Below, in pieces: positions 1 to 51,957 of a DNA stretch of 51,957 nucleotides. The notes beneath the pieces were generated by a model. The model did not search any database. It saw only the letters and a program-made list of their open reading frames with translations, and was not told the origin of the DNA. The DNA is taken from positions 1 to 51,957 of IMG/VR virus record IMGVR_UViG_3300045902_000726. The stretch is one strand, 5' to 3'. How positions within the stretch are numbered: position 1 is the stretch's first letter; each line of letters starts with the position of its first letter. A program made the position numbers and the translations under genes. This DNA comes from a virus.

Positions 1-127
1 AAAAACGACTGTGATGATGGCGTTAGCCTATGGCCTTAAGGAATATGGCTTGTCATTTTATCAAATCATTTTTGTAACTCCCACCCACAAAGCCAAGCGG
101 GTAATTCAAGAGAAGTTAGACTACTTT
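1..127. repeat. Terminal direct repeat marking a circular contig (copy 1)
   Basis: Bases 1-127 are identical to bases 51831-51957. The length 127 is a common assembler k-mer size, so this is best read as the overlap left when a circular or circularly permuted genome is written as a line. The helicase gene reads in frame through the join, which supports circularity. Unique length is 51,830 bp. Confidence 0.95.
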
Positions 128-1198
128 GGGCTACGGGTTCAGACAACCACCATCCATTCACTGTTAGGCATCAAAGCTCTACATAATGGGAAAGAGTTAA
201 GCTTCCAACCACTGACGACCAGAAGCTTCGACATTAGAGATTACAAGTTAGTGATCTGTGATGAAGGCTCGATGGTGGAAAGTGAGCTTCATGAATACAT
301 GCAGGATGCGTTAGTGCGATCGCCCTCTACTCGTGTCTTGTGGGTGGGTGATGATTGCCAAGCGCTCCCAGTGGGTGAGGCAAAAATTGCGTCAACTTTA
401 CGACTGCCCGATCGTTATCAGTTGTCCCAGGTCGTGAGGTACGGTGGGGCGATCGGGGAGATTGCCAAATCCTTGAGAGATGCCATTGACTCACCAGAGC
501 TACCAACCTTTCGCACCAATTGTTCAGAGGATAAGACCGAAGGATTTTTGCGACTCAAAAAAGCCGACTGGGAAAAGAGAATTCTCGAAGAATTCCTACG
601 TCCTGAGTACAAGAAGAATTCCAATCATATTCGGGCGATCGCCTATACAAACAATCGAGTTCAGCAGCTTAATGACATGATTCGGTCTGCACTGTACCCT
701 AACGCGCCTGAGTTTATTGTCGGGGAACGGCTTATTGCCCAAGAGGGGATTATTTTTAATAAGTATGATGATAGCGGTGCCATTCAGAACAGCGATGAAC
801 TGATTGTTACTGCTATCACTGAAGGGGAGATGGAAGGGTTTGAATGCTGGTATCTGAGTCTCACTGGAGACAGTGGGGACTATGGCGGCGTTCCTGTTCT
901 CAAGGCTCATAAGGTTACAGCGCATAAGGAACGACTGAACGAATTGGCAAGCCAGAAGCTATGGCAAAAGTTTTGGTACCTCAAGACCGAGTGCTTTGCA
1001 AACCTTCGATATGCCTATGCACTAACCGCACACAAGAGCCAAGGCAGCACATACAGGATTGCTGCCGTTGACATGACCAATTTGTCGATGATGCCCCGTG
1101 ACAAGAAAACGGGGAAGTTTCTGCGGACGCATCGAGAACGTAACTCTTTAATCTACACAGCCATCACACGGGCATCACACCTGGTAATCGCTCACTGA
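1..1198 (+). CDS. SF1 helicase, C-terminal part (gene continues from 51355 across the circular join)
   Basis: This is the larger part of a 557-residue protein that starts at 51355; the GTG at base 11 is residue 163 and not a real start. It is a RecD/Dda-like superfamily 1 DNA helicase, expected to unwind duplex DNA using ATP during phage replication or recombination. Visible motifs are Walker A GWAGTGKTT just upstream of base 11, the motif II-like VICDEGSM, LTAHKSQGSTY (motif V-like) and IYTAITRA (motif VI). DEGS replaces the more usual DEAS. The stop is followed 26 bases later by the primase gene on the same strand, so the two are probably co-transcribed. The family call is firm; the exact role is inferred from the replication neighbourhood. 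Confidence 0.9.
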   Translation, partial: KTTVMMALAYGLKEYGLSFYQIIFVTPTHKAKRVIQEKLDYFGLRVQTTTIHSLLGIKALHNGKELSFQPLTTRSFDIRDYKLVICDEGSMVESELHEYMQDALVRSPSTRVLWVGDDCQALPVGEAKIASTLRLPDRYQLSQVVRYGGAIGEIAKSLRDAIDSPELPTFRTNCSEDKTEGFLRLKKADWEKRILEEFLRPEYKKNSNHIRAIAYTNNRVQQLNDMIRSALYPNAPEFIVGERLIAQEGIIFNKYDDSGAIQNSDELIVTAITEGEMEGFECWYLSLTGDSGDYGGVPVLKAHKVTAHKERLNELASQKLWQKFWYLKTECFANLRYAYALTAHKSQGSTYRIAAVDMTNLSMMPRDKKTGKFLRTHRERNSLIYTAITRASHLVIAH

Positions 1199-1224
1199 TA
1201 ATTTCATCCCGTCACTACCTGACT

Positions 1225-3603
1225 ATGCTGATCAAACAACATGAAAACGAATGGGTGATAGCGTCGGGCGTCGGCAAGGAGATCACAGAATTGAATGTGA
1301 TCTCCTTTGTTGAATCTCGAACTGGTGATAAAGCCAAAAACCAAGAAGCCAACCAGGCAACCAAAGAGGCGATCGCCCAACGCCTCCTCTGGAAAAGTTA
1401 CAGCAACGATTACGGCTGGCTTGTGTCTGGGGTCGATCCCTTGACGGGCGATCGCTCGGATGCTGGCTTGCAATTTAAGCCCAACAAACCTATTGAGGGC
1501 ATGGGCAAATATCTGAGTCGCAAGGGTTCCGGGAAGGCTACCCCATTATTTTTGGCGATGCCCGATCCTACGTTTTGGCCTAACGTCGTTTCCGACGTAG
1601 CAATCAGGGTGTGTTTCACTGAAGGCGCAAAAAAGGCAGGTGCGCTGCTGACCTCTGGGTTTGCTGGCATCTGTATCCCTGGGGTATTCAACGCGGCTCC
1701 ACGGTCAATCTTGCAAACATCCCTGAGCTATTTCGTACAGCGTGGACGTGAGTTTGTTCTTGCCTACGACATGGACATGTACGAAAAACCCCAGGTCAAA
1801 ACGGCACTGGTTAGGCTTGCATTAAACCTGATCCGGCAGGGTGTATCAGTATTTGTCGCTACTTGGGATAAGGAACATAAGGGCATCGATGATCTCAAAA
1901 AAGCTAAGGGCGATCGCGCCGTAAAAGATGCTATTAATAACGCTCACCCATTTGAGCAATGGGCAGAGCAAAACGGGGTAGACATCAAGAATGGGGATGC
2001 TCAAGACAAGTGCAAACTCGCCAAGCAACTAGATGCACTTGATAAGGCAGTAGGGGATCGCCTCCAGTACAACGAACTTACAAAGCAAATTGAGCTAGAC
2101 GGGGAACCCCAAACCCTTGATGATCTAGAGCTAACCTTGGCAATTGAACACAACCTGGAATTCTCCGCCAAGTTTCCTTTGGTCGCCTATGGGGTCGCCA
2201 AGCGGTACAAGTACGACCCGATTAAAGATTATTTAGATCGCGTGTATGAAGAGCGTGGCGACAGCACAGAGGTTTTGAAAAATATTGCCAATCGGTACTT
2301 TGGAACAAGCCACCCCATCTTTGATGTGTTTATCAAAAAGTTTCTAATTGGTGCGGTCGCTCGTATTTGCCAACCTGGATGCAAAAACGACACAGCCTTA
2401 TTCCTTCAGGGTAAGCAGGGCTATTTCAAAAGCACTTGGTTTAAGGTACTAGCTGGCGAGGATTGGTTTGACGACTCGATGGGGGCGATCGGGGATAACG
2501 ATGAAAAAATGAAGCTCCATCGGGTCTGGATCAGTGAATGGGCGGAGCTTGAGACAGTGTTCAAACGCAAGGAACAATCCTTAGTTAAATCGTTGCTCAG
2601 TTCGTCGGTAGACAACCTCAGAAGGCCATACGGACGCGACGTGGAGTCTTTTAAGCGTCGGTCGGTCATTGTCGGTACAACCAACGAACCGGAGTTTCTG
2701 AGCGACCCTACGGGCGATCGCCGTTATTGGGTGGTTCCGGTAAGCAAAATAATTCCCGTTGAGGTTTTAGAACAGGAGCGTGATGCAATTTGGGCGGCTG
2801 CTGTGTCGTTGTATCGGTCGGGGTGCCAGTGGCACTTAACAGATGACGAATCAGCCCTTCAATCTGAGTTTGCAGAGCAGTTCAGAATGCAAGACGCATG
2901 GCACCAAATCGTGGTGGACTATCTAGACCGATTCAATCTTTCAATGGTCAACGTCAACTCAATCCTTAAGGAAGCGTTGCACATTGATGAGGAGCGCTTT
3001 GGGCACAAAGAAAAGATGAGGGTCAGTGACATTCTTAAGTCACTGGGATGGTCGCCAGCACTTAAAACGCTGGACGGCAAGAAGAGAAGAGTATGGGAAG
3101 CGCCATCGGAACAAGCAATGAATGTTGTACCTGTACCTGTTACTCAACCTGTTCCACCTTCAAATCCTTTACCATCAACCGTTTCCTCTACTAGTAACAG
3201 ACTAGAACAGCTTAATCATCATCAAGATCTAATAGATCTTAATAGGGGTACCCCCCAGGGGGGAGGGGGGGTAAAAAAAACGAATCTAAAAAATGAGGTT
3301 CAAACCTGTGCCACCTGTTCCACGCTACCCCCCCAAGCGACCGAAACCCTTGAGAGTGGGCGATCGCACGTTGGAACAGGTTGTCTGACCCCCCCTAGTT
3401 TTTTGGGAACAGGTTGTTCCCAAGCTATTACCGTCGGCATGTCGGGTGAGTATGTGGGCGCAGATAAGGGCTTGCAGGAGTTTTATTACGACGGCATTCA
3501 CGTCGTAGACATTATTGACGGGATGTTGAGGTGTGTCGGGGCGTTGCACCCAAATAGCTTTTTAACGATTACAGCAAACGAGTTTAGGCCGTGGGATGCG
3601 TAG
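1225..3603 (+). CDS. Primase / SF3 helicase (DUF3854-like Toprim + VirE-type ATPase)
   Basis: A 792-residue replication protein. The N-terminal third looks like the Toprim-related DUF3854 domain: FTEGAKKA at 131-138, then acidic AYDMD at 180-184. The centre is a VirE/phage-plasmid-primase type helicase: Walker A GKQGYFKST at 396-404, acidic WISEWAE at 435-441, sensor GTTNEP at 484-489 and DPTGDRRYWVV after it. Such proteins prime and unwind DNA at phage and plasmid origins. Residues about 634-733 are low complexity, rich in P, G, S and C, and are encoded by a nucleotide repeat also found between genes at 22.8 and 37.2 kb. A short ordered-looking tail follows (734-792). No good ribosome site is seen before the ATG. 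The 3' end overlaps the next gene by 13 bases. Confidence 0.85.
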   Translation: MLIKQHENEWVIASGVGKEITELNVISFVESRTGDKAKNQEANQATKEAIAQRLLWKSYSNDYGWLVSGVDPLTGDRSDAGLQFKPNKPIEGMGKYLSRKGSGKATPLFLAMPDPTFWPNVVSDVAIRVCFTEGAKKAGALLTSGFAGICIPGVFNAAPRSILQTSLSYFVQRGREFVLAYDMDMYEKPQVKTALVRLALNLIRQGVSVFVATWDKEHKGIDDLKKAKGDRAVKDAINNAHPFEQWAEQNGVDIKNGDAQDKCKLAKQLDALDKAVGDRLQYNELTKQIELDGEPQTLDDLELTLAIEHNLEFSAKFPLVAYGVAKRYKYDPIKDYLDRVYEERGDSTEVLKNIANRYFGTSHPIFDVFIKKFLIGAVARICQPGCKNDTALFLQGKQGYFKSTWFKVLAGEDWFDDSMGAIGDNDEKMKLHRVWISEWAELETVFKRKEQSLVKSLLSSSVDNLRRPYGRDVESFKRRSVIVGTTNEPEFLSDPTGDRRYWVVPVSKIIPVEVLEQERDAIWAAAVSLYRSGCQWHLTDDESALQSEFAEQFRMQDAWHQIVVDYLDRFNLSMVNVNSILKEALHIDEERFGHKEKMRVSDILKSLGWSPALKTLDGKKRRVWEAPSEQAMNVVPVPVTQPVPPSNPLPSTVSSTSNRLEQLNHHQDLIDLNRGTPQGGGGVKKTNLKNEVQTCATCSTLPPQATETLESGRSHVGTGCLTPPSFLGTGCSQAITVGMSGEYVGADKGLQEFYYDGIHVVDIIDGMLRCVGALHPNSFLTITANEFRPWDA
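3127..3422 (+). repeat. Interspersed repeat family, copy R1 (inside the primase gene)
   Basis: Copy R1 of a ~300-bp family (R2 22830-23120 on the minus strand, R3 37174-37490 on the plus strand). The order of landmarks is shared: ACCTGTACC and AACCTGTTCC near the left end, AATCC then CATCATCAAGA, a GTACCCC/poly-G stretch, GAATCTAAAA, ACCTGTGCCACCTGTTCCA, AAACCCTTG, and GGAACAGGTT near the right end. Here the copy stays open in the primase frame. It ends with a second GGAACAGGTT at about 3407-3416. Confidence 0.8.
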
Positions 3604-4073
3604 GTGTGGCAATTATTCAACCGGGCGATCGCGTTTGGTCTAAGGAAGCAATTAGGAGATCGCGTGTATACGAGGTCAGGAACGTGGTTAAACTTCGGGG
3701 TGGGCGATCGGCTATTCAAATAAACGACCCCGACGCACAGGCCATCAGAGTGCTACAGGAGCATGAGTTTGATGCACTGTTAGAGCGGGTGCCAAGGGTA
3801 GGCGATCGCGCCTTGGTGATTGGGGATGCCTATAGTAAGTGGCAAATCAAGAAGCTAGAGAAGGTAAGACCTCAAACGCCTACTTGGCATCAAATTATGG
3901 AAAGCGTAGATGGACGGGTGGATAAAAACGGCAAATATCATCACCCTTGGTGGGCGCAACACGTTGTCACGATCAAAGAAATTCAAGGCACAGATTTAAT
4001 AGGGGCGATCGCCCATACCGATTATGGTAATTGTCCGTTGTACTGCCTCCGGGTGTTTGGGGGTGGGCAATGA
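3591..4073 (+). CDS. Hypothetical protein, 160 aa, replication cluster
   Basis: I do not recognise this protein. It overlaps the primase stop by 13 bases and its own stop overlaps the ATG of the RNase H gene (ATGA), so it sits in a translationally coupled operon. The first half has two similar stretches, IIQPGDRVW and VPRVGDRALVIGD, suggestive of small beta-barrel folds. The middle is basic (KKLEKVRPQ), and the last third has an HH-P-WW cluster (KYHHPWWAQHV). Several residues come from HIP1 octamers (GDR, AIA). There is no signal peptide or membrane segment. The position suggests a DNA-replication accessory, but nothing in the sequence proves it. Confidence 0.6.
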   Translation: MGCVGVAIIQPGDRVWSKEAIRRSRVYEVRNVVKLRGGRSAIQINDPDAQAIRVLQEHEFDALLERVPRVGDRALVIGDAYSKWQIKKLEKVRPQTPTWHQIMESVDGRVDKNGKYHHPWWAQHVVTIKEIQGTDLIGAIAHTDYGNCPLYCLRVFGGGQ

Positions 4074-4564
4074 GAGAGATTGCGATTTACACCGATGGTG
4101 GGAAGCATCCCGATGTGACCTGGGGAGCATGGGCATGGATCGTGATCGCCCCTACCGGATTAATTATCAAAAACGATTCGGGATACCTCGAAGGCTCAAC
4201 AAACAACGGCTGCGAAATTTACGCGGCATTTCAGGGGTTAAGGGCGATCGCCCGTCGCGAAATTTCTATTGGGCGTTGCAATAGCATTCATGTTTATACC
4301 GACAGCATAGTGATACGAGATGCTATCGGCTTAAGTTTGATTGACCAGTGGGCACAAAACCATTGGAAGAAATGCGATCGATACACACTGCTGTCGGAAT
4401 ATCAATTGTGGGTGCAGGTGTACGACCAAATCTTAAAACTTCGGGATAGGGGGTTAAACGTTAATTGCTCATACGTCCCAGGTCACTCAGGGGTTTACTG
4501 GAACGAACAAGCCGATCGCATGGTAAAGGCTCGGCAGTCGGCACGACGATATCAAACCGCATAG
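4070..4564 (+). CDS. rnhA: Ribonuclease HI
   Basis: A 164-residue RNase H type I, which cuts the RNA strand of RNA-DNA hybrids and could remove primers during phage replication. The four catalytic carboxylates are in place: D in IYTDGG near the N-terminus, E in NNGCEIYAA, D in VYTDSIVI, and D in NEQADRM near the end. VPGHSGVYWNEQAD is the standard C-terminal His-loop. I chose the ATG at 4070 rather than a TTG at 4031 because it overlaps the previous stop as ATGA and the DGG motif then falls near residue 9, as usual. Length is normal for the bacterial enzyme. Confidence 0.92.
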   Translation: MREIAIYTDGGKHPDVTWGAWAWIVIAPTGLIIKNDSGYLEGSTNNGCEIYAAFQGLRAIARREISIGRCNSIHVYTDSIVIRDAIGLSLIDQWAQNHWKKCDRYTLLSEYQLWVQVYDQILKLRDRGLNVNCSYVPGHSGVYWNEQADRMVKARQSARRYQTA

Positions 4565-4573
4565 GAAACAATC

Positions 4574-5359
4574 ATGACCACAACACACGCGATCGCCCCA
4601 TTCCCACCACTACTTAAATGGGCAGGGCGTAAGTGGAACTCCAACGTTGCAACTATTCTCAAGGACTTTTACTCGCACCATCAGGATAAAACCTACATAG
4701 AGCCGTTTTGCGGCGGCCTGGGTAGCGTCCATGCCCTCAACCCTGCCAAAGCGATTCTAGGGGATTCTAACCCTTGGCTAATCAATTTTTATCAGACCCT
4801 TCCCGACTATCCTGACTATGGCTTTGACCCAAACACAGCGGATTACTATCAGGTGCGTCAGTGGTTTAATACACGTCGCGCTACGGGCGATCGCCTCTTA
4901 TCCGCCCTATGGTTCTACTATCTGAACAAGGCAGGGTTCAACGGGCTGTGTCGATTTAATCAGCGTGGTGAGTTTAATGTCTCTCAGGGTTCCTATAAGA
5001 CAGTTCACCTTGAGCCTGATTTGAGCCAATGGCGATCGCTCTATTCTGCTTACAAATTTGTGTGTTGCGACTATCAAGAGATGGTCATTGATAGTAAATC
5101 GTTCCTCTACCTTGACCCTCCCTACTATGCTGGATTCACTGAGTATTCGGGTGAGTCATGGGGATGGGAACAGCAAGAGCAATTGGCACTATGGGCGATT
5201 AGACAACCATGCCCGGTGGTAGCGTCAAATACTTGGGACGCTCGGATTGTTGATTTGTATTCAGAACTGGGCTTCCAAGTTCAACCAGTGACCATGAAAA
5301 GATCGATTAGGGCAACGGGCGATCGCGTGTGCGTAGAGATGCTGGCATGGAGGATGTAG
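4574..5359 (+). CDS. dam: DNA adenine methyltransferase, Dam (D12) class
   Basis: A 261-residue N6-adenine methyltransferase. It has the class layout: LKWAGRKW near residue 14-21 (S-adenosylmethionine site), EPFCGGLGSV near 44-53 (FxGxG motif), and the catalytic LDPPYYAG near 175. Dam-type enzymes usually methylate the adenine of GATC. That sequence is the core of GCGATCGC, which fills this genome, so the enzyme would modify the phage many times over; target specificity is inferred from the family. It may protect from restriction or regulate binding at GATC-containing sites. The gene follows rnhA by 9 bases. Confidence 0.9.
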   Translation: MTTTHAIAPFPPLLKWAGRKWNSNVATILKDFYSHHQDKTYIEPFCGGLGSVHALNPAKAILGDSNPWLINFYQTLPDYPDYGFDPNTADYYQVRQWFNTRRATGDRLLSALWFYYLNKAGFNGLCRFNQRGEFNVSQGSYKTVHLEPDLSQWRSLYSAYKFVCCDYQEMVIDSKSFLYLDPPYYAGFTEYSGESWGWEQQEQLALWAIRQPCPVVASNTWDARIVDLYSELGFQVQPVTMKRSIRATGDRVCVEMLAWRM

Positions 5360-5361
5360 TG

Positions 5362-5721
5362 ATGCCAATAACCAAACAAAACAAAAAACGATACCCGGCA
5401 AACTGGAAAGCGATCGCGCTCTCCATTAAAGACGAATCAGGTTGGATGTGTGAATGTTGTGCTAAGCCATGCCGAAGGACAGCGCATGGTGAATCCTGGC
5501 ATGAATTTATGACAAGGTTAGAAGAACATCATGAAACCTGGTATCACGCGATCGCCTCTCACGGTTCTAAGCCACAACAATTTACACTCACCGTTGCACA
5601 TTTGGATCACGTACCGGAAAACTGCGATCGCTCCAACCTGAAAGCCATGTGTTCCGTATGCCATCTACAATACGACGCTGATCATCACGCCCAATCTCGC
5701 AAAGCAAACCCCAAGCCATGA
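5362..5721 (+). CDS. HNH-like zinc-binding nuclease domain protein
   Basis: A 119-residue protein with two CxxC zinc pairs, CECCAKPC near the N-terminus and CSVCHLQYD near the C-terminus, around VAHLDHVPENCDRSNL. This is the HNH nuclease pattern: His-Asp/His then Asn, held by zinc. Possible roles are a DNA nick or cut during replication, recombination or packaging, but it lies with replication genes rather than beside terminase. The ATG at 5362 is preferred because GGAGG lies nine bases upstream; a start at 5329 would lie wholly inside the methylase gene. The stop overlaps the next ATG. Confidence 0.75.
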   Translation: MPITKQNKKRYPANWKAIALSIKDESGWMCECCAKPCRRTAHGESWHEFMTRLEEHHETWYHAIASHGSKPQQFTLTVAHLDHVPENCDRSNLKAMCSVCHLQYDADHHAQSRKANPKP

Positions 5722-6146
5722 CCTCATCCATCCAAGCCCATATCGATCGCCTCAAGGCACTGCAAGGGCGATCGCCCCAACCATCTCAACCAGTCACACC
5801 ACCCGCGCCTAAAAGCCCACCCAAGGCATCCAAGAAAAAGGATAAGCGATCGCCCGTCACTGAGCAGTTACCTTTGTTAGCTACCCCAGAAGATGCGACA
5901 GAACCTGAGTGTGCATTTGTCCATCCCATTCCCATTTACTCAAGGGAGATTGTAGAAGAAGGGCAGGCAGTAACAGCGCTGTATTTTAATCGTGCCCATT
6001 GGCGTTATATCGGGTGTTGCTGGGTAAACGATGGGCAGTGGTACGCAAAAACAGCAGGAAGCTTTGAAGAGGTGCTGTGTGGCGATCGCGATAGCGCCAT
6101 GCGCCAAGTAATTCAATTGTGGATTTTGGAACAAGAAGCGTTATAA
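5718..6146 (+). CDS. Hypothetical protein with Pro/Lys-rich linker and possible clamp-binding peptide
   Basis: A 142-residue protein, start overlapping the previous stop (ATGA). Residues 1-17 look helical; about 18-45 are a proline, serine and lysine-rich linker. EQLPLLATPE follows at about 49-58 and resembles the QLxLx beta-clamp-binding peptide. The C-terminal 70 residues are aromatic (HWRYIGCCWVNDGQWYAK) and likely folded. I do not recognise the fold. A clamp gene lies downstream in the same run of genes, so a replication accessory role is possible but unproven. A regulatory site and promoter-like sequence follow its stop. Confidence 0.6.
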   Translation: MTSSIQAHIDRLKALQGRSPQPSQPVTPPAPKSPPKASKKKDKRSPVTEQLPLLATPEDATEPECAFVHPIPIYSREIVEEGQAVTALYFNRAHWRYIGCCWVNDGQWYAKTAGSFEEVLCGDRDSAMRQVIQLWILEQEAL

Positions 6147-6160
6147 CTTTTTGATTATTT

Positions 6161-6178
6161 TGATAGTTTGTGCTATCA
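6161..6178 (+). promoter_or_regulatory. Operator TGATAG-N6-CTATCA upstream of the ruvC-like gene
   Basis: TGATAGTTTGTGCTATCA is a palindrome with 6-bp arms and a 6-bp centre. Its right half reads TGCTATCA, which could double as an extended -10 element for the gene starting at 6211. The same architecture occurs before nblA, the sigma factor, and the repressor. Confidence 0.6.
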
Positions 6179-6210
6179 CTGAGAGGTGAGTTTGACAAGG
6201 TAGGTAATCA

Positions 6211-6687
6211 GTGAACATTATTGCGGTTGACCCAGGACTTAAAGGAGGAATTGCTTACGTCGATGGTTTTGATTTTGGAGCAATCCCCATGCCGATTGCT
6301 GGAAAAGAATACGACTTGGCAACCATTAAAGAACTGCTGATAAGCGTCAAGCCTGACCTATTGGTTCTTGAAAAAGTAGGAGCAAGACCTGACCAAGGCG
6401 TAACTAGTATGTTTTCGTTTGGTAAAGGCTATGGCATGATTCAGGGTGTTTCTGCGGGGCTTGGCATCCCCTACGAATTAGTCACACCTCAGGCGTGGAA
6501 AGGAAAAGTCTTAAAAGGCACTGCAAAAGACAATGACGCTCAAGCTGCTTATTGCCGTAGAGCGTTCCCCAGTGTGTCTGTTCTTGCATCTTCTAGGTGC
6601 AGAGTTCCTCATACAGGCATAACAGCAGCATTATGCATTCTTCAATATGCAATCCGAGAGTATGACAATCCAGCACAAACAGCCTGA
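6211..6687 (+). CDS. RuvC-like Holliday junction resolvase fold with altered active site
   Basis: A 158-residue member of the RuvC/RNase H fold family; such phage enzymes cut branched DNA before packaging. D7 sits in AVDPGLKGG and the second acid E54 in LVLEKVGARP, both at the expected places. The third catalytic region, usually H-D-G-x-A-D-A, reads H-T-G-I-T-A-A at 134-140, so the usual aspartates are absent. The protein may therefore bind junctions without cutting them, use another acid (for example the DND at 107-109), or be inactive. GTG start; no other in-frame start fits so well. An operator-like palindrome lies 33 bases upstream. Confidence 0.78.
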   Translation: MNIIAVDPGLKGGIAYVDGFDFGAIPMPIAGKEYDLATIKELLISVKPDLLVLEKVGARPDQGVTSMFSFGKGYGMIQGVSAGLGIPYELVTPQAWKGKVLKGTAKDNDAQAAYCRRAFPSVSVLASSRCRVPHTGITAALCILQYAIREYDNPAQTA

Positions 6688-6961
6688 CTTATTGGGATTG
6701 ATTGATAGATACATCGATCTAAAAGCCCAGCAAAAAGCCATAGAGGGGCATCTAAACGAAATCAAGCCAATACTTGAGCAGTCACTTCAAGGCACAACGA
6801 TTAAACGCAGGGGATACAAGCTTTATCTTGCTACTCGCGAAACCTGGAATTATTCGCCTGACGCATTGACGGAAATCGAATCAATACGCCTCAAAGACAA
6901 AGCTCAAGGTAAAGCACTTCCAACCTACACCACCTATTTAGGATGCAAAAAAGATGAATGA
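6662..6961 (+). CDS. Hypothetical protein, ~99 aa
   Basis: Small, helix-rich protein overlapping the end of the ruvC-like gene by 26 bases; a start at 6647 is also possible. It begins with PDLLGLIDRYIDLKAQ, a likely amphipathic helix, then a basic patch TIKRRGYKLYLATRETW, and ends in YTTYLGCKKDE. The stop overlaps the next ATG (ATGA). The layout, with a helical N-terminus and a small beta segment, is like phage proteins that accompany nucleases, but I cannot name a family. Coupled translation with its neighbours suggests a replication or recombination accessory. Confidence 0.6.
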   Translation: MTIQHKQPDLLGLIDRYIDLKAQQKAIEGHLNEIKPILEQSLQGTTIKRRGYKLYLATRETWNYSPDALTEIESIRLKDKAQGKALPTYTTYLGCKKDE

Positions 6962-7169
6962 GTTACGAGCATTGGAGCAACAGCTAGAGAATGATGGGAT
7001 TTACCGAGAATCTCTAATTGCTTGCATCACACAACATTACCGATCCCTTCCTATTACCGAACTAGAAGCGATCGCCCATCAGGTCATCACACCAAAGCCT
7101 CAGAATCCCGAAGTTAAATATCCACAATTAGAACTATTTCCGGTATCCGATTATGCCAACAGTCACTAA
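6954..7169 (+). CDS. Small protein with C-terminal QLELF beta-clamp-binding motif
   Basis: A 71-residue protein whose tail reads YPQLELFPVSDYANSH. QLELF matches the pentapeptide QLxLF by which polymerases, MutS and clamp loaders dock on the bacterial sliding clamp. The next gene, overlapping by 17 bases, is a sliding clamp. The first 45 residues look helical (LRALEQQLENDGIYRESL; ITELEAIAHQVI), followed by a proline-rich linker. It may be a clamp loader surrogate, a clamp regulator or a host-clamp poison; the motif is seen, the role is inferred. Start overlaps the preceding stop as ATGA. Confidence 0.65.
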   Translation: MNELRALEQQLENDGIYRESLIACITQHYRSLPITELEAIAHQVITPKPQNPEVKYPQLELFPVSDYANSH

Positions 7170-8283
7170 ATCCAAAGTTGTCTCTACGACAGTTAGCCTC
7201 AAAGACCTGCAAAAGACATTGGGGATTGTTAAAAAGGCGATCGCCCCTCGTCCATCTCACCCGATTCTTGCAACGGTGAAAATTGAGATGGATGGAACTC
7301 AGCTTAGCTTTGAAGCTTTCAATGCCGAATACGGGATTGTCTCATCCATCCCATGCACGATTGGGGAAACCTGGGCAACCTGTGTTGTCGCTAAGCAGTT
7401 TGTTGACCTTGTGAATAAACTTACAGCCGACGAGGTCACCTTGGAACTTCAAGAGTCACAATTGCTTGTCAAGGCCGGAAAGTCTAAATACTCGTTTGAG
7501 GTTATGCCCTCTGATGAATGGCCTGAAATTCCTACTCCTGATAAAGATCGCATCGCATTTACCGACGAACTTAAAGGGGCGATCGCCCATGTCTCATATT
7601 GTTACAGCAAGGAAGCATACAAAGGCGTGATTAAAGGCGTTCATGTGGGTAGCTACGGCAAGAAAATTGTTTGTGCTGCTACCGATGGGCACAGGTTGAG
7701 TTATACCGAGATCGAAGTTGTATCAGAAGTGTTTGAAACAATGATTCCCGGAGAGGCGATCGCCCTTTTCAAGGGATTGCAGGATTGGAATGAAATCGTG
7801 ATTGAGCGTGAAGGAATCTGGGCATACAGCCCTAATGCTCGGTTTTATTGCCGTGCGTTGGAAGGGCAGTATCCTATGGTCAAGCAACTGATTCCAGTCA
7901 AGTTTCAGGACTCAGTGATCTTTGATAAAGATGAATTGCTGGCTGCGTTGGAGCGGGTAAAGCTCCTGGCTGCGAAAAACTTGTTTACGATGGTGTTTGC
8001 CGATAGTGAATTAGGGACAGCAACTCTTATCCCCAAAGGGGCTGAGTTATCAGAAGAGATTGTAACAGCAAATTGGGTGAGCGATCGCCCCTTTGCGTGT
8101 GGTTTTGACGTGAATTACCTTATTGATGGGTTAAAAGCTGTCACTGAGGATTTGGTGAAGATTGGATTTAATCCCACCGACAAAGTTACCTACAACGACA
8201 TGGAAAGCGTAAGGTCTCCTGTAGTCATTTCTTCAGGAGATGGCTATCCGGTAGAGCTAATCATGCCTGCTTTTGTCCACTGA
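7153..8283 (+). CDS. dnaN: DNA polymerase III beta subunit (sliding clamp)
   Basis: A 376-residue homolog of the bacterial beta clamp, close to the usual ~370-390. The N-terminus SLKDLQKTLGIVKKAIAPRP followed by HPILATVKIEM is the family signature of domain 1. SKYSFEVMPSDEWPEIP ends domain 1 and VCAATDGHRLSYTEIEV lies in domain 2. The last residues, VELIMPAFVH, echo the usual C-terminal xMPxR segment with changes. A clamp tethers polymerase to DNA; no phage polymerase is present in this window, so it presumably recruits the host replisome. ATG start overlaps the previous gene by 17 bases. Confidence 0.93.
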   Translation: MPTVTKSKVVSTTVSLKDLQKTLGIVKKAIAPRPSHPILATVKIEMDGTQLSFEAFNAEYGIVSSIPCTIGETWATCVVAKQFVDLVNKLTADEVTLELQESQLLVKAGKSKYSFEVMPSDEWPEIPTPDKDRIAFTDELKGAIAHVSYCYSKEAYKGVIKGVHVGSYGKKIVCAATDGHRLSYTEIEVVSEVFETMIPGEAIALFKGLQDWNEIVIEREGIWAYSPNARFYCRALEGQYPMVKQLIPVKFQDSVIFDKDELLAALERVKLLAAKNLFTMVFADSELGTATLIPKGAELSEEIVTANWVSDRPFACGFDVNYLIDGLKAVTEDLVKIGFNPTDKVTYNDMESVRSPVVISSGDGYPVELIMPAFVH

Positions 8284-8713
8284 GTTTGCACGATGGTTCT
8301 CATCTGAGCAATTTGTAATTGAATTGCTTTCGGGATTTGACTCAAACGATCATCGTGCCACCATTGTGAAAGTGGTTGGCACCGTCAAAGAAGAGTCAGT
8401 TCGCACCATGTCTGACGATGGAGTCACACAAACTGTAGTTGCATCATCAGGGATTAAGCGAGTCAGCGAAGTGCAAGTTCCTTCCCCATGCTTACTACGA
8501 CCTTATCGTTCGTTTCCTGAAATCGAACAACCCGAATCGTCGTTTGTCTTTCGAATGCAGTCGAGCAGAGCAGGAGAACTGCCTCAGTGCGCCTTATTTG
8601 AGTCTGACGGTGGGCGATGGAAGCTTGAAGCAATAAAGGCTATTTCCATCTACCTCAAAAATGCGCTTGGAAAAGAATATCTAAATCTTCGGAATTTAGC
8701 AATTATTGCATAA
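8273..8713 (+). CDS. Hypothetical protein, 146 aa, last gene of the replication operon
   Basis: Unrecognised. The likely start is a TTG at 8273 that overlaps the dnaN stop; the first in-frame ATG is far inside, so the TTG is preferred. The protein shows alternating beta-like stretches (ATIVKVVGTVKEESVRTM, SEVQVPSPCLLRPYR) and a C-terminal helix (EAIKAISIYLKNALGKEYL). No membrane segment or zinc site is seen. It is followed within 20 bases by a large palindromic terminator, which makes it the last gene of the transcript that begins upstream of the helicase. Confidence 0.55.
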   Translation: MSTEFARWFSSEQFVIELLSGFDSNDHRATIVKVVGTVKEESVRTMSDDGVTQTVVASSGIKRVSEVQVPSPCLLRPYRSFPEIEQPESSFVFRMQSSRAGELPQCALFESDGGRWKLEAIKAISIYLKNALGKEYLNLRNLAIIA

Positions 8714-8727
8714 CGCATACGACCAAT

Positions 8728-8783
8728 ATTTAACAGCAATAGAAAAGCCCTGAGCGCTCAGGGCTTTTCTATTGCTGTTAAAT
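8728..8783. terminator. Bidirectional terminator: 56-bp perfect palindrome
   Basis: The two 28-bp arms are fully complementary with the centre at 8755/8756 (GAGCGCTC). The inner part AGAAAAGCCCTGAGCGCTC continues into its complement and ends GGGCTTTTCT, so both strands give a GC-rich hairpin followed by T residues. It closes the plus-strand replication operon and can also stop the minus-strand transcript of the ribbon-helix-helix gene. A perfect palindrome of this size is unusual for a plain terminator. Confidence 0.85.
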
Positions 8784-8916
8784 TATGCGATCGCATTCTC
8801 GCTCCATTGAGGGGATGAGCATCGCAGCACCTTGGCAGATTTGCAGTTTTGCCATCAACGTTTCAAGGCTATCTGACTGAGACTTTATAAGGATCAAATA
8901 ATGTCAGTATTGAGAA
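8784..8916. other. Intergenic stretch between terminator and RHH gene
   Basis: Contains one HIP1 octamer. A weak minus-strand reading frame (8855 to 8778, 25 residues, or 39 from a TTG at 8897) has protein-like composition, but it has no ribosome site and ends inside the palindrome. I do not call it as a gene. Confidence 0.4.
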
Positions 8917-9135
8917 TCAAGCTCCCTTTTCATTCGCTCCCTCCATTGCGTCTTTAGCCCTCCTCACTGCGCTGGAAAACCCGGGACTTAATTGATGTTG
9001 CTCTAATACCTCACGAACAAAACTGGCTAGGGGCTGCCCCTTCCACCCGGCAACCAACTTAAATTCCTCCAAGGTCACGTCCGACAACGTGATTGATATC
9101 TGATTGCGATCGCCCATCGTCTCACTTTTCCCCAT
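8917..9135 (-). CDS. Ribbon-helix-helix DNA-binding protein
   Basis: A 72-residue protein with a typical ribbon-helix-helix core: beta strand RNQISITL, then SDVTLEEFKLVAGWKG and QPLASFVREVLEQH as the two helices. Such dimers bind short direct repeats and serve as plasmid partition (omega/ParG-like) or transcription regulators. The start at 9135 is chosen because GAGGGG lies six bases before it; longer starts run into Cys-rich unlikely sequence. It is transcribed away from a helically phased array of TGAC repeats that begins about 100 bases upstream, which is its most obvious candidate target. Confidence 0.75.
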   Translation of the reverse strand: MGKSETMGDRNQISITLSDVTLEEFKLVAGWKGQPLASFVREVLEQHQLSPGFSSAVRRAKDAMEGANEKGA

Positions 9136-9205
9136 TCCCATCCCCTCAATAGTGCCCTGTTGCAGAGAATTTTCATAGATACATGCTATCGCACTGCATA
9201 AAGCC

Positions 9206-9233
9206 TTGCACTTGCATGTCATTGTGCTATAGT
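9206..9233 (+). promoter_or_regulatory. Promoter for the 9288 gene
   Basis: TTGCAC, a 16-base spacer, then TATAGT preceded by TG (TGCTATAGT) form a good sigma-70 promoter with an extended -10. The predicted start of transcription, near 9240, is where the TGAC repeat array begins. Confidence 0.6.
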
Positions 9234-9236
9234 AAA

Positions 9237-9345
9237 TGACATCAGATGACAGCAAGTGACATATAAATGACAGTGAGGTGACACAAAATGACAGTCAAAT
9301 TACAGCGAGTGACAAAAACAGCATCACGAATGACAGCAAATGACA
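9237..9345. repeat. Helically phased TGAC(A) iteron array
   Basis: TGAC occurs at 9237, 9247, 9257, 9268, 9279, 9289, 9310, 9331 and 9341. The spacings are 10 or 11 bases or twice that, with degenerate units filling some gaps (TTAC at 9300). All units lie on one face of the helix. The array starts at the predicted transcription start, crosses the ATG at 9288 and continues into the coding region (codons for MTVKLQ, RVTK, SRMTAND). It resembles centromere or iteron arrays bound by RHH or Rep proteins. Confidence 0.8.
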
Positions 9346-9950
9346 TCGAGGGTTCCGTGAATCAAGTGTTTACTCAAAATCGCTACTACACATTCAAAGA
9401 GGTAGCGGAAAAGCTTAATCAAAAATCGAATACTCTTAGCGCCCGGTACTGGGCAAAAATCGCTAAAGCGTATGAAGGAAGCATGTTAACTCTTCGTACC
9501 AGTGATGGGTTAACAATGGATGGTGCAAACGCGATCGCTCAATATATTCAGTTGGTTGTAGAAGGTGGACTGGCTAAGGGCGAATACGAAGCCCTGATCC
9601 GTGAGCGCTACGGCATTGACGCACCAAAAACGAACCAAGAATACGAACAGTTTGACGCTGAATTCGTGGACGATCCCAGTCCATCAGCAGACGTGCCGTT
9701 AAGCATGGATCTGGCGTTGGCAAAGTCTGAAACCCGGCTGGTCGCAACTCAAAACAAAGTTGATGATTTGCTGGCAGATCTGGTAATTAAACATCAGTCG
9801 GTTGCTCAGCGTAGTGCACAAATTGAAACCAATGAACTTCGTTCCGTGTACGAAGAAGAGCGCCAAAAAGAAATCCTTCGGTTGATGGCACGGCAACGCG
9901 CACGGGAGGATGTACAACGGGATTTTTTGGACGCCATGGAAGATGCGTGA
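9288..9950 (+). CDS. Possible DNA-binding protein with HTH-like N-terminus and coiled coil
   Basis: A 220-residue protein of unknown family. Residues 1-22 are encoded by the TGAC array itself. FKEVAEKLNQKSNTLSARYW near 37-56 looks like a helix-turn-helix, and GANAIAQYIQLV may complete a winged domain. Acidic linker around 115-130. From about 140 to the end the protein is charged and heptad-like (ERQKEILRLMARQRAREDVQ), so probably a coiled coil. GAGG about nine bases before the ATG supports the start. Its divergent neighbour is an RHH protein and its stop is coupled to a 35-residue membrane peptide. A partition, replication-control or transfer role is possible. Confidence 0.6.
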   Translation: MTVKLQRVTKTASRMTANDIEGSVNQVFTQNRYYTFKEVAEKLNQKSNTLSARYWAKIAKAYEGSMLTLRTSDGLTMDGANAIAQYIQLVVEGGLAKGEYEALIRERYGIDAPKTNQEYEQFDAEFVDDPSPSADVPLSMDLALAKSETRLVATQNKVDDLLADLVIKHQSVAQRSAQIETNELRSVYEEERQKEILRLMARQRAREDVQRDFLDAMEDA

Positions 9951-10054
9951 TCGCTGTAATATGGGCGATCGCTTTTATCCTGCTAGGGGTTACGGGAGGG
10001 CAACTTACAAAGACTTGGAGCATGAATCATGAAAGCATTGAAAATCCTAACTAG
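9947..10054 (+). CDS. 35-aa single-span membrane peptide
   Basis: GTG start overlapping the previous stop as GTGA. The peptide begins VIAVIWAIAFILLGVTGG, a clear membrane-spanning helix, followed by a polar tail. It overlaps the next gene (10029) by 26 bases. Tight overlap on both sides supports real, coupled expression, but it is very short. It would be one of several small membrane proteins preceding the ATPase. Confidence 0.5.
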   Translation: MIAVIWAIAFILLGVTGGQLTKTWSMNHESIENPN

Positions 10055-10394
10055 CGGCATTATTGGGGCGATCGCCATTTCCTCTCTATCTGTAATGGCG
10101 TTCATGGCGGCTGAAAATGCTCGTGCCCAAGCTATCGGATTAAGTGTTGTTGATGCTGCCAAAAACAGAGGGATCGCGTTTCAAGTTGCTGCAAATTCCC
10201 TATGGATGGTCACCCCAGGCGCATTTGTGGTCTGCATCACAATCGCCTTGATGGTGCAAGACTCCAGTATCAAACGAGAGCATCTTTACCGAATTTTAGG
10301 CGGCATGTTAAACGATCCATTGTTGCCTCAGTCCACACAAGGTGCGATTGGAGAGCTTCAGGAATTCCTAAAAAGCGATCGCCCCAAAAAATGA
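10029..10394 (+). CDS. Membrane protein, two predicted spans
   Basis: A 121-residue protein. Hydrophobic helices lie at about 8-27 (SGIIGAIAISSLSVMAFM) and 60-77 (VTPGAFVVCITIALMVQ), with a short region between and a C-terminal soluble helix (IGELQEFLKS). The arrangement resembles small conjugation or secretion membrane proteins, but no family is recognised. It lies between a 35-residue membrane peptide and further membrane-anchored proteins leading to the FtsK/HerA-like ATPase. Confidence 0.6.
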   Translation: MKALKILTSGIIGAIAISSLSVMAFMAAENARAQAIGLSVVDAAKNRGIAFQVAANSLWMVTPGAFVVCITIALMVQDSSIKREHLYRILGGMLNDPLLPQSTQGAIGELQEFLKSDRPKK

Positions 10395-10458
10395 TGATGT
10401 CAACCTGTAACCCTTAAAAACTCATTAACTCTGTAACTATTTGCAAGGAGATTTAACC

Positions 10459-10602
10459 ATGTTTGATTTTTTGAAATGGCTTTTTGGTGACTTTTCTTCA
10501 AGCGAAGATGACTCTGAGTTCTACGCAGTAATGGACGAACTAGCCGCCAATTCTGTTAACTGTCGGCATTCCTTAGATCGAAACAAGGAGGAATCTAACT
10601 AA
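10459..10602 (+). CDS. Small acidic protein, 47 aa
   Basis: Starts MFDFLKWLFGDF, an aromatic amphipathic helix, followed by an acidic stretch SSSEDDSEF and a helical C-terminus. A clear AAGGAG lies eight bases before the ATG, and the next gene starts two bases after the stop. The amphipathic start could hold it at the membrane with its neighbours. No family is recognised. Confidence 0.6.
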   Translation: MFDFLKWLFGDFSSSEDDSEFYAVMDELAANSVNCRHSLDRNKEESN

Positions 10603-10604
10603 TC

Positions 10605-11468
10605 ATGCCTACCATCCCACCCAGACCAACATACGACGAGGTGCCATCCTCGGAAGCTCCATTTGTGCCTCAACAAGACGAGGTAAGCGATCGCCCATCG
10701 CAGCCTATCCAAGCGTTTTCTAGTTCATCCTGGTTTAACTGGAAAGTGGCGTTAGGGTTGTTAGTGATCGGGTTTATGATTTCTCGCTGTGGTAACGATG
10801 CGGTTGTAGTAACGAATGCCATTGATGCTCCTATAGTGCCACAAGAGCAGGCTCAACCCACACCTGATCCGGTAGTGCCACAAGCCCCGGTATATCCTCG
10901 CGAGGAGTTGGGTGCTGTAATTTCTGTAGAAAATGCCAACACAGCAGCACAGCAACAATTAGAACGAGTAAGACAAGCTGCGTTTGAATTGCGGCAAGAA
11001 GTGGACGCACTAGAGCAAGCGTCAGTGTGTCAACGGGTAGCTTATCTTCAATCAATGGCTCAAGGTGCGAGTCAGCAAGGATTGACGGGTGATGTGTTCG
11101 TTACCCAATCTCTTGCTCGTCTTAGTGGCGAAATTGATCGCATACGAGCATCAAAGGTTGGCTCCACTTATTTGAGCGGAAACGCTGAAGATATCGAAAA
11201 CGCCAGAGCAATCCTTGGTGACACCGAAGCGGTTCTACTTGTTCTCGATGCCGTGACATCCGGGCAACCGATCCCACAGTGCCCAGACATTGAACTGAGC
11301 ACATTGCAAGTTCTTTCTCTAAATCTGATCCAAGGAGTTCAGTTGTCTTCTCAATTGTCAGTAGAGGGTCAAAACCGTCAACTGTATCAACAGCAATTAG
11401 AACAACAGCAACAACCTTTGGCAACTCAACAACCTGCCCAACCTGTATCGATGGAGGGGGTTCAGTAA
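10605..11468 (+). CDS. Single-pass membrane protein with periplasmic coiled coil
   Basis: A 287-residue protein. An acidic, proline-rich N-terminus of about 42 residues is followed by a membrane span (WKVALGLLVIGFMISRCG, about 46-63), a proline-rich linker (PTPDPVVPQAPVYP), a helical charged region, and a Q-rich tail (YQQQLEQQQQ). Two cysteines (CQRVAYLQ and IPQCPDI) in the outer part could form a disulfide. The layout, N-in with a long stalk outside, resembles TrbI/VirB10-like or other envelope-spanning proteins in outline only; no sequence motif supports a family. GGAGG lies about 14 bases upstream of the ATG. The stop overlaps the ATPase start (TAATG). Confidence 0.6.
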   Translation: MPTIPPRPTYDEVPSSEAPFVPQQDEVSDRPSQPIQAFSSSSWFNWKVALGLLVIGFMISRCGNDAVVVTNAIDAPIVPQEQAQPTPDPVVPQAPVYPREELGAVISVENANTAAQQQLERVRQAAFELRQEVDALEQASVCQRVAYLQSMAQGASQQGLTGDVFVTQSLARLSGEIDRIRASKVGSTYLSGNAEDIENARAILGDTEAVLLVLDAVTSGQPIPQCPDIELSTLQVLSLNLIQGVQLSSQLSVEGQNRQLYQQQLEQQQQPLATQQPAQPVSMEGVQ

Positions 11469-12865
11469 TGACAAACGCGATCGCCCATTCCAACAACAAA
11501 ATGAATGCTTTGGTCTGCCTGTTGCTTTCCTTGTCTGGTGTTGGGTGCATCGGGTATGCGACCCAGCGAGTGCCCGAATTGCAAGGCCAACGAGTAGACG
11601 AGCAAGGGCAAATTCAGCAGCTATATCAACTCAAGCCTTCCCCTATGGCGTTTCCCGTAGGCGTGGTTGGCGTAGGTGCATTGGCAGGGGCGATCGCGTT
11701 TGCTCGTCAATCTGGAGTGAGTCTAGGCGATTTATCATCCCTTGCTGATGATGTGACTGCGCTGGTCAAAAAACAAAGTAAGCCACTAGGGGAACGTCTA
11801 TTATCTAAGGTTGTTTCTCTTAAAGTGATTCCATCTCCAGTCAAAGGGGCGATCGCCCGGTTCACCGATGATGTTCAGGAAGTAGATTGGTTTGCCGAAT
11901 TCGTTTCTCGTTCAATGTACGTTGTGGGGCGATCGGGAAGTGGTAAGACTACATTTCTACTATTCCTGCTTTACTATTTTGTGGGTGAGTTCAAGGGACA
12001 TGTGAACATCGTCCTGTGTGATCCTCACTATGGTGCGCCTGACGATGCGGGGAATATTAATTCCTGGTTTGATCTTCCCCCCGCTCAGTTCATCCGTGAT
12101 TCGTTCGACTCGATCTATGCATCGATTGACCATGAGGTGTCTGTACTGAATCAGCGCAAAAAGCAAGCATCGGACGCAGCAAAGAGGGGCGCTCACACTC
12201 CTGTTAAGTTTGAGCCTCGGTTCATCTTGGTCGATGAGTTTATTGCCTTAATGAATGAAGCGAAAACGTTGGACGAATTGGATCAGGGCACACCCAAGGC
12301 GAAGTATCAGGCAAACTTAAAGCGTTCTATTCAATTGCTGTTAGTAGAAGGCCGTAAGTACAAGATTTTTGCGGTAGTCGCATCACAGGATTTTGCCGTC
12401 GGCAGCACTGGGTTGACCACTGACATGATCAGAAATTTTAATGTGATCTTGTTGGGTCAATCCGCTGCTGTTGCCGATAACGTCCGGTACATTCCCGACA
12501 TTTCTTCAAGTGCTGAATGGATTGAGAAGATCAAAACGGCACGAGCGGCAGGGCTAACTTATTCTGCAATCGTGTCTACCCAGTCCGGGTGCAAGATCAA
12601 AACCGTCCCCATGTTCAAAGCTTCTGAAGTGAAGATTCAGCTAAATCCTAAAAACACTACAGAGCTATGGTGGGATGCCCTGCTAGAGCGAGAGGGTTTT
12701 AGCGAGTGGCTATGGGGTCATGCTGAAAAGCAATCATCCCTTAAGGCGGTTCTCGATGGTATCAAGTCTGAATGGGGTGAATCGATTGGAGGGTACAGCA
12801 AAGGCAAGCCTAAGTATGACCTGTTAAGCGAAGTATTTAGTCAAATGAAAGGTGAGGTGAATTGA
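11468..12865 (+). CDS. FtsK/HerA/VirD4-like membrane ATPase
   Basis: A 465-residue DNA-pump-type ATPase. Two N-terminal hydrophobic segments lie at about 14-30 and 60-79. Walker A GRSGSGKTT is at 154-162, Walker B RFILVDEF at 251-258, and a sensor-like VVASQDF near 303-309. The P-loop is followed by the CDPHYG motif typical of HerA/FtsK/VirD4 enzymes. Such proteins move DNA through membranes in cell division, conjugation or packaging. Packaging already has a terminase elsewhere in this genome. The surrounding genes encode membrane proteins and a cell-wall enzyme, so DNA transfer or segregation is the better guess; it has not been matched to a named family. Confidence 0.78.
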   Translation: MTNAIAHSNNKMNALVCLLLSLSGVGCIGYATQRVPELQGQRVDEQGQIQQLYQLKPSPMAFPVGVVGVGALAGAIAFARQSGVSLGDLSSLADDVTALVKKQSKPLGERLLSKVVSLKVIPSPVKGAIARFTDDVQEVDWFAEFVSRSMYVVGRSGSGKTTFLLFLLYYFVGEFKGHVNIVLCDPHYGAPDDAGNINSWFDLPPAQFIRDSFDSIYASIDHEVSVLNQRKKQASDAAKRGAHTPVKFEPRFILVDEFIALMNEAKTLDELDQGTPKAKYQANLKRSIQLLLVEGRKYKIFAVVASQDFAVGSTGLTTDMIRNFNVILLGQSAAVADNVRYIPDISSSAEWIEKIKTARAAGLTYSAIVSTQSGCKIKTVPMFKASEVKIQLNPKNTTELWWDALLEREGFSEWLWGHAEKQSSLKAVLDGIKSEWGESIGGYSKGKPKYDLLSEVFSQMKGEVN

Positions 12866-12866
12866 G

Positions 12867-13115
12867 ATGAAATTACTAGTGAACGGCATCATCGGGTTAG
12901 CGGTCATCATCGGGTTATCTTCTGTTACCCCTCCTGAATCCTGTTCCGGCACTGGTGAAGGTGTTATGGGATTTGTGACCTGCAATGCCCTCAAGGTTGG
13001 GATTTATGTAAGCAAGGGACTGTTGAGCGGGATACAGAGTTTGTATGGTGGGGGTGGGTCTGGTTCCGCCACGCTTCCTGATCAACCTGAATGGGAAGTG
13101 GAGGGACAACAATGA
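12867..13115 (+). CDS. Small secreted or membrane protein, 82 aa
   Basis: Starts one base after the ATPase stop. The N-terminus LLVNGIIGLAVIIGLSS is a signal or membrane helix. Two cysteines follow (ESCSG and VTCNAL), then a second moderately hydrophobic helix and a Gly-rich stretch YGGGGSGS. The pair of cysteines outside the membrane suggests an exported, disulfide-bonded form. No family is recognised. The stop overlaps the next ATG. Confidence 0.55.
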   Translation: MKLLVNGIIGLAVIIGLSSVTPPESCSGTGEGVMGFVTCNALKVGIYVSKGLLSGIQSLYGGGGSGSATLPDQPEWEVEGQQ

Positions 13116-13441
13116 TCGATTTAGCTATTAAATGCGTATGCGTACTTGGGTTTGGATGGTTTGTTGTTGTCACTGTTCAACCCTTTGGACTAACTCCTGA
13201 TTCAGTGACTAACGAGATACGCAATCGCATTCCTGCTGATTTGCAACAGGAAATAGAACAATTCGGTGAACCAACAATTGACGGAGGGATGCAAAACCCA
13301 GAACAAGTGCAACAGCCAGAGCAAGACCCGCCCGCATTTGACCCTTCTCGATACACGGGAAATGACTTGACACGCGATCGCGCATTGGAAGGAATTGACC
13401 CATATTTCACAGGAGGCAAAAACAATGGAGCTGCCAACTGA
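13112..13441 (+). CDS. Membrane-anchored acidic protein, 109 aa
   Basis: A membrane helix occupies about residues 3-22 (LAIKCVCVLGFGWFVVVTV), followed by a soluble, acidic and Q/P-rich tail with EQVQQPEQDPPAFDP. The start at 13112 overlaps the preceding stop (ATGA). No family is recognised. Part of the membrane-protein run that follows the ATPase; it overlaps the next start by 17 bases. Confidence 0.55.
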   Translation: MIDLAIKCVCVLGFGWFVVVTVQPFGLTPDSVTNEIRNRIPADLQQEIEQFGEPTIDGGMQNPEQVQQPEQDPPAFDPSRYTGNDLTRDRALEGIDPYFTGGKNNGAAN

Positions 13442-14369
13442 GATCGGAAATCAAAAAAAGGCGATCGCTGAATTTTGGAAGGCAGCACGGGAAGGCGATA
13501 AGAATCTAGATCTATTGCATCGTGGTGTTACCGGATTTCACAAGTTCACAAAAGATGAGCGATCACTTTGGGGGATGCTAGCTGATAAATATTCTGAGCA
13601 GTTGGCCTGGTGGGGATATCGCCCGAAGCCCAAAAACTCTCCCACTAAACCTCGCGAAAAAACTATTTCAGAGATGACCGGGAAAGAGTTCCTGTCCCTT
13701 TTGGACAAGGCAGGGAAGGCACAGCACAAACGCCAATCGCCATTGTTTAAGGGTGTGTCTCGCAGTGTCTTATCTCTTGATCCCACGCGCAAGTTTTCTA
13801 CATGGATGGCGATCGCCCTTATGGGATTAGGTATCTACTGGACTGGTAATCGCTTAGTGTGGAACTGGCAACAATTACGAGAAATGACACCACAAGAAAT
13901 TATTCAAGCGTTGTTAAATATCTCATCTATAGGCGGGGGGTTAGACATTGAAATCCCATCTCTTGAAGGATTCAGTCCAGAGCAAATTAATAATGCTGAG
14001 CAGATTATTGAGACGGGACGGGCAATGAATATGTCTGACAGGGATATTCAGATTGCCTTGATGACTGCATTACAAGAATCCTCAATGCAAAATTTAGAGC
14101 ATGGTGACGATTGGTGGTTTGCTGCCAACGGATGGGGAGTGAGCGATTCCCGTGGACTATTTCAACAGCGTGACTCATGGGGTTCTCAGGAGTGCAGGTT
14201 AGATCCAAGGTGTTCTTCTCAGTTGTTTTATAATGCTCTGTCCCAAATTGGCGATCGCGTGTCGATGGATTTGGGAGATGTGGCTCAGGCTGTGCAAAAT
14301 AGCGCATTTCCTGACCATTACGATCAGTGGGAAGATGAAGCCAAAGCATTGCTAGAGGCAAGCAAATGA
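13425..14369 (+). CDS. Lysozyme-like (muralytic) membrane protein
   Basis: A 314-residue protein. The N-terminal ~120 residues are soluble and basic. A membrane helix (WMAIALMGLGIYWTGNRLV) lies at about 126-144. The C-terminal domain matches the lysozyme-like fold seen in many actinobacterial mobile-element and tail proteins: IALMTALQESSMQNL, then SRGLFQQRDSWG, then AQAVQNSAFPDHYDQWE. E in ALQES is the expected catalytic acid. It would open peptidoglycan locally, as conjugation and secretion systems require; a lysis role is an alternative. The ATG at 13425 has GGAGG nine bases upstream. Confidence 0.75.
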   Translation: MELPTEIGNQKKAIAEFWKAAREGDKNLDLLHRGVTGFHKFTKDERSLWGMLADKYSEQLAWWGYRPKPKNSPTKPREKTISEMTGKEFLSLLDKAGKAQHKRQSPLFKGVSRSVLSLDPTRKFSTWMAIALMGLGIYWTGNRLVWNWQQLREMTPQEIIQALLNISSIGGGLDIEIPSLEGFSPEQINNAEQIIETGRAMNMSDRDIQIALMTALQESSMQNLEHGDDWWFAANGWGVSDSRGLFQQRDSWGSQECRLDPRCSSQLFYNALSQIGDRVSMDLGDVAQAVQNSAFPDHYDQWEDEAKALLEASK

Positions 14370-14746
14370 CATCAGGAATCAATCACGACCGGGGCATTCT
14401 TGCAGTAGGAACACTACTGGCGATCGCCACTACCCAAACACCGTTGCCCTACGACGGGTTTCTGATTGGTGGTTTCTTGTGGGGTGGGTGGTTCGCATCA
14501 CCTGACGTTGACACCATCAGTAAATCATCTAAGCGGTTGCCTATATGGTGGGCATACAGAGCAATATTCAAGCATCGGGGCATATCTCACACATTGTTAT
14601 TGGGGACGCTGACCAGGGTTGTTTACTGCCTGCCCCTACTGTTCCTGCTCTGGTATAACGGAGCATCACTAGGAGCGATCGCGTTTTTATTGATTGGATG
14701 GGAATTATCGGCCTGGGTTCACTATTTTCAAGATGGAATTTTATGA
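14366..14746 (+). CDS. DUF2227-like putative metal-binding membrane protein
   Basis: A 126-residue protein with conserved polar motifs between membrane helices: NHDRG near the start, ASPDVDT near 44-50, KHRGISHTLL near 69-78 and WVHYFQDG at the end. These His/Asp motifs match the YdjM/DUF2227 group of membrane-bound putative metal hydrolases, common in cyanobacteria. The substrate is unknown. Start overlaps the previous stop (ATGA) and stop overlaps the next start (ATGA), so it belongs to the same operon. Confidence 0.7.
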   Translation: MTSGINHDRGILAVGTLLAIATTQTPLPYDGFLIGGFLWGGWFASPDVDTISKSSKRLPIWWAYRAIFKHRGISHTLLLGTLTRVVYCLPLLFLLWYNGASLGAIAFLLIGWELSAWVHYFQDGIL

Positions 14747-15217
14747 AAACTTTAGTTGATATCGAAAATATCGCAGAGGCGGCAAAACAGCTTGGTTTCT
14801 GGATGCACCTAGAGTCGTCCGGTTTTTGATTGGACGACTCTAGGCCTAAAAAGTTTAAATGGACATGCTTTTTCACGAGGTTAGGTGAGTCTGATGAGTA
14901 TGGAGCTAACTTTATGGGTCATGGAGATACCATTTACGAAGCCATTGATCAAGCATTTAATGATTTGAAAAAAAACAAGTGCGAGAAATATTTAAGGCTA
15001 GAAAATGCTATTAGTAACCCACAGTTTGAAAAGGCACAGCTAAACGGTTCTTACCTGCCAACCATTAGGGGCGATCGCATTTCAGCAATGCATAGGAAGG
15101 TTTGTAAGCCCCCAAGAGTTTTTGGATAGTCCGGCACTACAAGAACAAATCGCATCGTGCTATTGGGCGGATATTGAGGCGACAGTTAAGGCTGAAAGCA
15201 GTGACTCTCTCACTTAA
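14743..15217 (+). pseudogene. Interrupted gene: in-frame TGA, then probable frameshift
   Basis: An ATG at 14743, overlapping the previous stop, opens a 28-codon frame that ends at TGA 14827-14829. The same frame then runs on without another stop to 15129 (starting DDSRPKKFKWTC). Near 15044-15100 good protein-like sequence moves to the +1 frame (FVSPQEFLDSPALQEQ, ADIEATVKAESS) and ends at TAA 15215. The whole looks like one ~155-residue gene broken by a stop and a frameshift. Alternatives are programmed recoding, because the TGA sits in the loop of a strong hairpin, or two short real genes (14743-14829 and 14830-15129 from TTG). Confidence 0.45.
14808..14844. other. 13-bp hairpin enclosing the TGA codon
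   Basis: CCTAGAGTCGTCC (14808-14820) pairs perfectly with 14832-14844; the 11-base loop GGTTTTTGATT holds the in-frame TGA at 14827-14829. No T-run follows, so it is a poor terminator on the plus strand. Confidence 0.6.
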
Positions 15218-15235
15218 TAAAACAAGAGGTATTTA

Positions 15236-16003
15236 ATGGATAAGTATTTTCAAGTAAAAGTCATTTCTCAGACATCTAATCCTCAGCAGGTTATTTATTC
15301 AGCAGCGCATCAAGATTATTCCGAGGAGTTTGTGTGGAATGATCTGCAAATTGAAGATGGTCAAATCAACAAAAGTCGTTCAAACAAAGACGAACAAAGC
15401 AACGAAGCTCACTATGGTGAACTCATTGTCAAACACTTACTAGCAGGAAACCGAGGGCATTTTGGATGTCTAGAGCATCCACAAATTGTCCTCAACTGCG
15501 GATGGTTTCCCCACAGTACAATGCAGCAAATTCGGACTCATCGTGTAGGAATTTCGTTCGACTGTCAGAGTTTTAGGTACTCTGGCACCAGGATTTTAGA
15601 CGTTGTAGAGGGGAAACGGGGCATTGAAGAGGTATTCTATCTGCGACCATTGGGCACCTATAGCGATCGCCAAGGTAAACATTACGAATACACAACTGAA
15701 TTGCGCCAACAGGATTTAGATTGGTGTTTAGCCGCATGTCATCGTTACAAAGAGCGCATTGAACAAGGATTTTCAGAAGAACATGCACGGGGCTTAATTC
15801 CCTTTGATGTACGGCAACATTGGGTGATGTCAGCGAACGTGCGATCGCTCATGCATCTGTTAGATTTGCGGTGGAAGACGGACGCACAATTAGAGTGCCA
15901 GCAACTATGCGATCTGATTTGGCCTCATTTTGAAACGTGGGTACCTCAGATCGCCGAGTGGTATTTGAAGAACAGAGCTAAGAAGGCGAGACTCGCACCC
16001 TAG
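15236..16003 (+). CDS. thyX: Flavin-dependent thymidylate synthase ThyX
   Basis: A 255-residue ThyX, which makes dTMP from dUMP using FAD, methylene-tetrahydrofolate and NADPH. The signature RTHRVGISFDCQSFRYS (about residues 102-118) matches the ThyX motif RHRxxxSxNxxSxRY in its cyanobacterial form. EHARGLIPFDVRQHWVMSAN near 182-201 is the second conserved region. Length is usual for the family. AGAGG lies eight bases before the ATG. Together with the thymidylate kinase at 47346-47966 it would raise the TTP supply for phage DNA synthesis. Confidence 0.95.
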   Translation: MDKYFQVKVISQTSNPQQVIYSAAHQDYSEEFVWNDLQIEDGQINKSRSNKDEQSNEAHYGELIVKHLLAGNRGHFGCLEHPQIVLNCGWFPHSTMQQIRTHRVGISFDCQSFRYSGTRILDVVEGKRGIEEVFYLRPLGTYSDRQGKHYEYTTELRQQDLDWCLAACHRYKERIEQGFSEEHARGLIPFDVRQHWVMSANVRSLMHLLDLRWKTDAQLECQQLCDLIWPHFETWVPQIAEWYLKNRAKKARLAP

Positions 16004-16012
16004 CTCACCCAC

Positions 16013-16037
16013 AAAAAAAGAGGGGTGCTCACCCCTC
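16013..16037 (-). terminator. Terminator for the minus-strand nblA transcript
   Basis: On the minus strand GAGGGGTG (16037-16030) pairs with CACCCCTC (16027-16020), followed by seven T residues (16019-16013). It lies downstream of nblA; on the plus strand it is just after thyX and lacks a T-run. Confidence 0.7.
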
Positions 16038-16064
16038 CGCAGTCACCAAAAGCTATTTTTAAAA

Positions 16065-16114
16065 TGATAACATAAACTATCAGCAGTGTCATCCTATGAT
16101 AGTTTATGTTATTC
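16065..16114. promoter_or_regulatory. Pair of opposed operator-like sites between thyX and nblA
   Basis: TGATAACATAAACTATCA (16065-16082) and TGATAGTTTATGTTATTC (16097-16114) each fit TGATAR-N6-YTATYM, and together hold a perfect 16-bp inverted repeat (16067-16082 with 16097-16112). The site lies between two converging gene ends, where an operator is not expected. Confidence 0.5.
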
Positions 16115-16169
16115 TGATTCGTGCCAGTAGTGAAGGGCGATCGCGTGTGCAGATTGGCTTAAAACTGGC

Positions 16170-16541
16170 TTAAAATCCTACCTGCTTAATCAGCCTTCTA
16201 ATCTCATTGTCGGTCGCCAGAACCGAATGGGTTGTACTAAGCAACAGTGCGACCACGCTATCGACTGGCAATAGTGAAACCGATCCCCTAAGTGTTGATA
16301 GCTCTTGCTGTTGTTCTTCGGTCAACTCAGGGACTTTTAAGACATGGGCGATCGCCCCTGGCTTGCCAAATCTTTTTTCTAGAATGTGCCTATGGAATTC
16401 GGCAACATAGTTTTGCTTGGTGATCAGTATCTCGGTGGATTGCAAAAGGAGAGCGATCGCCTGTTTCCGTGTCATCCCTTTGGCGCTTTCAGTCATTAGC
16501 CGAAAGCTGAACTGTTGCTCTAGTGTGAGTTCGTTACTCAT
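16170..16541 (-). CDS. nblA: NblA-like phycobilisome degradation protein with C-terminal extension
   Basis: The first ~58 residues match NblA, the small helical adaptor that brings phycobilisomes to Clp protease: ELTLEQQFSFRLMTES, then MTRKQAIALLLQSTEIL, then TKQNYVAEFHRHILEKRFG. The family has LEQxFSLR, MSxEQAxxxLL and the RExMYxxLLK pattern at the same spacing. Known NblA proteins are about 60 residues; this one has 123, with an extra helical region from 60 onward. Some freshwater cyanophages (for example Ma-LMM01) carry nblA, thought to recycle light-harvesting protein during infection. AAGGAG lies upstream, and an operator (16572-16589) overlaps a TGCTATCAT promoter element, so expression is probably under repressor control. 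Confidence 0.85.
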   Translation of the reverse strand: MSNELTLEQQFSFRLMTESAKGMTRKQAIALLLQSTEILITKQNYVAEFHRHILEKRFGKPGAIAHVLKVPELTEEQQQELSTLRGSVSLLPVDSVVALLLSTTHSVLATDNEIRRLIKQVGF

Positions 16542-16571
16542 AGGGCGATCGCTCCTTTTAGGTTTTGCCTA

Positions 16572-16589
16572 TGATAGCAAAAACTATCA
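16572..16589 (-). promoter_or_regulatory. Operator TGATAG-N6-CTATCA over the nblA promoter
   Basis: TGATAGCAAAAACTATCA, perfect 6-bp arms. On the minus strand the sequence reads TGATAGTTTTTGCTATCAT; its right half gives TGCTATCAT, an extended -10 about 30 bases before the nblA start. Binding there would block transcription. Confidence 0.65.
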
Positions 16590-16609
16590 ATCCTGATCGT
16601 CCGTGATAG

Positions 16610-16897
16610 TTAATTATGATCCAGCCAATTCCCTGTCCCATCGGCAATCACCGTAGGAATTGTCTCGCCCGTCGCCAGGGCATTAAACCCAATATCCTGA
16701 GCAAAGGCGATCGCCCCATCGGGCAACACCAATTCGGTTAATCCCGTAGTCGCATCCCTTCCCGTTTTTTGAGCAAGGAGCGATCGCACTCCTGTTGATA
16801 TAGAGCGGGTGGTGAGGGTGGCGATCGCCTGGTACCGACGATCCTTTAGGACGTTAGAGATTAAAGTATTTTGATTGATTTCGGCTCTAGATGGCAT
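16610..16897 (-). CDS. Hypothetical protein, 95 aa, tail cluster
   Basis: Unrecognised. It begins PSRAEINQNTLISNVLKDRRYQAIATL and has a regular run of small and polar residues ending FNALATGETIPTVIADGTGNW, typical of phage structural accessory proteins. Its start overlaps the end of the 520-residue gene by 11 bases, so it is the last gene of the minus-strand tail operon that begins at 22804. Confidence 0.55.
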   Translation of the reverse strand: MPSRAEINQNTLISNVLKDRRYQAIATLTTRSISTGVRSLLAQKTGRDATTGLTELVLPDGAIAFAQDIGFNALATGETIPTVIADGTGNWLDHN

Positions 16898-18449
16898 AAC
16901 CTTTCACTGCCTCAATTCGTACAGCAATGCGATCGCAAAATCCTTGCCCAACCGGATCAAACTCTTCTGAGGAAAAGAATGTAGATACCGTGTCAATATT
17001 TACGCTTGATCTGATTAGTTCTGGTTCTCCATAAACCTCTGCCAACGTGTGCATCTCCGCCGAAAATGCCCTTAATCCAAACGAGTAATAAGTTGCTGGG
17101 ATTCCTGCGATCGCCCAATCATCCAGCCTTATTTGAAATGTTTGCGCTTCAATAAATTGGAACACGCCACCGACCGCACCTTTCCTATATAAATGAAATG
17201 TGCCATTAGAGAACAACGCTTGCGTATTCAGTGCTGGGAACGTGTTGATTAAACTGTCCCCAGCATCAGGAAACACAGGAACAAAGTTTGGTTCTGTTGT
17301 TACGGCAATAGGCGTTAAGGTGTTGTCATAATTAAGCATTCGATGTTGGTATGACGACCCAGCGCCAAAATCAGGAAACAAATCTGGTGTTGATGCGGCC
17401 GGGTTTGTTGCGGTAAGACTCCACACATCTTCGACCGCTTCGGGGATAACCGCTTGAGGCCAAAACGGCTGATCCTTTCTTGCGTACAATGGCGTGAGGT
17501 TGCTTGAGCTTGTGAACAATTCGTTCGCCGAATAATACTCTCTGAAATACGGTAACCAGTTGATATAGGGCAACAATTCAGGTGGGTATGGAGACGCGAA
17601 CGGAAAAGATGGCGCGACAAAAGTTGTCATTGGAGTAGCCCTAGTTCGTTCTCTTGGCAAATACCCCGAATCACCAGGGTTTCCGGCAGCATAGTTTGGA
17701 AAGCTTAAGTATTTTCGATGAATGAATGTGGACGACGACTCTCTGATCAAGTAGGTGTCGATGTACTGACGTTCCCCTGTTGATGAACTGCCGCCTTCTT
17801 CTTGTGGAAATTCACCAAACTGATAAAACGAGATTTGAGCGATCGCCAAACTTCCACTCAAGACAGAAAACGAATGCAGATAGGATCGGGTTGATAATGG
17901 GAGTGTAATAATCCCACTGCCAGACGATCCGGGTGGTGGAAAGTAACTGACAAATGCAGAATTCTCTGGCTGCCCTAACCCGTCCCCATTCTCGTAAACG
18001 TCGCAAATCAAAAAGGGCGATTGATTAGACCGCTTCATGTACCATCTAGCCCGACTTGCCCTAATAAAGTTTCCAATCTCAGGATCGCCAGGAACATCGA
18101 TTAACGAGAAAACTGCGCAAATTTCATAGCCACTAACAATCGATTCTTCCTGCGTTCTCAGGTTGCCGTAGTCAAGTGAATACAACCCACCCTCTAACGG
18201 AATCGCCCTAACTGGTGTCCCCGGTGGCAATGCTTGATTGAACGTTTTAATCCCAATCGGTAGCTCTACTCCGTCCTCATCAATCACGCCCCACAACCCG
18301 GTTATAGGATCGCGTGAGCCAATCCTAATTACCCGCCCTTGGCTGACGCTCTCGGTTAACGCACGGGCGATCGCCTCATCCTGCTGTTGCTGATTGGCGA
18401 TCGCCCATTGCGTCAATATTTGATTGTTCAGAGATTGGCGATCGCCCAT
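16887..18449 (-). CDS. Putative tail-tip or fibre protein, 520 aa
   Basis: A large, beta-rich protein without recognised motifs. The N-terminal ~90 residues (NQQQQDEAIARALTESV, then an SH3-like GLWGVIDEDGVELPIGI) could be an attachment domain. The rest is rich in S, P, G, Y and F with few charges, as in tail fibre and receptor-binding regions. It is translated after the 246-residue protein and before a 95-residue one. Placement downstream of the large tail protein suggests baseplate or fibre; this is inferred from position and composition. Confidence 0.6.
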   Translation of the reverse strand: MGDRQSLNNQILTQWAIANQQQQDEAIARALTESVSQGRVIRIGSRDPITGLWGVIDEDGVELPIGIKTFNQALPPGTPVRAIPLEGGLYSLDYGNLRTQEESIVSGYEICAVFSLIDVPGDPEIGNFIRASRARWYMKRSNQSPFLICDVYENGDGLGQPENSAFVSYFPPPGSSGSGIITLPLSTRSYLHSFSVLSGSLAIAQISFYQFGEFPQEEGGSSSTGERQYIDTYLIRESSSTFIHRKYLSFPNYAAGNPGDSGYLPRERTRATPMTTFVAPSFPFASPYPPELLPYINWLPYFREYYSANELFTSSSNLTPLYARKDQPFWPQAVIPEAVEDVWSLTATNPAASTPDLFPDFGAGSSYQHRMLNYDNTLTPIAVTTEPNFVPVFPDAGDSLINTFPALNTQALFSNGTFHLYRKGAVGGVFQFIEAQTFQIRLDDWAIAGIPATYYSFGLRAFSAEMHTLAEVYGEPELIRSSVNIDTVSTFFSSEEFDPVGQGFCDRIAVRIEAVKGYAI

Positions 18450-18451
18450 AT

Positions 18452-19192
18452 CTACCCGTTAAGAACCGATGGAGTGAGGTCAAGAACTCGTGATGCCCCA
18501 GCGTTGACCGTTTCCGTGCCAGAAAAGCGCCCAACACGAATTAGTGTTCCGGTTGTATCGAGTCTAGTTGTAGAACCGCCAGACAAAATCATCACAGCAG
18601 TGAACGAGATACCCGCGCCCCCTCCCGTGTTATTAAGAGTCGTGCTTAGAAGAATGCTGGCTCTCGATGCAGCCTCATCCTCTGTAATTGGAGTTGTGCC
18701 ACGATTGACCACAGGTCGGGTAGATAACCCCTGGTAAGAAGCAATCTCAAATTGTTGGATAATGATCGACTTACCAAGATCGCCTGTAACCGATGGCACA
18801 GACTTAAAGTTTGATATCGGAGAAGTGGCGTTAACAATCGGAAATGTTGCCAAGGTAAAAGAACCCGTAGCAACTGAGGTTAAGTCGATCGCCCCTCCAT
18901 TAAATGTTGATTCAAGTTCTACCGTGTTGGCATCTACTCGATTGACGTAGTAACTACTGCCAGATGTCAGACCGCCAATGGAACCCGATAATGCTGTGTA
19001 TAAAACAGGGATGCCATCAATAAACCCGTGAGACGTGATAGTGATGCGGTTAGTAGTTGTGTTGACATTGGCGTCAGTAAAGTTCTTGGTGATAGTGCTA
19101 TCATCCAGCAACACAACCTGCAAGTTCGTTGATGCAGGAACATCAGTATTCAAGTCTGCTGAAAGAGCGGGAAGCGTTAAACCGTTCGGCAT
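18452..19192 (-). CDS. Putative tail protein with NRITITSHG module, 246 aa
   Basis: Residues about 43-115 form a beta module: NTTTNRITITSHGF, SSYYVNRVDANTVEL, DLTSVATGSF. The same module occurs in the 34263-34913 protein (NTSTNRITITSHGY, YYCKVIDANTIEL, DISSVGSGA). The C-terminal half is Thr/Ser-rich and likely another beta structure. GAGGA lies upstream of the ATG. Minus-strand tail operon; probably a fibre or virion-surface protein, based on the shared module and context. Confidence 0.6.
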   Translation of the reverse strand: MPNGLTLPALSADLNTDVPASTNLQVVLLDDSTITKNFTDANVNTTTNRITITSHGFIDGIPVLYTALSGSIGGLTSGSSYYVNRVDANTVELESTFNGGAIDLTSVATGSFTLATFPIVNATSPISNFKSVPSVTGDLGKSIIIQQFEIASYQGLSTRPVVNRGTTPITEDEAASRASILLSTTLNNTGGGAGISFTAVMILSGGSTTRLDTTGTLIRVGRFSGTETVNAGASRVLDLTPSVLNG

Positions 19193-19222
19193 AGTATTGT
19201 CCTCTTGTCTAATAAATCTTAT

Positions 19223-22200
19223 CTAATTGATTTGCACAGCAAGTTTGGCGACTACGCTAGACAGTCCGCTAGCGCTAGCTGATGACCAGGTAAGCCCTTG
19301 GTCTGTTGACTGGCAGGTTTGCCCGGTGTGGTCTACCAGTGTCAGTAAATTACGATTACCTACAATCGCCCGGTAACTGGTGTTGCCCAATGGCTGACCA
19401 ATGCTTGTCCAGTTGACTCCACCGTCAGTTGTGCGCCATACCGCCCCGTTAGTTGTCGCAGAACCATGTACCGCTAACCACACATCGTCTTGCACCCACT
19501 TAACCGCCCAAATCGTTAGTGTTGCCGATCCGCTTGGAAACACTTCTGACCACAAAGTTCCATCGTTTGTTGTGTAAGAAATTCGTCCAGACGTTGTGCC
19601 AACCATCCAGCGTCCATTGCCAAACCCGACCGATTCAGCGACACGAGAAGATACACTGAAATTTGTCACCGTATTAAATGAGGCTGCGCTATCGCTTGAT
19701 AATGCCGCGTAAGATGCCGACCCGGCAATCATCACTTTTCCGGCGTCATTATCCGCCGCACCAAAAATATTGCCCGGTGTGCCAGGAGCAGTGATAGTGC
19801 TGTAACTAACCCCGTTGTTTATTGTTCGTCTCAGGTAGCCAGACTGCCCGGTGATCAGCCAGATGTTTCCGGTAATGTGAACCACCTCGTTAGTGTTGAA
19901 CACTGAACCACCTGCGTTAACTTGCGTCCACGAAGAGAGGTTCGACACATCCGCATAAGCGGTCGCATTGTTGTTGCTCCCTGCGATGATCACTCGTCCT
20001 GATGGGCTGACATCCACACATTGAGCGGTTGCCGGGAATGCAAGGGGATTACTAAAGGTTGTGTAAGCTCCTGTTCCTGATAGCGAGTACCCCTGATTGG
20101 TTGAGTTGCTGATCATTACATAGGTGCCAATCGTCGGAATGATAGACGCACCTAACGCCATATCCATGCCTACCTTCTTACGTGCGGCGATCGCATAATT
20201 AACAGGGACATTTGCGGTCATGCCTACCTTTTTGGGCAACTCAACATTTAAGTGAGTGATCATCTCAATGCCCAATTTTTTAGGTAGTTCTAACTGTGTT
20301 CGCGTACCCAGCGAAAGACCGATCTCTTTGGGTAAATCAATCTGCACTGGAGCATTTGAACCAACAATAAACTCAATAACTTTGGGTAACTGAATAGACG
20401 CCGGGGTTTGAACACTTGCTGTAATCCCTGCCGTTTTAGGGAGGGCAATTGCGATTGGCGTCTGCACTGCCAGACTTACCCCAATGACTTTAGGAAGGTT
20501 TAGCTGAATCTTGCTAATCAGTTCAACGCCTACGACTTTAAGCAAGGCGATCGCAATTCTCCGGCTAGTTCCCAATTCAAACGAGAATATCTTGGGCAGG
20601 TCAATCTTAATTTTCCTGGATGCCGTAGGAGAGGCGATCGCCTTCGCCTGCACCGTAATATCAAAACTCGTGTCAGCCGTGTCTAGAGCATCGTCCGTCA
20701 CCATTGCCGTAACAGTAAATGTTCCTGATGCAGTCGGTGTTCCTGAAATCTCGCCACCCGATAAAGTAAGTCCCGTAGGTAACCCCGATACTGAAAAGCC
20801 ATAAGGCGGTGTGCCTCCGGCTGCCCTTAACCGGATGACGGGCGATCGCTTCCCCTGTGTCCTGAGTTTGTTGCGGATAGGGGCGATCGCCAGTGCCCCA
20901 TCACTCACCGGTACCGGTTCAGATTCAATGACGAGAGGGTTCAATAGTGTGGCGGCTTGGTTGCCCGAAAAGAATAATCCTAGCTGGCGATCACTTGCGG
21001 AATAAGCGACTGAAAAAGCATCAGTTACTAAGCGCCATCGGTACACGTCCACAACTCGGAACAGGTGATAGTTCTGGACTGTGTCGAGATCAACGGGCAT
21101 ACTGATAGACCTTGCGTACCGTTTGCCCCATAATGCCGCTAATAACGTCTCGCCAAGCTGTTGCGCCTGATAATCAGTGGTTACGTGTTTAGCCGTTACA
21201 TACAGATTCTTTTCCTCTTCAGTAGTTGGATCGAAACTGGGCACCGTCTCAATTTGCTGAGATGTTGTTTTGGGTTTGACTGCCTGATCTCTTTCCTTAT
21301 AGGGTGGGTCGGGGATGCCCTCGATAATTTGAATTGAAGTGCGATCGCTTTGCAGTTGTTCGGTAACGCTATAGTCATCGATGCCCAAAACCGCTTTGTA
21401 ATATTCAGTTTTTTGAACAACCGTTTCGCAACCCCGAATCTGCCAGTTCGTAACTTCACTTTCGAGAAACAGGAACGCCCCCGGCGCGTTTTCGTCAGCA
21501 AATAGAAATTTTCCGTTTTGGGTAGTGCGGACGCTGTACTGCCGCTGCCGACCGTCGCCAAAGTACAACCATTGCTCAGTAGTGATCTTGGATAACTCTT
21601 GACTCTGATCGCTGGGATAGAGCGATGGTGCTGCAACTCCCCTGGGTTCAGTGAGTCTCGTTATCTTGGTTAACGGCTTACCTTGGGAATCGTAACTGGT
21701 TTGTTCGACCTTGCTGTATTCAGTGACCAACCCCTTACCCGCATCTGGATCGCCGAACAGGGCTTTTGCTTGGGTGCGTTTTCTGGTCACAATCAGCGCT
21801 GCCGTCACCCCCACGACAATTGAATCTGTCGTCTCGATAGACAACAGATCGCCATCTTCATCAAACGTTTCGACCGGAGGCGGCAAGCCCACGCCACAAT
21901 TTTCAGGATCCGGGGGTGAACCAAACACCCCATCCTGATCGACAGAGTCTTGTGTCGGGGATAACTCTAAAGTTCGCCCCGTGACCCGAATTGTTTTGGG
22001 TGGAACAAGTGCCCCTACCTGTCCCGTGGCAATATCCTGCCGATCAAAACTTTCGATTTCTTGCAGGTAGTATTCAGTTTCAGCTTCATCAGGGTTGACG
22101 GGGTACTTGCTGAACTCCACAACGCCTAACCGAGCGTCTAACCAATAACCATGTGAGGCGGCAATGTCAGACGCATACTGCACTGGGTTCTTAGGTTTTT

Positions 22201-22804
22201 CGGCAGGTTCAGCGCTATACCCATCGGTCATTGGATTATTGGCGTAGTTCAGCGTCGGCACAACCGGAAAAACAGGAGGTGTGTTAACGCTTAACCCAAT
22301 CTCTCTAAGTGCATCACCAATAACCTCGGTCCAAGGGACAATCCTAAGCGATCGCCCACTTCCTACCCGTTCCTCGACGCCACCCGAAGCGAAATTAAAG
22401 TTGCGCTTGGGTGCCCTGTCGAAATTGTTTACACTCAGCTTACAACGGGCTACAAGCTGACCTGACAGCGACCTAGGATTATGCGCATCAAACGAGTATG
22501 CATCCAGCTTTAGAAGGGCAAACAACTCGCCTAGAAGATACACCTCGACATCTTGCAAACGTGCCCAAAAAGTTGATTGGTCGTCTAGGGGAAGGGCGAT
22601 CGCCCTTGCGGGTTTAACAACCGTTGCGCTTAGCTCCCAGGCAACCCATCCTCCACCTAGTTCACCGCTGTTTTGCGGTAACTGGATGTTTTGGTGCCCT
22701 AATGTCCAATCGGTTAACACGTCCCTGACAGACGTGCCGCCGACTGTAATATCCCACTCTCCTACAAACGCTAGAACTCCAGACACAGGCGATCGCCCCT
22801 GCAA
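19223..22804 (-). CDS. Large tail/receptor-binding protein with Ig-like domain, LPK repeats and BNR-like propeller
   Basis: A 1193-residue structural protein. The N-terminal ~640 residues look like a tail-tip base. A putative Ig domain follows near 660-730 (SGLPTGLTLSGGEISGTPTA, the He_PIG pattern). Next, around 740-890, come about eight ~20-residue repeats with L-P-K (IQLNLPKVIGVSL, ASIQLPKVIEFIV, VQIDLPKEIGLSL, LNVELPKKVGMTA). The last ~270 residues show repeated W-containing segments (LSSWTQVNAG, GTLWSEVF, GGVNWTSIG, GLTWSSASA), the BNR/YCF48-like propeller pattern that often binds glycans. The start is uncertain: TTG 22804 or GTG 22786. Likely host recognition. Confidence 0.75.
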   Translation of the reverse strand: MQGRSPVSGVLAFVGEWDITVGGTSVRDVLTDWTLGHQNIQLPQNSGELGGGWVAWELSATVVKPARAIALPLDDQSTFWARLQDVEVYLLGELFALLKLDAYSFDAHNPRSLSGQLVARCKLSVNNFDRAPKRNFNFASGGVEERVGSGRSLRIVPWTEVIGDALREIGLSVNTPPVFPVVPTLNYANNPMTDGYSAEPAEKPKNPVQYASDIAASHGYWLDARLGVVEFSKYPVNPDEAETEYYLQEIESFDRQDIATGQVGALVPPKTIRVTGRTLELSPTQDSVDQDGVFGSPPDPENCGVGLPPPVETFDEDGDLLSIETTDSIVVGVTAALIVTRKRTQAKALFGDPDAGKGLVTEYSKVEQTSYDSQGKPLTKITRLTEPRGVAAPSLYPSDQSQELSKITTEQWLYFGDGRQRQYSVRTTQNGKFLFADENAPGAFLFLESEVTNWQIRGCETVVQKTEYYKAVLGIDDYSVTEQLQSDRTSIQIIEGIPDPPYKERDQAVKPKTTSQQIETVPSFDPTTEEEKNLYVTAKHVTTDYQAQQLGETLLAALWGKRYARSISMPVDLDTVQNYHLFRVVDVYRWRLVTDAFSVAYSASDRQLGLFFSGNQAATLLNPLVIESEPVPVSDGALAIAPIRNKLRTQGKRSPVIRLRAAGGTPPYGFSVSGLPTGLTLSGGEISGTPTASGTFTVTAMVTDDALDTADTSFDITVQAKAIASPTASRKIKIDLPKIFSFELGTSRRIAIALLKVVGVELISKIQLNLPKVIGVSLAVQTPIAIALPKTAGITASVQTPASIQLPKVIEFIVGSNAPVQIDLPKEIGLSLGTRTQLELPKKLGIEMITHLNVELPKKVGMTANVPVNYAIAARKKVGMDMALGASIIPTIGTYVMISNSTNQGYSLSGTGAYTTFSNPLAFPATAQCVDVSPSGRVIIAGSNNNATAYADVSNLSSWTQVNAGGSVFNTNEVVHITGNIWLITGQSGYLRRTINNGVSYSTITAPGTPGNIFGAADNDAGKVMIAGSASYAALSSDSAASFNTVTNFSVSSRVAESVGFGNGRWMVGTTSGRISYTTNDGTLWSEVFPSGSATLTIWAVKWVQDDVWLAVHGSATTNGAVWRTTDGGVNWTSIGQPLGNTSYRAIVGNRNLLTLVDHTGQTCQSTDQGLTWSSASASGLSSVVAKLAVQIN

Positions 22805-22829
22805 AACCTACCCTATTGTGCCAACTTAA

Positions 22830-23120
22830 TTGGGTGGGTACAGGGTGGGGGATAGCTGTACTGGTATTTCATAGACTTGTTCCAACCTGTACCGTATACA
22901 CAGCAAGGGTTTTGGGTGTATTGGAACAGGTGCAACAGGTTTTTGGGGTAACTTTGGTAGATCTATTCTTGTTAGGGGTGGGGGTGGGGAGGGTGTACCC
23001 CTAAAATATTTTGAAAGTTTCTCTTATATATAACTGTTACCCTGTTCCTTGATGATAGAAAGTCTTGATATAAGTAGGGTTGGAGAGGGTACAAGTACAG
23101 GAACAGGTTAGGGTACAGGC
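22830..23120 (-). repeat. Interspersed repeat family, copy R2 (intergenic, inverted)
   Basis: Read on the minus strand it aligns with R3: GTACCCTAACCTGTTCC, then ACTTATATCAAGACTTT, ATCATCAAGGAACAGG, TTATATATAAGAGAAA, ATTTTAGGGGTA, a GC-only tract (here C-rich), ACCTGTTGCACCTGTTCCA, AAAACCCTTG, TATACGGTACAGGTTGGAAC. It occupies the gap between the large tail gene (minus) and the 23336 gene (plus). Confidence 0.8.
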
Positions 23121-23335
23121 TAAAAGCGGTTGTTCTAAAACTTGAGGGGGGTAGCACGCGCATCCTATTCGCCGGAGCCGACCAAGGCTATAGGGGCGAT
23201 CGCCCCTTTGTTGGTAACCCGTGAAAGCACTTGAGCTTATGCAGGTTTTGCCGTTTTCAGGATGTCTTTTTAGGCAGTTTCGTAACCTGCGGATTAATAG
23301 CCTAAAATAGAAAAAACGATAGGAGATGCTATCGA
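23121..23335. other. Remainder of divergent intergenic region
   Basis: No convincing gene. It contains a HIP1 hairpin (GGGGCGATCGCCCC near 23193), a possible -10 TAAAAT at 23303-23308 and the palindrome at 23317-23334. It probably carries the promoter of the 23336 operon. Confidence 0.4.
23317..23334 (+). promoter_or_regulatory. Palindrome CGATAG-N6-CTATCG over the ribosome site of the 23336 gene
   Basis: CGATAGGAGATGCTATCG has the same arm and spacer lengths as the TGATAG operators and holds the AGGAG ribosome site. It could be an operator variant, or an RNA hairpin hiding the ribosome site. Confidence 0.45.
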
Positions 23336-23686
23336 ATGAAGCTTGCATCAAAACTACTTGCTATTAGAGAGCGATTGGGACACAAGCTTGGTGTCCTCAA
23401 CATGCGGGTGTACTTGAACTCTATTGAGTTGCTGGTGAACAATCTTGCCCCGGTAGTGCGATCGCTTTCCTCTGAGCGCAAAATGGTGCTTGAAATAGAG
23501 GAAACAACTGACGCATGGGTGGTATCGCTGCCTCGGTCGTCTGTAGGCGATGAAGGGGCGATCGCCCAGTCGGGGGTATGGCAGTTGAGGGATAGACAAA
23601 GCGGGGCGTTTATCGATTGCGCTTGTCACCTGATTCGATTGGGGGAACAGCAGCTAACCTGGGAAGTTTTTTTGAGACGTAAATAA
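23336..23686 (+). CDS. Hypothetical protein, 116 aa, start of tail operon
   Basis: Unrecognised. The N-terminus is basic and helical (LASKLLAIRERLGHKLGVL), followed by a beta-like segment with WVVSLPRSS, SGVWQLRDRQSGAF and LTWEVFLRRK. It could be a small head-tail connector component by position, since the genes after it are neck and tail genes. The ribosome site AGGAG lies inside a palindrome just before the ATG, so its translation may be controlled. Confidence 0.5.
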   Translation: MKLASKLLAIRERLGHKLGVLNMRVYLNSIELLVNNLAPVVRSLSSERKMVLEIEETTDAWVVSLPRSSVGDEGAIAQSGVWQLRDRQSGAFIDCACHLIRLGEQQLTWEVFLRRK

Positions 23687-23687
23687 C

Positions 23688-24068
23688 ATGCACACTGACA
23701 CGTTGGTAAATCGAATGCAGGAACAAGCCAATCAAGACAAGTACCGCACACGCCCCGACATTCACCCCACCGAGCAGGAGTCTTACAACTACGATGCCTG
23801 TTACAGGTTGACGGTGGATTGTGAATTCACTGACAGCTTGGGAAAGACCGCAACATTTCCAGTAGGAACTAAGTGCAAGGTTCTCGCTACTCGTTCTAAG
23901 TGGGATCGCAATGGGCAGATTATCGAAGGCATTGTACCCCAGACGGGCGATCGCCTTGTTTCTGGTTCAACTGAAAAAAAATGCCAGGTAGTGCGATCAC
24001 TCATTGCTGGTGATGTACTTTTTGCATGGATTCCTGAAGGACTATTGGAGTATGAACCGAGCGCCTAG
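23688..24068 (+). CDS. Hypothetical protein, 126 aa
   Basis: Unrecognised. It starts one base after the previous stop. After a polar N-terminus, residues about 40-126 look like a small beta barrel: CYRLTVDCEFTD, KTATFPVGTKCKVLATRSKW, KKCQVVRSLIAGDVLFAWIP. This resembles SH3-like DNA or protein-binding folds, but no family is assigned. It overlaps the next gene by 17 bases. Confidence 0.5.
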   Translation: MHTDTLVNRMQEQANQDKYRTRPDIHPTEQESYNYDACYRLTVDCEFTDSLGKTATFPVGTKCKVLATRSKWDRNGQIIEGIVPQTGDRLVSGSTEKKCQVVRSLIAGDVLFAWIPEGLLEYEPSA

Positions 24069-24255
24069 GAATCGTTGTTTCTTTTGCGATCGCGCCTTGG
24101 TCATGAGTTGGTCATCTAAAAACTTAGGACGGGCGATCGCCCTTCGTTATTATGGTGAGGAGCGTCGTGTGGTGACGGAAGGGTTTGTAGGCTTTGTTCA
24201 CATTGTTTGCCCTGGAGAGGAACCGCCACGAGATAAGGAGAAAATCAAATTATGA
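24052..24255 (+). CDS. Small protein with N-terminal CxxC, 67 aa
   Basis: Begins MNRAPRNRCFFCDRALVMSW; the CFFC pair, with the later C in HIVCPGEE, could bind zinc. The ATG at 24052 is chosen over an upstream start inside the previous gene. The stop overlaps the ATG of the next gene (four bases). No family is recognised. Confidence 0.5.
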   Translation: MNRAPRNRCFFCDRALVMSWSSKNLGRAIALRYYGEERRVVTEGFVGFVHIVCPGEEPPRDKEKIKL

Positions 24256-24761
24256 GCGCCGAAATCACCATCACTCCACAACCCAACCTATGGGAACCCT
24301 TAATCGTTCAGGCTCAATATGACGCATTCAAAGTTCCTATTACGAACGCCCGGACGCTCATCCAAAACCAAACTCCTATTGGTGTGGACGGACGCCTTAA
24401 AAACTCATGGAAAGGCGACACGTTATACTCCCAGGAGTTCATAGGCGCGATCTCTAACAGCGCCCCTTACGCCCCTTATGGAATTATGGGTAGGCCACCT
24501 GGCAAGTTCCCACCCTACGGACAGGGAACGCCACTGGAAAAATGGGCATCGAAACGACGCATTCCACCGTACCTTGTGGCTCGGAAAATTGCTGAAAAAG
24601 GCACCGAGCGATGGAGGGCAAAACAAAATTTTACCGGGTACTTTGGCGATCCTTCCGAACTCGCACCCATGGAAGGCAAACTCAAACCAGGCTCTCCACT
24701 GGATTTGTGCGGACGGGCGATCGCGTTCAACTTGTCAACAGTCGGAAAAGTTTTGGACTAG
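24252..24761 (+). CDS. HK97 gp10-like neck/tail completion protein
   Basis: A 169-residue protein with the pattern of the HK97 gp10 / tail-completion family: APYAPYGIMGRPPGKFPPYG, then PLEKWASKRRIPPYLVARKI and AEKGTERW. In this family the segment [N/S]APYA...xGRPPGKxPP precedes a helical IAxKIAxxGT motif. Such proteins join head and tail in siphoviruses. It is directly followed by the promoter of the candidate structured RNA and then by two tail genes, which fits the usual gene order gp10 - tail terminator - tail tube. Confidence 0.75.
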   Translation: MSAEITITPQPNLWEPLIVQAQYDAFKVPITNARTLIQNQTPIGVDGRLKNSWKGDTLYSQEFIGAISNSAPYAPYGIMGRPPGKFPPYGQGTPLEKWASKRRIPPYLVARKIAEKGTERWRAKQNFTGYFGDPSELAPMEGKLKPGSPLDLCGRAIAFNLSTVGKVLD

Positions 24762-24764
24762 GGG

Positions 24765-24793
24765 TTGACCTAATGCAGTTAACCGCGTACATT
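24765..24793 (+). promoter_or_regulatory. Promoter with operator in its spacer, driving the candidate RNA
   Basis: TTGACC (24765-24770), a 17-base spacer and TACATT (24788-24793). The spacer holds GCAGTTAACCGC (24775-24786), one base from the palindrome GCGGTTAACCGC found twice near 31.7 kb. Even the flanks agree: CTAATGCRGTTAACCGCGT at both places. Predicted start of transcription near 24800. Confidence 0.65.
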
Positions 24794-24799
24794 AAGTAT

Positions 24800-24940
24800 A
24801 TGAGCCACGGAGCACGATGCTTGAAAGCCCGGTGAAAGTCCGGAAGCCACAGTAAACAGTAGCCAGTAGTTCCAAGGAAGTAAAGGTAGGCAGGTAAAGG
24901 GATTGTGGTGAACCCTCACTGCCTACCGCTCATGCACACG
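24800..24940 (+). ncRNA. Candidate structured non-coding RNA
   Basis: No plausible gene lies here, yet the sequence folds well. AUGAGC (24800-24805) pairs with GCUCAU (24928-24933). Inside are AGCA-CGA-UGCU (24811-24821), CCGG-UGAAAGU-CCGG (24829-24843), and a long arm GGUAGGCAG (24885-24893) with CUGCCUACC (24919-24927), which holds AGGG/CCCU. The fold closes at the predicted transcription start, and a 19-bp hairpin follows. CCGGUGAAAGUCCGG recalls pieces of cobalamin riboswitches, group II introns and OMEGA/HEARO RNAs, but the rest does not fit any of these that I know. A short open frame across it (24611-24835) is a shadow. Confidence 0.55.
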
Positions 24941-24993
24941 GGCGATCGCGTGTCACTATACGTCACAATAGGGCATAGTGACACGCGATCGCC
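24941..24993 (+). terminator. 19-bp HIP1-containing hairpin ending at the next ATG
   Basis: 24941-24959 (GGCGATCGCGTGTCACTAT) pairs perfectly with 24975-24993, loop of 15 bases. The right arm ends at the base before the ATG at 24994, so it occupies the place of the ribosome site. It may end the candidate RNA, or hide the start of the tail gene. No T-run follows. Confidence 0.5.
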
Positions 24994-25449
24994 ATGCCCA
25001 ACCCCGATATCAAAAGTATCATCCAGTCCATCAGAACCCGATTAGAGGCGGATACCGGATGGGATTGGAATTACCCGCATAATTGGACGCAATCCACTAC
25101 ACAGCCGGATTGCGTCCTTATGTCGTTTCAGGCTTCATTGCTGCTCGAAGGGAACGGCAACTATTACAAAAAATCTTTTATAATCGCTCCCCGATTATTA
25201 CTGGCAGGAACCAACCAGATTGAAATTGGCGACGACATGATCGGATACGTTGACCAGACAATCGACACGATGATCGCGATCGCCCGTCAGTATCCGTTGC
25301 TTTATTTATCCCCTACTCCTGTTCAAAGTTGGGCGATAAAAATCGAAGGGCGATCGCAACAACAGCCAACAATAGAGGACGGATGGTGGCTATGTGAAGC
25401 GATCGCCCAATATGAGATTGTTGTTCCTGGGAGATATCAGGTTGTTTAA
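24994..25449 (+). CDS. Putative tail terminator protein, 151 aa
   Basis: By position (after the gp10-like protein, before the tail tube) and size this fits a tail terminator. The N-terminal helix IKSIIQSIRTRLEAD followed by GWDWNYP and beta segments (DCVLMSFQASLLLE, YYKKSFIIAPRLLL), then WLCEAIAQYEIVVPG, is the usual alpha-beta layout of this group. No sequence motif is diagnostic. There is no visible ribosome site because the hairpin 24941-24993 reaches the ATG. Confidence 0.55.
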   Translation: MPNPDIKSIIQSIRTRLEADTGWDWNYPHNWTQSTTQPDCVLMSFQASLLLEGNGNYYKKSFIIAPRLLLAGTNQIEIGDDMIGYVDQTIDTMIAIARQYPLLYLSPTPVQSWAIKIEGRSQQQPTIEDGWWLCEAIAQYEIVVPGRYQVV

Positions 25450-25612
25450 TAAGGGCGATCGCTCTTTGGTTGTAACTGCTATCAAATCTAGCGACCAGTG
25501 ATAGTTTGATAGATTATAAGGGAGTAGTCGCTACACTACTCCCTGTGGCTGGTTGCCACTATATTTTAACTATCTGGTCTGGTTGCCATTGTAGTTAAGC
25601 GAGTAAACCACA
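25450..25612 (+). other. Leader of the tail tube gene: hairpin and direct repeats
   Basis: CTATCAAA (25479-25486) and TTTGATAG (25505-25512) form an inverted pair related to the TGATAG sites. A 9-bp hairpin GGGAGTAGT/ACTACTCCC follows at 25520-25543. CTGGTTGCCA occurs at 25549 and 25579, each followed by an AT-rich TTAA segment. No gene. Likely terminator plus promoter/leader for the abundant tube protein. Confidence 0.5.
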
Positions 25613-26371
25613 ATGGCTGTTTCTCAATTTTTGTTAGGCTCTTTCGGGCGACGAGATGGGGCGGTTTTCTATCCCGAACGACTGAGCGGATTTAATCTGT
25701 CGTCATCCACATCAGAAGAAGATGTGCTGACATACCCTACATCCGGCGTAAACATTAAACAACGCTACAAAAAAGTCCAGACCGATAAGACGTGGGAGTT
25801 AACGGCAACATCTAACGTCCTTCGGGATGCTGACGTGCCCGTCATTTTTCAACAACAGGCTGCGACGATTAGCTCTATCGTTCTCCCTGTGTTCGGCATC
25901 TCTCGGACTGTTCCAGCGACCAGCGCCTATACGGTAACCGTAACCGGCTTGACTGAAGATCAGGTTTTAAGTGTCACCGTCGAATCTACAACGACTGATG
26001 ACCTGCCCTTAACTCAGATTGACGCAGCGGATGTTTCGACGATCGCATCTGGTGAGTTTGCCGTTACCGCGAACACCGTCACTTTCCATAGCGCTCAGGC
26101 TGAAGCTAACGTCTTGATTGCCTACGACAAAACCCAAACCAGTATCAGCGTGATTGGTGCAACGTCAGCACTTGACCCGGTTGCCGATCAGGAATTCCTA
26201 GGCAAATTTAAGACGGAAAGTACGGGTGTTTGGTCTATCTGGATTCCGAACTGCCAACGCTCAGGCGAAACCACATTTGATAGTGAGATTGATGCCATTG
26301 AAAATGTCTGGTCTGTCAATTTGCCGTCTGGTTGGAACTTACCGTTTGCTGTTTGGAAAGATCCCGCTTAA
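25613..26371 (+). CDS. Putative major tail tube protein
   Basis: A 252-residue protein of the size and composition of a siphovirus tube protein. The N-terminal part has KQRYKKVQTDKTWELTATSN, then a Thr/Val-rich region (AYTVTVTGLTEDQVLSVTVE) that reads as an inserted Ig-like domain around 95-180, then the end of the tube fold (FKTESTGVWSIWIPN, ENVWSVNLPSGW). It has its own leader at 25450-25612, as expected for a highly expressed gene, and lies two genes before the tape measure. Confidence 0.65.
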   Translation: MAVSQFLLGSFGRRDGAVFYPERLSGFNLSSSTSEEDVLTYPTSGVNIKQRYKKVQTDKTWELTATSNVLRDADVPVIFQQQAATISSIVLPVFGISRTVPATSAYTVTVTGLTEDQVLSVTVESTTTDDLPLTQIDAADVSTIASGEFAVTANTVTFHSAQAEANVLIAYDKTQTSISVIGATSALDPVADQEFLGKFKTESTGVWSIWIPNCQRSGETTFDSEIDAIENVWSVNLPSGWNLPFAVWKDPA

Positions 26372-26937
26372 TGCCAAAGCTTGATTGTGACCCGTTTGAT
26401 TTTATTGACGTGTCGGGGCAACTGCGGATTATCCGGGGTTGCCCCTTAAATGCGATCGCCGATCTCGATTATGCCTTCCGGAGGCTATGGCAGGAAATCT
26501 CAAAGTACGAAAAGCCATTAACCCAATTCCCGGCAATTTTTCAACAGGACGAATACGTGCGACTGTGGTCGCTAAAAATCCTTGAGCTATGCCGGATCGA
26601 TCCCGGTTGGGTCAATCTGCACATGCTGTCTGATCTCGTTATCGATCCGGCGCATCTGTACCGCATCAATTTCGAGACGGATGAGCGGGAAAGCAAGATG
26701 GGCGATCGCCTCACAATCTTAGAATATGTAGCGGATCGTCAAGCTGCCCTTGTGAACTCAGGGCAAGTGCAAGACGTGATTCAAGCATTAGATCTGGGCG
26801 ATCGCCTCTCATCTTCTCAACTAGACGCAATCCTTAAACGCAACGCCAAACAGCGATCGCCCTCCGACGATAAGCGCAGGAGCGACATCAACGACCTATA
26901 CGCAGCCTGGGGCAAGGAATACAGTAAGGCAGGTTAA
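26371..26937 (+). CDS. Putative tail assembly chaperone, 188 aa
   Basis: The ATG at 26371 overlaps the preceding stop as TAATG. The protein is mostly helical (DYAFRRLWQEISKYEKPL; YVRLWSLKILELCRIDPGW). It lies between the tube and the tape measure, the usual place of the tail assembly chaperone. I see no slippery sequence for the -1 frameshift that many of these genes use, so the call rests on position. Residues GDRL and GDRLSS come from HIP1 octamers. The stop lies six bases before the tape measure ATG. Confidence 0.5.
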   Translation: MPKLDCDPFDFIDVSGQLRIIRGCPLNAIADLDYAFRRLWQEISKYEKPLTQFPAIFQQDEYVRLWSLKILELCRIDPGWVNLHMLSDLVIDPAHLYRINFETDERESKMGDRLTILEYVADRQAALVNSGQVQDVIQALDLGDRLSSSQLDAILKRNAKQRSPSDDKRRSDINDLYAAWGKEYSKAG

Positions 26938-26943
26938 TCAACG

Positions 26944-29900
26944 ATGCCGACTATCACTTTCAAGTATCAAACATCTGGGGCTAAACAGGTCGCAGCCGAT
27001 CTTCAATCGATCGCCAGTGTGCTTCAGAAATTGCAGGTTCCCGCAAAAACGGCTGTTGACCTAACGAGTCTTGCTAGTTCAGCGAGGACAGCAGCAACCG
27101 GGCTGGGTCAGCTATCAACACAGCAAGGGAACGCGGCAACAGCAGCGGAAAGGTTTGCAGCGGCAGCTAGAGCAAGTAATGACGCTCAATTGGCGATCGC
27201 CCGTAGCTTGGGTATTAGTATCGGTGAGGTACAAAAGCTATCTCAATCGTTTGGCTTGAATGAGTCGCAGTTAGCCAAGGTGATTGCACGCTATCAGCAG
27301 TTGGATGCTGCCGGGGCAAATACTCAGCAAAAGTTTAATGCACTGAACCGTGAGTTAGGAGTAGGAGCGGAAACCTACACGCAATTAGAACGATCGATTA
27401 CTGGATATAAAACGCAGGCTGAGCAGGCAGCAACGGCAACACAGCAACTAGCCCAGGCTGAGCGGGAAGCGGCAGCGGCGGCACAACAGCAGGCGGCAGA
27501 GCAGGAACGGCTACGACAAACAGCCGAGGCCACCTCACAGCTTTTATTGCAACAGGCTGCCCAGTTTTCAATTGGGGTGTCTCAAGACTCACTAAATTCA
27601 TTTGCTGAATTCGACACCTCAATTCGAAATACTCAGGCTGTATCACGGGCAAGCGCTGAGGATATTGCCGTACTAAGAGAAGAGGTAATCCGGCTTGGGA
27701 TTGAAACAAGTAAGACGCCTCAAGAGGTTGCAGATGTTTCGACCGCGTTTACTCGCGCTGGATTTACGGCATTAGAAACGGCTGACGCATTATCAGGCGT
27801 TGTTCTTGCATCGGAAGCATCGGGTGAATCGCTGGCAACCGTAGGGGATATTATTGCGAAAACGACCCGACAATTTGGATTACAGGCGGATGAAGCGGGT
27901 CGCGTTGCTGATGTGCTAACTATCGCGGCTAACGCTTCTAACGTTTCAGTTTCATCGTTGGGTCAGTCTCTTAAATTTGCTGGGACTCAGGGGGCGGCGG
28001 CGAATCAAGATCTTGAAACTGTTGTAACCTTGCTTGGTGCTTTAGGGGATGTTGGTCTCCAGGGTGGTCAGGGTGGTAGAAACCTGGCGGCGGCGTTGCG
28101 ACAGTTGCAGCAAGTATCAGCAGCAAGTTCAACTGAGATTGAAGGACTTAAAACCGCTTCAGATAATGCCCTAGCTGCGTTCGATGCCTTGCAGGTTTCC
28201 TTCCGAGATAGCAATGGTGAGATCAGGCCGTTGCTGGAGATCCTGCCAGAAATCAGAACCCAACTTGCTACCCTATCCCCTCCCGATCAGGATGCAGTGT
28301 TGCAAGCGATTTTTGGCACAGAGGGATCACGGGCGATCGTCGGGATTCTCAATAAAACCGATGAGGAATTAGCAGCGTTGGCGGGAACCATCTACGATGC
28401 CGAAGGTGCTGCGGCGGCAGCATCGGAAACCATTTTGGGAGGGTTTGGTGGATCGCTGGTTTTGCTTGGCTCCTCTATTGATACTGCCAAGCTGAACTTT
28501 GGTGAATTTCTAGCGGACGGAGTTAAACCATTAGTTGATGGGCTGATTAGCCTGATTAATTTGTATAACAGCGCCCCGGCTTCTATTCAGTTGGTGATTA
28601 ATGTGACGGGGGCTTTGGCGGCATCCCTAGTTACTCTCACGGCGGCGGCGGCGGCATACGAAGCGCTACAAATTCGTAGCGCTGTTTTGTTGGCTCGTGA
28701 CAATGTTCTGAAGACGGCTAATTTACTCGTTACTAAGGGACTGGCGATCGCCCAAGGTGCTCTAGCCCTATCAACTCAAAGTGCATCTGCCGCAACGGCA
28801 ACATTGGCAGGTAAGCTATCTGTACTTGCAGCGGTAGGCGCATCAGTTGCCATTGTTAAAACGGTGTTTGACGACATCGCCAGCGCATCTGAGGGCGCAC
28901 GGCAGGCGATTGAGGATAACAATGCTGTGCTGGCAGAGTTAGCAAAATTACAGCGCGAATTGGCGACAGGTGCTCAAGAGCAATCAGACGCGACTGCCAA
29001 CTTAATTGATCAGAATCTTCAGAACTTTGAAGAGTCGCGCAGTCGGATCACTCAAATTCGAGACGCAATTGTAGAGGCAATTAACGCTTTCAATCCTGGG
29101 ACGGAACAGGGTGGCTTTGGCGATCTGGTCACATCTGAGACGGCAGCTATTAGAGAGCAAGCTAGATCGTTATCTGATTTTGGTGATGAGGTTGACGCGG
29201 CATTTGCCAAGATTCAAGGTATCGACCCGACAACATTAGATCCCCAATTACTTGAGCTTTATAACAAACAATTGGATCAGCTTCAGGCTAATGCCGAATC
29301 AATCGCACCATTGAACGAAGCGAATGATTCAACCCTGCAAAGCTTTAATCGGTCAATCGATGCCGCGCGGAACCTTCTCAACGGCACAACAAACGCTATC
29401 GATGAGGAGACAGCAGCACTGCAAACGAACGAGCAAGCCCTAGCCTCTAGTGCCCAGGCAACAGCAGCATTATTAGAGCGTAGACGTGAGTTGCAGGGAC
29501 GTCAGGATCAGACTACTTTTGACCGTGGCGAATTCGAGATTCAACTTGAGCAGGACGCCATCCGACGGGAAGAGGAACGAGCATTTCAAGCAAGTCAGCA
29601 ACAACAGCAGGCCGCATTCGACGAAACCCAACGCCAGTTAGAACAACAACTCCAGACGCAGCAAGAACAAAAGACAGCAGCGTTTAATGAATCTCAGCGA
29701 CGTGCTGAGGAAACATTCAACACTCAGCAGGAACAGCGCCGTCGTGAGTTTGAACAAGAGATCGCAAATTTTCGAGAGCAACGTCAATCGGAGATCGATC
29801 AAGTTCAGCAACAGATTGATCGTGAGGTTCAATTGGCTCAGGCTGATAGCGCTCAGGCTAGGGCAGATTTACAACGCCAATTTGCTGAGCAGGATGCCGA

Positions 29901-30684
29901 AGCCCAACTCAGGGCACAGCTTGAAGCCGAAAGCGGAATCAACGAATTACGCCAGCAACTTGAGGATGAGGTACAGCGACGGCAGGACGAGTTTAATAAG
30001 TCTCAGCAAGAAGCCGAGCGTCTATTTCAGGTTGAACAACAGGCACAGCAAACCGCATTTCAAGCGACCCTCGACGCTCAAAAGTTGGCACTTGAGGAAC
30101 AGATTGCCGAGCGTAAACGCCAACTAGAGGCAGAATTGCAAGCCCAGCAAGATGCCTTTCAAGAGGCGCAGGCTAGACGTGATTTTGACCTGCAACAGGA
30201 AGCTCAAGCGAGGCAGGCTGCGTTTAACGACCAGCAGCGGCTATTGGATGAGCAAAACGCAGTCAGGATTAAGGAAATTCTTGAATCAGTTCAAATTCAA
30301 TCACCGAGCGTTAATACCAATGGCGACACGCTGGACATTCCCGCATTCCGTGAAGGGGGCATTATTTCGGCAGGGGCGATCGCCCGTGTCCATGGTGATG
30401 AGTTGCTGATGCGCGCCACTCAACCGACTACGGTGATTTCTCAAAAAGCGTCACGGGAATTGGCGTCTCACGGGTTGATGCCTATTGCTATGCGCTCAGC
30501 ATCACCTATCACTCCAGTCGCATCTGCTAACCCAATGGTCGCGATCGCCCGTCGTATGGATTCACGCCTAGCCACTATCGAAAATCAGCTAAGAGCAAGT
30601 GAATTAGGAAATAAGACGCAGTACAACACGTTTATTGAACGCGCACCGACTACACTCGATTTAATGAGGGCAATGCGATGGTAA
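26944..30684 (+). CDS. Tail tape measure protein (TP901-like)
   Basis: A 1246-residue tape measure, which sets tail length and helps DNA entry. After a helical N-terminus rich in A and Q, residues about 200-420 carry the TP901 core: FAEFDTSIRNTQAVSRAS, TPQEVADVSTAFTRAGF, LAAALRQLQQVSAASS. Hydrophobic segments near 545-640 (LVINVTGALAASLVTLTAAA, LSVLAAVGASVAIVKTV) may enter the membrane. From about 850 to 1120 the chain is an extreme Q/E/R/A coiled coil, with repeats such as EFEQEIANFREQ and RQAAFNDQQ. The end, SAGAIARVHGDELLMRATQ, matches the GExGPE-like tail motif of many tape measures. Such length predicts a tail of roughly 180 nm at 0.15 nm per residue. Confidence 0.92.
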   Translation: MPTITFKYQTSGAKQVAADLQSIASVLQKLQVPAKTAVDLTSLASSARTAATGLGQLSTQQGNAATAAERFAAAARASNDAQLAIARSLGISIGEVQKLSQSFGLNESQLAKVIARYQQLDAAGANTQQKFNALNRELGVGAETYTQLERSITGYKTQAEQAATATQQLAQAEREAAAAAQQQAAEQERLRQTAEATSQLLLQQAAQFSIGVSQDSLNSFAEFDTSIRNTQAVSRASAEDIAVLREEVIRLGIETSKTPQEVADVSTAFTRAGFTALETADALSGVVLASEASGESLATVGDIIAKTTRQFGLQADEAGRVADVLTIAANASNVSVSSLGQSLKFAGTQGAAANQDLETVVTLLGALGDVGLQGGQGGRNLAAALRQLQQVSAASSTEIEGLKTASDNALAAFDALQVSFRDSNGEIRPLLEILPEIRTQLATLSPPDQDAVLQAIFGTEGSRAIVGILNKTDEELAALAGTIYDAEGAAAAASETILGGFGGSLVLLGSSIDTAKLNFGEFLADGVKPLVDGLISLINLYNSAPASIQLVINVTGALAASLVTLTAAAAAYEALQIRSAVLLARDNVLKTANLLVTKGLAIAQGALALSTQSASAATATLAGKLSVLAAVGASVAIVKTVFDDIASASEGARQAIEDNNAVLAELAKLQRELATGAQEQSDATANLIDQNLQNFEESRSRITQIRDAIVEAINAFNPGTEQGGFGDLVTSETAAIREQARSLSDFGDEVDAAFAKIQGIDPTTLDPQLLELYNKQLDQLQANAESIAPLNEANDSTLQSFNRSIDAARNLLNGTTNAIDEETAALQTNEQALASSAQATAALLERRRELQGRQDQTTFDRGEFEIQLEQDAIRREEERAFQASQQQQQAAFDETQRQLEQQLQTQQEQKTAAFNESQRRAEETFNTQQEQRRREFEQEIANFREQRQSEIDQVQQQIDREVQLAQADSAQARADLQRQFAEQDAEAQLRAQLEAESGINELRQQLEDEVQRRQDEFNKSQQEAERLFQVEQQAQQTAFQATLDAQKLALEEQIAERKRQLEAELQAQQDAFQEAQARRDFDLQQEAQARQAAFNDQQRLLDEQNAVRIKEILESVQIQSPSVNTNGDTLDIPAFREGGIISAGAIARVHGDELLMRATQPTTVISQKASRELASHGLMPIAMRSASPITPVASANPMVAIARRMDSRLATIENQLRASELGNKTQYNTFIERAPTTLDLMRAMRW

Positions 30685-30926
30685 GCAATTTTACGATCTG
30701 TGAGGGGACAGTGCGATCGCTCATGTACGATCCCTTCGTCAACCTATGGCGACTGACGATAACAGATCAGATAGAACTGTCTTTATTCAGGTGGTTTTGC
30801 ACTGCCACTTATGAGCAGATAAAGGATGTGCGCCTGGGTGACTACCTCATGTGTGAAGGGCAGGTAGGAGCAAATAATGTGATCAAACTTACTCGCATTC
30901 AGAAGGGTCGCGCAATCCCTGAATAA
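30678..30926 (+). CDS. Hypothetical small beta protein, 82 aa
   Basis: Overlaps the end of the tape measure by seven bases and is the last gene of this plus-strand tail run. The pattern FTICEGTVRSLMYDPF, LWRLTITDQIELSLF, LGDYLMCEGQVGANNVIKLTRIQ is that of an OB-like five-strand barrel, with EGxV repeated at both ends. Function unknown. Its 3' end overlaps a small minus-strand gene by 38 bases. Confidence 0.6.
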   Translation: MVSNFTICEGTVRSLMYDPFVNLWRLTITDQIELSLFRWFCTATYEQIKDVRLGDYLMCEGQVGANNVIKLTRIQKGRAIPE

Positions 30927-31068
30927 CTTCTGAATTGCATCGCGCCCTTTCAACCGCCGGGTCGGGGCGCGTCATGCCAGAGATAATCACATAGGCAAAA
31001 TAAACAGAAACGATCGCCCCTACTGATAAAGCGGCGATCGTTATTCGTTTTTTGACGGTGGGATTCAT
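30889..31068 (-). CDS. 59-aa single-span membrane protein
   Basis: A minus-strand frame starting ATG at 31068. It reads NPTVKKRI, then a membrane helix TIAALSVGAIVSVYFAYVII, then a soluble tail RPDPAVERARCNSEVIQG. Positive residues before the helix predict the N-terminus inside. No ribosome site is clear. It overlaps the convergent plus-strand gene by 38 bases. Size and topology are like lysis accessory or superinfection-exclusion peptides, but this is a guess. Confidence 0.5.
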   Translation of the reverse strand: MNPTVKKRITIAALSVGAIVSVYFAYVIISGMTRPDPAVERARCNSEVIQGLRDPSECE

Positions 31069-31142
31069 GGTGGGAAGGCTGTAAGTTACTTGTTTAATAT
31101 AGCCTTCGATTTTACTTAATCGTCATCCAGCCCTCGATACTC

Positions 31143-31166
31143 CCTGGACACTTCCTGGACACTTCC
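31143..31166. repeat. Tandem 11-bp repeat
   Basis: CCTGGACACTT occurs twice head to tail (ending CCTGGACACTTCC), between the two small minus-strand frames. No function seen. Confidence 0.5.
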
Positions 31167-31181
31167 ACGCATTCAAACAAT

Positions 31182-31319
31182 TCAATTTGCTATCAGTTCG
31201 ACACGCTCTAAAAATTCTTTGCTTAGCTCTCCGTAAAAAAGAAGTTCGTCTGCGTTTTTGAGTAGATACTTGATTTGTTCTTCGTTTAAGCTAGCTACAA
31301 ACTTTTCAAGACTGTCCAT
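31182..31319 (-). CDS. 45-aa acidic helical protein
   Basis: Minus-strand frame: MDSLEKFVASLNEEQIKYLL, then a charged helix ending ERVELIAN. Helical throughout and acidic, with heptad-like leucines. No ribosome site is visible, so expression is uncertain. It lies between the 59-residue membrane protein and a 28-bp palindrome. Function unknown. Confidence 0.45.
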   Translation of the reverse strand: MDSLEKFVASLNEEQIKYLLKNADELLFYGELSKEFLERVELIAN

Positions 31320-31329
31320 AACTTAATTC

Positions 31330-31357
31330 TTATGCATGGGCGATCGCCCATGCATAA
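31330..31357. terminator. 28-bp perfect palindrome centred on HIP1
   Basis: Arms of 14 bp, TTATGCATGGGCGA and its complement, centred on GCGATCGC. It could fold as a hairpin on either strand between two minus-strand genes. No long T-run, so it is a weak terminator or a binding site. Confidence 0.5.
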
Positions 31358-31415
31358 ACTACTGGCGAATTAGCACCAAAATAGTGTTAAGCGAAGCCTA
31401 ACAACTTAAGTTGGA

Positions 31416-31562
31416 TCACGCCTGCACCTCCCACGACTCCAGAAAGCACCACTGAGGGTACTCAGTACGCACCCAGCGGAAGAGTTGAGCAGGTGACCAG
31501 TCGGCAGGAACTTCTACAATTTGTTCTTCGCTAGTGTTTACGTGAGCCAATAAAACCTTCAT
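31416..31562 (-). CDS. Small protein, 48 aa, next to operator cluster
   Basis: Starts MKVLLAHVNTSEEQIVEVPA and ends in an aromatic segment (FRWVRTEYPQWCFLESW). AAGGA lies about eight bases before the ATG at 31562; longer starts at 31589 and 31631 have no better site. It is transcribed away from three GCGGTTAACCGC-type sites. Unknown family. Confidence 0.55.
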   Translation of the reverse strand: MKVLLAHVNTSEEQIVEVPADWSPAQLFRWVRTEYPQWCFLESWEVQA

Positions 31563-31637
31563 GCTACGATCCTTGTGATTGTTTTTCATCTGAGGGGTGC
31601 GTAGCCCCTCTTTTTCTTTCGATACACCCAATATAAC

Positions 31638-31721
31638 GCGGTTAACTACGATAGAGCAAGATCTGATTGATTAAATTTAACGCGGTTAACCGCGATCGCC
31701 CAGCCTAATGCGGTTAACCGC
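31638..31721. promoter_or_regulatory. Operator cluster GCGGTTAACCGC (three sites)
   Basis: GCGGTTAACTAC (31638-31649), GCGGTTAACCGC (31682-31693, within a 14-bp perfect palindrome) and GCGGTTAACCGC (31710-31721). They lie between the divergent genes starting at 31562 (minus) and 31775 (plus). A fourth, one-mismatch site is in the RNA promoter at 24775-24786. Confidence 0.7.
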
Positions 31722-31774
31722 GTTTTGTATGTTAGGATTGGGAGATTCATAAGTTTGTGGAGGGGCGATCGCCC

Positions 31775-31993
31775 ATGCAAGAAATAAACAAAGGTCGGTA
31801 TACCCCGCAATTTAGAGAGAAATCTTTTACTGCGCCCGATCTCCCATTAGGAACTCTGGCAAAAAAAACAATTGGGTTAAGGCTCCCTGTCGAGCACGAC
31901 CGAATCGTTCGGAGCATCCCGGACATGCAGGTCTGGTTAAGGCGTGTAGTCCGGGATGCTCTTATCAAAGATGGCCTTATAGGGGATCGATAA
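31775..31993 (+). CDS. Hypothetical protein, 72 aa, possible regulator
   Basis: ATG at 31775 with GGAGG about twelve bases upstream. Basic N-terminus, then LPLGTLAKKTIGLRLPVEHD and a C-terminal helix (DMQVWLRRVVRDALIKDGL). The strand TIGLRLP followed by two helices resembles a short ribbon-helix-helix fold. It is flanked by the GCGGTTAACCGC operators, so autoregulation is possible. Its end overlaps the convergent sigma factor gene by 57 bases. Confidence 0.55.
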   Translation: MQEINKGRYTPQFREKSFTAPDLPLGTLAKKTIGLRLPVEHDRIVRSIPDMQVWLRRVVRDALIKDGLIGDR

Positions 31994-33229
31994 ATGAGAC
32001 CCAGCAAGGGAAGATTCAGGAGCAGGTAAATCGCTAAAAATATCCACGTTTGCTGCTCGTCTTAATTTGCGAGTGGCAGCCACCTGAATCTGTCGAATTC
32101 GTTTACTAGATAGGTTAAGCGATCGCCCAATTTTTGCTAACGTTTCCGGGCGATCGCACCCAATCCCATAGCTTCTTTCTATCACCATCCTTTCCCGTGG
32201 TGATAAATGTTCAAGTAACTCTTCCACCATCAACTCACCCAGGCCATCACCAATCATGTATTCGGGATTGACCGGTGAATCGGCAATGAGATCCATTAAC
32301 TCGTGATCCTTTTCACCTCCCACCCCGCGATTAAGTGAGGTGGGCTTCATCGTTTGATGCAAGATATCTTGCACCTTAGAGCGCCATCCCAGATGTGCTT
32401 CAATTTCTTGGGGTGAGGGCGATCGCCCCAATTTTTGCTCTAGTTTTTCTGTCGCAATTTTAATCTCAGATGCTTTAGTAAGCATCTGAGATGACATACC
32501 GTTCTTCCAGCCTAGGGAAGCATCCAATTCTCGCATAAGGGGCGATCGCCCGTTTTGCTCGGTCAGTTCAATCTTTTTAGCTTTAACTAGCTCTTCTCGC
32601 TCCAACACCGAGCTTACGGAATAATCCCACCCGAGATATTGTTCAATCTCAATGATGGAGGGCGATCGCCCGTTTTGCTGTGCTAAAATTTGACGCGCCT
32701 TTTTGATCCGGTTCATCTTGTCCACAATATGGATGGGAATCCTGATTGTCCTGGCTTTATTATCGATGCCTCGAACAATGGATTGGCGTATCCACCAATA
32801 AGCATAGGTAGAGAATTTGTAACCTTTACTGGGGTCAAATTTAAGAACCGATGTGTGCAAACCTATAGAGCCTTCCTGAATCAGGTCTTGTAACTCCATC
32901 CCTCGGTTCTGGTACTTTTTGGCAACTGATACTACCAGACGTAGGTTAGCCTGCATCATGCGCTGGTGTGCGCGCATTCCACGGACTATCGCTCTTTTGA
33001 GTTCATCGAGCGATAGTCCAGCAAGGTTAGATAGTTCGGAGTCGAGGGGCGATCGTTTTTTCGCCTTAATAAATTTTTCCTTAGCCTTCTCGATAGCCTG
33101 CCATTTTTGAACCTGAGTAGCCAGATCTTTCTCCTGATCGGCTGACAGTAAAGGGTATCGTCCAATGCTGCGGAGATAGGTCTGGATTGAGTCTTTTGCC
33201 ATAGGGGAGGGAGTGGTTGCGTGAGACAT
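31937..33229 (-). CDS. Sigma-70 family factor with triplicated region-3 module
   Basis: A 430-residue phage-borne sigma factor. Region 1.2 lies near residues 13-40 (DSIQTYLRSIGRYPLLS). Region 2 lies near 94-160 (ANLRLVVSVAKKYQNRG, LQDLIQEGSIGL, FDPSKGYKFSTYAYWWIRQS), all as in RpoD group 1/2. Region 4 lies near 338-392 (LSPRERMVIERSYGI, ETLAKIGRSLNLSSKRIRQI). Between them, instead of one region 3, are three ~40-residue copies of a GRSPxxxEIexxLGW unit, at 177-210, 217-251 and 258-290. Each GRSP is coded by a HIP1 octamer. It would redirect host RNA polymerase, probably to phage late genes. Two operators lie immediately upstream. Confidence 0.9.
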   Translation of the reverse strand: MSHATTPSPMAKDSIQTYLRSIGRYPLLSADQEKDLATQVQKWQAIEKAKEKFIKAKKRSPLDSELSNLAGLSLDELKRAIVRGMRAHQRMMQANLRLVVSVAKKYQNRGMELQDLIQEGSIGLHTSVLKFDPSKGYKFSTYAYWWIRQSIVRGIDNKARTIRIPIHIVDKMNRIKKARQILAQQNGRSPSIIEIEQYLGWDYSVSSVLEREELVKAKKIELTEQNGRSPLMRELDASLGWKNGMSSQMLTKASEIKIATEKLEQKLGRSPSPQEIEAHLGWRSKVQDILHQTMKPTSLNRGVGGEKDHELMDLIADSPVNPEYMIGDGLGELMVEELLEHLSPRERMVIERSYGIGCDRPETLAKIGRSLNLSSKRIRQIQVAATRKLRRAANVDIFSDLPAPESSLAGSHLSIPYKAIFDKSIPDYTP

Positions 33230-33240
33230 CCTCTCCAGAA

Positions 33241-33290
33241 TAATAGGAGTTGCTATCGATGCGCAATGATTCTGATAGGGATCGCTATTA
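33241..33290 (-). promoter_or_regulatory. Two TGATAG-type operators upstream of the sigma gene
   Basis: TAATAG-N6-CTATCG at 33241-33258 and TGATAG-N6-CTATTA at 33273-33290. Their centres are 32 bp apart, three helical turns. On the minus strand a promoter TTGCGC-N17-TTATTC overlaps the proximal site. Confidence 0.6.
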
Positions 33291-33323
33291 ATGGTGTTAT
33301 TAAATCAATGCACAATTTCCTTT

Positions 33324-33352
33324 GCCCATCCAGGCATCGAGATGGGCTTTTT
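33324..33352 (+). terminator. Terminator hairpin on the plus strand
   Basis: GCCCATC (33324-33330) pairs with GATGGGC (33341-33347), followed by TTTTT. No plus-strand gene precedes it, so it may end a short transcript that starts near the sigma operators. It lies in the gap before the minus-strand tail operon's last gene. Confidence 0.6.
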
Positions 33353-33356
33353 GTTG

Positions 33357-33815
33357 TTATGGCACTTCCAACAAAGTAAGGGCGATCGCCCAATCCGATC
33401 CCTTTGGCGTCACATCCAACTGAGTGATTTGAACCGAATAGGCAAGATAGCTTGCCGTGCTGTCTCCACTTGCTACAGGCGTGTCAATAACTGAACGAGT
33501 ATACAAATCACTAACCGCTTCGGGGTAATAGTTTAGCCTGTCCTCAAATACTATCTGAGCGCTTGCTCCTCCGATAAGTGCGATATCCTGAGATGCCTTA
33601 ACACGCTCTAACCATTCCTTTTGTGGATTAGTCGCGAACGCCTGAATCGCTACCTCATATAATGGAGCGTCGCCACCCACAACAAGCAATTGGGATGCCG
33701 TGCGATCGCTCTTCAGAATCGAACCTAATACGGGTTTAGCGTAGTGTTCTCCGAACGTCCGTGAAAGGGTGATGGCGGTTCCGCTGGTGATGTCAGACAG
33801 GGTAATAGAGGGCAT
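33357..33815 (-). CDS. Hypothetical structural protein, 152 aa
   Basis: Last gene of the second minus-strand tail operon. It shows SITLSDITSGTAITLSRTFG and then LLVVGGDAPLYEVAIQAFA, a beta-rich layout, ending in VTPKGSDWAIALTLLEVP. The stretch YLAYSVQITQLDVTPKGSDW resembles the end of phage tail-associated domains that are scored per measurement along a fibre, but no family is named. Likely a minor tail protein by context. Confidence 0.5.
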   Translation of the reverse strand: MPSITLSDITSGTAITLSRTFGEHYAKPVLGSILKSDRTASQLLVVGGDAPLYEVAIQAFATNPQKEWLERVKASQDIALIGGASAQIVFEDRLNYYPEAVSDLYTRSVIDTPVASGDSTASYLAYSVQITQLDVTPKGSDWAIALTLLEVP

Positions 33816-33865
33816 AGAGTAAAGCCCCTATTACGGGGCTGACAAATTCCAAGGATATCCAAAGT

Positions 33866-34255
33866 TTAACAACCGCTCCTTAAGGTAAAACACCCCACAT
33901 CACCATACTGTTCCTCGCCACTATCACCCCAAGCCCTAATATCAAATTCCATAAACACTGTTCCAATTGGAAAACCTGACAGTGCGCTATAGGCGATCGC
34001 CCCTGTCGCTAAAAACGCTTCACTCGTGTTGGTAACAATCATCAACACACTACCCGTAATCCCATCCAACTGAGCCTCATCTGTGTCTAACGTGTAAATC
34101 ACAGATGGGGAGTTCTTGCGTCTAATCTGCATCCGGCAACGGGCGATCGCCAATACACCACCCGTGGGTGGTGACACCTCGATTCGGATTGGCTCAGTAA
34201 AGTTGTCACTAAATGGGGGCTTGACCAGGGTGGAGTTAACAAGTGAGGTTGGCAT
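33866..34255 (-). CDS. Hypothetical structural protein, 129 aa
   Basis: Beta-rich protein: NFTEPIRIEVSPPTGGVLAI, RCRMQIRRKNSPSVIYTL, GTVFMEFDIRAWGDSG. The ATG at 34255 lies eight bases after the upstream stop; a TTG at 34291 is an alternative. Ig-like phage BppU-type N-domains (baseplate) have a similar size and pattern (DIxLxVxDxxG...), but the match is not clear. Minor tail protein by context. Confidence 0.5.
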   Translation of the reverse strand: MPTSLVNSTLVKPPFSDNFTEPIRIEVSPPTGGVLAIARCRMQIRRKNSPSVIYTLDTDEAQLDGITGSVLMIVTNTSEAFLATGAIAYSALSGFPIGTVFMEFDIRAWGDSGEEQYGDVGCFTLRSGC

Positions 34256-34262
34256 GGCGGCA

Positions 34263-34913
34263 TTAGTAATTAGAGATTGATAATGAGCCAATCGGAACCG
34301 TTAGGGTGATGTCGGCAGCGTCCACCAGCCGAGACTGAACCTTAAATAACAACTGTGCCCCTGACCCAACTGAGGAAATATCCACAATCGTCGTCAAAGC
34401 TTGATCGGTATACAGTTCAATCGTGTTGGCGTCGATAACCTTGCAGTAGTATCGAGTCTCGGCAGTGACACCGCCCATCAGAGTGGAGTTGGAACCAAAG
34501 GGCAGGCGCAACACTACCTCGTTAGCATCGCTATACCCGTGACTTGTGATGGTGATCCGATTGGTGCTGGTATTGATGTCGGCTGGTAGAATTTGCTTCT
34601 CAGTTTCTTTGCCTAGCCAATCCCAGTAACGAGGGCTGCCGCCGGATGATGCGCCGAACTCTCCCCAGTGTGTAATACGGGATAAAGACCATGCCCCGGT
34701 AGATTGGCTGGTCACAACTGCGCTTGTATTTGTGCGACCAAAGCTTGACCATGATCCGAACGTCGCTGCCGTTCTCGCATAGCCACCCGTCGAGGGTTCA
34801 GTAAAGTTGGTTAGCGATCCACCGGACGCCGCCGGAGTTGTGGTACTAAACCCGACGAACGAAGTGTTTAGGTTAGCAAGAATTGTAGTAGAAAATTCAG
34901 GACTAGTAGGCAC
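34263..34913 (-). CDS. Putative tail protein with NRITITSHG module, 216 aa
   Basis: GTG start with GGAG about eleven bases upstream. N-terminal half is rich in S, T, G and A. Residues about 117-195 carry the module NTSTNRITITSHGY, TRYYCKVIDANTIELYTD, DISSVGSGAQLLF, shared with the 18452-19192 protein. Two tail operons thus share a domain, as in proteins that assemble on the same surface. Exact role unknown. Confidence 0.6.
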   Translation of the reverse strand: MPTSPEFSTTILANLNTSFVGFSTTTPAASGGSLTNFTEPSTGGYARTAATFGSWSSFGRTNTSAVVTSQSTGAWSLSRITHWGEFGASSGGSPRYWDWLGKETEKQILPADINTSTNRITITSHGYSDANEVVLRLPFGSNSTLMGGVTAETRYYCKVIDANTIELYTDQALTTIVDISSVGSGAQLLFKVQSRLVDAADITLTVPIGSLSISNY

Positions 34914-34919
34914 AGAACA

Positions 34920-36356
34920 TTACTCCTCTAAATTAATTTCAAATAGTGGGCGATCGCCCCTATCAATTTCAAACACCGGGCGATCGCCCACTAACACTTC
35001 AAAGCTTGGGGCGTCAGCTAACAACACACTAAACAGGTAGGGGAGCAACACTCCTGCCTCCGCATTCTCTGACGCCACTAAAAACGCGGTTGCCAGTCCA
35101 TAGGTTCTTAGGATGGCGTAAATATTCTGCTCAACACCAAGACTCGCCACAGAACAACCCGCCGCCATCAAGGAGGCTTTCTGAGCGACGCTTGCTCCCA
35201 TGGATGCGATCGTCCCTCCATAGGTCGTCAACTCAATGGGGATAACAATCCCTGTAGTCGCAACGAGATATCCTGATGCTGCGCCATACGTGTTCGCCCT
35301 GGTGTCTACTGAAATTGTACTAAGGGCAAGCGATTGCCCTTCTCCAGTAGCGGCTAGGTTTAACTGTTGATCTAATCCAAGGGCGATCGTCCCTACGTTC
35401 ACACCATACGCCCTTAGGACAGTTTCAAAATCCTGTTGGGGTAGTGTGATGGGCTTAGATGCTCCGTAAGCGTTCAGGGTTGTTTGTGTGTCGATGAAAA
35501 AGGCGATCGTCTCTTTGCCTTCCCCTCTTGTCTGGGCAGTTGACGCCAGAGTGATAGAACTTGTTAAAGATGTTTGAGAGAAGCCTTGCGCGATCGCCCG
35601 TGTGGATTGATTTAACTGAAAACGAGCGATCGCGTTTGACCCACCATAAGCCAAGCAGGTTGTGTCGTAATTGGTGACACTGGATGTGATTGTTTCAATT
35701 AATGAATCAGCACTGGAATAGAAAACCCTTGGGTGCGCTCTGACGACAGTGCCCACAATCGTCGGAATAGTACCACGAACAAAATCACGAGCATTACGAA
35801 CTAAGGGATAGTAGAAAAGCAGGCTATTTCTTAAAAGTGATGGAGTGATAGCTCCTGTGCTAAGTGCTTTGGCTAGATTGGTATCTGTAACGCCAGAATA
35901 AAGGGCAATCTCAGCAAGCATCCCATCCCAAACGCGATCGCTCCCACCCCGGTTACCAAACAGAAAAGTACCACCTAAATCGGTTGGGGTGCCTACTGGT
36001 GCGGTGACGGTTGTGACTGTCAATTGAAGCCCGTCTTTATAAACGATTGGCGTACTGGTTCCGTTAATTACAATCGCCCAACTGTGCCAGATTGAATCAC
36101 TAGAGTCCGGTACAGTCCAGTAGCTATTGGTAGTTGAAAAACCCCTAGTAATCCGAATGCTGCCAGATTCGGCGGCAACATAGAAATCTTGGTCGTTGGC
36201 AACATCTCGGCTGTAGGCGATCGCCCGTAACGAGTTTGTGCCCCCACGCCGATAGGCTTTCCATGCCAAGACAAACTGAGTAGGTAAACCTGCATCGGTT
36301 GACCTAATCCTGTCGGTTGTTCCTGCCCCTAATACCCCCCCAAATCCGTAAGCCAT
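34920..36356 (-). CDS. LamG/concanavalin-like tail protein, 478 aa
   Basis: Residues about 25-190 form a LamG-type lectin domain: TQFVLAWKAYRRGG, WHSWAIVINGTSTPIVYKDG, GTFLFGNRGGSDRVWDGMLAE, IALYSGV. This fold commonly binds sugars. The following ~250 residues contain repeats with AYG or TYG about every 28 residues (NAYGASKPITLPQ, RAYGVNVGTIALGL, NTYGAASGYLV, TTYGGTIASMG). The C-terminus holds three similar segments FEVLVGDRP, FEIDRGDRP, FEINLEE; GDRP is coded by HIP1. Probably a fibre or decoration protein for host binding. Confidence 0.7.
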   Translation of the reverse strand: MAYGFGGVLGAGTTDRIRSTDAGLPTQFVLAWKAYRRGGTNSLRAIAYSRDVANDQDFYVAAESGSIRITRGFSTTNSYWTVPDSSDSIWHSWAIVINGTSTPIVYKDGLQLTVTTVTAPVGTPTDLGGTFLFGNRGGSDRVWDGMLAEIALYSGVTDTNLAKALSTGAITPSLLRNSLLFYYPLVRNARDFVRGTIPTIVGTVVRAHPRVFYSSADSLIETITSSVTNYDTTCLAYGGSNAIARFQLNQSTRAIAQGFSQTSLTSSITLASTAQTRGEGKETIAFFIDTQTTLNAYGASKPITLPQQDFETVLRAYGVNVGTIALGLDQQLNLAATGEGQSLALSTISVDTRANTYGAASGYLVATTGIVIPIELTTYGGTIASMGASVAQKASLMAAGCSVASLGVEQNIYAILRTYGLATAFLVASENAEAGVLLPYLFSVLLADAPSFEVLVGDRPVFEIDRGDRPLFEINLEE

Positions 36357-36359
36357 TCA

Positions 36360-36854
36360 TCAAGTCTCGTTAATCCAACCAGTGATCAACATCAGATCAC
36401 CTGCTGCTGTATTGCCCAAGCTGCTTGGCAATCGCGATACGCGAACTCTAAACGGATCACCATTTGCGATTCCGTCAATTTGAGAATTGCTCAATGAAAT
36501 GGGAACGGTGAAATATTGTTTTGCTGTGCTGGGAACAGTCGTAGTTGCAGAGTTAATGGCAGTAGCAAAACTATCAGTTCCCGCCAAGTCTGAGGTGCCT
36601 TGTTTTTCAATCGCCACGCTTAGGATTACAGCCCCAAGCGCCCCTGTATCCATCGCGCACAAGAGATTTACAGTCATGCCGTTCCCTGAGTAATTTGCTA
36701 ACGCAGGAAACTGCCACACTGCATATTTTTGCGTCGTGGCGTCAAAATCTAAGACCAGATGCCCATTAGCAAGATCGTCTGGAACTGCAAAATTTGTTAC
36801 CGCTTGCTGATTTGCGTTAATCAGTAAATTCGCCAAACGCTGACCGCTAGCCAT
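36360..36854 (-). CDS. Putative tail/virion protein, 164 aa
   Basis: ATG at 36854 with GGAGG nine bases upstream; a TTG at 36863 is less likely. The pattern LVLDFDATTQKYAVWQFPAL, NGMTVNLLCAMDTGALGAVIL, SNSQIDGIANGDPFRVRVSR matches a jelly-roll domain often annotated as phage fibre or head fibre domain: a single-sheet body that begins with a DxxT-x-E(F) strand. Four bases separate its stop from the LamG gene. Exact family not certain. Confidence 0.6.
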   Translation of the reverse strand: MASGQRLANLLINANQQAVTNFAVPDDLANGHLVLDFDATTQKYAVWQFPALANYSGNGMTVNLLCAMDTGALGAVILSVAIEKQGTSDLAGTDSFATAINSATTTVPSTAKQYFTVPISLSNSQIDGIANGDPFRVRVSRLPSSLGNTAAGDLMLITGWINET

Positions 36855-37083
36855 TAGCTGCAACCTCCAAACGTGCTTGGGCGATCGCCATTAAAACCTT
36901 ATATTTTTGAAGCTCTGACAATCGCCCGTCCATTGCCAACTTGGTCATAGTCAGCCAGGTGTCAAGCTGAGCATCTGCCCATGCAAACACATCCTGTAGC
37001 TCAGGCACGGTTAGGTTTACAGGCTCGTCATTTTCTCGTTGCCATTCAGCAACGATCGCCCCTAATTGCTCTGGCGTGGACAT
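36847..37083 (-). CDS. Hypothetical protein, 78 aa, first gene of the tail operon
   Basis: ATG at 37083 with GGAAGGA upstream; a longer start (37119) is less likely. Mostly helical: LGAIVAEWQREN, LQDVFAWADAQLDTWLTM, QKYKVLMAIAQARLEVAANG. It overlaps the next gene by eight bases. Small helical proteins like this precede fibres in some phages as chaperones; that is a guess. Confidence 0.5.
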   Translation of the reverse strand: MSTPEQLGAIVAEWQRENDEPVNLTVPELQDVFAWADAQLDTWLTMTKLAMDGRLSELQKYKVLMAIAQARLEVAANG

Positions 37084-37173
37084 GGTTTTTCCTTCCCAAA
37101 AACACCCACATCTTATCAATCACGTTGATCGGTCATTGGAAGGGAGGGGCGATCGCCAGTAGAACAACTACCT

Positions 37174-37490
37174 GATACCTGTACCCTAGGTTGTACCCTA
37201 ACCTGTTCCTATACCTGTACCTTCTTTAATCCCTTATATACCAAGACTTTTCATCATCAAGAACAGGTAGTAACTATATATATAGAGAAAAGACTTACAA
37301 AAAATTTTAGGGGTAGGGGTGGGTACCCCTAAGAGGGGGGAGGGGGGCTAAGAAAAAAGGATCTAAAAGTTGAGCTAAAAACCTGTACCTCCTGTTCCAT
37401 GATCTGCAAAACCATTGCCCTATATACAGTACAGGCTGGAACAGGTTGCTTTTAACAGGTACAGGCTAGGGGGTACCTGTGCCTGTACTT
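37174..37490 (+). repeat. Interspersed repeat family, copy R3 (intergenic)
   Basis: Landmarks in order: CCTGTACCCTAGGTTGTACC, GTACCCTAACCTGTTCC, CTTATATACCAAGACTTTTC, ATCATCAAGAACAGG, TATATATATAGAGAAAAGAC, ATTTTAGGGGTAGGGG, GGGTACCCCTAAGAGG, poly-G, AGGATCTAAAAGTTGAG, ACCTGTACCTCCTGTTCCA, AAAACCATTGCCC, TATACAGTACAGGCTGGAAC, AACAGGTACAGG, GTACCTGTGCCTGTAC. It lies between the start of the minus-strand tail operon and the end of terminase. Confidence 0.8.
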
Positions 37491-37562
37491 ATCGTTTACG
37501 AAAATGAGGGGCGATCGCTTTTAACGCTATATGGGGTAAGGGACAGAAACGGTTACGGCAAC

Positions 37563-37583
37563 AAAAAAGGGGCGATCGCCCCT
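37563..37583 (-). terminator. HIP1-based terminator of the terminase transcript
   Basis: On the minus strand AGGGGCGATCGCCCCT (37583-37568) is followed by TTTTT. The hairpin is made of a HIP1 octamer with extended arms. It lies 55 bases after the terminase stop. The remaining sequence 37491-37637 holds no gene. Confidence 0.7.
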
Positions 37584-37637
37584 GGTGGTTGGTCTTTTGT
37601 TTGTGAGTCTGTTACAGCTTGGCGATCGCCTTTTTAT

Positions 37638-39200
37638 TTATCCCCACCGTGCTTGCTGTGCAGTGCTTGGGCGATATCCCCCACCGCCCAGATATTTAAG
37701 TGCTTGGGTCATGGCATCTACTTGGTCGTCGTGACTGCCAGAAGGGAAGGCGCTTACCTCCGACAGGAAGTCGTTCAACCAGTATGCGTTTCTGGGCAGG
37801 TAGACGTTTCCTGATTCGATGAGAGGGGCGATCGCCCGTGCGCGTACCAGTTTTCCCCCATGAGGTTCCACTGGGATAAGCCCGGGGATGTCACGTCTAA
37901 GTGTGTCAATGACGGCTGTCCCATTCGCCTTGTCCTCCACAAGTTTTCCCACAGCCTGGGGATAACGAGTGGATAGCGATCGGATGGCTGTGAGTGTTTG
38001 AGTAAACGGTAGCTTCTCTCTGAGTTGATCCAACAGGTAAAAGTTGGCTCCCACCTTCCCCCATACTTGCCCAACCACATAATCGGAGGTGTCAAGTCCC
38101 TTAAATGCACAGTCCCAGGATTGGATCAGTAATTCAAAATCCCACAATTCTTTAACGGGTAGCTCATCGTAGTATTGCCACCATGAGCGCTTGATTTCGC
38201 CACCCGCTTTAGATGTTGGGCGCTGCTGATATAGCGCTTGCCAGTCGTAATCGCCCATTGAAGCTTTGCGCTTCAGCAGCTTAGGTAATGGATATTTGGC
38301 ACTCCACATTGCCTCCCCTTCTTGTCGTGGATCGTCCGGGTGCAAGTCCCCTTCAGCGATCGCAGGTATCTCTAGAACGTGCCACTGGTCAGCGTTGGGA
38401 TCTGATTCGGCTAACGACTTAAGCCATCCCGACAAATCATCGTCGTGCCATCGGGTAGCCATGACAACGATCGGTGCTTCCGTGGTGTTGCCGTCCTTGT
38501 CCTCGAAGCCACCCTCTTCTCTGGTTAAAAACGTAGAAGTGTACCAATCCTTAGCTTTTTGTCGATAGGTAGGTGAGTCAGCTTCAGCACGGTTTTTAAT
38601 GGGGTCGTCAATGATTCCAATCCCCCCTACAATCGATCGCCCCAAGGTTGGATGAATGATTGGGTCACCACCAAAACCCATCCCTGTGATACCACCTCCA
38701 ACACCAGCGCACCGATAGGAGCCGGAATGATTGACCACTTCAAAGATTTCTGAATTTCGCAAGTATGAACCATGAGCGTCAGCCCTGACATTTTTCCCGC
38801 TCAGCGTTGTAGCAGGAAAAATGTCGCGATAGGCTTGACTGTCGATGATTCGTTGAACGTCCCTATTGTTGCGAGATGCCAAATCAGAGCTATAAGACGT
38901 GGCGATGATTTGGGCATCGGGATTGAGTCCTAACAGGTAGGCAGGCAGGCGACGGGAGACAAGTTCCGTTTTACCTGCGCGGGGATGCACCGAGATGAGC
39001 AGTCGGGATATTTCGCCAAAGACAAGGCGATCGCAGTATTTGCAAATCAGTTCATGGTGCCAACTAGTTCGATAGTTGGCTTTGGTTTGGGTAGTGAAGG
39101 CAAGGAGGTTCTCAGGTGGTTTGATCTGAGGGGCGATCGCCTGTGAATTCTCTGGAGAAGATTTCTCGAACGCTCTTCCTAAAGCTGCTAAATTCGCCAT
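37638..39200 (-). CDS. terL: Terminase large subunit
   Basis: A 520-residue DNA-packaging motor. ATPase: Walker A-like SVHPRAGKTEL near 69-79, Walker B GIGIIDDPIK near 196-205, and the coupling motif IVVMATRWHDDDL near 244-256. Nuclease: D in QSWDCAFKGLDTSDY, the acid in LVEDKANG, and D in SHDDQVDAMTQALKYL near the end. These match the Terminase_6 type. It packages concatemers into the prohead through the portal at 39734. The start overlaps the small subunit gene by 89 bases. The gene runs opposite to the head genes. Confidence 0.95.
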   Translation of the reverse strand: MANLAALGRAFEKSSPENSQAIAPQIKPPENLLAFTTQTKANYRTSWHHELICKYCDRLVFGEISRLLISVHPRAGKTELVSRRLPAYLLGLNPDAQIIATSYSSDLASRNNRDVQRIIDSQAYRDIFPATTLSGKNVRADAHGSYLRNSEIFEVVNHSGSYRCAGVGGGITGMGFGGDPIIHPTLGRSIVGGIGIIDDPIKNRAEADSPTYRQKAKDWYTSTFLTREEGGFEDKDGNTTEAPIVVMATRWHDDDLSGWLKSLAESDPNADQWHVLEIPAIAEGDLHPDDPRQEGEAMWSAKYPLPKLLKRKASMGDYDWQALYQQRPTSKAGGEIKRSWWQYYDELPVKELWDFELLIQSWDCAFKGLDTSDYVVGQVWGKVGANFYLLDQLREKLPFTQTLTAIRSLSTRYPQAVGKLVEDKANGTAVIDTLRRDIPGLIPVEPHGGKLVRARAIAPLIESGNVYLPRNAYWLNDFLSEVSAFPSGSHDDQVDAMTQALKYLGGGGYRPSTAQQARWG

Positions 39201-39672
39201 GAGCCATACTTAGAATCTCTTCGGGAAACCATCCAGCATCGACCAAAACCTTAAGCGCTTCTAGTTGATCGATGCGTGACTTGTTCCATCGGTCGGGAAA
39301 TTTTCGTTCAAGAAACCATGCGTCAGCCTGCCATGCAACGTCAACAGATTCAGTAACTTCTTTAACTTCAATTATTCCGTTTTCGGTCGGGATCTCTTTA
39401 GTCTTGGTAATGATGACTTTACGACCCTTGCCAGCCTGTTGAATACGAGCGATCGCCGATTGCTCAGCTTTGGACTCAGCTTTTTTTATGGACGCCAAAA
39501 ACGACAGATAAATAGGTTCTGCATCCCCTCTCCTGGCAATCGCCAACCATTCTCTACCTGTCCTTTCATTTACTCCATTCAGTTCACAGGCCACCTTAAA
39601 ATAGTTGCCCTGTTCAACAGAACGAGCAATCTTTTTAATTAGGTCTACATTTAGAGTTAACTGTCGTCCCAC
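39112..39672 (-). CDS. terS: Terminase small subunit
   Basis: A 186-residue protein. N-terminal helix-turn-helix: LIKKIARSVEQGNYFKVACE then NERTGREWLAIARRG. The middle, FLASIKKAESKAEQSAIARI, and VAWQADAWFLERKFPDRWNK are typical of small terminase subunits of this kind. It recognises the packaging start on phage DNA. It overlaps terL, is transcribed with it, and diverges from the portal gene; the 61 bases between hold both promoters (39673-39733). Confidence 0.8.
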   Translation of the reverse strand: MGRQLTLNVDLIKKIARSVEQGNYFKVACELNGVNERTGREWLAIARRGDAEPIYLSFLASIKKAESKAEQSAIARIQQAGKGRKVIITKTKEIPTENGIIEVKEVTESVDVAWQADAWFLERKFPDRWNKSRIDQLEALKVLVDAGWFPEEILSMAHGEFSSFRKSVREIFSREFTGDRPSDQTT

Positions 39673-39733
39673 TGGCGTATTGATAAAATTTAGTATTGCG
39701 CTACATCTAGATTAACAATTCTTCCTATTACCT

Positions 39734-41239
39734 ATGCCTTCTACGCACCAGATCGCATTCGAACATCCCCACTACCAGCGGATGCTGCCCCAATGGCGCA
39801 AAGCCTTGCACGTGTGGAATGGGCTGCGTGATCAGGACGTTAAATGCCTCTATTTGCCCAAGGCGGCAGGTGAGATGCCTAATGGGATTTATGACCCGTA
39901 CTTGGAACGAATTAGGCTCACCGAATTTGACAATAAATTCAAACCTGCCCTCCAAAGCCATGCAGGCCTATTAAGTGACTTCTCGTTGCTCAAGAACACG
40001 CCAGAGGCGATCGCCCAACACGCTAGAAATATCGACAACAAAGGGCATTCCCTTAAGGTGTTCCTCAAAGCCTGTGACGAAATCGCTATGCGAGATCTGG
40101 CGACGGTCTTAATTGTCGATATGCCCAAGGTCGAGAACATCCGGTCTGAGGCAGAGAGACGGGCGATCGCCCCTCGCCCCTATGTTGTCCGGTACCCTTT
40201 GAGAAATTGCATTAATTGGGAATTTGAGGAAAGTAACGGGGTAGAGATGCTGACTCGCTTGGTGATCAAACGGGCGCGTTATCGGCAAGGTCAAAACTAT
40301 TTGGAATATCTCGAATATCGCCCCGGACAAGTGACGGTTTATAAATCTCTATTAGACAAGACCGGACGTGCGACCGGGGAGATGATGGGAGAGGGCGATA
40401 CCAGCGTAATTCTGGATGCGACAGGGAAACAACTATCAGAGATTTTGTTCGTGTGGTATCCGGCTGTGTCGATTGATCCGTTCGCCTACGCTCAAGAGGA
40501 TGACGCAATTGGATCGGGAGGCGTGTTTGCTGAACTGCCGTTTGCTTCCCTTCTTGACTTGAACATCAAGTATCTGAGGAAAGAAAACGAAAAAGATCAC
40601 GTAATGTTCAAGTGCAATCTTCCTCAACCTGTAATGAAAGATCCATCACAAGTCCCTAACGTGTCGGGTGGGAATGCTCTCACTATTTCGCCCAATCAAG
40701 TAATCAACCTGTTTCACCCTCAGGCTGATTACTACTATGCCGAACCGAAGGGAACTGCATTGTCTCAAACCATGCAGGATTTACAAACCCTTAAGGACGA
40801 TATGGACAAAGCTGCCGAAAGTTTTTTGACTGGAGGAGAAACTTTTCAAACGGCAACGCGATCGCTCCTTGACAATGCTCAATCCAAGTCTTCCTTAAGG
40901 GGAATGATTGAACTCAAAGAAATGGCTGTTAGACGATTGTTTAGCCATTGGATTAAACTCACTTATCGCGACTATGCCGCCAAGATTGCCAACGATGAGA
41001 TCGGGGGTATTGAAATCAGTGATTCGGTTCTCGACCTACCGCAACCGATCAGCGTGCGTGATTTGATTGACCTCAAAACTGAAGGGTCACTTACTGATCA
41101 GGAGTTGCGAAATCAGCTTAAATACTCTGGGCGCTTGTACGAAGAATTTGACCCAGAAAAACCTGCAACAATGCCGGGGATGGAGGGAAGGGCGATCGCC
41201 CCTTTGCCGGATAACACAAACTTGGAGGTGATTAGCTAA
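39734..41239 (+). CDS. Portal protein (DUF4055-like)
   Basis: A 501-residue protein whose N-terminus, HYQRMLPQWRKALHVWNGLRD then KCLYLPKAAGEMPNGIYDPYLERI, matches the DUF4055 family of phage portal proteins. The sequence continues TEFDNKFKPALQSHAGLLS, and helical IKYLRKENEKDHVMFKCNLPQ in the second half. The ring forms the DNA gate in one capsid vertex and the docking place of terminase. The usual gene order terminase - portal - head morphogenesis - scaffold - capsid is kept, though terminase is on the opposite strand. Confidence 0.85.
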   Translation: MPSTHQIAFEHPHYQRMLPQWRKALHVWNGLRDQDVKCLYLPKAAGEMPNGIYDPYLERIRLTEFDNKFKPALQSHAGLLSDFSLLKNTPEAIAQHARNIDNKGHSLKVFLKACDEIAMRDLATVLIVDMPKVENIRSEAERRAIAPRPYVVRYPLRNCINWEFEESNGVEMLTRLVIKRARYRQGQNYLEYLEYRPGQVTVYKSLLDKTGRATGEMMGEGDTSVILDATGKQLSEILFVWYPAVSIDPFAYAQEDDAIGSGGVFAELPFASLLDLNIKYLRKENEKDHVMFKCNLPQPVMKDPSQVPNVSGGNALTISPNQVINLFHPQADYYYAEPKGTALSQTMQDLQTLKDDMDKAAESFLTGGETFQTATRSLLDNAQSKSSLRGMIELKEMAVRRLFSHWIKLTYRDYAAKIANDEIGGIEISDSVLDLPQPISVRDLIDLKTEGSLTDQELRNQLKYSGRLYEEFDPEKPATMPGMEGRAIAPLPDNTNLEVIS

Positions 41240-41616
41240 TGGGCACTTGGCTGGAAACCGATAAAAAAGATTTAATCGATTTGCTTGGATTGCCCCCACA
41301 GGAAATCCAAAGCACCTCCCTACTGTCTGAGCGCATGGACTATGTTCAGCAAAACTTCTCTACTCATCCTGGGGACTTCCTGTCGGACATCCAAACGACG
41401 ATGGCTTTACTCCAGTTCAAACTGGAAAACGAAGAAACAGAACTTGAGCTATATGGCATCACGAGTGGGGATTTAGATCGCAACGTCCGGGTAACGTTTT
41501 CGGATGGCCAAAGTGCGATCGCTCCATACCAGGCAAGGGTAGCCAAGTACAGGGCAAAGATTTTTAGGCTGCTGGGATATCCGCCAAACAATCAGAGCGT
41601 TGTTGTGAGAGGGTAA
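41239..41616 (+). CDS. Hypothetical protein, 125 aa, head cluster
   Basis: Overlaps the portal stop as TAATG. Mostly helical (DFLSDIQTTMALLQFKLENE, YQARVAKYRAKIFRLLGYP). The first ~45 residues carry a leucine-rich segment DLIDLLGLPPQEIQ. It could be a head-completion or scaffold partner by position, but I do not recognise it. Confidence 0.55.
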   Translation: MGTWLETDKKDLIDLLGLPPQEIQSTSLLSERMDYVQQNFSTHPGDFLSDIQTTMALLQFKLENEETELELYGITSGDLDRNVRVTFSDGQSAIAPYQARVAKYRAKIFRLLGYPPNNQSVVVRG

Positions 41617-41619
41617 GGA

Positions 41620-42393
41620 ATGCCTGAGTGCTTAAACACTGACCTATCCCGATTACCTGTCGATAGATGGACAGACGTAAGGCGACTTACCCCTGTATCG
41701 GTACGGGACGCCATAGGGCAAATGCGATCGCCCCTTGTCCGAGAATTGATTGGAGAGCGATCGCCTTACTCATTCAATGGCACTCGATACAGCCAGGGTG
41801 AAAGAGTGATCAGCGCTCAAGTGATCAAACGAGAATTGGAGCGAGAAACGAACTATTTGCAGGACTTGTTCAAGGAACAGGCGATCGCCCTTATCAATGG
41901 TGATGCATCCCTGAGTGAATTCGAAGAAGCGATCGCCCGTGGGGTTCGAGCGTGGGGGATTGCGATGGGTGCGTTGGCATCGGGAGGAATTAACGCACTA
42001 TCTGCTAATCACTACCAATTGATAGGGATGTTTTTAGATAATCAGTTTGAACGTCTACGAGAGTTTGCTGATCAGATTGAAGAGTGTCAGTTATCAATCC
42101 CTCAAATTGCCGATAGGGCAAGACGGTATGGGCGATCGCCTAGAGAGATATTTTTTATCCTGGATAAGTTCACCAAACAACAACGGTTTGGTTTTAACGA
42201 AGGGAGGCGAATACTAGACCCCTTGTTTCTTCATTGCCCTCAGTGTGTGAGCTATAACACTGATTGGAAGTGGAAGCCAATTAACGAGATTGTGCCGACA
42301 TCTGTTGAATGTTCTTGTTCTACAAATTGCAGATGTGCTGTTGAGTATCGGTTTAACCCTGTCGCGGCATTGGCTCAAGTCTTGGGTAGATAG
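41620..42393 (+). CDS. Putative head morphogenesis protein with C-terminal zinc-like cluster
   Basis: A 257-residue protein between portal and scaffold. The first 200 residues are helical with NYLQDLFKEQAIALINGDAS and WGIAMGALASGGINAL. The end reads CPQCVSYNT, then VECSCSTNCRCAVEYR. This C-x2-C ... C-x-C-x3-C-x-C end is common in head morphogenesis proteins of the SPP1 gp7/Mu gpF neighbourhood. The role is inferred from this end and the gene order. Confidence 0.65.
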   Translation: MPECLNTDLSRLPVDRWTDVRRLTPVSVRDAIGQMRSPLVRELIGERSPYSFNGTRYSQGERVISAQVIKRELERETNYLQDLFKEQAIALINGDASLSEFEEAIARGVRAWGIAMGALASGGINALSANHYQLIGMFLDNQFERLREFADQIEECQLSIPQIADRARRYGRSPREIFFILDKFTKQQRFGFNEGRRILDPLFLHCPQCVSYNTDWKWKPINEIVPTSVECSCSTNCRCAVEYRFNPVAALAQVLGR

Positions 42394-42455
42394 GGCGATT
42401 GATAAAATGTGGATGCCGAGTAGTAGCGGTTAACAGCAATTAAGAGAGAGTATCT

Positions 42456-43220
42456 ATGGTTGATAATTTAGACCCAGATAGTGTTTCATCCACCCCGACT
42501 GATCCTAATTCAGCACTAACGCAAACCGATCCAAATGCAGACATTGAAGCGTTAAAAAATGCGTTGGCTAAGGAACGGGCGTTAAGAGCAAGTTATGAAA
42601 AACAGGGTAAGTCTCTCCAGGAAATTATGGGGCAAGTCGGAGTGTCTAGCCCCGAAGAGATCACCAATCGATTGAAAGCATTTCAGAATGCAGAAAAAGT
42701 TCAAGCTGAAATCGATCGCAAGTTTGCTCAGGAACGGCAAGAACTTTTAAGTCGTGCTGCCCAAGAACGGGATGCTGCGATCGCAGCCGAGATTCAGCAA
42801 CGGGAGACGGTGCAGAGAGAATTAGAATCTTTACGTTCTCGCACAGCATTACAGCAAGCGTTTGGAAAATTCGGCGGTGATTCTCAGCAGTTTGATGATT
42901 TCTTGCTGATCGCACAAAGAATGATTCAATATGATTCCGACGCCAAAACCTATGTGGTTTTAGATAATGATGGCAAGCGTCGTTACCGCTCCAACGAACC
43001 GTGGCTGCGGGAAGGGGATGCAAGCAAAAACCCTCTATTCACTCTCGAAGACCTGATGCAAGAATCGTTATTAAATCACCGTGCCCATTACTTTAAGCCT
43101 CAGAACTTAGCAAGTGGTTCAGGGCTAATCAATGGCATGAATGGCACCGGGAATACAGAGGGTTTAACCCCTGCCCAAAAACGTGCCGTGGCAAGAGCGA
43201 ACGCAGCCTACCAACGATAG
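42456..43220 (+). CDS. Putative capsid scaffold protein
   Basis: A 254-residue, largely coiled-coil protein with an acidic, disordered start (NLDPDSVSSTPTDP). Long helices follow: DIEALKNALAKERALRASYE, AEIDRKFAQERQELLSRAAQ, EIQQRETVQRELESLRS. The C-terminus ends NTEGLTPAQKRAVARANAAY, a basic helix of the sort scaffolds use to bind the coat. It directly precedes the major capsid gene. GAGAG lies about ten bases before the ATG. Confidence 0.7.
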   Translation: MVDNLDPDSVSSTPTDPNSALTQTDPNADIEALKNALAKERALRASYEKQGKSLQEIMGQVGVSSPEEITNRLKAFQNAEKVQAEIDRKFAQERQELLSRAAQERDAAIAAEIQQRETVQRELESLRSRTALQQAFGKFGGDSQQFDDFLLIAQRMIQYDSDAKTYVVLDNDGKRRYRSNEPWLREGDASKNPLFTLEDLMQESLLNHRAHYFKPQNLASGSGLINGMNGTGNTEGLTPAQKRAVARANAAYQR

Positions 43221-43399
43221 GTGCGATAGAATCTGATCAGTGTCGCCCCATGTTCTGAGTCACCGTGATAGTGACTCGCGCAGTCGAGAGGATGCAAGGG
43301 ACAAGGGGTGATCGCCCATAGAGTAGCGTGACGCTCTCTCGGTCGTCCGTGATGGACGCGGGGATAGAACTCACTTTATTTTGCTGAACGACTACTACT
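43221..43399 (+). other. Structured leader of the major capsid gene
   Basis: No gene. Several hairpins can form in a row: GAGTCAC/GTGACTC (about 43256-43276), GCGT/ACGC with flanking AGAG/CTCT (about 43321-43342), and GTCC/GGAC (about 43347-43359). CGAGAG near 43284 can also pair with CTCTCG near 43337. Such a leader could stabilise or regulate a very abundant mRNA. Confidence 0.45.
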
Positions 43400-44314
43400 A
43401 TGGCTTTAACATTACTCGAAGTATCTAAACAGGTACAGAACCCGATTCAACAATCGGTGATTGAAGAATTTGCAGCGACTAGCATGTTGTTGGATGCGAT
43501 GTTGTTTGAGACCATTGCTGGAAACGCCAAGAGATACAACAAACAACTTAACATGCCTGGGGTTGCTTTTCGTGGCATCAACAAAGCCTATCCTGAATCG
43601 ACTGGTGTTGTTAACCCCCAAGTTGAATCACTGGCGATTGGTGGCGGGGATCTGGATGTCGATAAGTTCCTAGTAGCCACGGGCGGACAAGGTGTCCGAG
43701 AAGAACAGGAATCCGAAAAAATCACAGCTCTCACCCACGGGATTGAACGCACCATTATTCAGGGTGATTCGGTAGCCAACCCGGATGAATTTGATGGATT
43801 GCGTACTCGTTTAACGGGCACTCAAATAATGATCAATAACGCCAATGGTGCTGCACTAAGCCTGACTAATTTAGACCTGTTAAAGGATAAGGTTTCAAGT
43901 GCAACCCATTGGATCATGAACAAAACGATGGCAACCCGGATTTCTATCGCGTCTCGCAATACGGGCATCGGTGGATTTATCACGTTTACCCAAGATCAAA
44001 TGGGTCGGCGCGTTACCAATTATGCAGGTTTGCCCATTATCGAAATTGACGACGATGAGCGTGAGACCGCCGTTCTTCCGTTCACTGAAGTCCAAGGCTC
44101 TTCTTCTCTCTGTACTTCTATCTATTGCGTAGCTTTGCGGCCTAATCGGATGGTGGGCTTGCAAAATGGAGCAATCATGGTAACCGATCTTGGAGAGTTA
44201 CAGACCAAACCCTGTTTCCGCACTCGTGTTGAATGGTATGTAGGAATGGCGTTATATCACGGTCGTAGCGCTGCGCGTTTAGCTGGTGTTCTTGATGCTC
44301 CTGTTGTAGCGTAA
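43400..44314 (+). CDS. Major capsid protein, HK97-fold type
   Basis: A 304-residue coat protein by size, position and pattern. After the N-terminal helix VSKQVQNPIQQSVIEEFA come LDAMLFETIAGNAKRYNKQL and YPESTGVVNPQVESLAIGGG (E-loop/spine-like). VDKFLVATGG then DLLKDKVSSATHWIMNKTMATRI resembles the P-domain, and YAGLPIIEIDDDE the A-domain strand seen in coats of the P22-like and HK97-like groups (PI.xxD). The end KPCFRTRVEWYVGMALYHGR is also typical. It is preceded by a scaffold gene and a structured leader. Confidence 0.8.
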   Translation: MALTLLEVSKQVQNPIQQSVIEEFAATSMLLDAMLFETIAGNAKRYNKQLNMPGVAFRGINKAYPESTGVVNPQVESLAIGGGDLDVDKFLVATGGQGVREEQESEKITALTHGIERTIIQGDSVANPDEFDGLRTRLTGTQIMINNANGAALSLTNLDLLKDKVSSATHWIMNKTMATRISIASRNTGIGGFITFTQDQMGRRVTNYAGLPIIEIDDDERETAVLPFTEVQGSSSLCTSIYCVALRPNRMVGLQNGAIMVTDLGELQTKPCFRTRVEWYVGMALYHGRSAARLAGVLDAPVVA

Positions 44315-44373
44315 TTGCTGACTACTCTTAAGTGCTTGATCGTTTGTTTTAATTTTGTTCAGGAGTTTTAACC

Positions 44374-44784
44374 ATGCCTTTATCTACGATTGCTGATCGT
44401 CGTGCAACCATTCGAGATGATTTGCTAACCCTTCGGGATGACGCCGCCACTGCCATCAGTGCGACTACCAGTGGAACCGCGATCGCCATTGCGGCAACCA
44501 AGTTATTAAATTTTGATTGCCGGATTGTTGCCGACGCATACACCAGCTATACGGCTGGTTCCGCTGAGTGGGCAGTTGCACTGCAAGCGAGTGCTGACAA
44601 CTCAACCTTTGTTACCGTCGGCTCTATGACATTGGATTCGACCGCACGGGAATATCGCATTTCCACTAGTGGGCAAGAAATTCAGGACTTGGTACCCAGT
44701 GCTGCTTTCCTTCGTGTAACGGCAACTAAAACGGGGACACCTGGCAACTTGACCTATGGTGCCTATCTAACCATTCCTTGCTAA
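44374..44784 (+). CDS. Putative capsid decoration or head fibre protein, 136 aa
   Basis: After a helical N-terminus with ADRRATIRDDLLTLRDDAAT, the protein is a beta sandwich: SAEWAVALQASADNSTFV, then TAREYRISTSGQEIQDL, FLRVTATKTGTPGNLTYGAY. The same strand pattern is common in phage tail or head decoration proteins. AGGAG lies about ten bases upstream. It immediately follows the major capsid gene, which supports decoration. No definite family. Confidence 0.55.
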   Translation: MPLSTIADRRATIRDDLLTLRDDAATAISATTSGTAIAIAATKLLNFDCRIVADAYTSYTAGSAEWAVALQASADNSTFVTVGSMTLDSTAREYRISTSGQEIQDLVPSAAFLRVTATKTGTPGNLTYGAYLTIPC

Positions 44785-44803
44785 TCAAAAAGGGGAACGA
44801 TCA

Positions 44804-45127
44804 ATGCCTGAACTGGTTACAGTTTACAGTCCGGGCGATCGCTCCCCTCGTCGTATTTATCCTGCCGATCTCCAGGGCTATCTTGGGTTAGGTTGGACAA
44901 CTACCGATGAGGGACAAGCGATCGCCCAAGAATACGAGAAACCACCCAAAGTAAGCCTGAATAACGCCACCATTGAAGAGCTTGTTAGCTTGCCGGGAAT
45001 TGGTGAAGCAACCGCACAAAAGATTCTAGCCTTGCGCCCAATCTCTGACATCAGGGAACTAGGGGCGATCGCCCGTGTCAATTGGGAATCTGTGCTGCCA
45101 GAGATTGAAGGGATGGTGACATTGTGA
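44804..45127 (+). CDS. Head-tail connector-like protein with ComEA-type helix-hairpin-helix
   Basis: A 107-residue protein. The C-terminal 58 residues match a double helix-hairpin-helix DNA-binding fold: LNNATIEELVSLPGIGEATAQKIL (in the ComEA pattern N-A-x3-E-L-x2-LPGIG-x2-x-A-x2-I), then ISDIRELGAIARVNWESV. The N-terminal 40 residues (DRSPRRIYPADLQGYLGLGW) are a virion-associated-looking module. A DNA-binding hairpin between capsid genes may hold the end of the packaged DNA. GGGGA lies about nine bases before the ATG. It overlaps the next start (GTG) by four bases. Confidence 0.7.
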   Translation: MPELVTVYSPGDRSPRRIYPADLQGYLGLGWTTTDEGQAIAQEYEKPPKVSLNNATIEELVSLPGIGEATAQKILALRPISDIRELGAIARVNWESVLPEIEGMVTL

Positions 45128-45402
45128 GCAACATCCCTCCAAACAGTGCAAGCGCTGCTCATCTATCAATGGGCTTGTTCGGTGGGGTGGTGCTGGGTAA
45201 TGGTGGCACCGCAACAGGTGATTTCGGGGCGGTGTATGCGATCGCAGATACCACAATTTCATCAATCACTCTGAACGGTTATACCGACACGTCCAACGTG
45301 ATCACAAATGCCACCATTGCCGCTGGTACAGGCTTCCCGATTGGGTTTACCGCAATCACCGTTGGCACTGGATCGTTAGTTGTTTACAAAACAGGGCAAT
45401 GA
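45124..45402 (+). CDS. Hypothetical virion protein, 92 aa
   Basis: GTG start overlapping the HhH gene stop as GTGA. Small, Gly/Thr/Ser-rich beta protein: LFGGVVLGNGGTATGDFGAV, ITLNGYTDTSNVIT, GTGFPIGFTAITVGTGSLVV. Low charge and repeated G-T-G suggest a virion surface or fibre module. No family is named. Stop overlaps the next ATG by four bases. Confidence 0.55.
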   Translation: MSNIPPNSASAAHLSMGLFGGVVLGNGGTATGDFGAVYAIADTTISSITLNGYTDTSNVITNATIAAGTGFPIGFTAITVGTGSLVVYKTGQ

Positions 45403-46106
45403 GTCTAAGTCCTAGCCTGACTATTGGGAGCGTTAATGGGGGTGGGGAACTGTCCCCACTTTTTTCGCTATTTGACCATCGCTGGAATGTTGCCGAGCGA
45501 TTGCCCAACCAATCCTATTCAAGCATCAGAGACAAGATTGGAAGCGCTCACACGACCAAAGGGGACACGGGGGATTTTCCTGTAGGAATTTCAACTCAGC
45601 TTAATGACGCTCCGGTAGTTCAGTGGACTATTGGAGTAATGAATCAAGAGCAAACTACTCCCGACTTGGGCATCGCCGAACCTTATACAATTCTTTTGGT
45701 CGGACGGTTTAGGGCAATTGACACAGCCTATCGATACGGATTTGCTGACACCAAGGATGCGCGGCCTAGGTTTGCCGTCAAAACCACGGACGCTATATTT
45801 TTTAGCGTTCAGACAAGAACTTTAACCTGGACTCCAAACACCAATCCTCATACTTGGCTGTTTGAGGTGCTGGCGAATGGTGCTGTCAAAGTATGGGTTG
45901 ATGGGGCAATTGTTCTTAATAGCACATTTGGATTGGGAGGGCTAGGAACACTAGCCTTGGGTGCAAACGATGTAGGAGCCGATTCACCTTCTTTTTCAAT
46001 GGCTGAACTTTTGATCAAAGGTGGTGTACTTACAACGGCAGAAAAGAATACGGCACTTGAAGAAATTCGCAAAGTATACGCGATCGCCTATACCCCAATA
46101 AGTTAA
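45399..46106 (+). CDS. Concanavalin-like (LamG) virion protein, 235 aa
   Basis: The pattern YTILLVGRFRAIDTAYRYGF, NPHTWLFEVLANGAVKVWVD, NSTFGLGGLGTLALGAN, FSMAELLIKGGVLTTAEKN matches a concanavalin-like lectin fold with the usual ending where a helix follows AELLIY. The same kind of domain appears in the 34920-36356 protein. It probably decorates the capsid or binds surface sugars. Its stop lies inside the bidirectional terminator. Confidence 0.65.
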   Translation: MSLSPSLTIGSVNGGGELSPLFSLFDHRWNVAERLPNQSYSSIRDKIGSAHTTKGDTGDFPVGISTQLNDAPVVQWTIGVMNQEQTTPDLGIAEPYTILLVGRFRAIDTAYRYGFADTKDARPRFAVKTTDAIFFSVQTRTLTWTPNTNPHTWLFEVLANGAVKVWVDGAIVLNSTFGLGGLGTLALGANDVGADSPSFSMAELLIKGGVLTTAEKNTALEEIRKVYAIAYTPIS

Positions 46107-46139
46107 TAAAAAAGGGGTGATCGCCCCTTTTTTATTAAC
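46102..46139. terminator. Bidirectional terminator between converging operons
   Basis: GTTAATAAAAAAGGGG (46102-46117), TGATCG, then the exact complement at 46124-46139. Either strand gives a GGGG/CCCC hairpin followed by T6. It serves the capsid operon (plus) and the 46170 operon (minus). Confidence 0.9.
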
Positions 46140-46169
46140 TTTCATTCTTCATCTGTTCAGCACATTTTC

Positions 46170-46733
46170 TTACTGATGCTCGTTTGTTCGGATCTCCAGT
46201 TGACGGGCGATCGCATCTAGCCTGCTGTGGATTTGCTCTAGCGTCCGTCTATCAATCGCCATGTCTTCCCTAGCACTTTTTGTGGAGTCTTGCAGCGCCC
46301 TTACTTGTGACGCCAACTTATCAAATCTATCCTCTTTACTGTTAAGGGTGGCAATATCGCGCTGTGCTGACTGTGCGAGAAACTGAACAGCTTCGAGCGC
46401 TTGTTTCATCCTGGTAACAGTTTCAGACGCTTTAAGGGCAATCTCACGCGCCTGGTTCAGTTCCCTAAGACTCTGTTGCTGGCGTTCGTGCGCGACATCT
46501 CGAAGGGATTTAATCTCCTGTTGGATCGCATCCATCCGGGAATCTTGCTCTTTATCGCGCAATTCAAAACGGGCGATCGCCGCATCGTAAAGCGCCTTCC
46601 CCCGCTTGAATAATTGTTCTCCCCGACCCCATACCGTAGCGATTAGGGCAGTGGCACCGAGAAACCATTGGGCAAGGTCAGCAACAGAGATAGACTCTAG
46701 AGGGTTTTGAGCAATCAGATCAGGAAGTGGCAT
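46170..46733 (-). CDS. Membrane-anchored coiled-coil protein, 187 aa
   Basis: ATG at 46733 is chosen because the membrane helix (VADLAQWFLGATALIATVWG, about 18-37) then lies near the N-terminus. The rest is a long charged coiled coil: KEQDSRMDAIQQEIKSLRDV, ELNQAREIALKASETV, DRRTLEQIHSRLDAIARQLE. One membrane span plus coiled coil is seen in phage spanin-like and holin-associated proteins, and in host envelope proteins. It overlaps the gene above by 14 bases. Lysis role is possible, not shown. Confidence 0.55.
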   Translation of the reverse strand: MPLPDLIAQNPLESISVADLAQWFLGATALIATVWGRGEQLFKRGKALYDAAIARFELRDKEQDSRMDAIQQEIKSLRDVAHERQQQSLRELNQAREIALKASETVTRMKQALEAVQFLAQSAQRDIATLNSKEDRFDKLASQVRALQDSTKSAREDMAIDRRTLEQIHSRLDAIARQLEIRTNEHQ

Positions 46734-47214
46734 TAGATTGATAGAGATAGTTGGGTAAGGGTGTCCAGACTGCGATCGCACTACTGGGGATAGATAGCCA
46801 GTCCTGATGATACAAACGCGGCTGGGACACTTCCCAACACGTCCTAGAATTAATTCGACATGACCGACCAAGGTACAGCCCCGGACTTAACGCGCACTGC
46901 TGACGGTTTATCCAAAGACTCAAGGTCATACTAAAAAACACGAGCAGCACCATGCCGTCACTCTGCAATGGGCGATCGCCCGTATCCGTCCAAATGGGAT
47001 CGTTTAACCCTGGAACCTCCCAATAATGCAGAAGTGAACCATGCCCTAGCCCGATCAATTCTTGTCCCGTCCACTGAGTGAGGAAGAGGGGCGATCGCCT
47101 TTCTATCCCCTGGTAGTTGGGTGACTCGATAGGCGTTTCAAGGTCTCGCAATGCCAAAACAGTGCGAAATGGAATAGGGATAGTAGATGGAGTGAAAGGG
47201 TTACCCCAGGTCAT
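46720..47214 (-). CDS. Hypothetical membrane protein, 164 aa
   Basis: ATG at 47214; a TTG at 47244 would overlap more with the 27-residue peptide. The first ~80 residues are soluble: RTVLALRDLETPIESPNYQG, FLTQWTGQELIGLGHGSLL. A hydrophobic helix (GMVLLVFFSMTLSLWI) follows near 90-105. The end is W/Y/S-rich. I do not recognise it. Neighbours are a membrane peptide and a membrane coiled-coil protein, which may together form a lysis cassette. Confidence 0.45.
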   Translation of the reverse strand: MTWGNPFTPSTIPIPFRTVLALRDLETPIESPNYQGIERRSPLFLTQWTGQELIGLGHGSLLHYWEVPGLNDPIWTDTGDRPLQSDGMVLLVFFSMTLSLWINRQQCALSPGLYLGRSCRINSRTCWEVSQPRLYHQDWLSIPSSAIAVWTPLPNYLYQSNATS

Positions 47215-47284
47215 TGTGATCAAGAATGTAAAGCATGGAGCCAATCAACAGCGCACCGACTACAGAAAAGAGAATGTAAGGCAT
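47201..47284 (-). CDS. 27-aa membrane microprotein
   Basis: Minus-strand frame: MPYILFSVVGALLIGSMLYI followed by LDHNDLG. It is nearly all membrane helix, with a short acidic end. The stop lies just inside the ATG of the following gene (overlap 14 bases), consistent with coupled translation. No ribosome site is visible. It could be a small lysis or regulatory peptide. Confidence 0.45.
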   Translation of the reverse strand: MPYILFSVVGALLIGSMLYILDHNDLG

Positions 47285-47338
47285 GGCTATCAGCGATAAC
47301 ACTACTTATTAGTGTATCGACTCTGTAATAGCCATGCC
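47280..47338. promoter_or_regulatory. Long inverted repeat upstream of the 47284 peptide
   Basis: GGCATGGCTAT (47280-47290) pairs with ATAGCCATGCC (47328-47338), and CGATAACACTA (47294-47304) with TAGTGTATCG (47310-47319). The inner pair carries GATA/TATC half-sites like the other operators. It lies between tmk and the membrane-protein genes and may be an operator or terminator for tmk. Confidence 0.5.
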
Positions 47339-47345
47339 TATTAAA

Positions 47346-47966
47346 TTACACTGCAATTTTCCAGGCTTTAGCGCGACGGGCGATCGCCCCCTTTACCTGC
47401 TCAAACACTTCATCCTCGGTACCATTGCCGTCTATGCGCTCGTGAGCAACACCGCACCATTTCCGAAGTGTCCTGCAATATGCGTTTTGGCACTGGCGAT
47501 AAAGCTCAAATGGTTTGCTGTCCATGCGATCGCCCTTTGCTCTTGCTTTAGCTGCAAAAGGCTCTGTGTCAATCCATAGGGTTAGATTAGGATGGATCTG
47601 TTGGGATGCCTCGATGCATCGATGGGCAACCATCCATTCTTCTATCCCTCCCAGAATCGACTGATAGACCACGGTGGAATACCACCACCGATCGCATATT
47701 ACGATTTGGTTGTTCTCCAAGGCAGGAATAATCACTTCATGAACATGTTGCACCCTATCGGCAAGAAACAAATAGAATTCGGCTTCGGGCAATAGCTCAC
47801 CCCCATTCAATAAAATCTCCCTGACTTTTACACCAAGTTGTGTTCCCCCAGGCTGCCGGGTAAGAATCGGGTTTCTGTCAGGGGCGATCGCCCGTAACCA
47901 CTCGTAGGTTTTTTGAGCCTGGGTAGACTTTCCAGACCCATCGATCCCTTCAAAAACGATCAGCAT
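47346..47966 (-). CDS. tmk: Thymidylate kinase
   Basis: A 206-residue dTMP kinase: P-loop VFEGIDGSGKSTQAQ at 4-18, TRQPGGTQLG near 36-45 (the DR/TREPG element), YLFLADRVQH near 67-76, and VICDRWWYSTVVYQS near 88-102 (the DRY motif has WW). It makes dTDP from dTMP, the step after ThyX. The window thus encodes two steps of thymidine nucleotide synthesis. The lid has KARAKGDRMD. Length is normal. Confidence 0.95.
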   Translation of the reverse strand: MLIVFEGIDGSGKSTQAQKTYEWLRAIAPDRNPILTRQPGGTQLGVKVREILLNGGELLPEAEFYLFLADRVQHVHEVIIPALENNQIVICDRWWYSTVVYQSILGGIEEWMVAHRCIEASQQIHPNLTLWIDTEPFAAKARAKGDRMDSKPFELYRQCQNAYCRTLRKWCGVAHERIDGNGTEDEVFEQVKGAIARRAKAWKIAV

Positions 47967-48013
47967 AAAACCTCTTTTGCTACCATAGGGGTATCAACCA
48001 TTTTCTTTGATCC

Positions 48014-48211
48014 ATGACTCCTCTGTATGTCCTCACAAATCAGCAAGAGGAGTTTTTAACAAGACTTTTTGACCTATGCCAGGAATACCGCGAATCAGGC
48101 GTGTCATGCGTATCCAATGGCGTCGGTGAGGGGAATAAATTTTTACACGTTTCGGTGTACGTGTATCTATGCTGCCCTATCCCTAAGCCTGCAAAGGGTG
48201 ATAGCAGATAG
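48014..48211 (+). CDS. Small hypothetical protein, 65 aa
   Basis: Plus-strand, MTPLYVLTNQQEEFLTRLFD then LCQEYRESGVSCVSNGV, and a hydrophobic end VYVYLCCPIPKPAKG. No clear ribosome site. It lies in the gap between tmk (minus) and the 48327 gene, and an operator-like site overlaps its stop. Weak evidence. Confidence 0.4.
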   Translation: MTPLYVLTNQQEEFLTRLFDLCQEYRESGVSCVSNGVGEGNKFLHVSVYVYLCCPIPKPAKGDSR

Positions 48212-48216
48212 TATCA
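48199..48216. promoter_or_regulatory. Operator-like TGATAG-N6-GTATCA
   Basis: TGATAGCAGATAGTATCA, one mismatch from the consensus. It lies about 110 bases before the gene at 48327, and overlaps the stop of the 48014 frame. Confidence 0.45.
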
Positions 48217-48326
48217 ATTATTCTTGTAGCCGATAGAAATCGAATCTTAAACTCAGTATAATCTGAAAGAAAAACACGCCATCAGCCAGATGTAATCTAC
48301 GACGCACTAAACTAAGGATCGCACTC

Positions 48327-48608
48327 ATGCTCTCTAAGTTCCAAGCATTGCTCACCTCCGGACAGTTTGAGCTTCTCACCCACGGCAACACGTTTACAGA
48401 AGAAGGCGATCGCCTCACCATTCACACTACCCAATGGATTGGTTTTGCGATCGCCCGTCTTGCTAAGGTTTATCTAGACACCGCTCAGCAAATAGGGGTC
48501 ACCCTCTACTTACAGGCTGGCGACAAAAAAGCGGTTAAGCTAGCTCCATTATCTGACAGTCGCATTCTTGCAATAGTTGCGCCAGAAGGTCATGCGATCG
48601 CCCGGTAG
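48327..48608 (+). CDS. Hypothetical protein, 93 aa
   Basis: AAGGA lies about eight bases before the ATG. LSKFQALLTSGQFELLTHGN, RLTIHTTQWIGFAIARLAKV, then SDSRILAIVAPEGHAIAR. No family recognised. It converges with, and overlaps by 74 bases, the repressor gene, which suggests mutual interference of the two transcripts. Confidence 0.55.
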   Translation: MLSKFQALLTSGQFELLTHGNTFTEEGDRLTIHTTQWIGFAIARLAKVYLDTAQQIGVTLYLQAGDKKAVKLAPLSDSRILAIVAPEGHAIAR

Positions 48609-49179
48609 CGGCTGCAATTGCCTCAACCTCATCAGCCCCAACCTCGTCTACACCATTCATAATTTCCCGGAATCTTTTAGCAGAGATTTCGGGAATCGTT
48701 TTTTCTAAAGGGTTTTTGTCGAACCAGTCACGGGCGATCGCCCCCAAAACTGCACACTTTGATTGAGATAATCGTGCGTCATCTTCCATTTTATTGATGC
48801 CAAGTTTTATTAGTGCACTAAGATAGCCTGATGGTAGATAGGTGATGAAATCTTTAGGCGATAGCACTCGAATCATCGCCCCTATAACTTTTTCAATAAA
48901 TGGGCGATCGCCCCTCTTGATCAGCAGTAAAGCTTTATCGTGTGGCATTAGGGTTTCATCCATCAGCCACGCATAGACTTCAGCCCCGGAGGTTCCCCGT
49001 GCTCCGCCAATCCCTTGCACGACTTCTAGAGAAGGATAGCCTGTCTTGCCTGTCAGCAGGTTGTAGATTGTCGGTTGGGATACGCCTACACGACGCGCCA
49101 TCTCGTGACTCGACCAGCCTTGTTCTTTCTGCCATTCGGTAAGTTTTTCTGCGATCGTCTGTTGCTTAAGCGTGTCCAT
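48535..49179 (-). CDS. XRE-family repressor-like protein, 214 aa
   Basis: N-terminal Cro/CI-type helix-turn-helix at about 8-60: AEKLTEWQKEQGWSSHEMAR, VGVSQPTIYNLLTGKTGYPS. The rest is helical. A second HTH-like segment may lie near the end (EVGADEVEAIAAATGRS). There is no Ser/Lys LexA-type self-cleavage motif that I can see. It is the best candidate to bind TGATAG-N6-CTATCA: two such sites lie just upstream of its own start, as expected for autoregulation. It would then repress nblA, the ruvC-like gene and the sigma factor. Confidence 0.75.
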   Translation of the reverse strand: MDTLKQQTIAEKLTEWQKEQGWSSHEMARRVGVSQPTIYNLLTGKTGYPSLEVVQGIGGARGTSGAEVYAWLMDETLMPHDKALLLIKRGDRPFIEKVIGAMIRVLSPKDFITYLPSGYLSALIKLGINKMEDDARLSQSKCAVLGAIARDWFDKNPLEKTIPEISAKRFREIMNGVDEVGADEVEAIAAATGRSHDLLAQLLQECDCQIMELA

Positions 49180-49184
49180 TTTTT

Positions 49185-49278
49185 TGATAGGTTTAACTAT
49201 CGCGACTCTATCAAAAAATACTCACACTGGGAATAGACAGCGGAAAACAACCCTATACTGTGATAGTTAAAGCTATTA
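49185..49278. promoter_or_regulatory. Operators in the repressor control region
   Basis: TGATAG-N6-CTATCG at 49185-49202 and TGATAG-N6-CTATTA at 49261-49278. The first begins six bases before the repressor ATG. A wider inverted repeat TTTTTTTGATAG / CTATCAAAAAAT (49179-49219) overlaps it. Confidence 0.65.
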
Positions 49279-49327
49279 GAATAAAAGCGAATTAACAGCG
49301 AATATTGTCGGCGTTGCAGTCCTCAGA

Positions 49328-49534
49328 TCAAGTCTGCGCCTCTATTTCAGCCTGAATTAGTTCATCAAAAGTACATTGATAGACCTCCATTAATTGCCTT
49401 AATCTTGCCGGAGTCATCCTTGGAACAGTCCTAAGCTGATCCCAGTTGTGAACAGTCGAAACAGCTACGCCAAGTGCGACAGCTATTTCTTCCGGTTTTT
49501 TGCCAGCCCTCAACCTTAAATCCTTCATGTTCAT
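49328..49534 (-). CDS. Small XRE-type HTH protein (Cro-like), 68 aa
   Basis: The whole protein is a Cro/CI-type helix-turn-helix: MKDLRLRAGKKPEEIAVALG, VAVSTVHNWDQLRTVPRM, TPARLRQLMEVYQCTFDELI. Two adjacent HTH genes of different size suggest a CI/Cro-like pair, though both run on the same strand here. Its own control region has a separate repeat, ACTAGTACTAACTAGT. Start at 49534 or 49528 (MNMK). Confidence 0.75.
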   Translation of the reverse strand: MNMKDLRLRAGKKPEEIAVALGVAVSTVHNWDQLRTVPRMTPARLRQLMEVYQCTFDELIQAEIEAQT

Positions 49535-49669
49535 TTCTGTAGATTACAACATAAGGTTATCACAGCTAATTAATACTAGGCAAGTGATTGACTAGTACTA
49601 ACTAGTTGTATTAGTATTGGGGCATGGGTGAAGTAGCAAACAAAAGAAGAGGTTAGGAGTTTAGTTTCG
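49535..49669. promoter_or_regulatory. Divergent control region with ACTAGT repeats
   Basis: ACTAGTACTAACTAGT (49591-49606) lies within AATACTA (49572-49578) and TAGTATT (49612-49618), a nested inverted repeat between the Cro-like gene (minus) and the DUF2811-like gene (plus). It differs from the TGATAG and GCGGTTAACCGC sites, so it is probably the target of the Cro-like protein. Confidence 0.55.
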
Positions 49670-49885
49670 ATGCCCACATTAGCTAACAGTTTCGTTATGG
49701 TTTCAATGTTTTCAGACGTACCAGAGCCTTTATATGACGCGATTCAGTCGTATTTAACTAAGCATCCTGGGTTGAGTTGCGATGATCTGGTTAGTGAGGC
49801 GATCGCGCTTTGGTTGTCTCAACGGGCTAACCCAGCTAGACAGCAAGACGTGTTTGACGTAGCAAATGCATTTATTCGGAGATAG
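49670..49885 (+). CDS. DUF2811-like protein, 71 aa
   Basis: VSMFSDVPEPLYDAIQSYLT then KHPGLSCDDLVSEAIALWLS matches DUF2811, a small cyanobacterial family (V-S-x-x-x-E-I-P-E-x-L-x3-L-Q-x-Y-L). The strand followed by two helices looks like a ribbon-helix-helix. Family function is unknown. It is the first plus-strand gene after the regulator region, likely in the early operon; AGGAG lies eleven bases upstream of the ATG. Confidence 0.7.
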   Translation: MPTLANSFVMVSMFSDVPEPLYDAIQSYLTKHPGLSCDDLVSEAIALWLSQRANPARQQDVFDVANAFIRR

Positions 49886-49889
49886 CGCC

Positions 49890-50303
49890 ATGTTGCATGT
49901 ATGGAAGGGTCTGACTGGCGACAATATTTACGCCAAGCTTGAGGATTGCTGCAAGATTGCTTGCTCTAATCTTGCAGACGCACAAATCTTGTTTGCTCGT
50001 ATTGAGTGCGACTTTGATCAGATTGGGATTGGGTTAGGTGGATATGGAGACTTCACCGTAGTTCAGCGTGATGGGATCAGATGGTTTTGTGAAAAGTATC
50101 CAGGATTTTCATTGATGGTGCCTGATGAGGCTCTTAGAATTCTTGGGCTTGACAGAACACTTGATTCGGTAAGCATGGCTGAAAAGATTGGAGAAATCTT
50201 GGTCAAAGATGATCACAACGACGCCATGGGTTTATTGGGTTCTTTGCAGCGAATCTTGGAAGAGAATTCCAGAGTCATTTTTGTGAACAGCGATCGCCCC
50301 TAA
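49890..50303 (+). CDS. Hypothetical protein, 137 aa, early operon
   Basis: ATG at 49890 with GGAGA about ten bases upstream; a start at 49866 would overlap the previous gene. Alpha-beta layout: NIYAKLEDCCKIACSNLADA, QILFARIECDFDQIGIGLGG, RWFCEKYPGFSLMVPDEALR. Ends VNSDRP from a HIP1 octamer. No family is recognised. It lies directly before the 302-residue gene and the helicase. Confidence 0.55.
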   Translation: MLHVWKGLTGDNIYAKLEDCCKIACSNLADAQILFARIECDFDQIGIGLGGYGDFTVVQRDGIRWFCEKYPGFSLMVPDEALRILGLDRTLDSVSMAEKIGEILVKDDHNDAMGLLGSLQRILEENSRVIFVNSDRP

Positions 50304-50373
50304 TGCCCAAAATTCCGTGAGGGTTGCGACTCAACAACGCAAGATAAACCTACTCTCAATGAGGATAACGACA

Positions 50374-51282
50374 ATGAAATTCGATTCAGAAACGTTTGCT
50401 GTACTTGGTATGGTTTCTTACGAGAAGAAATACACCGAGATTGGCATTGCAGAGATCAACGAGCTTGAAGCATTGATCAAGGATTCGGGAGAAGACCCTA
50501 GCTCGTTTATTGAAGTGTTCGCAAAGTTGATGACCTTCCTTGCAGCGTTAGGGGAGCCAGTTGAGATTACTGACCCTGATCATTTGTTAACGGTGATTGC
50601 TGAAGATGGCGTATTTTCCAGGGTCTACGGTGCTGCGATTTTTCGCAATGATGAGGGCGATCGCCTTCTTCTTAAATCGGGTGGTTCAATCTACGAGGTT
50701 AGCATTTCCGAAGGGAAGCTTATTTGCGGAGACATGAAAGGATCGCTCACTGTTACTTGTGACGAATCATCGACGATTCACGGCACGGTAAGTTTTCGCA
50801 TTCCCAAGCAAAAGGAACCCTACAATATTCCCTTGGTACTGAACTCTGATATTGAAATTGGTGAAGGGGATTTAACTTACTCACTTGAAGAGATTGGCAC
50901 TGTTGCCGATTTTGCGCAGTACCTTAAACCAGTGGGGGGCACTCCTGGCGTGAAACTATCTGAGATGGATTTAGGAGAATACCTAGTCCTTGGAATTGAG
51001 GAAGGGCAAACCAACGAGTACGGGCGAAACTTCAGCCTTGATGTTCAGGGAGTTGGCAAGGTCTACTGCAATAAAGCTCTTAATAATATGCTGTGCCTTA
51101 ACGGAAAGGTACTAATCTCTCGCCTCAACCAGGGCAAACCAATCACGTTGAAGGTTTCCAAAAAAGAGACGATGAAAAACGGCAATATTGCAGTTACCGC
51201 AGGGCTTCAAATGCGGGAACCAAACGGGGCACAGCAGGCGATCGCCCCTGCTAAACAGCAAGCCTTACTCGCATCTGCATAG
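50374..51282 (+). CDS. Hypothetical protein, 302 aa, precedes the helicase
   Basis: ATG at 50374 with GAGGA about ten bases upstream; an upstream start at 50317 lacks a ribosome site. N-terminal helical part (TEIGIAEINELEALIKDSGE, FAKLMTFLAALGEPV), then two beta-rich parts (SSTIHGTVSFRIPKQ; LVLGIEEGQTNEYGRNFSLD, CLNGKVLISRLNQGKPITLK). The last part could be an OB-like fold, and ends in a basic, Ala/Gln-rich tail like that of many single-strand DNA binding proteins. A DNA-binding role is inferred only from this and the next gene. Confidence 0.55.
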   Translation: MKFDSETFAVLGMVSYEKKYTEIGIAEINELEALIKDSGEDPSSFIEVFAKLMTFLAALGEPVEITDPDHLLTVIAEDGVFSRVYGAAIFRNDEGDRLLLKSGGSIYEVSISEGKLICGDMKGSLTVTCDESSTIHGTVSFRIPKQKEPYNIPLVLNSDIEIGEGDLTYSLEEIGTVADFAQYLKPVGGTPGVKLSEMDLGEYLVLGIEEGQTNEYGRNFSLDVQGVGKVYCNKALNNMLCLNGKVLISRLNQGKPITLKVSKKETMKNGNIAVTAGLQMREPNGAQQAIAPAKQQALLASA

Positions 51283-51293
51283 ACCGAATAAAT

Positions 51294-51321
51294 CCCCAGG
51301 GGAGTTGGCGCTCCCTTGGGG
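51294..51321 (+). terminator. Intercistronic hairpin before the helicase
   Basis: CCCCAGGGGAG (51294-51304) pairs with CTCCCTTGGGG (51311-51321) with one G-U pair and a 6-base loop. There is no T-run, so it is more likely an attenuator or mRNA processing/stability element than a full stop. Confidence 0.55.
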
Positions 51322-51354
51322 TATCCCGTTAATCCCTGAGAGAATCCACAAATC

Positions 51355-51957
51355 ATGTGTACAGTAAATCCGCCTCTAATCGTCGGGCGATACAAAATCG
51401 AGACGATTGACGCTGAAACGTTTAGCGTCACCAACACAGACAAATCAACAACTTACACAGTATTAGACCTTGGCCTAGGGAATCTAGCATGTGATTGCAC
51501 AGCAGGTTCCTACGGTCGTTTATGCGGTCATAAGAAAGCCGTTCAAGAATCGGGATTGCTTGCGCCATTGCCTGATGATGAAGAGACAGCGATCGCACCT
51601 GTTGAATGCACCGTCATCATCAACAGTGAAGCAAGACGAGAGGGTGATATCCCTCTGATGTCCGTCCCTGGTGTTGTGACTCATGGCGAAGGCAAAGGCT
51701 CATCGTTCACAATTAACGGAATTGAGCTAGACCTAACGCTTGACCAAGAGAGGGCGTTAAGGGCGATCGCATCCTGGTTAGGTAGTGGCAAGTCTCGTGA
51801 GATGTCCCTACTTGGTTGGGCAGGAACCGGAAAAACGACTGTGATGATGGCGTTAGCCTATGGCCTTAAGGAATATGGCTTGTCATTTTATCAAATCATT
51901 TTTGTAACTCCCACCCACAAAGCCAAGCGGGTAATTCAAGAGAAGTTAGACTACTTT
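51355..51957 (+). CDS. SWIM zinc finger + SF1 helicase, N-terminal part (continues at base 1)
   Basis: ATG at 51355; 201 codons run to the window end, the last 39 of which repeat bases 11-127. The full protein is 557 residues. Residues 46-59 (CDCTAGSYGRLCGH) form a SWIM zinc motif, C-x-C-x8-C-x-H. A linker of ~70 residues follows, then LTLDQERALRAIASWL (Q-motif-like) and Walker A GWAGTGKTT at 154-162. SWIM fingers bind DNA or protein; the fusion to a RecD/Dda-like helicase is uncommon. The rest is described under bases 1-1198. Confidence 0.88.
   Translation, partial: MCTVNPPLIVGRYKIETIDAETFSVTNTDKSTTYTVLDLGLGNLACDCTAGSYGRLCGHKKAVQESGLLAPLPDDEETAIAPVECTVIINSEARREGDIPLMSVPGVVTHGEGKGSSFTINGIELDLTLDQERALRAIASWLGSGKSREMSLLGWAGTGKTTVMMALAYGLKEYGLSFYQIIFVTPTHKAKRVIQEKLDYF
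51831..51957. repeat. Terminal direct repeat marking a circular contig (copy 2)
   Basis: Identical to bases 1-127. Confidence 0.95.

Follow-up and report, generated by a model that had tools for sequence, protein, structure and literature searches.

The window, the whole 51,957-nucleotide stretch analysed here, is a complete tailed-phage genome with a 127-bp terminal repeat and its own terminase, capsid and tail genes. Profile searches placed the terminase large subunit at 37638-39200 (PHROG 38, E 7e-113) and also matched the capsid protein (E 1e-75). Between 9.1 and 14.7 kb the window carries a module that runs 5' to 3' from an array of TGACA repeats through small membrane protein genes and a membrane-anchored ATPase of the FtsK/TcpA fold to a lysozyme-like enzyme (Table 1). 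An earlier note had described one compact module here. Its gene positions in 8917-14746 were borne out by the window ORFs and profile searches, and the unity of the module was supported. In the window and in the Planktothrix phage PaV-LD, the module sits within a DNA-metabolism cluster, apart from the virion genes.

Table 1. Features of the module region of the window.
Feature	Position	Strand	Basis or remark
RHH-type DNA-binding protein, ~66 aa from MGDR	8917..9117	-	sequence pattern ISITLSDVTLEEFKLVAGWKGQPLASFVREVLEQ; weak CopG match, E 0.05
Array, 9 TGACA + 1 TTACA, 10-11 bp phasing	9237..9345	.	between RHH gene and module
HTH + coiled-coil protein, ORF opens at 9288	9330..9950	+	no family match
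Gene B, small two-TM protein, 121 aa	10029..10394	+	hydropathy
49-aa ORF, not conserved	10453..10602	+	
Gene C, bitopic, N-in, one TM ~51-69, helical outer domain	10605..11468	+	
Gene D, membrane-anchored FtsK/HerA-superfamily ATPase, 465 aa	11468..12865	+	profile, fold, hydropathy
Gene E, small one-TM protein, 82 aa	12867..13115	+	hydropathy; positional counterparts
Gene F, small one-TM protein, 109 aa	13112..13441	+	position of PaV-LD ORF124 ('holin')
Gene G, peptidoglycan hydrolase, lysozyme-like outer domain	13425..14369	+	profile search, hydropathy
DUF2227/YdjM-like membrane protein	14366..14746	+	E 4e-18; facultative end gene

The RHH protein named in the earlier note was recognised by its sequence pattern, with weak profile support, but its gene does not belong to the operon, being divergent across the array. 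A longer ORF with a TTG start extends to 9255; the real start is probably near 9117. Phages L073 (7719-7979) and L097 (7065-7349) likewise have a divergent RHH gene ahead of the module. The phased repeat array was confirmed. TGACA occurs at 9237, 9247, 9257, 9268, 9279, 9289, 9310, 9331 and 9341, with TTACA at 9300, and the TGACA spacings are all 10, 11 or 21 bp. Against these nine copies, at most four TGACA fell within 115 bp when the whole window was simulated 200 times with a first-order Markov model, and an equally long phased chain was found in ~0.03% of random 220-bp stretches from the collected loci. The 220-aa HTH/coiled-coil gene has its annotated start within the array, and may start at 9330. 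In upstream regions chosen by eye, arrays with 10-11-bp phasing were found in five independent lineages and none was detected in five lineages (L072, L065, L003, L061 and L053). The HTH-coil proteins of different loci did not align as a single family, and their place is occupied by ParM and ParR-like genes in the plasmids and in phage L097. Taken with the RHH gene, the array appears to resemble a ParMRC-type centromere/operator no less than clt.

Gene D has a Walker A motif, VVGRSGSGKTT (K160), and a Walker B motif, FILVDE (D256/E257), and hydropathy indicated two N-terminal hydrophobic segments at residues 14-32 and 60-78. The best Foldseek match of its model (pLDDT 68 overall, ~80-90 in the motor) was the FtsK motor 2ius (E 4.5e-6), with TcpA at E 6e-5; viral A32/B204 packaging ATPases ranked below FtsK/TcpA. 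In TraB/clt transfer, 8-bp repeats are read by a C-terminal winged-helix domain; the C-terminal ~70 residues of gene D were modelled, at the same overall pLDDT, as four helices with no clear wing. Profile searches also matched HerA and EccC, a protein-secretion motor, and gave no match to VirB4 above noise. By sequence, gene D scored 11.2 bits against a cut-off of 24 for PF01580 FtsK_SpoIIIE, and PF01580 likewise had no match in G000 or in some relatives. Thus, the FtsK/HerA-like character claimed earlier was upheld by fold comparison and profile search, but not by PF01580. In its model gene D has an FtsK-type RecA-like motor fold, and the two hydrophobic segments give it an N-terminal transmembrane anchor. 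Relatives of the window ATPase were detected only with alignments; phmmer against the PDB gave nothing meaningful, and single-sequence scans of viral and genome contigs found nothing. In the ATPase tree, the plasmid clade was firm. The tree gives no direction of exchange between phages and plasmids, because the branches are long and the place of the window ATPase is not fixed. As the earlier note had pointed out, the phage already has a terminase, and packaging motors are separate from the module ATPase in both the window and PaV-LD. A virion or packaging role of this ATPase was rejected in view of the separate terminase and the plasmid bearers.

Around the motor, gene B has counterparts in the same place at eight other loci, with weak sequence similarity. 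Gene C was linked to prophage L054 by tblastn (E 2e-5) and to the plasmid group by hhalign (E 2.5e-4); its low-confidence model (pLDDT 54) is all-helical and too poor for structure comparison. The lysozyme-like protein proposed earlier was found in gene G, which matched PHROG endolysin and tape-measure lysozyme profiles at E 1e-33 to 1e-12 and Pfam SLT_3 at just 0.003. Its N-terminus is cytosolic, followed by one probable TM segment at ~125-145 that is marginally below threshold. In relatives, its counterparts are M23, GH108, SLT or lysozyme-like domains, or fusions. The hydrolases of the module are non-homologous and freely exchanged between loci, yet they are always membrane-tethered wall cutters, usually peptidase plus glycosidase, and a wall cutter is present at every locus with a complete 3' end. 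The expected DUF2227-like protein was also found, and its gene recurs in the Mu-like prophage L072/L055 (tblastn E 3e-9).

The module is a portable unit that joins a motor fold to a wall enzyme and is associated with partition genes. The order of B, C, ATPase, two small TM proteins and a TM protein with wall hydrolase is common to the window phage, PaV-LD and its relatives, prophage L054, the Mu-like prophage L072/L055 and phages L073 and L097. These represent at least four unlike phage backbones: the window's, PaV-LD-like, Mu-like and two larger siphophage-like genomes. The same block was found in cyanobacterial plasmids, where the earlier note had proposed to look, including the complete circular plasmids pOSCIL6304.01 and pOSCIL6304.02 of Oscillatoria acuminata, Laspinema/Oscillatoria contigs and a plasmid-like contig bearing ParA (G139:C10). 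Virion families were absent among the Pfam families listed for the complete plasmids, and profile and protein searches found no terminase on the Oscillatoria plasmids. The ATPase did not group with packaging proteins, nor was the block confined to virion genes, as shown by its presence on plasmids that have no recognised virion genes. pOSCIL6304.01 is typed non-mobilizable, with relaxase and VirB4 absent among the 25/63 Pfam families listed for its other proteins. A ParM-ParR-like pair heads the operon in the Oscillatoria/Laspinema plasmids and in one phage, L097, whose ParM is homologous to the plasmid ParM (E 5e-18). In the plasmids these genes overlap the operon start (16934-17944, 17944-18159 and 18156-18446 of L002), and ParM accompanied by an RHH-like protein and iterons was found in L001/L002 and L097. 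Nostoc phage A1 and Nodularia phage kac65v161 have distant ATPases (E 4e-16 and 2e-5, respectively), but no wall-enzyme block. The phages and plasmids with the module belong mainly to filamentous cyanobacteria, a host assignment that is putative for the metagenomic phages, the window phage among them. HetR was present in 9/9 core-family genomes vs 239/391 of the order; this enrichment is suggestive only, as the HetR bearers are mostly one lineage (5/9), with ~5 independent (p ~0.08).

The presence of the module on ordinary cyanobacterial plasmids implied that it probably moves DNA across the envelope, and does not serve virion building or release. We give about an even chance to the reading that phages and plasmids share this block as a portable DNA translocator, which drives each element's own DNA across membrane and wall. 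The head cassette would mark this DNA through the phased array, bound by the RHH protein, the HTH-coil protein or both; in other members, ParM/ParR-like proteins would be the DNA-recognition head. The DNA would then be handed to a hexameric FtsK/TcpA-like motor, D, anchored in the cytoplasmic membrane alongside C, the bitopic protein, and the small membrane-spanning B, E and F. With the peptidoglycan opened by the membrane-tethered hydrolases G, the motor would pump double-stranded element DNA across, and we infer that the destination is most likely the neighbouring cell of the filament. In Anabaena filaments, the outer membrane is continuous along the filament (PMC9426583). Because filament cells have a common outer membrane, the path to the next cell would lead through no more than two cytoplasmic membranes and the wall of the septum, and with so few barriers the module most likely serves spread along the trichome. 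A bolder proposal, which we hold only tentatively, is that viruses and plasmids of filamentous cyanobacteria encode a machine devoted to movement between cells. It would be the prokaryotic equivalent of plant-virus movement proteins and would pass their dsDNA through the septal wall with no virions.

The partition genes raise the alternative that the motor acts within one mother cell, clearing or partitioning the element's own DNA as the septum closes, like FtsK/SpoIIIE, while the hydrolases remodel the septum. Such a stability system, not serving spread, would fit an operon headed by ParM/ParR-like genes in the plasmids and L097, phased arrays resembling parC and an FtsK-like motor. However, partition has no need of a tethered peptidase and glycosidase pair, the plasmids carry ParA besides, and the translocase block is kept in phage lineages without ParM, so we regard segregation as rather unlikely. 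A lysis cassette, with small TM proteins as holins, hydrolases as endolysins and the ATPase as a passenger, seems distinctly unlikely. PaV-LD ORF123 (M23, TM) and ORF124 do inhibit growth of E. coli and Synechocystis, the reported effect being toxicity in heterologous hosts only (PMC9096620), and no endolysin other than the module hydrolase was recognised in the window. But overexpression toxicity is expected from any tethered wall hydrolase, the ATPase and bitopic protein are present every time, and the block lies away from the virion genes in the window and PaV-LD. Nor is it restricted to virion-producing elements, as complete plasmids on which no terminase was found carry it.

Two further readings concern other substrates or destinations. 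Donation of DNA beyond the filament would recall Thermus TdtA, a mobile-element FtsK-HerA hexamer required for DNA donation (PMC5365140); minimal conjugation would couple the motor to an unrecognised or trans-acting relaxase. The TcpA fold match of gene D and the MOBP relaxase on pOSCIL6304.02 are consistent with this. Most bearers, however, have no annotated relaxase. In agreement with the earlier note, no T4SS part was found within the window: relaxase and VirB4-type ATPase were absent among the Pfam families of its other proteins, and no VirB6, pilin or outer-membrane component was recognised, which makes export very unlikely. The EccC and HerA profile matches and weak PADLOC mad8/HerA matches might suggest a protein secretion, exclusion or defence complex. 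This is highly improbable, with no secreted effector, nuclease or SIR2/DUF4297 partner and with partition genes and arrays that point to DNA. A defence role was rejected on the weakness of the HerA/mad8 matches and the absence of a PADLOC partner gene. The EccC matches, the five array-less lineages and the MOBP relaxase were counted as points against the DNA pump.

If the DNA-pump reading is true, filamentous growth would seem to select repeatedly for DNA spreading along the filament. Phages and plasmids of another mycelium-like bacterial group would then share an unrelated module that follows the Streptomyces logic and brings wall cutters and partition genes of its own. The reading also gives a testable use to an ATPase so far annotated just as 'FtsK/SpoIIIE'.

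Transfer of dsDNA by a single motor is most familiar from Streptomyces and related bacteria. There, TraB/clt and Spd proteins provide dsDNA conjugation and intramycelial spreading, on element types that include plasmid-phages (PMC4170104, PMC12857230). Like them, the module combines one FtsK-fold motor with short repeats in cis and a group of varied small membrane proteins, its hosts are filamentous, and the window contains neither a relaxase nor VirB4. In contrast to TraB, gene D falls outside FtsK_SpoIIIE by sequence. The module also differs in its dedicated wall hydrolases, its ParM/ParR-like or HTH-coil head genes, its diderm cyanobacterial hosts and its 10-11-bp phased repeats with changing motifs; transfer is known for the Streptomyces system and would be a predicted activity of the module. 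Of the DNA-translocation reading in the earlier note, module unity, plasmid occurrence and motor fold held, and its TraB/clt likeness stands as a parallel in working but not as family membership.

For the TcpA/tcp conjugation locus of Clostridium perfringens pCW3, dsDNA transport has been suggested (PMC12857230). TcpA is among the best fold matches, and tcp also has a wall hydrolase partner. However, counterparts of its VirB4, VirB6, VirB8 and relaxase were not recognised in the module, and gene C, unlike VirB8, was modelled as all-helical, at low confidence. Thermus TdtA on ICEth1 likewise provides transjugation by an FtsK-HerA superfamily motor on a mobile element without a canonical T4SS, but it works with a NurA-like nuclease and a restriction enzyme and has no wall hydrolase block (PMC5365140). 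Type II ParMRC is matched in the Oscillatoria plasmids and phage L097 by a ParM homologue, a small RHH-like gene and upstream 10-11-bp iterons, whereas the module runs straight on into translocase and wall-enzyme genes. The window has the RHH-like gene and iterons, with the HTH-coil gene in place of ParM, which was not found there. PaV-LD ORF122-128 have a homologous ATPase (E 5e-14) and identical gene order, but M23 and GH108 stand where the window has its lysozyme-like domain. They have been described in print only as lysis genes, with ORF123 and ORF124 named endopeptidase and holin (PMC9096620). Our best reading reinterprets ORF123 and ORF124 as parts of the module, which calls their role as a plain lysis pair into question.

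The gene block of the window is a real, conserved and portable module, which we infer to be a single-motor DNA-translocation system. The 51,957-bp record begins and ends with the same 127 bp, a direct terminal repeat, and its last ORF runs on into the first, so it represents a complete genome. Its virion-type genes (terminase, capsid, portal-like and tape-measure), 153 HIP1 octamers and NblA gene identified it as a tailed phage of a cyanobacterium, and the presence of a terminase of its own, claimed in the earlier note, was verified. The genes of the block were as noted, except that the RHH gene is divergent rather than part of the operon and the DUF2227 gene is facultative.

Features of the window and of related loci
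Feature	Location	Remarks
Module genes adjoining or overlapping one another	window 10605-14746	
NblA phycobilisome-degradation gene	window 16170-16541 (-)	auxiliary; PaV-LD has one too (ORF022)
Sigma-70-type factor, 430 aa	window 31937-33229 (-)	repeated inserted segments; PHROG 351, E 1e-72
DnaN sliding clamp	window 7153-8283	phage's own
ThyX	window 15236-16003	phage's own
Thymidylate kinase	window 47346-47966	phage's own
Hydrolase, M23 + GH108 fused	plasmids	
Hydrolases, M23 and GH108	PaV-LD	neighbouring genes
Hydrolases, M23 and SLT	L072, G139	neighbouring genes
Hydrolase, M23 + SLT + trypsin-like protease fused	L073:11555-13492, L097:11591-13315	Trypsin_2, E 1e-22 to 1e-25
Hydrolase, lysozyme-like domain alone	window	
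Phased TGACA	window	
Phased CCAC	L097	
Phased GGAAC/GTTCC	L073	
Phased AGACC	plasmids	
Phased GAACA	L054	
IscB-like (RuvC/HNH) genes	L054:7745-9019, L097:5662-6936	within or beside module
Distant ATPase homologue	Nostoc phage A1 (AND75622), L103:35972-37564	E 4e-16; small TM and coiled-coil genes adjoin, without wall enzymes
Second cyanobacterial ATPase group	L026, L040-L046	~680-700 aa; weak profile match
True FtsK_SpoIIIE domain protein	L059:8380-10428	E 2e-12

Every complete core homologue had the same gene order: first a two-TM protein and a bitopic protein, next the ATPase, and then one or two small TM proteins followed by a membrane-tethered wall hydrolase. A chromosomal copy (L051) seemed degraded 3' of the ATPase, and the L052 module was cut off by the contig end. 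The plasmid bitopic proteins share homology with those of the PaV-LD group (hhalign E 6e-7), with a weaker link to the window group (E 2.5e-4). The wall hydrolases belong to more than one family; a swapped enzyme in a constant role would be expected of a required wall-opening step. A TnpB-like gene lay close to the module in L097, and elements of the IscB-like and TnpB-like kinds may have homed into it.

In the Oscillatoria plasmids, ParM and then a 71-aa RHH-like gene stand at the operon start, each overlapping the next gene. The same pair heads the module in the L097 phage (ParM homologous, E 5e-18), whereas an HTH-coil gene occupies that place in L073, a phage closely related to L097, and in the window. 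Repeats phased at 10-11 bp lay directly upstream of the module in five independent lineages, with a background frequency of 0.03-2% for each array, and were not seen in five other lineages examined. The array previously noted in the window, far above chance expectation, separates the RHH gene from the operon and reaches across the start of the 220-aa gene. Phased repeats of varied motif in this position are what one would see for a cis site of the parC kind, which evolves together with the DNA-binding protein that reads it, or for an operator.

The ATPase gave only sub-threshold Pfam matches (DUF87/HerA, Pox_A32). By tblastn, the Planktothrix phage PaV-LD has a homologue (E 5e-14), and so does each of two Oscillatoria acuminata PCC 6304 plasmids (E 6e-28 and 1e-29); the search for the block in cyanobacterial plasmids, proposed earlier, succeeded. 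A profile of these four ATPases matched 9 of 391 genomes of the same order, the core-family genomes, each at E <1e-57; it also matched 15 viral loci. The AlphaFold model (15 homologues as input; pLDDT 68, ~80-90 in the motor) best matched the E. coli FtsK motor, followed by TcpA of pCW3. Against PDB sequences, the profile matched EccC, HerA and FtsK, so judged by sequence alone the substrate could conceivably be protein.

A lysis or virion role was also considered. PaV-LD ORF123 and ORF124, reported as endopeptidase and holin because expressing them inhibited the growth of E. coli and Synechocystis (PMC9096620), lie inside the module, four and three genes 3' of the ATPase. An overexpressed transfer-associated wall enzyme would likewise be toxic, so these data fit lysis and transfer alike. 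Phage-side bearers comprise the window's phage, PaV-LD-type phages, a related prophage (L054, beside tail genes), a Mu-like transposable cyanobacterial prophage with the full module (L055 and L072, contig IMGVR_UViG_3300034631_000070; MuB-like ATPase, gp16-like, Mu-type terminase) and the two larger phages L073 and L097, which have tail and terminase-like genes of their own. The module is also carried by the circular 64-kb plasmid pOSCIL6304.01. A PHROG scan of 39 proteins from this plasmid listed integrase, primase, antirepressor and ParA, with no virion family among the 25/54 families listed, and profile and protein searches found no terminase. The plasmid-like contig G139:C10 has ParA, restriction-modification and recombinase genes, and of the ORFs listed for it none was seen to be a virion gene. 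With no virion gene among the families and ORFs listed for these two replicons, a lysis or virion role would not explain their copies.

The module parts suggest a mechanism in which the head cassette would mark or position element DNA at the pole, which is the septum in a filament. The membrane-anchored motor would then take this DNA, the tethered hydrolases would open the septal wall, and dsDNA would be pumped into the neighbouring cell. HetR is a typical marker of filamentous cyanobacteria. It occurred in 9/9 core-family genomes, about five independent lineages, against 61% of the order, which hints at a filamentous-host link. Anabaena filaments have an unbroken outer membrane, and what lies as a barrier between their cytoplasmic membranes is the septal wall (PMC9426583), so the missing outer-membrane part makes sense. 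That phages and plasmids use the module to move dsDNA from cell to cell through the septal wall without virions is a tentative, rather doubtful proposal.

The module as a unit was not described in the literature searched, subscription journals being outside its scope, and a 2025 T4SS review does not mention cyanobacteria (PMC12857230). In Streptomyces, conjugation uses a single FtsK-like protein, TraB, which recognises 8-bp repeats; small, diverse Spd membrane proteins serve spreading through septa, and plasmid-phages are known (PMC4170104, PMC12857230). The likeness to TraB and clt drawn in the earlier note did not extend to family membership, as the ATPase failed the FtsK_SpoIIIE test, but the module shares the logic of the TraB/Spd system.

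Follow-up and report, generated by a model that had tools for sequence, protein, structure and literature searches.

A TGACA array phased at 10.5 bp over the start of an orphan gene in a circular phage genome: a possible autoregulatory operator and centromere-like site

The window analysed here, which is the whole stretch of 51,957 nucleotides, carries near 9.2 kb an array of a short DNA word that starts upstream of an orphan gene and runs into its coding sequence. A small RHH-like gene diverges from the orphan gene. The features of the locus are as follows.

8728–8783, no strand: perfect palindrome of 56 bp with 28-bp arms and no spacer, the longest in the window, lying between convergent genes and probably a bidirectional terminator
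8917–9126, minus strand: gene of an RHH-like small protein of 70 aa, RHH-like by pattern, starting as MGKSETMGDRN or MGDRN
9206–9233, plus strand: putative promoter of extended −10 type for the 220-aa gene, inferred from the sequence
9217–9223, minus strand: inverted RRTGACA unit (TGTCATT), read from the sequence
9237–9345, plus strand: RRTGACA array of nine exact units and TTACA at 9300, phased at 10.5 bp, by exact-word listing and period fit
9275–9281, plus strand: Shine–Dalgarno sequence GAGGTGA, read from the sequence, overlapping the fifth TGACA unit at 9279
9288–9950, plus strand: ORF of the 220-aa orphan protein, with its regions taken from a single-sequence model

The exact-word listing places TGACA at 9237, 9247, 9257, 9268, 9279, 9289, 9310, 9331 and 9341, with successive spacings of 10, 10, 11, 11, 10, 21, 21 and 10 bp, and a tenth in-phase site at 9300 is the degenerate TTACA. 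The sequence-only reading had described nine TGAC units at spacings of 10–11 bp or double that, which is right, and the exact word is one letter longer. Two purines precede all nine TGACA units, and so the unit is RRTGACA. The best-fit period of the array is 10.46 bp (R = 0.983), which equals the pitch of B-DNA. A search of 60 order-3 Markov genomes for chains of any non-trivial 5-mer at spacings of 10, 11 or 20–22 bp yielded a longest chain of 3 units, compared with 9 in the real array, and the genome contains no second 5-mer array of more than four units, the one that reaches four being made of the overlapping word ATGAC. The TGACA array is far beyond chance and is unique in the 51.8-kb genome. 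Placed once per helical turn and extending over a gene start, its sites have the geometry of a cooperative multi-site operator, a centromere or an iteron. Our searches found no related genome bearing the array.

The array does span the gene start, as had been claimed: five units precede ATG 9288, and the other four fall within the ORF. ATG 9288 is backed as the start codon because a good Shine–Dalgarno sequence, GAGGTGA, precedes it with a gap of 6 nt. The candidate promoter consists of TTGCAC (9206–9211), TGC (9225–9227) as the extended TG, and TATAGT (9228–9233), and it is plausible though weak by consensus. The −35 box matches the consensus at only three of six positions, and a stringent consensus promoter scan does not list 9206–9233. 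The −10 box TATAGT is the centre of a 7-bp dyad, TGTCATT-N11-AATGACA (9217–9241), formed by the inverted unit and the first direct unit. The inverted unit at 9217–9223 is absent from the sequence-only reading.

Inside the coding sequence, the units at 9289, 9310 and 9331 are set 21 bp apart, which corresponds to seven codons and two helical turns, and this spacing gives two successive [MV]TxxxxR residue motifs followed by MT. When the codons for residues 1–22 were redrawn synonymously with the phage's own codon usage, all four in-ORF units survived in 5.65e-4 (0.06%) of 200,000 draws. Since the units survive such redrawing so rarely, selection acts on the DNA word itself inside the ORF, beyond the amino acids.

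Searches of IMG/VR, GTDB genome contigs, INPHARED and PLSDB returned no homologue of the 220-aa protein, and neither did the 17 records reached via neighbouring genes nor 36 records of terminase kin. DNA similarity of 7153–14746 to phages was not found either. A Pfam scan identified neither KfrA_N nor any other named domain in the protein, no initiator family matched it, and sequence searches of the PDB gave nothing sensible. The single-sequence structure model has low confidence (pLDDT 51) and is only indicative. In this model the N-terminus, which coincides with the stretch encoded by the array, is disordered; next comes an HTH-like region, helical but with two short strands, at about residues 24–90 (elements at about 32–61, pLDDT about 55), and a long helix or coiled coil occupies about residues 140–219 at the C-terminus (pLDDT 40–80). 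The model suggests a layout of an N-terminal HTH-like region followed by a long C-terminal coiled coil.

As expected of a circular assembly, the window ends repeat 127 bp exactly, and an ORF spans the end-to-start junction; the window is a complete phage genome, circular and 51.8 kb long. It encodes a terminase, a portal-like protein (DUF4055), a major head protein and a tape-measure protein, together with a replication cluster of helicase, primase, RNase H, RuvC-like protein and beta clamp, and the array lies at the edge of this cluster. Other genes that bear on lifestyle and gene order are the following.

1225–3603: VapE-type primase-helicase
11468–12865, plus strand: membrane-anchored FtsK/HerA-like ATPase, also present in Planktothrix phage PaV-LD and on two plasmids of Oscillatoria
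16170–16541, minus strand: NblA, a phycobilisome-degradation gene and cyanophage auxiliary gene
31937–33229, minus strand: sigma-70 factor of primary type encoded by the phage, comprising regions 1.2 to 4
48535–49179, minus strand: CI/Cro-type HTH repressor, a temperate signature

The gene content, including NblA, makes a cyanobacterial host most likely. No Pfam match to a tyrosine integrase or a serine resolvase was obtained in the genome, while control genomes scored. The genome thus bears the signature of a phage-plasmid, with a repressor, no integrase detected by Pfam and a circular genome, and a repressor without an integrase suggests a prophage in plasmid form. Such a plasmid-like prophage would need a maintenance system. 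A search of the genome for ParA with AAA_31 was empty, with all 14 controls scoring. The StbA_N (ParM) search was also empty, which is a weak test in that none of the control genomes scored either, and Pfam revealed no actin-like ATPase among the proteins neighbouring the array.

Par of plasmid pSK1 is a single partition protein with an HTH and a coiled coil, and has repeats upstream of its own gene, which are not known to enter the ORF. The phage locus is similar in having a single HTH and coiled-coil candidate with upstream repeats. The Oscillatoria ParMRC system (type II) has 10-bp repeats upstream, and the phage array occupies the corresponding slot upstream of the ATPase gene; unlike ParMRC, the phage has no detected actin-like ATPase, its candidate binder is of HTH and coiled-coil type, and the repeat sequence is another. 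Phased repeats in a coding region are also known from the iterons of lambda O and DnaD-like initiator genes, and TGACA recurs in several such genes. Those iterons differ from the phage repeats, which cover promoter, leader and start codon and come with neither initiator homology nor an unwinding region.

The closest functional parallel is KfrA of the IncU plasmid RA3, with StbA of R388 second. KfrA, a protein with an HTH and an alpha-helical tail, represses its own gene and stabilises RA3, and five 9-bp repeats in both orientations surround the kfrA −10 box and occur only at that one place in RA3 (PMC7783346). The phage array likewise has both orientations around its own −10 box and is unique in its replicon; the low-confidence model of the 220-aa protein hints at an HTH-like region near the N-terminus ahead of a long helical tail. 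The repetitive operator around its own promoter by which the KfrA family is judged is found here by position, in the array together with the inverted unit. The phage differs from KfrA in having ten units at a 10.5-bp pitch that enter the ORF instead of five 9-bp repeats, in lacking sequence similarity and KfrA_N in the 220-aa protein, and in being a phage and not a conjugative plasmid. The likeness is therefore one of working like KfrA, by analogy, and not of membership, because KfrA_N is absent. The targets of StbA are two sets of five 9-bp repeats that lie at an 11-bp pitch around the promoter of its own gene, and segregation of R388 requires StbA whereas the putative motor is dispensable (PMC3098194). 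The phage locus is similar in that short direct repeats, set in helical phase, lie around the promoter of the gene for the presumed binder, and StbA is an example of maintenance without a required motor. The R388 stbDRs differ in their sequence, TTGCATCAT at an 11-bp pitch, in their two sets of five and in their operon with stbBC; unlike the phage array, they are not reported within an ORF, and no homology of StbA to the 220-aa protein was detected.

We tentatively favour, at somewhat less than even confidence, the hypothesis that the array is a cooperative autoregulatory multi-site operator for the 220-aa product and probably serves as a centromere-like maintenance site as well. The 220-aa protein would bind one RRTGACA site per helical turn on a single face of the DNA, and would start at the inverted site by the −10 box and spread across the leader into the first 20 codons. 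By coating the array it would repress its own transcription, with its coiled coils holding the nucleoprotein complex together, and the same complex would probably be the maintenance site of the plasmid-form prophage, needing no motor gene of its own, in the manner of KfrA and StbA. That the 220-aa protein may coat the array and repress itself is drawn from the parallels with KfrA and StbA, and we infer all three of the binder's identity, the autoregulation and the role in inheritance. The sequence-only reading had proposed a filament on a partition centromere or iteron; its geometry, phased and over a gene start, agrees with what was found, and its partition role is not supported, with an orphan 220-aa protein and no adjacent motor gene. 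A bolder and rather improbable version would be a motor-less single-gene partition system of a cyanobacterial phage-plasmid, in which the centromere is written into the promoter, the ribosome-binding site and the first 20 codons of the binder's own gene. If this were true, gene control and inheritance would be one nucleoprotein filament, and the N-terminus of the protein would be dictated by DNA phase.

TGACA arrays also occur in other viruses. A viral scan yielded at least 119 loci, compared with 61 for one scrambled control word of the same composition, and among the matches listed, arrays with varied flanks numbered 28 for TGACA and 11 for the control word. A common TGACA system across viruses is not claimed, because the arrays occur in unrelated contexts, namely initiator-like genes, terminase neighbourhoods and a PapB-like gene. 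Arrays with a 10/11-bp pitch lie inside initiator-like genes of other phages (loci L134, L130, L131, L042, L051 and L059), within ORFs of 331–350 aa in L130, L131, L134 and L042, and these genes adjoin RuvC-like or DnaC-like genes. The arrays in these initiator-like genes are possibly origins. In L096 (435–492), as well as in L104 and L109, a TGACA array lies about 80–140 bp upstream of a gene for a PapB-like small regulator. Kinship with L004 (10957–11020) was rejected, as its 11-bp GTGAACAACAA repeats lie in a different, DnaD-type phage gene and are unrelated in sequence.

These arrays bear on an unlikely but serious alternative, in which the array would be the iterons of a replication origin and the 220-aa protein an initiator that loads the VapE-type primase-helicase (1225–3603). 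The position at the edge of the replication cluster and the 10/11-bp-pitch arrays within initiator-like genes are in keeping with an origin; however, the repeats of the other phages lie mid-gene and not across a promoter, no DnaA boxes stand by the array, the AT content of 58–62% around it marks no AT-rich unwinding region, GC skew does not switch at 9.2 kb and the 220-aa protein has no initiator homology. It is slightly more doubtful that the array is bound by the divergent RHH-like protein, in the manner of ParR or omega, to give a centromere and operator under RHH control. RHH proteins of the ParR and omega (pSM19035) type bind phased short direct repeats, and here an RHH-like gene is adjacent and divergent. 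The RHH gene of the sequence-only reading is RHH-like by pattern, but Pfam RHH models score below cut-off, the structure model is weak, the RHH fold is unproven and no motor partner is present. The 70-aa protein is homologous to small proteins of four Nostoc plasmids (39–44% identity, E 3e-8 to 2e-7), which counts in favour of RHH binding, but none of these four loci has a TGACA array near the RHH-like gene, and two of them carry instead a palindrome around AATT, AGTAYAATTGTACT, upstream of it. Binding of the RHH-like protein to the array, which the sequence-only reading had proposed to footprint, is weakened and not favoured by this comparison because the homologues on Nostoc plasmids lack the array. 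The exact motif ATTGTRCTAT occurs once in the window, as ATTGTGCTAT at 9221–9230 over the −10 box, and resembles an arm of the palindrome upstream of the Nostoc homologues. It could be a separate RHH site, and is a weak lead from a motif chosen post hoc.

Also unlikely, a shade more so than RHH binding, is a purely transcriptional operator that takes no part in inheritance or replication, whether its binder is the 220-aa protein or a different regulator of the phage, for instance the CI-type repressor. The place of the array over promoter, leader and start codon would suffice for repression, and the array upstream of the PapB-like regulator gene (L096) offers a precedent in other phages. However, nine sites in 109 bp and selection within the ORF far exceed simple repression, for which KfrA requires just two or three repeats (PMC7783346). 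A neutral minisatellite arising by slippage or tandem duplication is very improbable. Tandem Repeats Finder fits units of 21 bp and 32 bp at 77–78% identity, and duplication may have built the array; against neutrality, the TGACA letters are invariant in all nine units while the flanks vary, the phase is held through 10/11-bp indels, and the ORF shows the synonymous-site bias.

Extrachromosomal persistence of cyanophage prophages is poorly known, and the mechanism of motor-less plasmid maintenance by StbA and KfrA is still open. Under the favoured hypothesis of an autoregulatory operator with a maintenance role, a nine-site array overlapping its own gene would be a compact test system. The array is also an example of a coding sequence constrained by the helical phase of DNA and not by the protein alone.

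Comparison of gene order places the locus among plasmids and phages. The ATPase (11468–12865) has relatives on two plasmids of Oscillatoria acuminata, and others in Planktothrix phage PaV-LD and the kin of that phage. On the Oscillatoria plasmids pOSCIL6304.01 and pOSCIL6304.02, the slot upstream of two small genes and the ATPase gene is occupied by an actin-like parM gene and a gene of 71 aa, and three 10-bp repeats lie upstream of parM. PaV-LD-type phages have one or two small genes in the slot and, as in this phage, a divergent RHH-like gene; no array was found in these relatives. For the two small genes that separate the array from the ATPase gene, no homology to their Oscillatoria plasmid or PaV-LD counterparts was detectable, and the argument from a shared slot, being one of gene order alone, is suggestive at best. 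In NC_019700.1 and NC_019694.1 (Oscillatoria), parM stands beside genes for an FtsK-like ATPase and for a lysis-type enzyme (GH108/M23), and cyanophages share this order, hinting at exchange between phages and plasmids.

Follow-up and report, generated by a model that had tools for sequence, protein, structure and literature searches.

An in-frame NblA1-NblA2 fusion on a phage contig, probably a single-chain counterpart of the cyanobacterial heterodimer

NblA in its usual form is a protein of about 60 residues with one domain, whereas an open reading frame in a viral DNA record encodes an NblA-like protein of 123 residues with two (the Pfam family itself sets no such limit), and the question that this locus raises is what the second half of the protein is and how it came to be there. 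The DNA, a stretch of 51,957 nucleotides called the window below, is a metagenomic contig with genes for terminase, portal, tape measure, sigma factor and replication. The earlier note on it had read residues 1-58 as following the NblA pattern, and the ~65 residues behind them as an extension that may add a new target or a Clp contact. The gene and its parts are as follows.

16170-16541, minus strand: nblA1::nblA2 fusion gene, 123 aa, ATG start (open reading frame; PF04485 58.4 bits; tandem profile)
16552-16557, minus strand: ribosome-binding site AAGGAG (sequence)
16389-16532, minus strand: NblA domain 1 (residues 4-51), NblA1 type, ELTLEQQF retained (PF04485 46.2 bits)
16329-16367, minus strand: linker, residues 59-71 GKPGAIAHVLKVP, with the GCGATCGC octamer inside (sequence; low pLDDT at 61-70)
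16182-16328, minus strand: NblA domain 2 (residues 72-120), NblA2 type, more diverged, DN-IR-L-K retained (PF04485 18.3 bits, E 1.9e-4)

The first part of the earlier reading was borne out, since the whole protein matches PF04485 over residues 4-51 (E 9.5e-16, 58.4 bits, cut-off 25). A six-frame search with this profile gives two matches in one open frame, each spanning nearly all of its 50 positions; domain 2 by itself is under the cut-off (18.3 vs 25 bits), and the NCBIfam NblA equivalog NF045916 is matched at 17.4 bits against a cut-off of 100. The halves align to each other ungapped with a period of 68 residues and a score of 50 (2 of 20,000 shuffles are as good), and at every other ungapped self-alignment offset from 40 to 89 the score is at most 18. 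ELTLEQQF is intact in the N-terminal half and its C-terminal counterpart is ELTEEQQQ, the Phe being lost; D111, N112, I114, R115, L117 and K119 are retained in the C-terminal half. The ~65-residue extension is itself an NblA, diverged and of the NblA2 type, in frame behind an NblA1-type domain. Where a new target or Clp contact had been supposed, we find the second PF04485 match and the internal repeat of 68 residues.

Each half is predicted to be a helix-loop-helix NblA unit. AlphaFold2 with a seven-row alignment (pLDDT 87, pTM 0.79) gives the hairpins H7-20/H25-58 and H75-88/H93-121, so that the extension is modelled as a second NblA-type hairpin and not as a new module. This model depends on the tandem hypothesis because the rows take in host gene pairs, with their stop codon read as a residue, whereas the model from the single sequence is independent of it and has main helices that begin at residues 7 and 25 and, 68 residues on, at 75 and 93. 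Searches with both models (Foldseek, VIA-align) returned generic helical bundles only (E >= 0.77 or Z <= 8.2), a result in which the absence of NblA is not counted as evidence. By sequence, the tandem profile and the fusion match the solved NblA structures 2q8v, 2qdo and 1ojh. The likeness to solved NblA (PDB 1ojh, 2q8v, 2qdo, 3cs5) lies in the helix-loop-helix unit, predicted in the phage protein, and in the sequence match to the tandem profile; the phage protein differs in having the partner unit in its own chain. Crystallised NblA forms four-helix bundles of dimers (PMC7966870).

Adjacent nblA1-nblA2 pairs are present in many cyanobacterial genomes, and a scan of genome contigs found one locus, L008 (Leptolyngbyaceae SL_7_1), that matches residues 2-123 of the phage protein. 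We rejected L008 as a fusion, as it consists of two adjoining genes that share a frame and are separated by a single TAA. The distance from motif to motif in the phage gene is 68 codons, or 204 nt, and in the in-frame pairs parted by one TAA it is 201 nt (L008) or 204 nt (L056 and L046); other host pairs are out of frame, with 202, 203, 218, 242 or 278 nt between motifs. Such tight-gap pairs, with a spacing of ~201-204 nt, recur across separate genomes (L056, L046, L008 and others), and the frame is kept in some.

To compare each half with the classes of host genes, we used profiles of first genes (NblA1), second genes (NblA2) and canonical NblA, with the phage left out. The first unit is NblA1-like (NblA1 56.7 bits, NblA2 34.7, canonical 35.4) and the second NblA2-like (NblA1 15.3 bits, NblA2 30.0, canonical 2.0), against a background of 11.7 bits as the highest score among 2,000 shuffles per half. 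In a tree of 49 columns, which is too short to fix the exact place of either half, canonical NblA forms a separate clade (100/100), with the phage halves and the paired genes outside it; the branch of the C-terminal half has ~3 changes per site. Because the order of the units, the class of each half and the spacing all fit an nblA1-nblA2 pair, the gene most likely arose from such a pair by loss of a stop codon. The weak PF04485 score of the C-terminal half (18 bits) and its great divergence could also be explained if a phage NblA had been duplicated within the phage, so that the N-terminal half alone works, as a homodimer, and the C-terminal copy is decaying or linker-like. We regard this as unlikely, because a recent duplication of the N-terminal half is disfavoured by the best score of the C-terminal half being to NblA2 rather than to NblA1 or canonical NblA, because this half retains columns in common with the host pairs (E72, L73, E76, Q77, Q78, L84, L100, D111, N112, I114, R115 and L117), and because order and spacing fit the host gene pairs.

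The origin from a host gene pair raises the matter of whether the fusion is real, since the contig is metagenomic and one stop codon is the difference between host pairs and a fusion, and an assembly or sequencing error might have erased the stop between separate phage genes nblA1 and nblA2. The linker codons are GGC AAG CCA GGG GCG ATC GCC CAT GTC TTA AAA GTC CCT GAG TTG, which in frame contain neither ATG nor GTG, and the sole TTG falls within the motif; the single ATG in this stretch is out of frame and meets a TAA one codon on. Where a start codon of the second unit would be expected there is none, and the unit has no ribosome-binding site either. Two translatable genes cannot be obtained by a single-base error, because the linker lacks both an in-frame start and a ribosome-binding site, so that errors at more than one base would be needed, and we consider an error of this kind very improbable. 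The tandem NblA1-NblA2 profile matches the window without a stop over positions 4-125 at 166.5 bits, the window itself being one of the seven rows of that profile. Where an NblA1/NblA2 pair is two separate genes, we find one open frame with no internal stop and no usable second start. The identity of the parts, an NblA1 and an NblA2 unit fused in one chain, is well supported.

The fusion was found on one contig. Each of 73 other viral NblA loci in IMG/VR has one NblA open reading frame of 59-89 aa with a single domain, so that the doubled length proposed earlier holds, and the canonical profile gives the best score for 73 of 73. Phage NblA (Ma-LMM01, PaV-LD, MaMV-DC, S-SCSM1 and the 73 IMG/VR loci) resembles the fusion as a PF04485 adaptor on a cyanophage, but the 73 loci are of single-domain, canonical class whereas the fusion is of two domains and of NblA1/NblA2 type. 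Searches of four overlapping cyanobacterial samples (386, 36, 388 and 388 genomes) with the tandem profile found pairs in which, among the matches listed, every one that spanned both units contained a stop, and no fusion; a scan of viral contigs with the tandem alignment found only a single-domain NblA, and an NblA2-led scan of viral contigs found nothing. There were no close protein relatives of the fusion in GenBank phages, viral contigs or genome contigs, GenBank phages showed no DNA similarity to 15000-22000, and NblA was present in none of 31 terminase-related viral contigs. The part of the literature that was searched contained no account of a phage NblA fusion. The novelty is the two-domain NblA1::NblA2 chain, NblA itself, cellular or phage-borne, being already known, and because the fusion is known from one contig, a lineage-wide role cannot be claimed for it.

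The neighbours of the gene are thyX, convergent on it, on one side and tail-type genes on the other. Two minus-strand genes, at 18452-19192 and 34263-34913, match the same baseplate/tail PHROG families (phrog_2885, phrog_4711), which suggests a duplicated tail module. The elements that may bear on the control of the fusion gene are the following.

16572-16589, no strand: exact operator TGATAG-N6-CTATCA (motif scan)
16571-16579, minus strand: extended -10-like TGCTATCAT (TGC-TATCAT), overlapping the operator, candidate promoter (sequence)
16604-16611, no strand: one half-site, TGATAGTT, at 32 bp from the start of the operator, in a second site that is otherwise degenerate (motif scan)
16065-16114, no strand: further pair of operators with 32 bp between their starts, containing a perfect inverted repeat of 16 bp (downstream of the fusion gene)
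48535-49179, minus strand: candidate cognate repressor, HTH_31/HTH_3 (Pfam HTH_31 44.4 bits; PHROG repressor families)
49185-49202, no strand: operator with 1 mismatch, immediately upstream of the repressor start (motif scan)
49261-49278, no strand: operator with 1 mismatch, upstream of the repressor (motif scan)

The exact site upstream of the fusion gene, which the earlier note had pointed out, is a member of a phage-wide set of 18 sites with at most 2 mismatches, against 1.7 expected in the window (none of 100 shuffles reaches 18). Most of the 18 are intergenic in the list of open reading frames, and some lie within them, such as the 769/801 pair in a helicase-like frame. In six distinct pairs the starts are separated by exactly 32 bp, or about three turns of the helix (769/801, 6161/6193, 16065/16097, 25467/25499, 33241/33273 and 47294/47326), where other spacings average 0.09, and this suggests cooperative binding by a phage repressor. 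In the gap where thyX and the fusion gene converge, the pair at 16065-16114 is accompanied by a promoter-like match at 16092-16064 (minus strand) and has no obvious gene to control.

The operator is common to the upstream regions of the fusion gene (16572) and of the repressor gene (49185 and 49261), and judging by this distribution of sites the HTH repressor of the phage probably controls the fusion gene. An autoregulated repressor with a regulon would fit, because sites lie directly upstream of both the HTH gene and a sigma-factor-like gene (31937-33229, with the pair 33241/33273 directly upstream of its start), and the latter may serve as a lytic switch governed by that repressor. An integrase was not recognised in any of the proteins scanned, and for this reason the repressor is the one element that speaks for lysogeny. 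The proposal that the fusion gene has a repressor-controlled promoter, with the site overlapping its -10, can be kept in part. A repressor-type operator is there and the -10-like TGC-TATCAT overlaps it, but the promoter scan did not call this match and found no convincing -35 at the operator, and the overlap is thus plausible rather than established, with repression deduced from the distribution of the sites. An NtcA box (GTA-N8-TAC) was looked for within 200 bp upstream of the fusion gene and is absent, and NtcA control was rejected on this ground.

Comparison with the cellular nblA1-nblA2 of Synechocystis PCC 6803 shows two NblA units in the same order, with the class of each half and, in several genomes with such pairs, the spacing of 201-204 nt in agreement. 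The phage encodes them as one polypeptide where Synechocystis PCC 6803 has two, the N-terminal motif of its second unit is altered, and its gene has a phage-type operator upstream and no NtcA box found. PMC12638213 (citing Baier 2014) reports that in Synechocystis phycobilisomes are acted on by the NblA1/NblA2 heterodimer, which delivers them to ClpCP, and Baier et al. 2014 is also cited for the heterodimer in PMC7966870. In NblA an N-terminal motif binds ClpC and a C-terminal motif binds phycobiliproteins (PMC4103541). In our own alignment, the positions of Leu51 and Lys53 of Anabaena NblA are occupied by F49 and R51 in the N-terminal half and by L117 and K119 in the C-terminal half. These two Anabaena residues are important for binding to the phycobilisome.

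With a probability of roughly 0.7, we read the gene as an in-frame nblA1-nblA2 fusion captured by a phage, whose product corresponds to the NblA1/NblA2 heterodimer in a single chain, acting as an adaptor between phycobilisomes and ClpC-ClpP and held by a repressor. A cyanobacterial nblA1-nblA2 pair would have been captured, and the fusion would have formed when the stop codon between the genes and the second start codon were lost. The two helix-loop-helix units would then make the NblA dimer bundle inside one polypeptide, with the ratio of the units fixed at 1:1 and no need for a host partner. This adaptor would bridge phycobilisomes to ClpC-ClpP, mimicking the heterodimer and leading to bleaching in the lytic phase or after induction, with the HTH repressor at TGATAG-N6-CTATCA keeping transcription off until then and host nitrogen control not being the driver.

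The two halves look specialised, as ELTLEQQF in the N-terminal half may be the ClpC-side region and the DN-IR-L-K helix of the C-terminal half the phycobiliprotein-side region, which suggests a division of labour. In its strongest form, this would be an obligate asymmetric adaptor, with the N-unit as the only ClpC contact and the C-unit mainly as the phycobilisome contact, so that one phage protein could turn on antenna degradation without host NblA or nitrogen signals; we offer this tentatively, at somewhat less than even odds. The C-terminal half could also be a structural remnant, given its strong divergence, its PF04485 score under the cut-off and its changed ClpC-side motif. The loss of the Phe, which would leave a dimer with one ClpC motif, would also suit a protein of opposite effect that pairs or competes with host NblA and so shields phycobilisomes during infection or lysogeny. 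Such a role is improbable, as the N-terminal half has kept its motif, known phage NblA leads to a loss of phycobilin on expression in cyanobacteria (PMC9602691), and the operator suggests that the gene is silent in a lysogen, when protection would count most.

Under the reading as a single-chain heterodimer, the gene would provide a naturally tethered form of a dimer that is reported to be essential, when paired, for phycobilisome degradation in Synechocystis. With this single protein one can ask directly if the heterodimer suffices, and which of the halves touches ClpC and which one touches the antenna. The finding indicates that the canonical nblA, to which every other viral copy found here belongs, is not the one source from which phages can draw NblA, the nblA1/nblA2 pair being a second.
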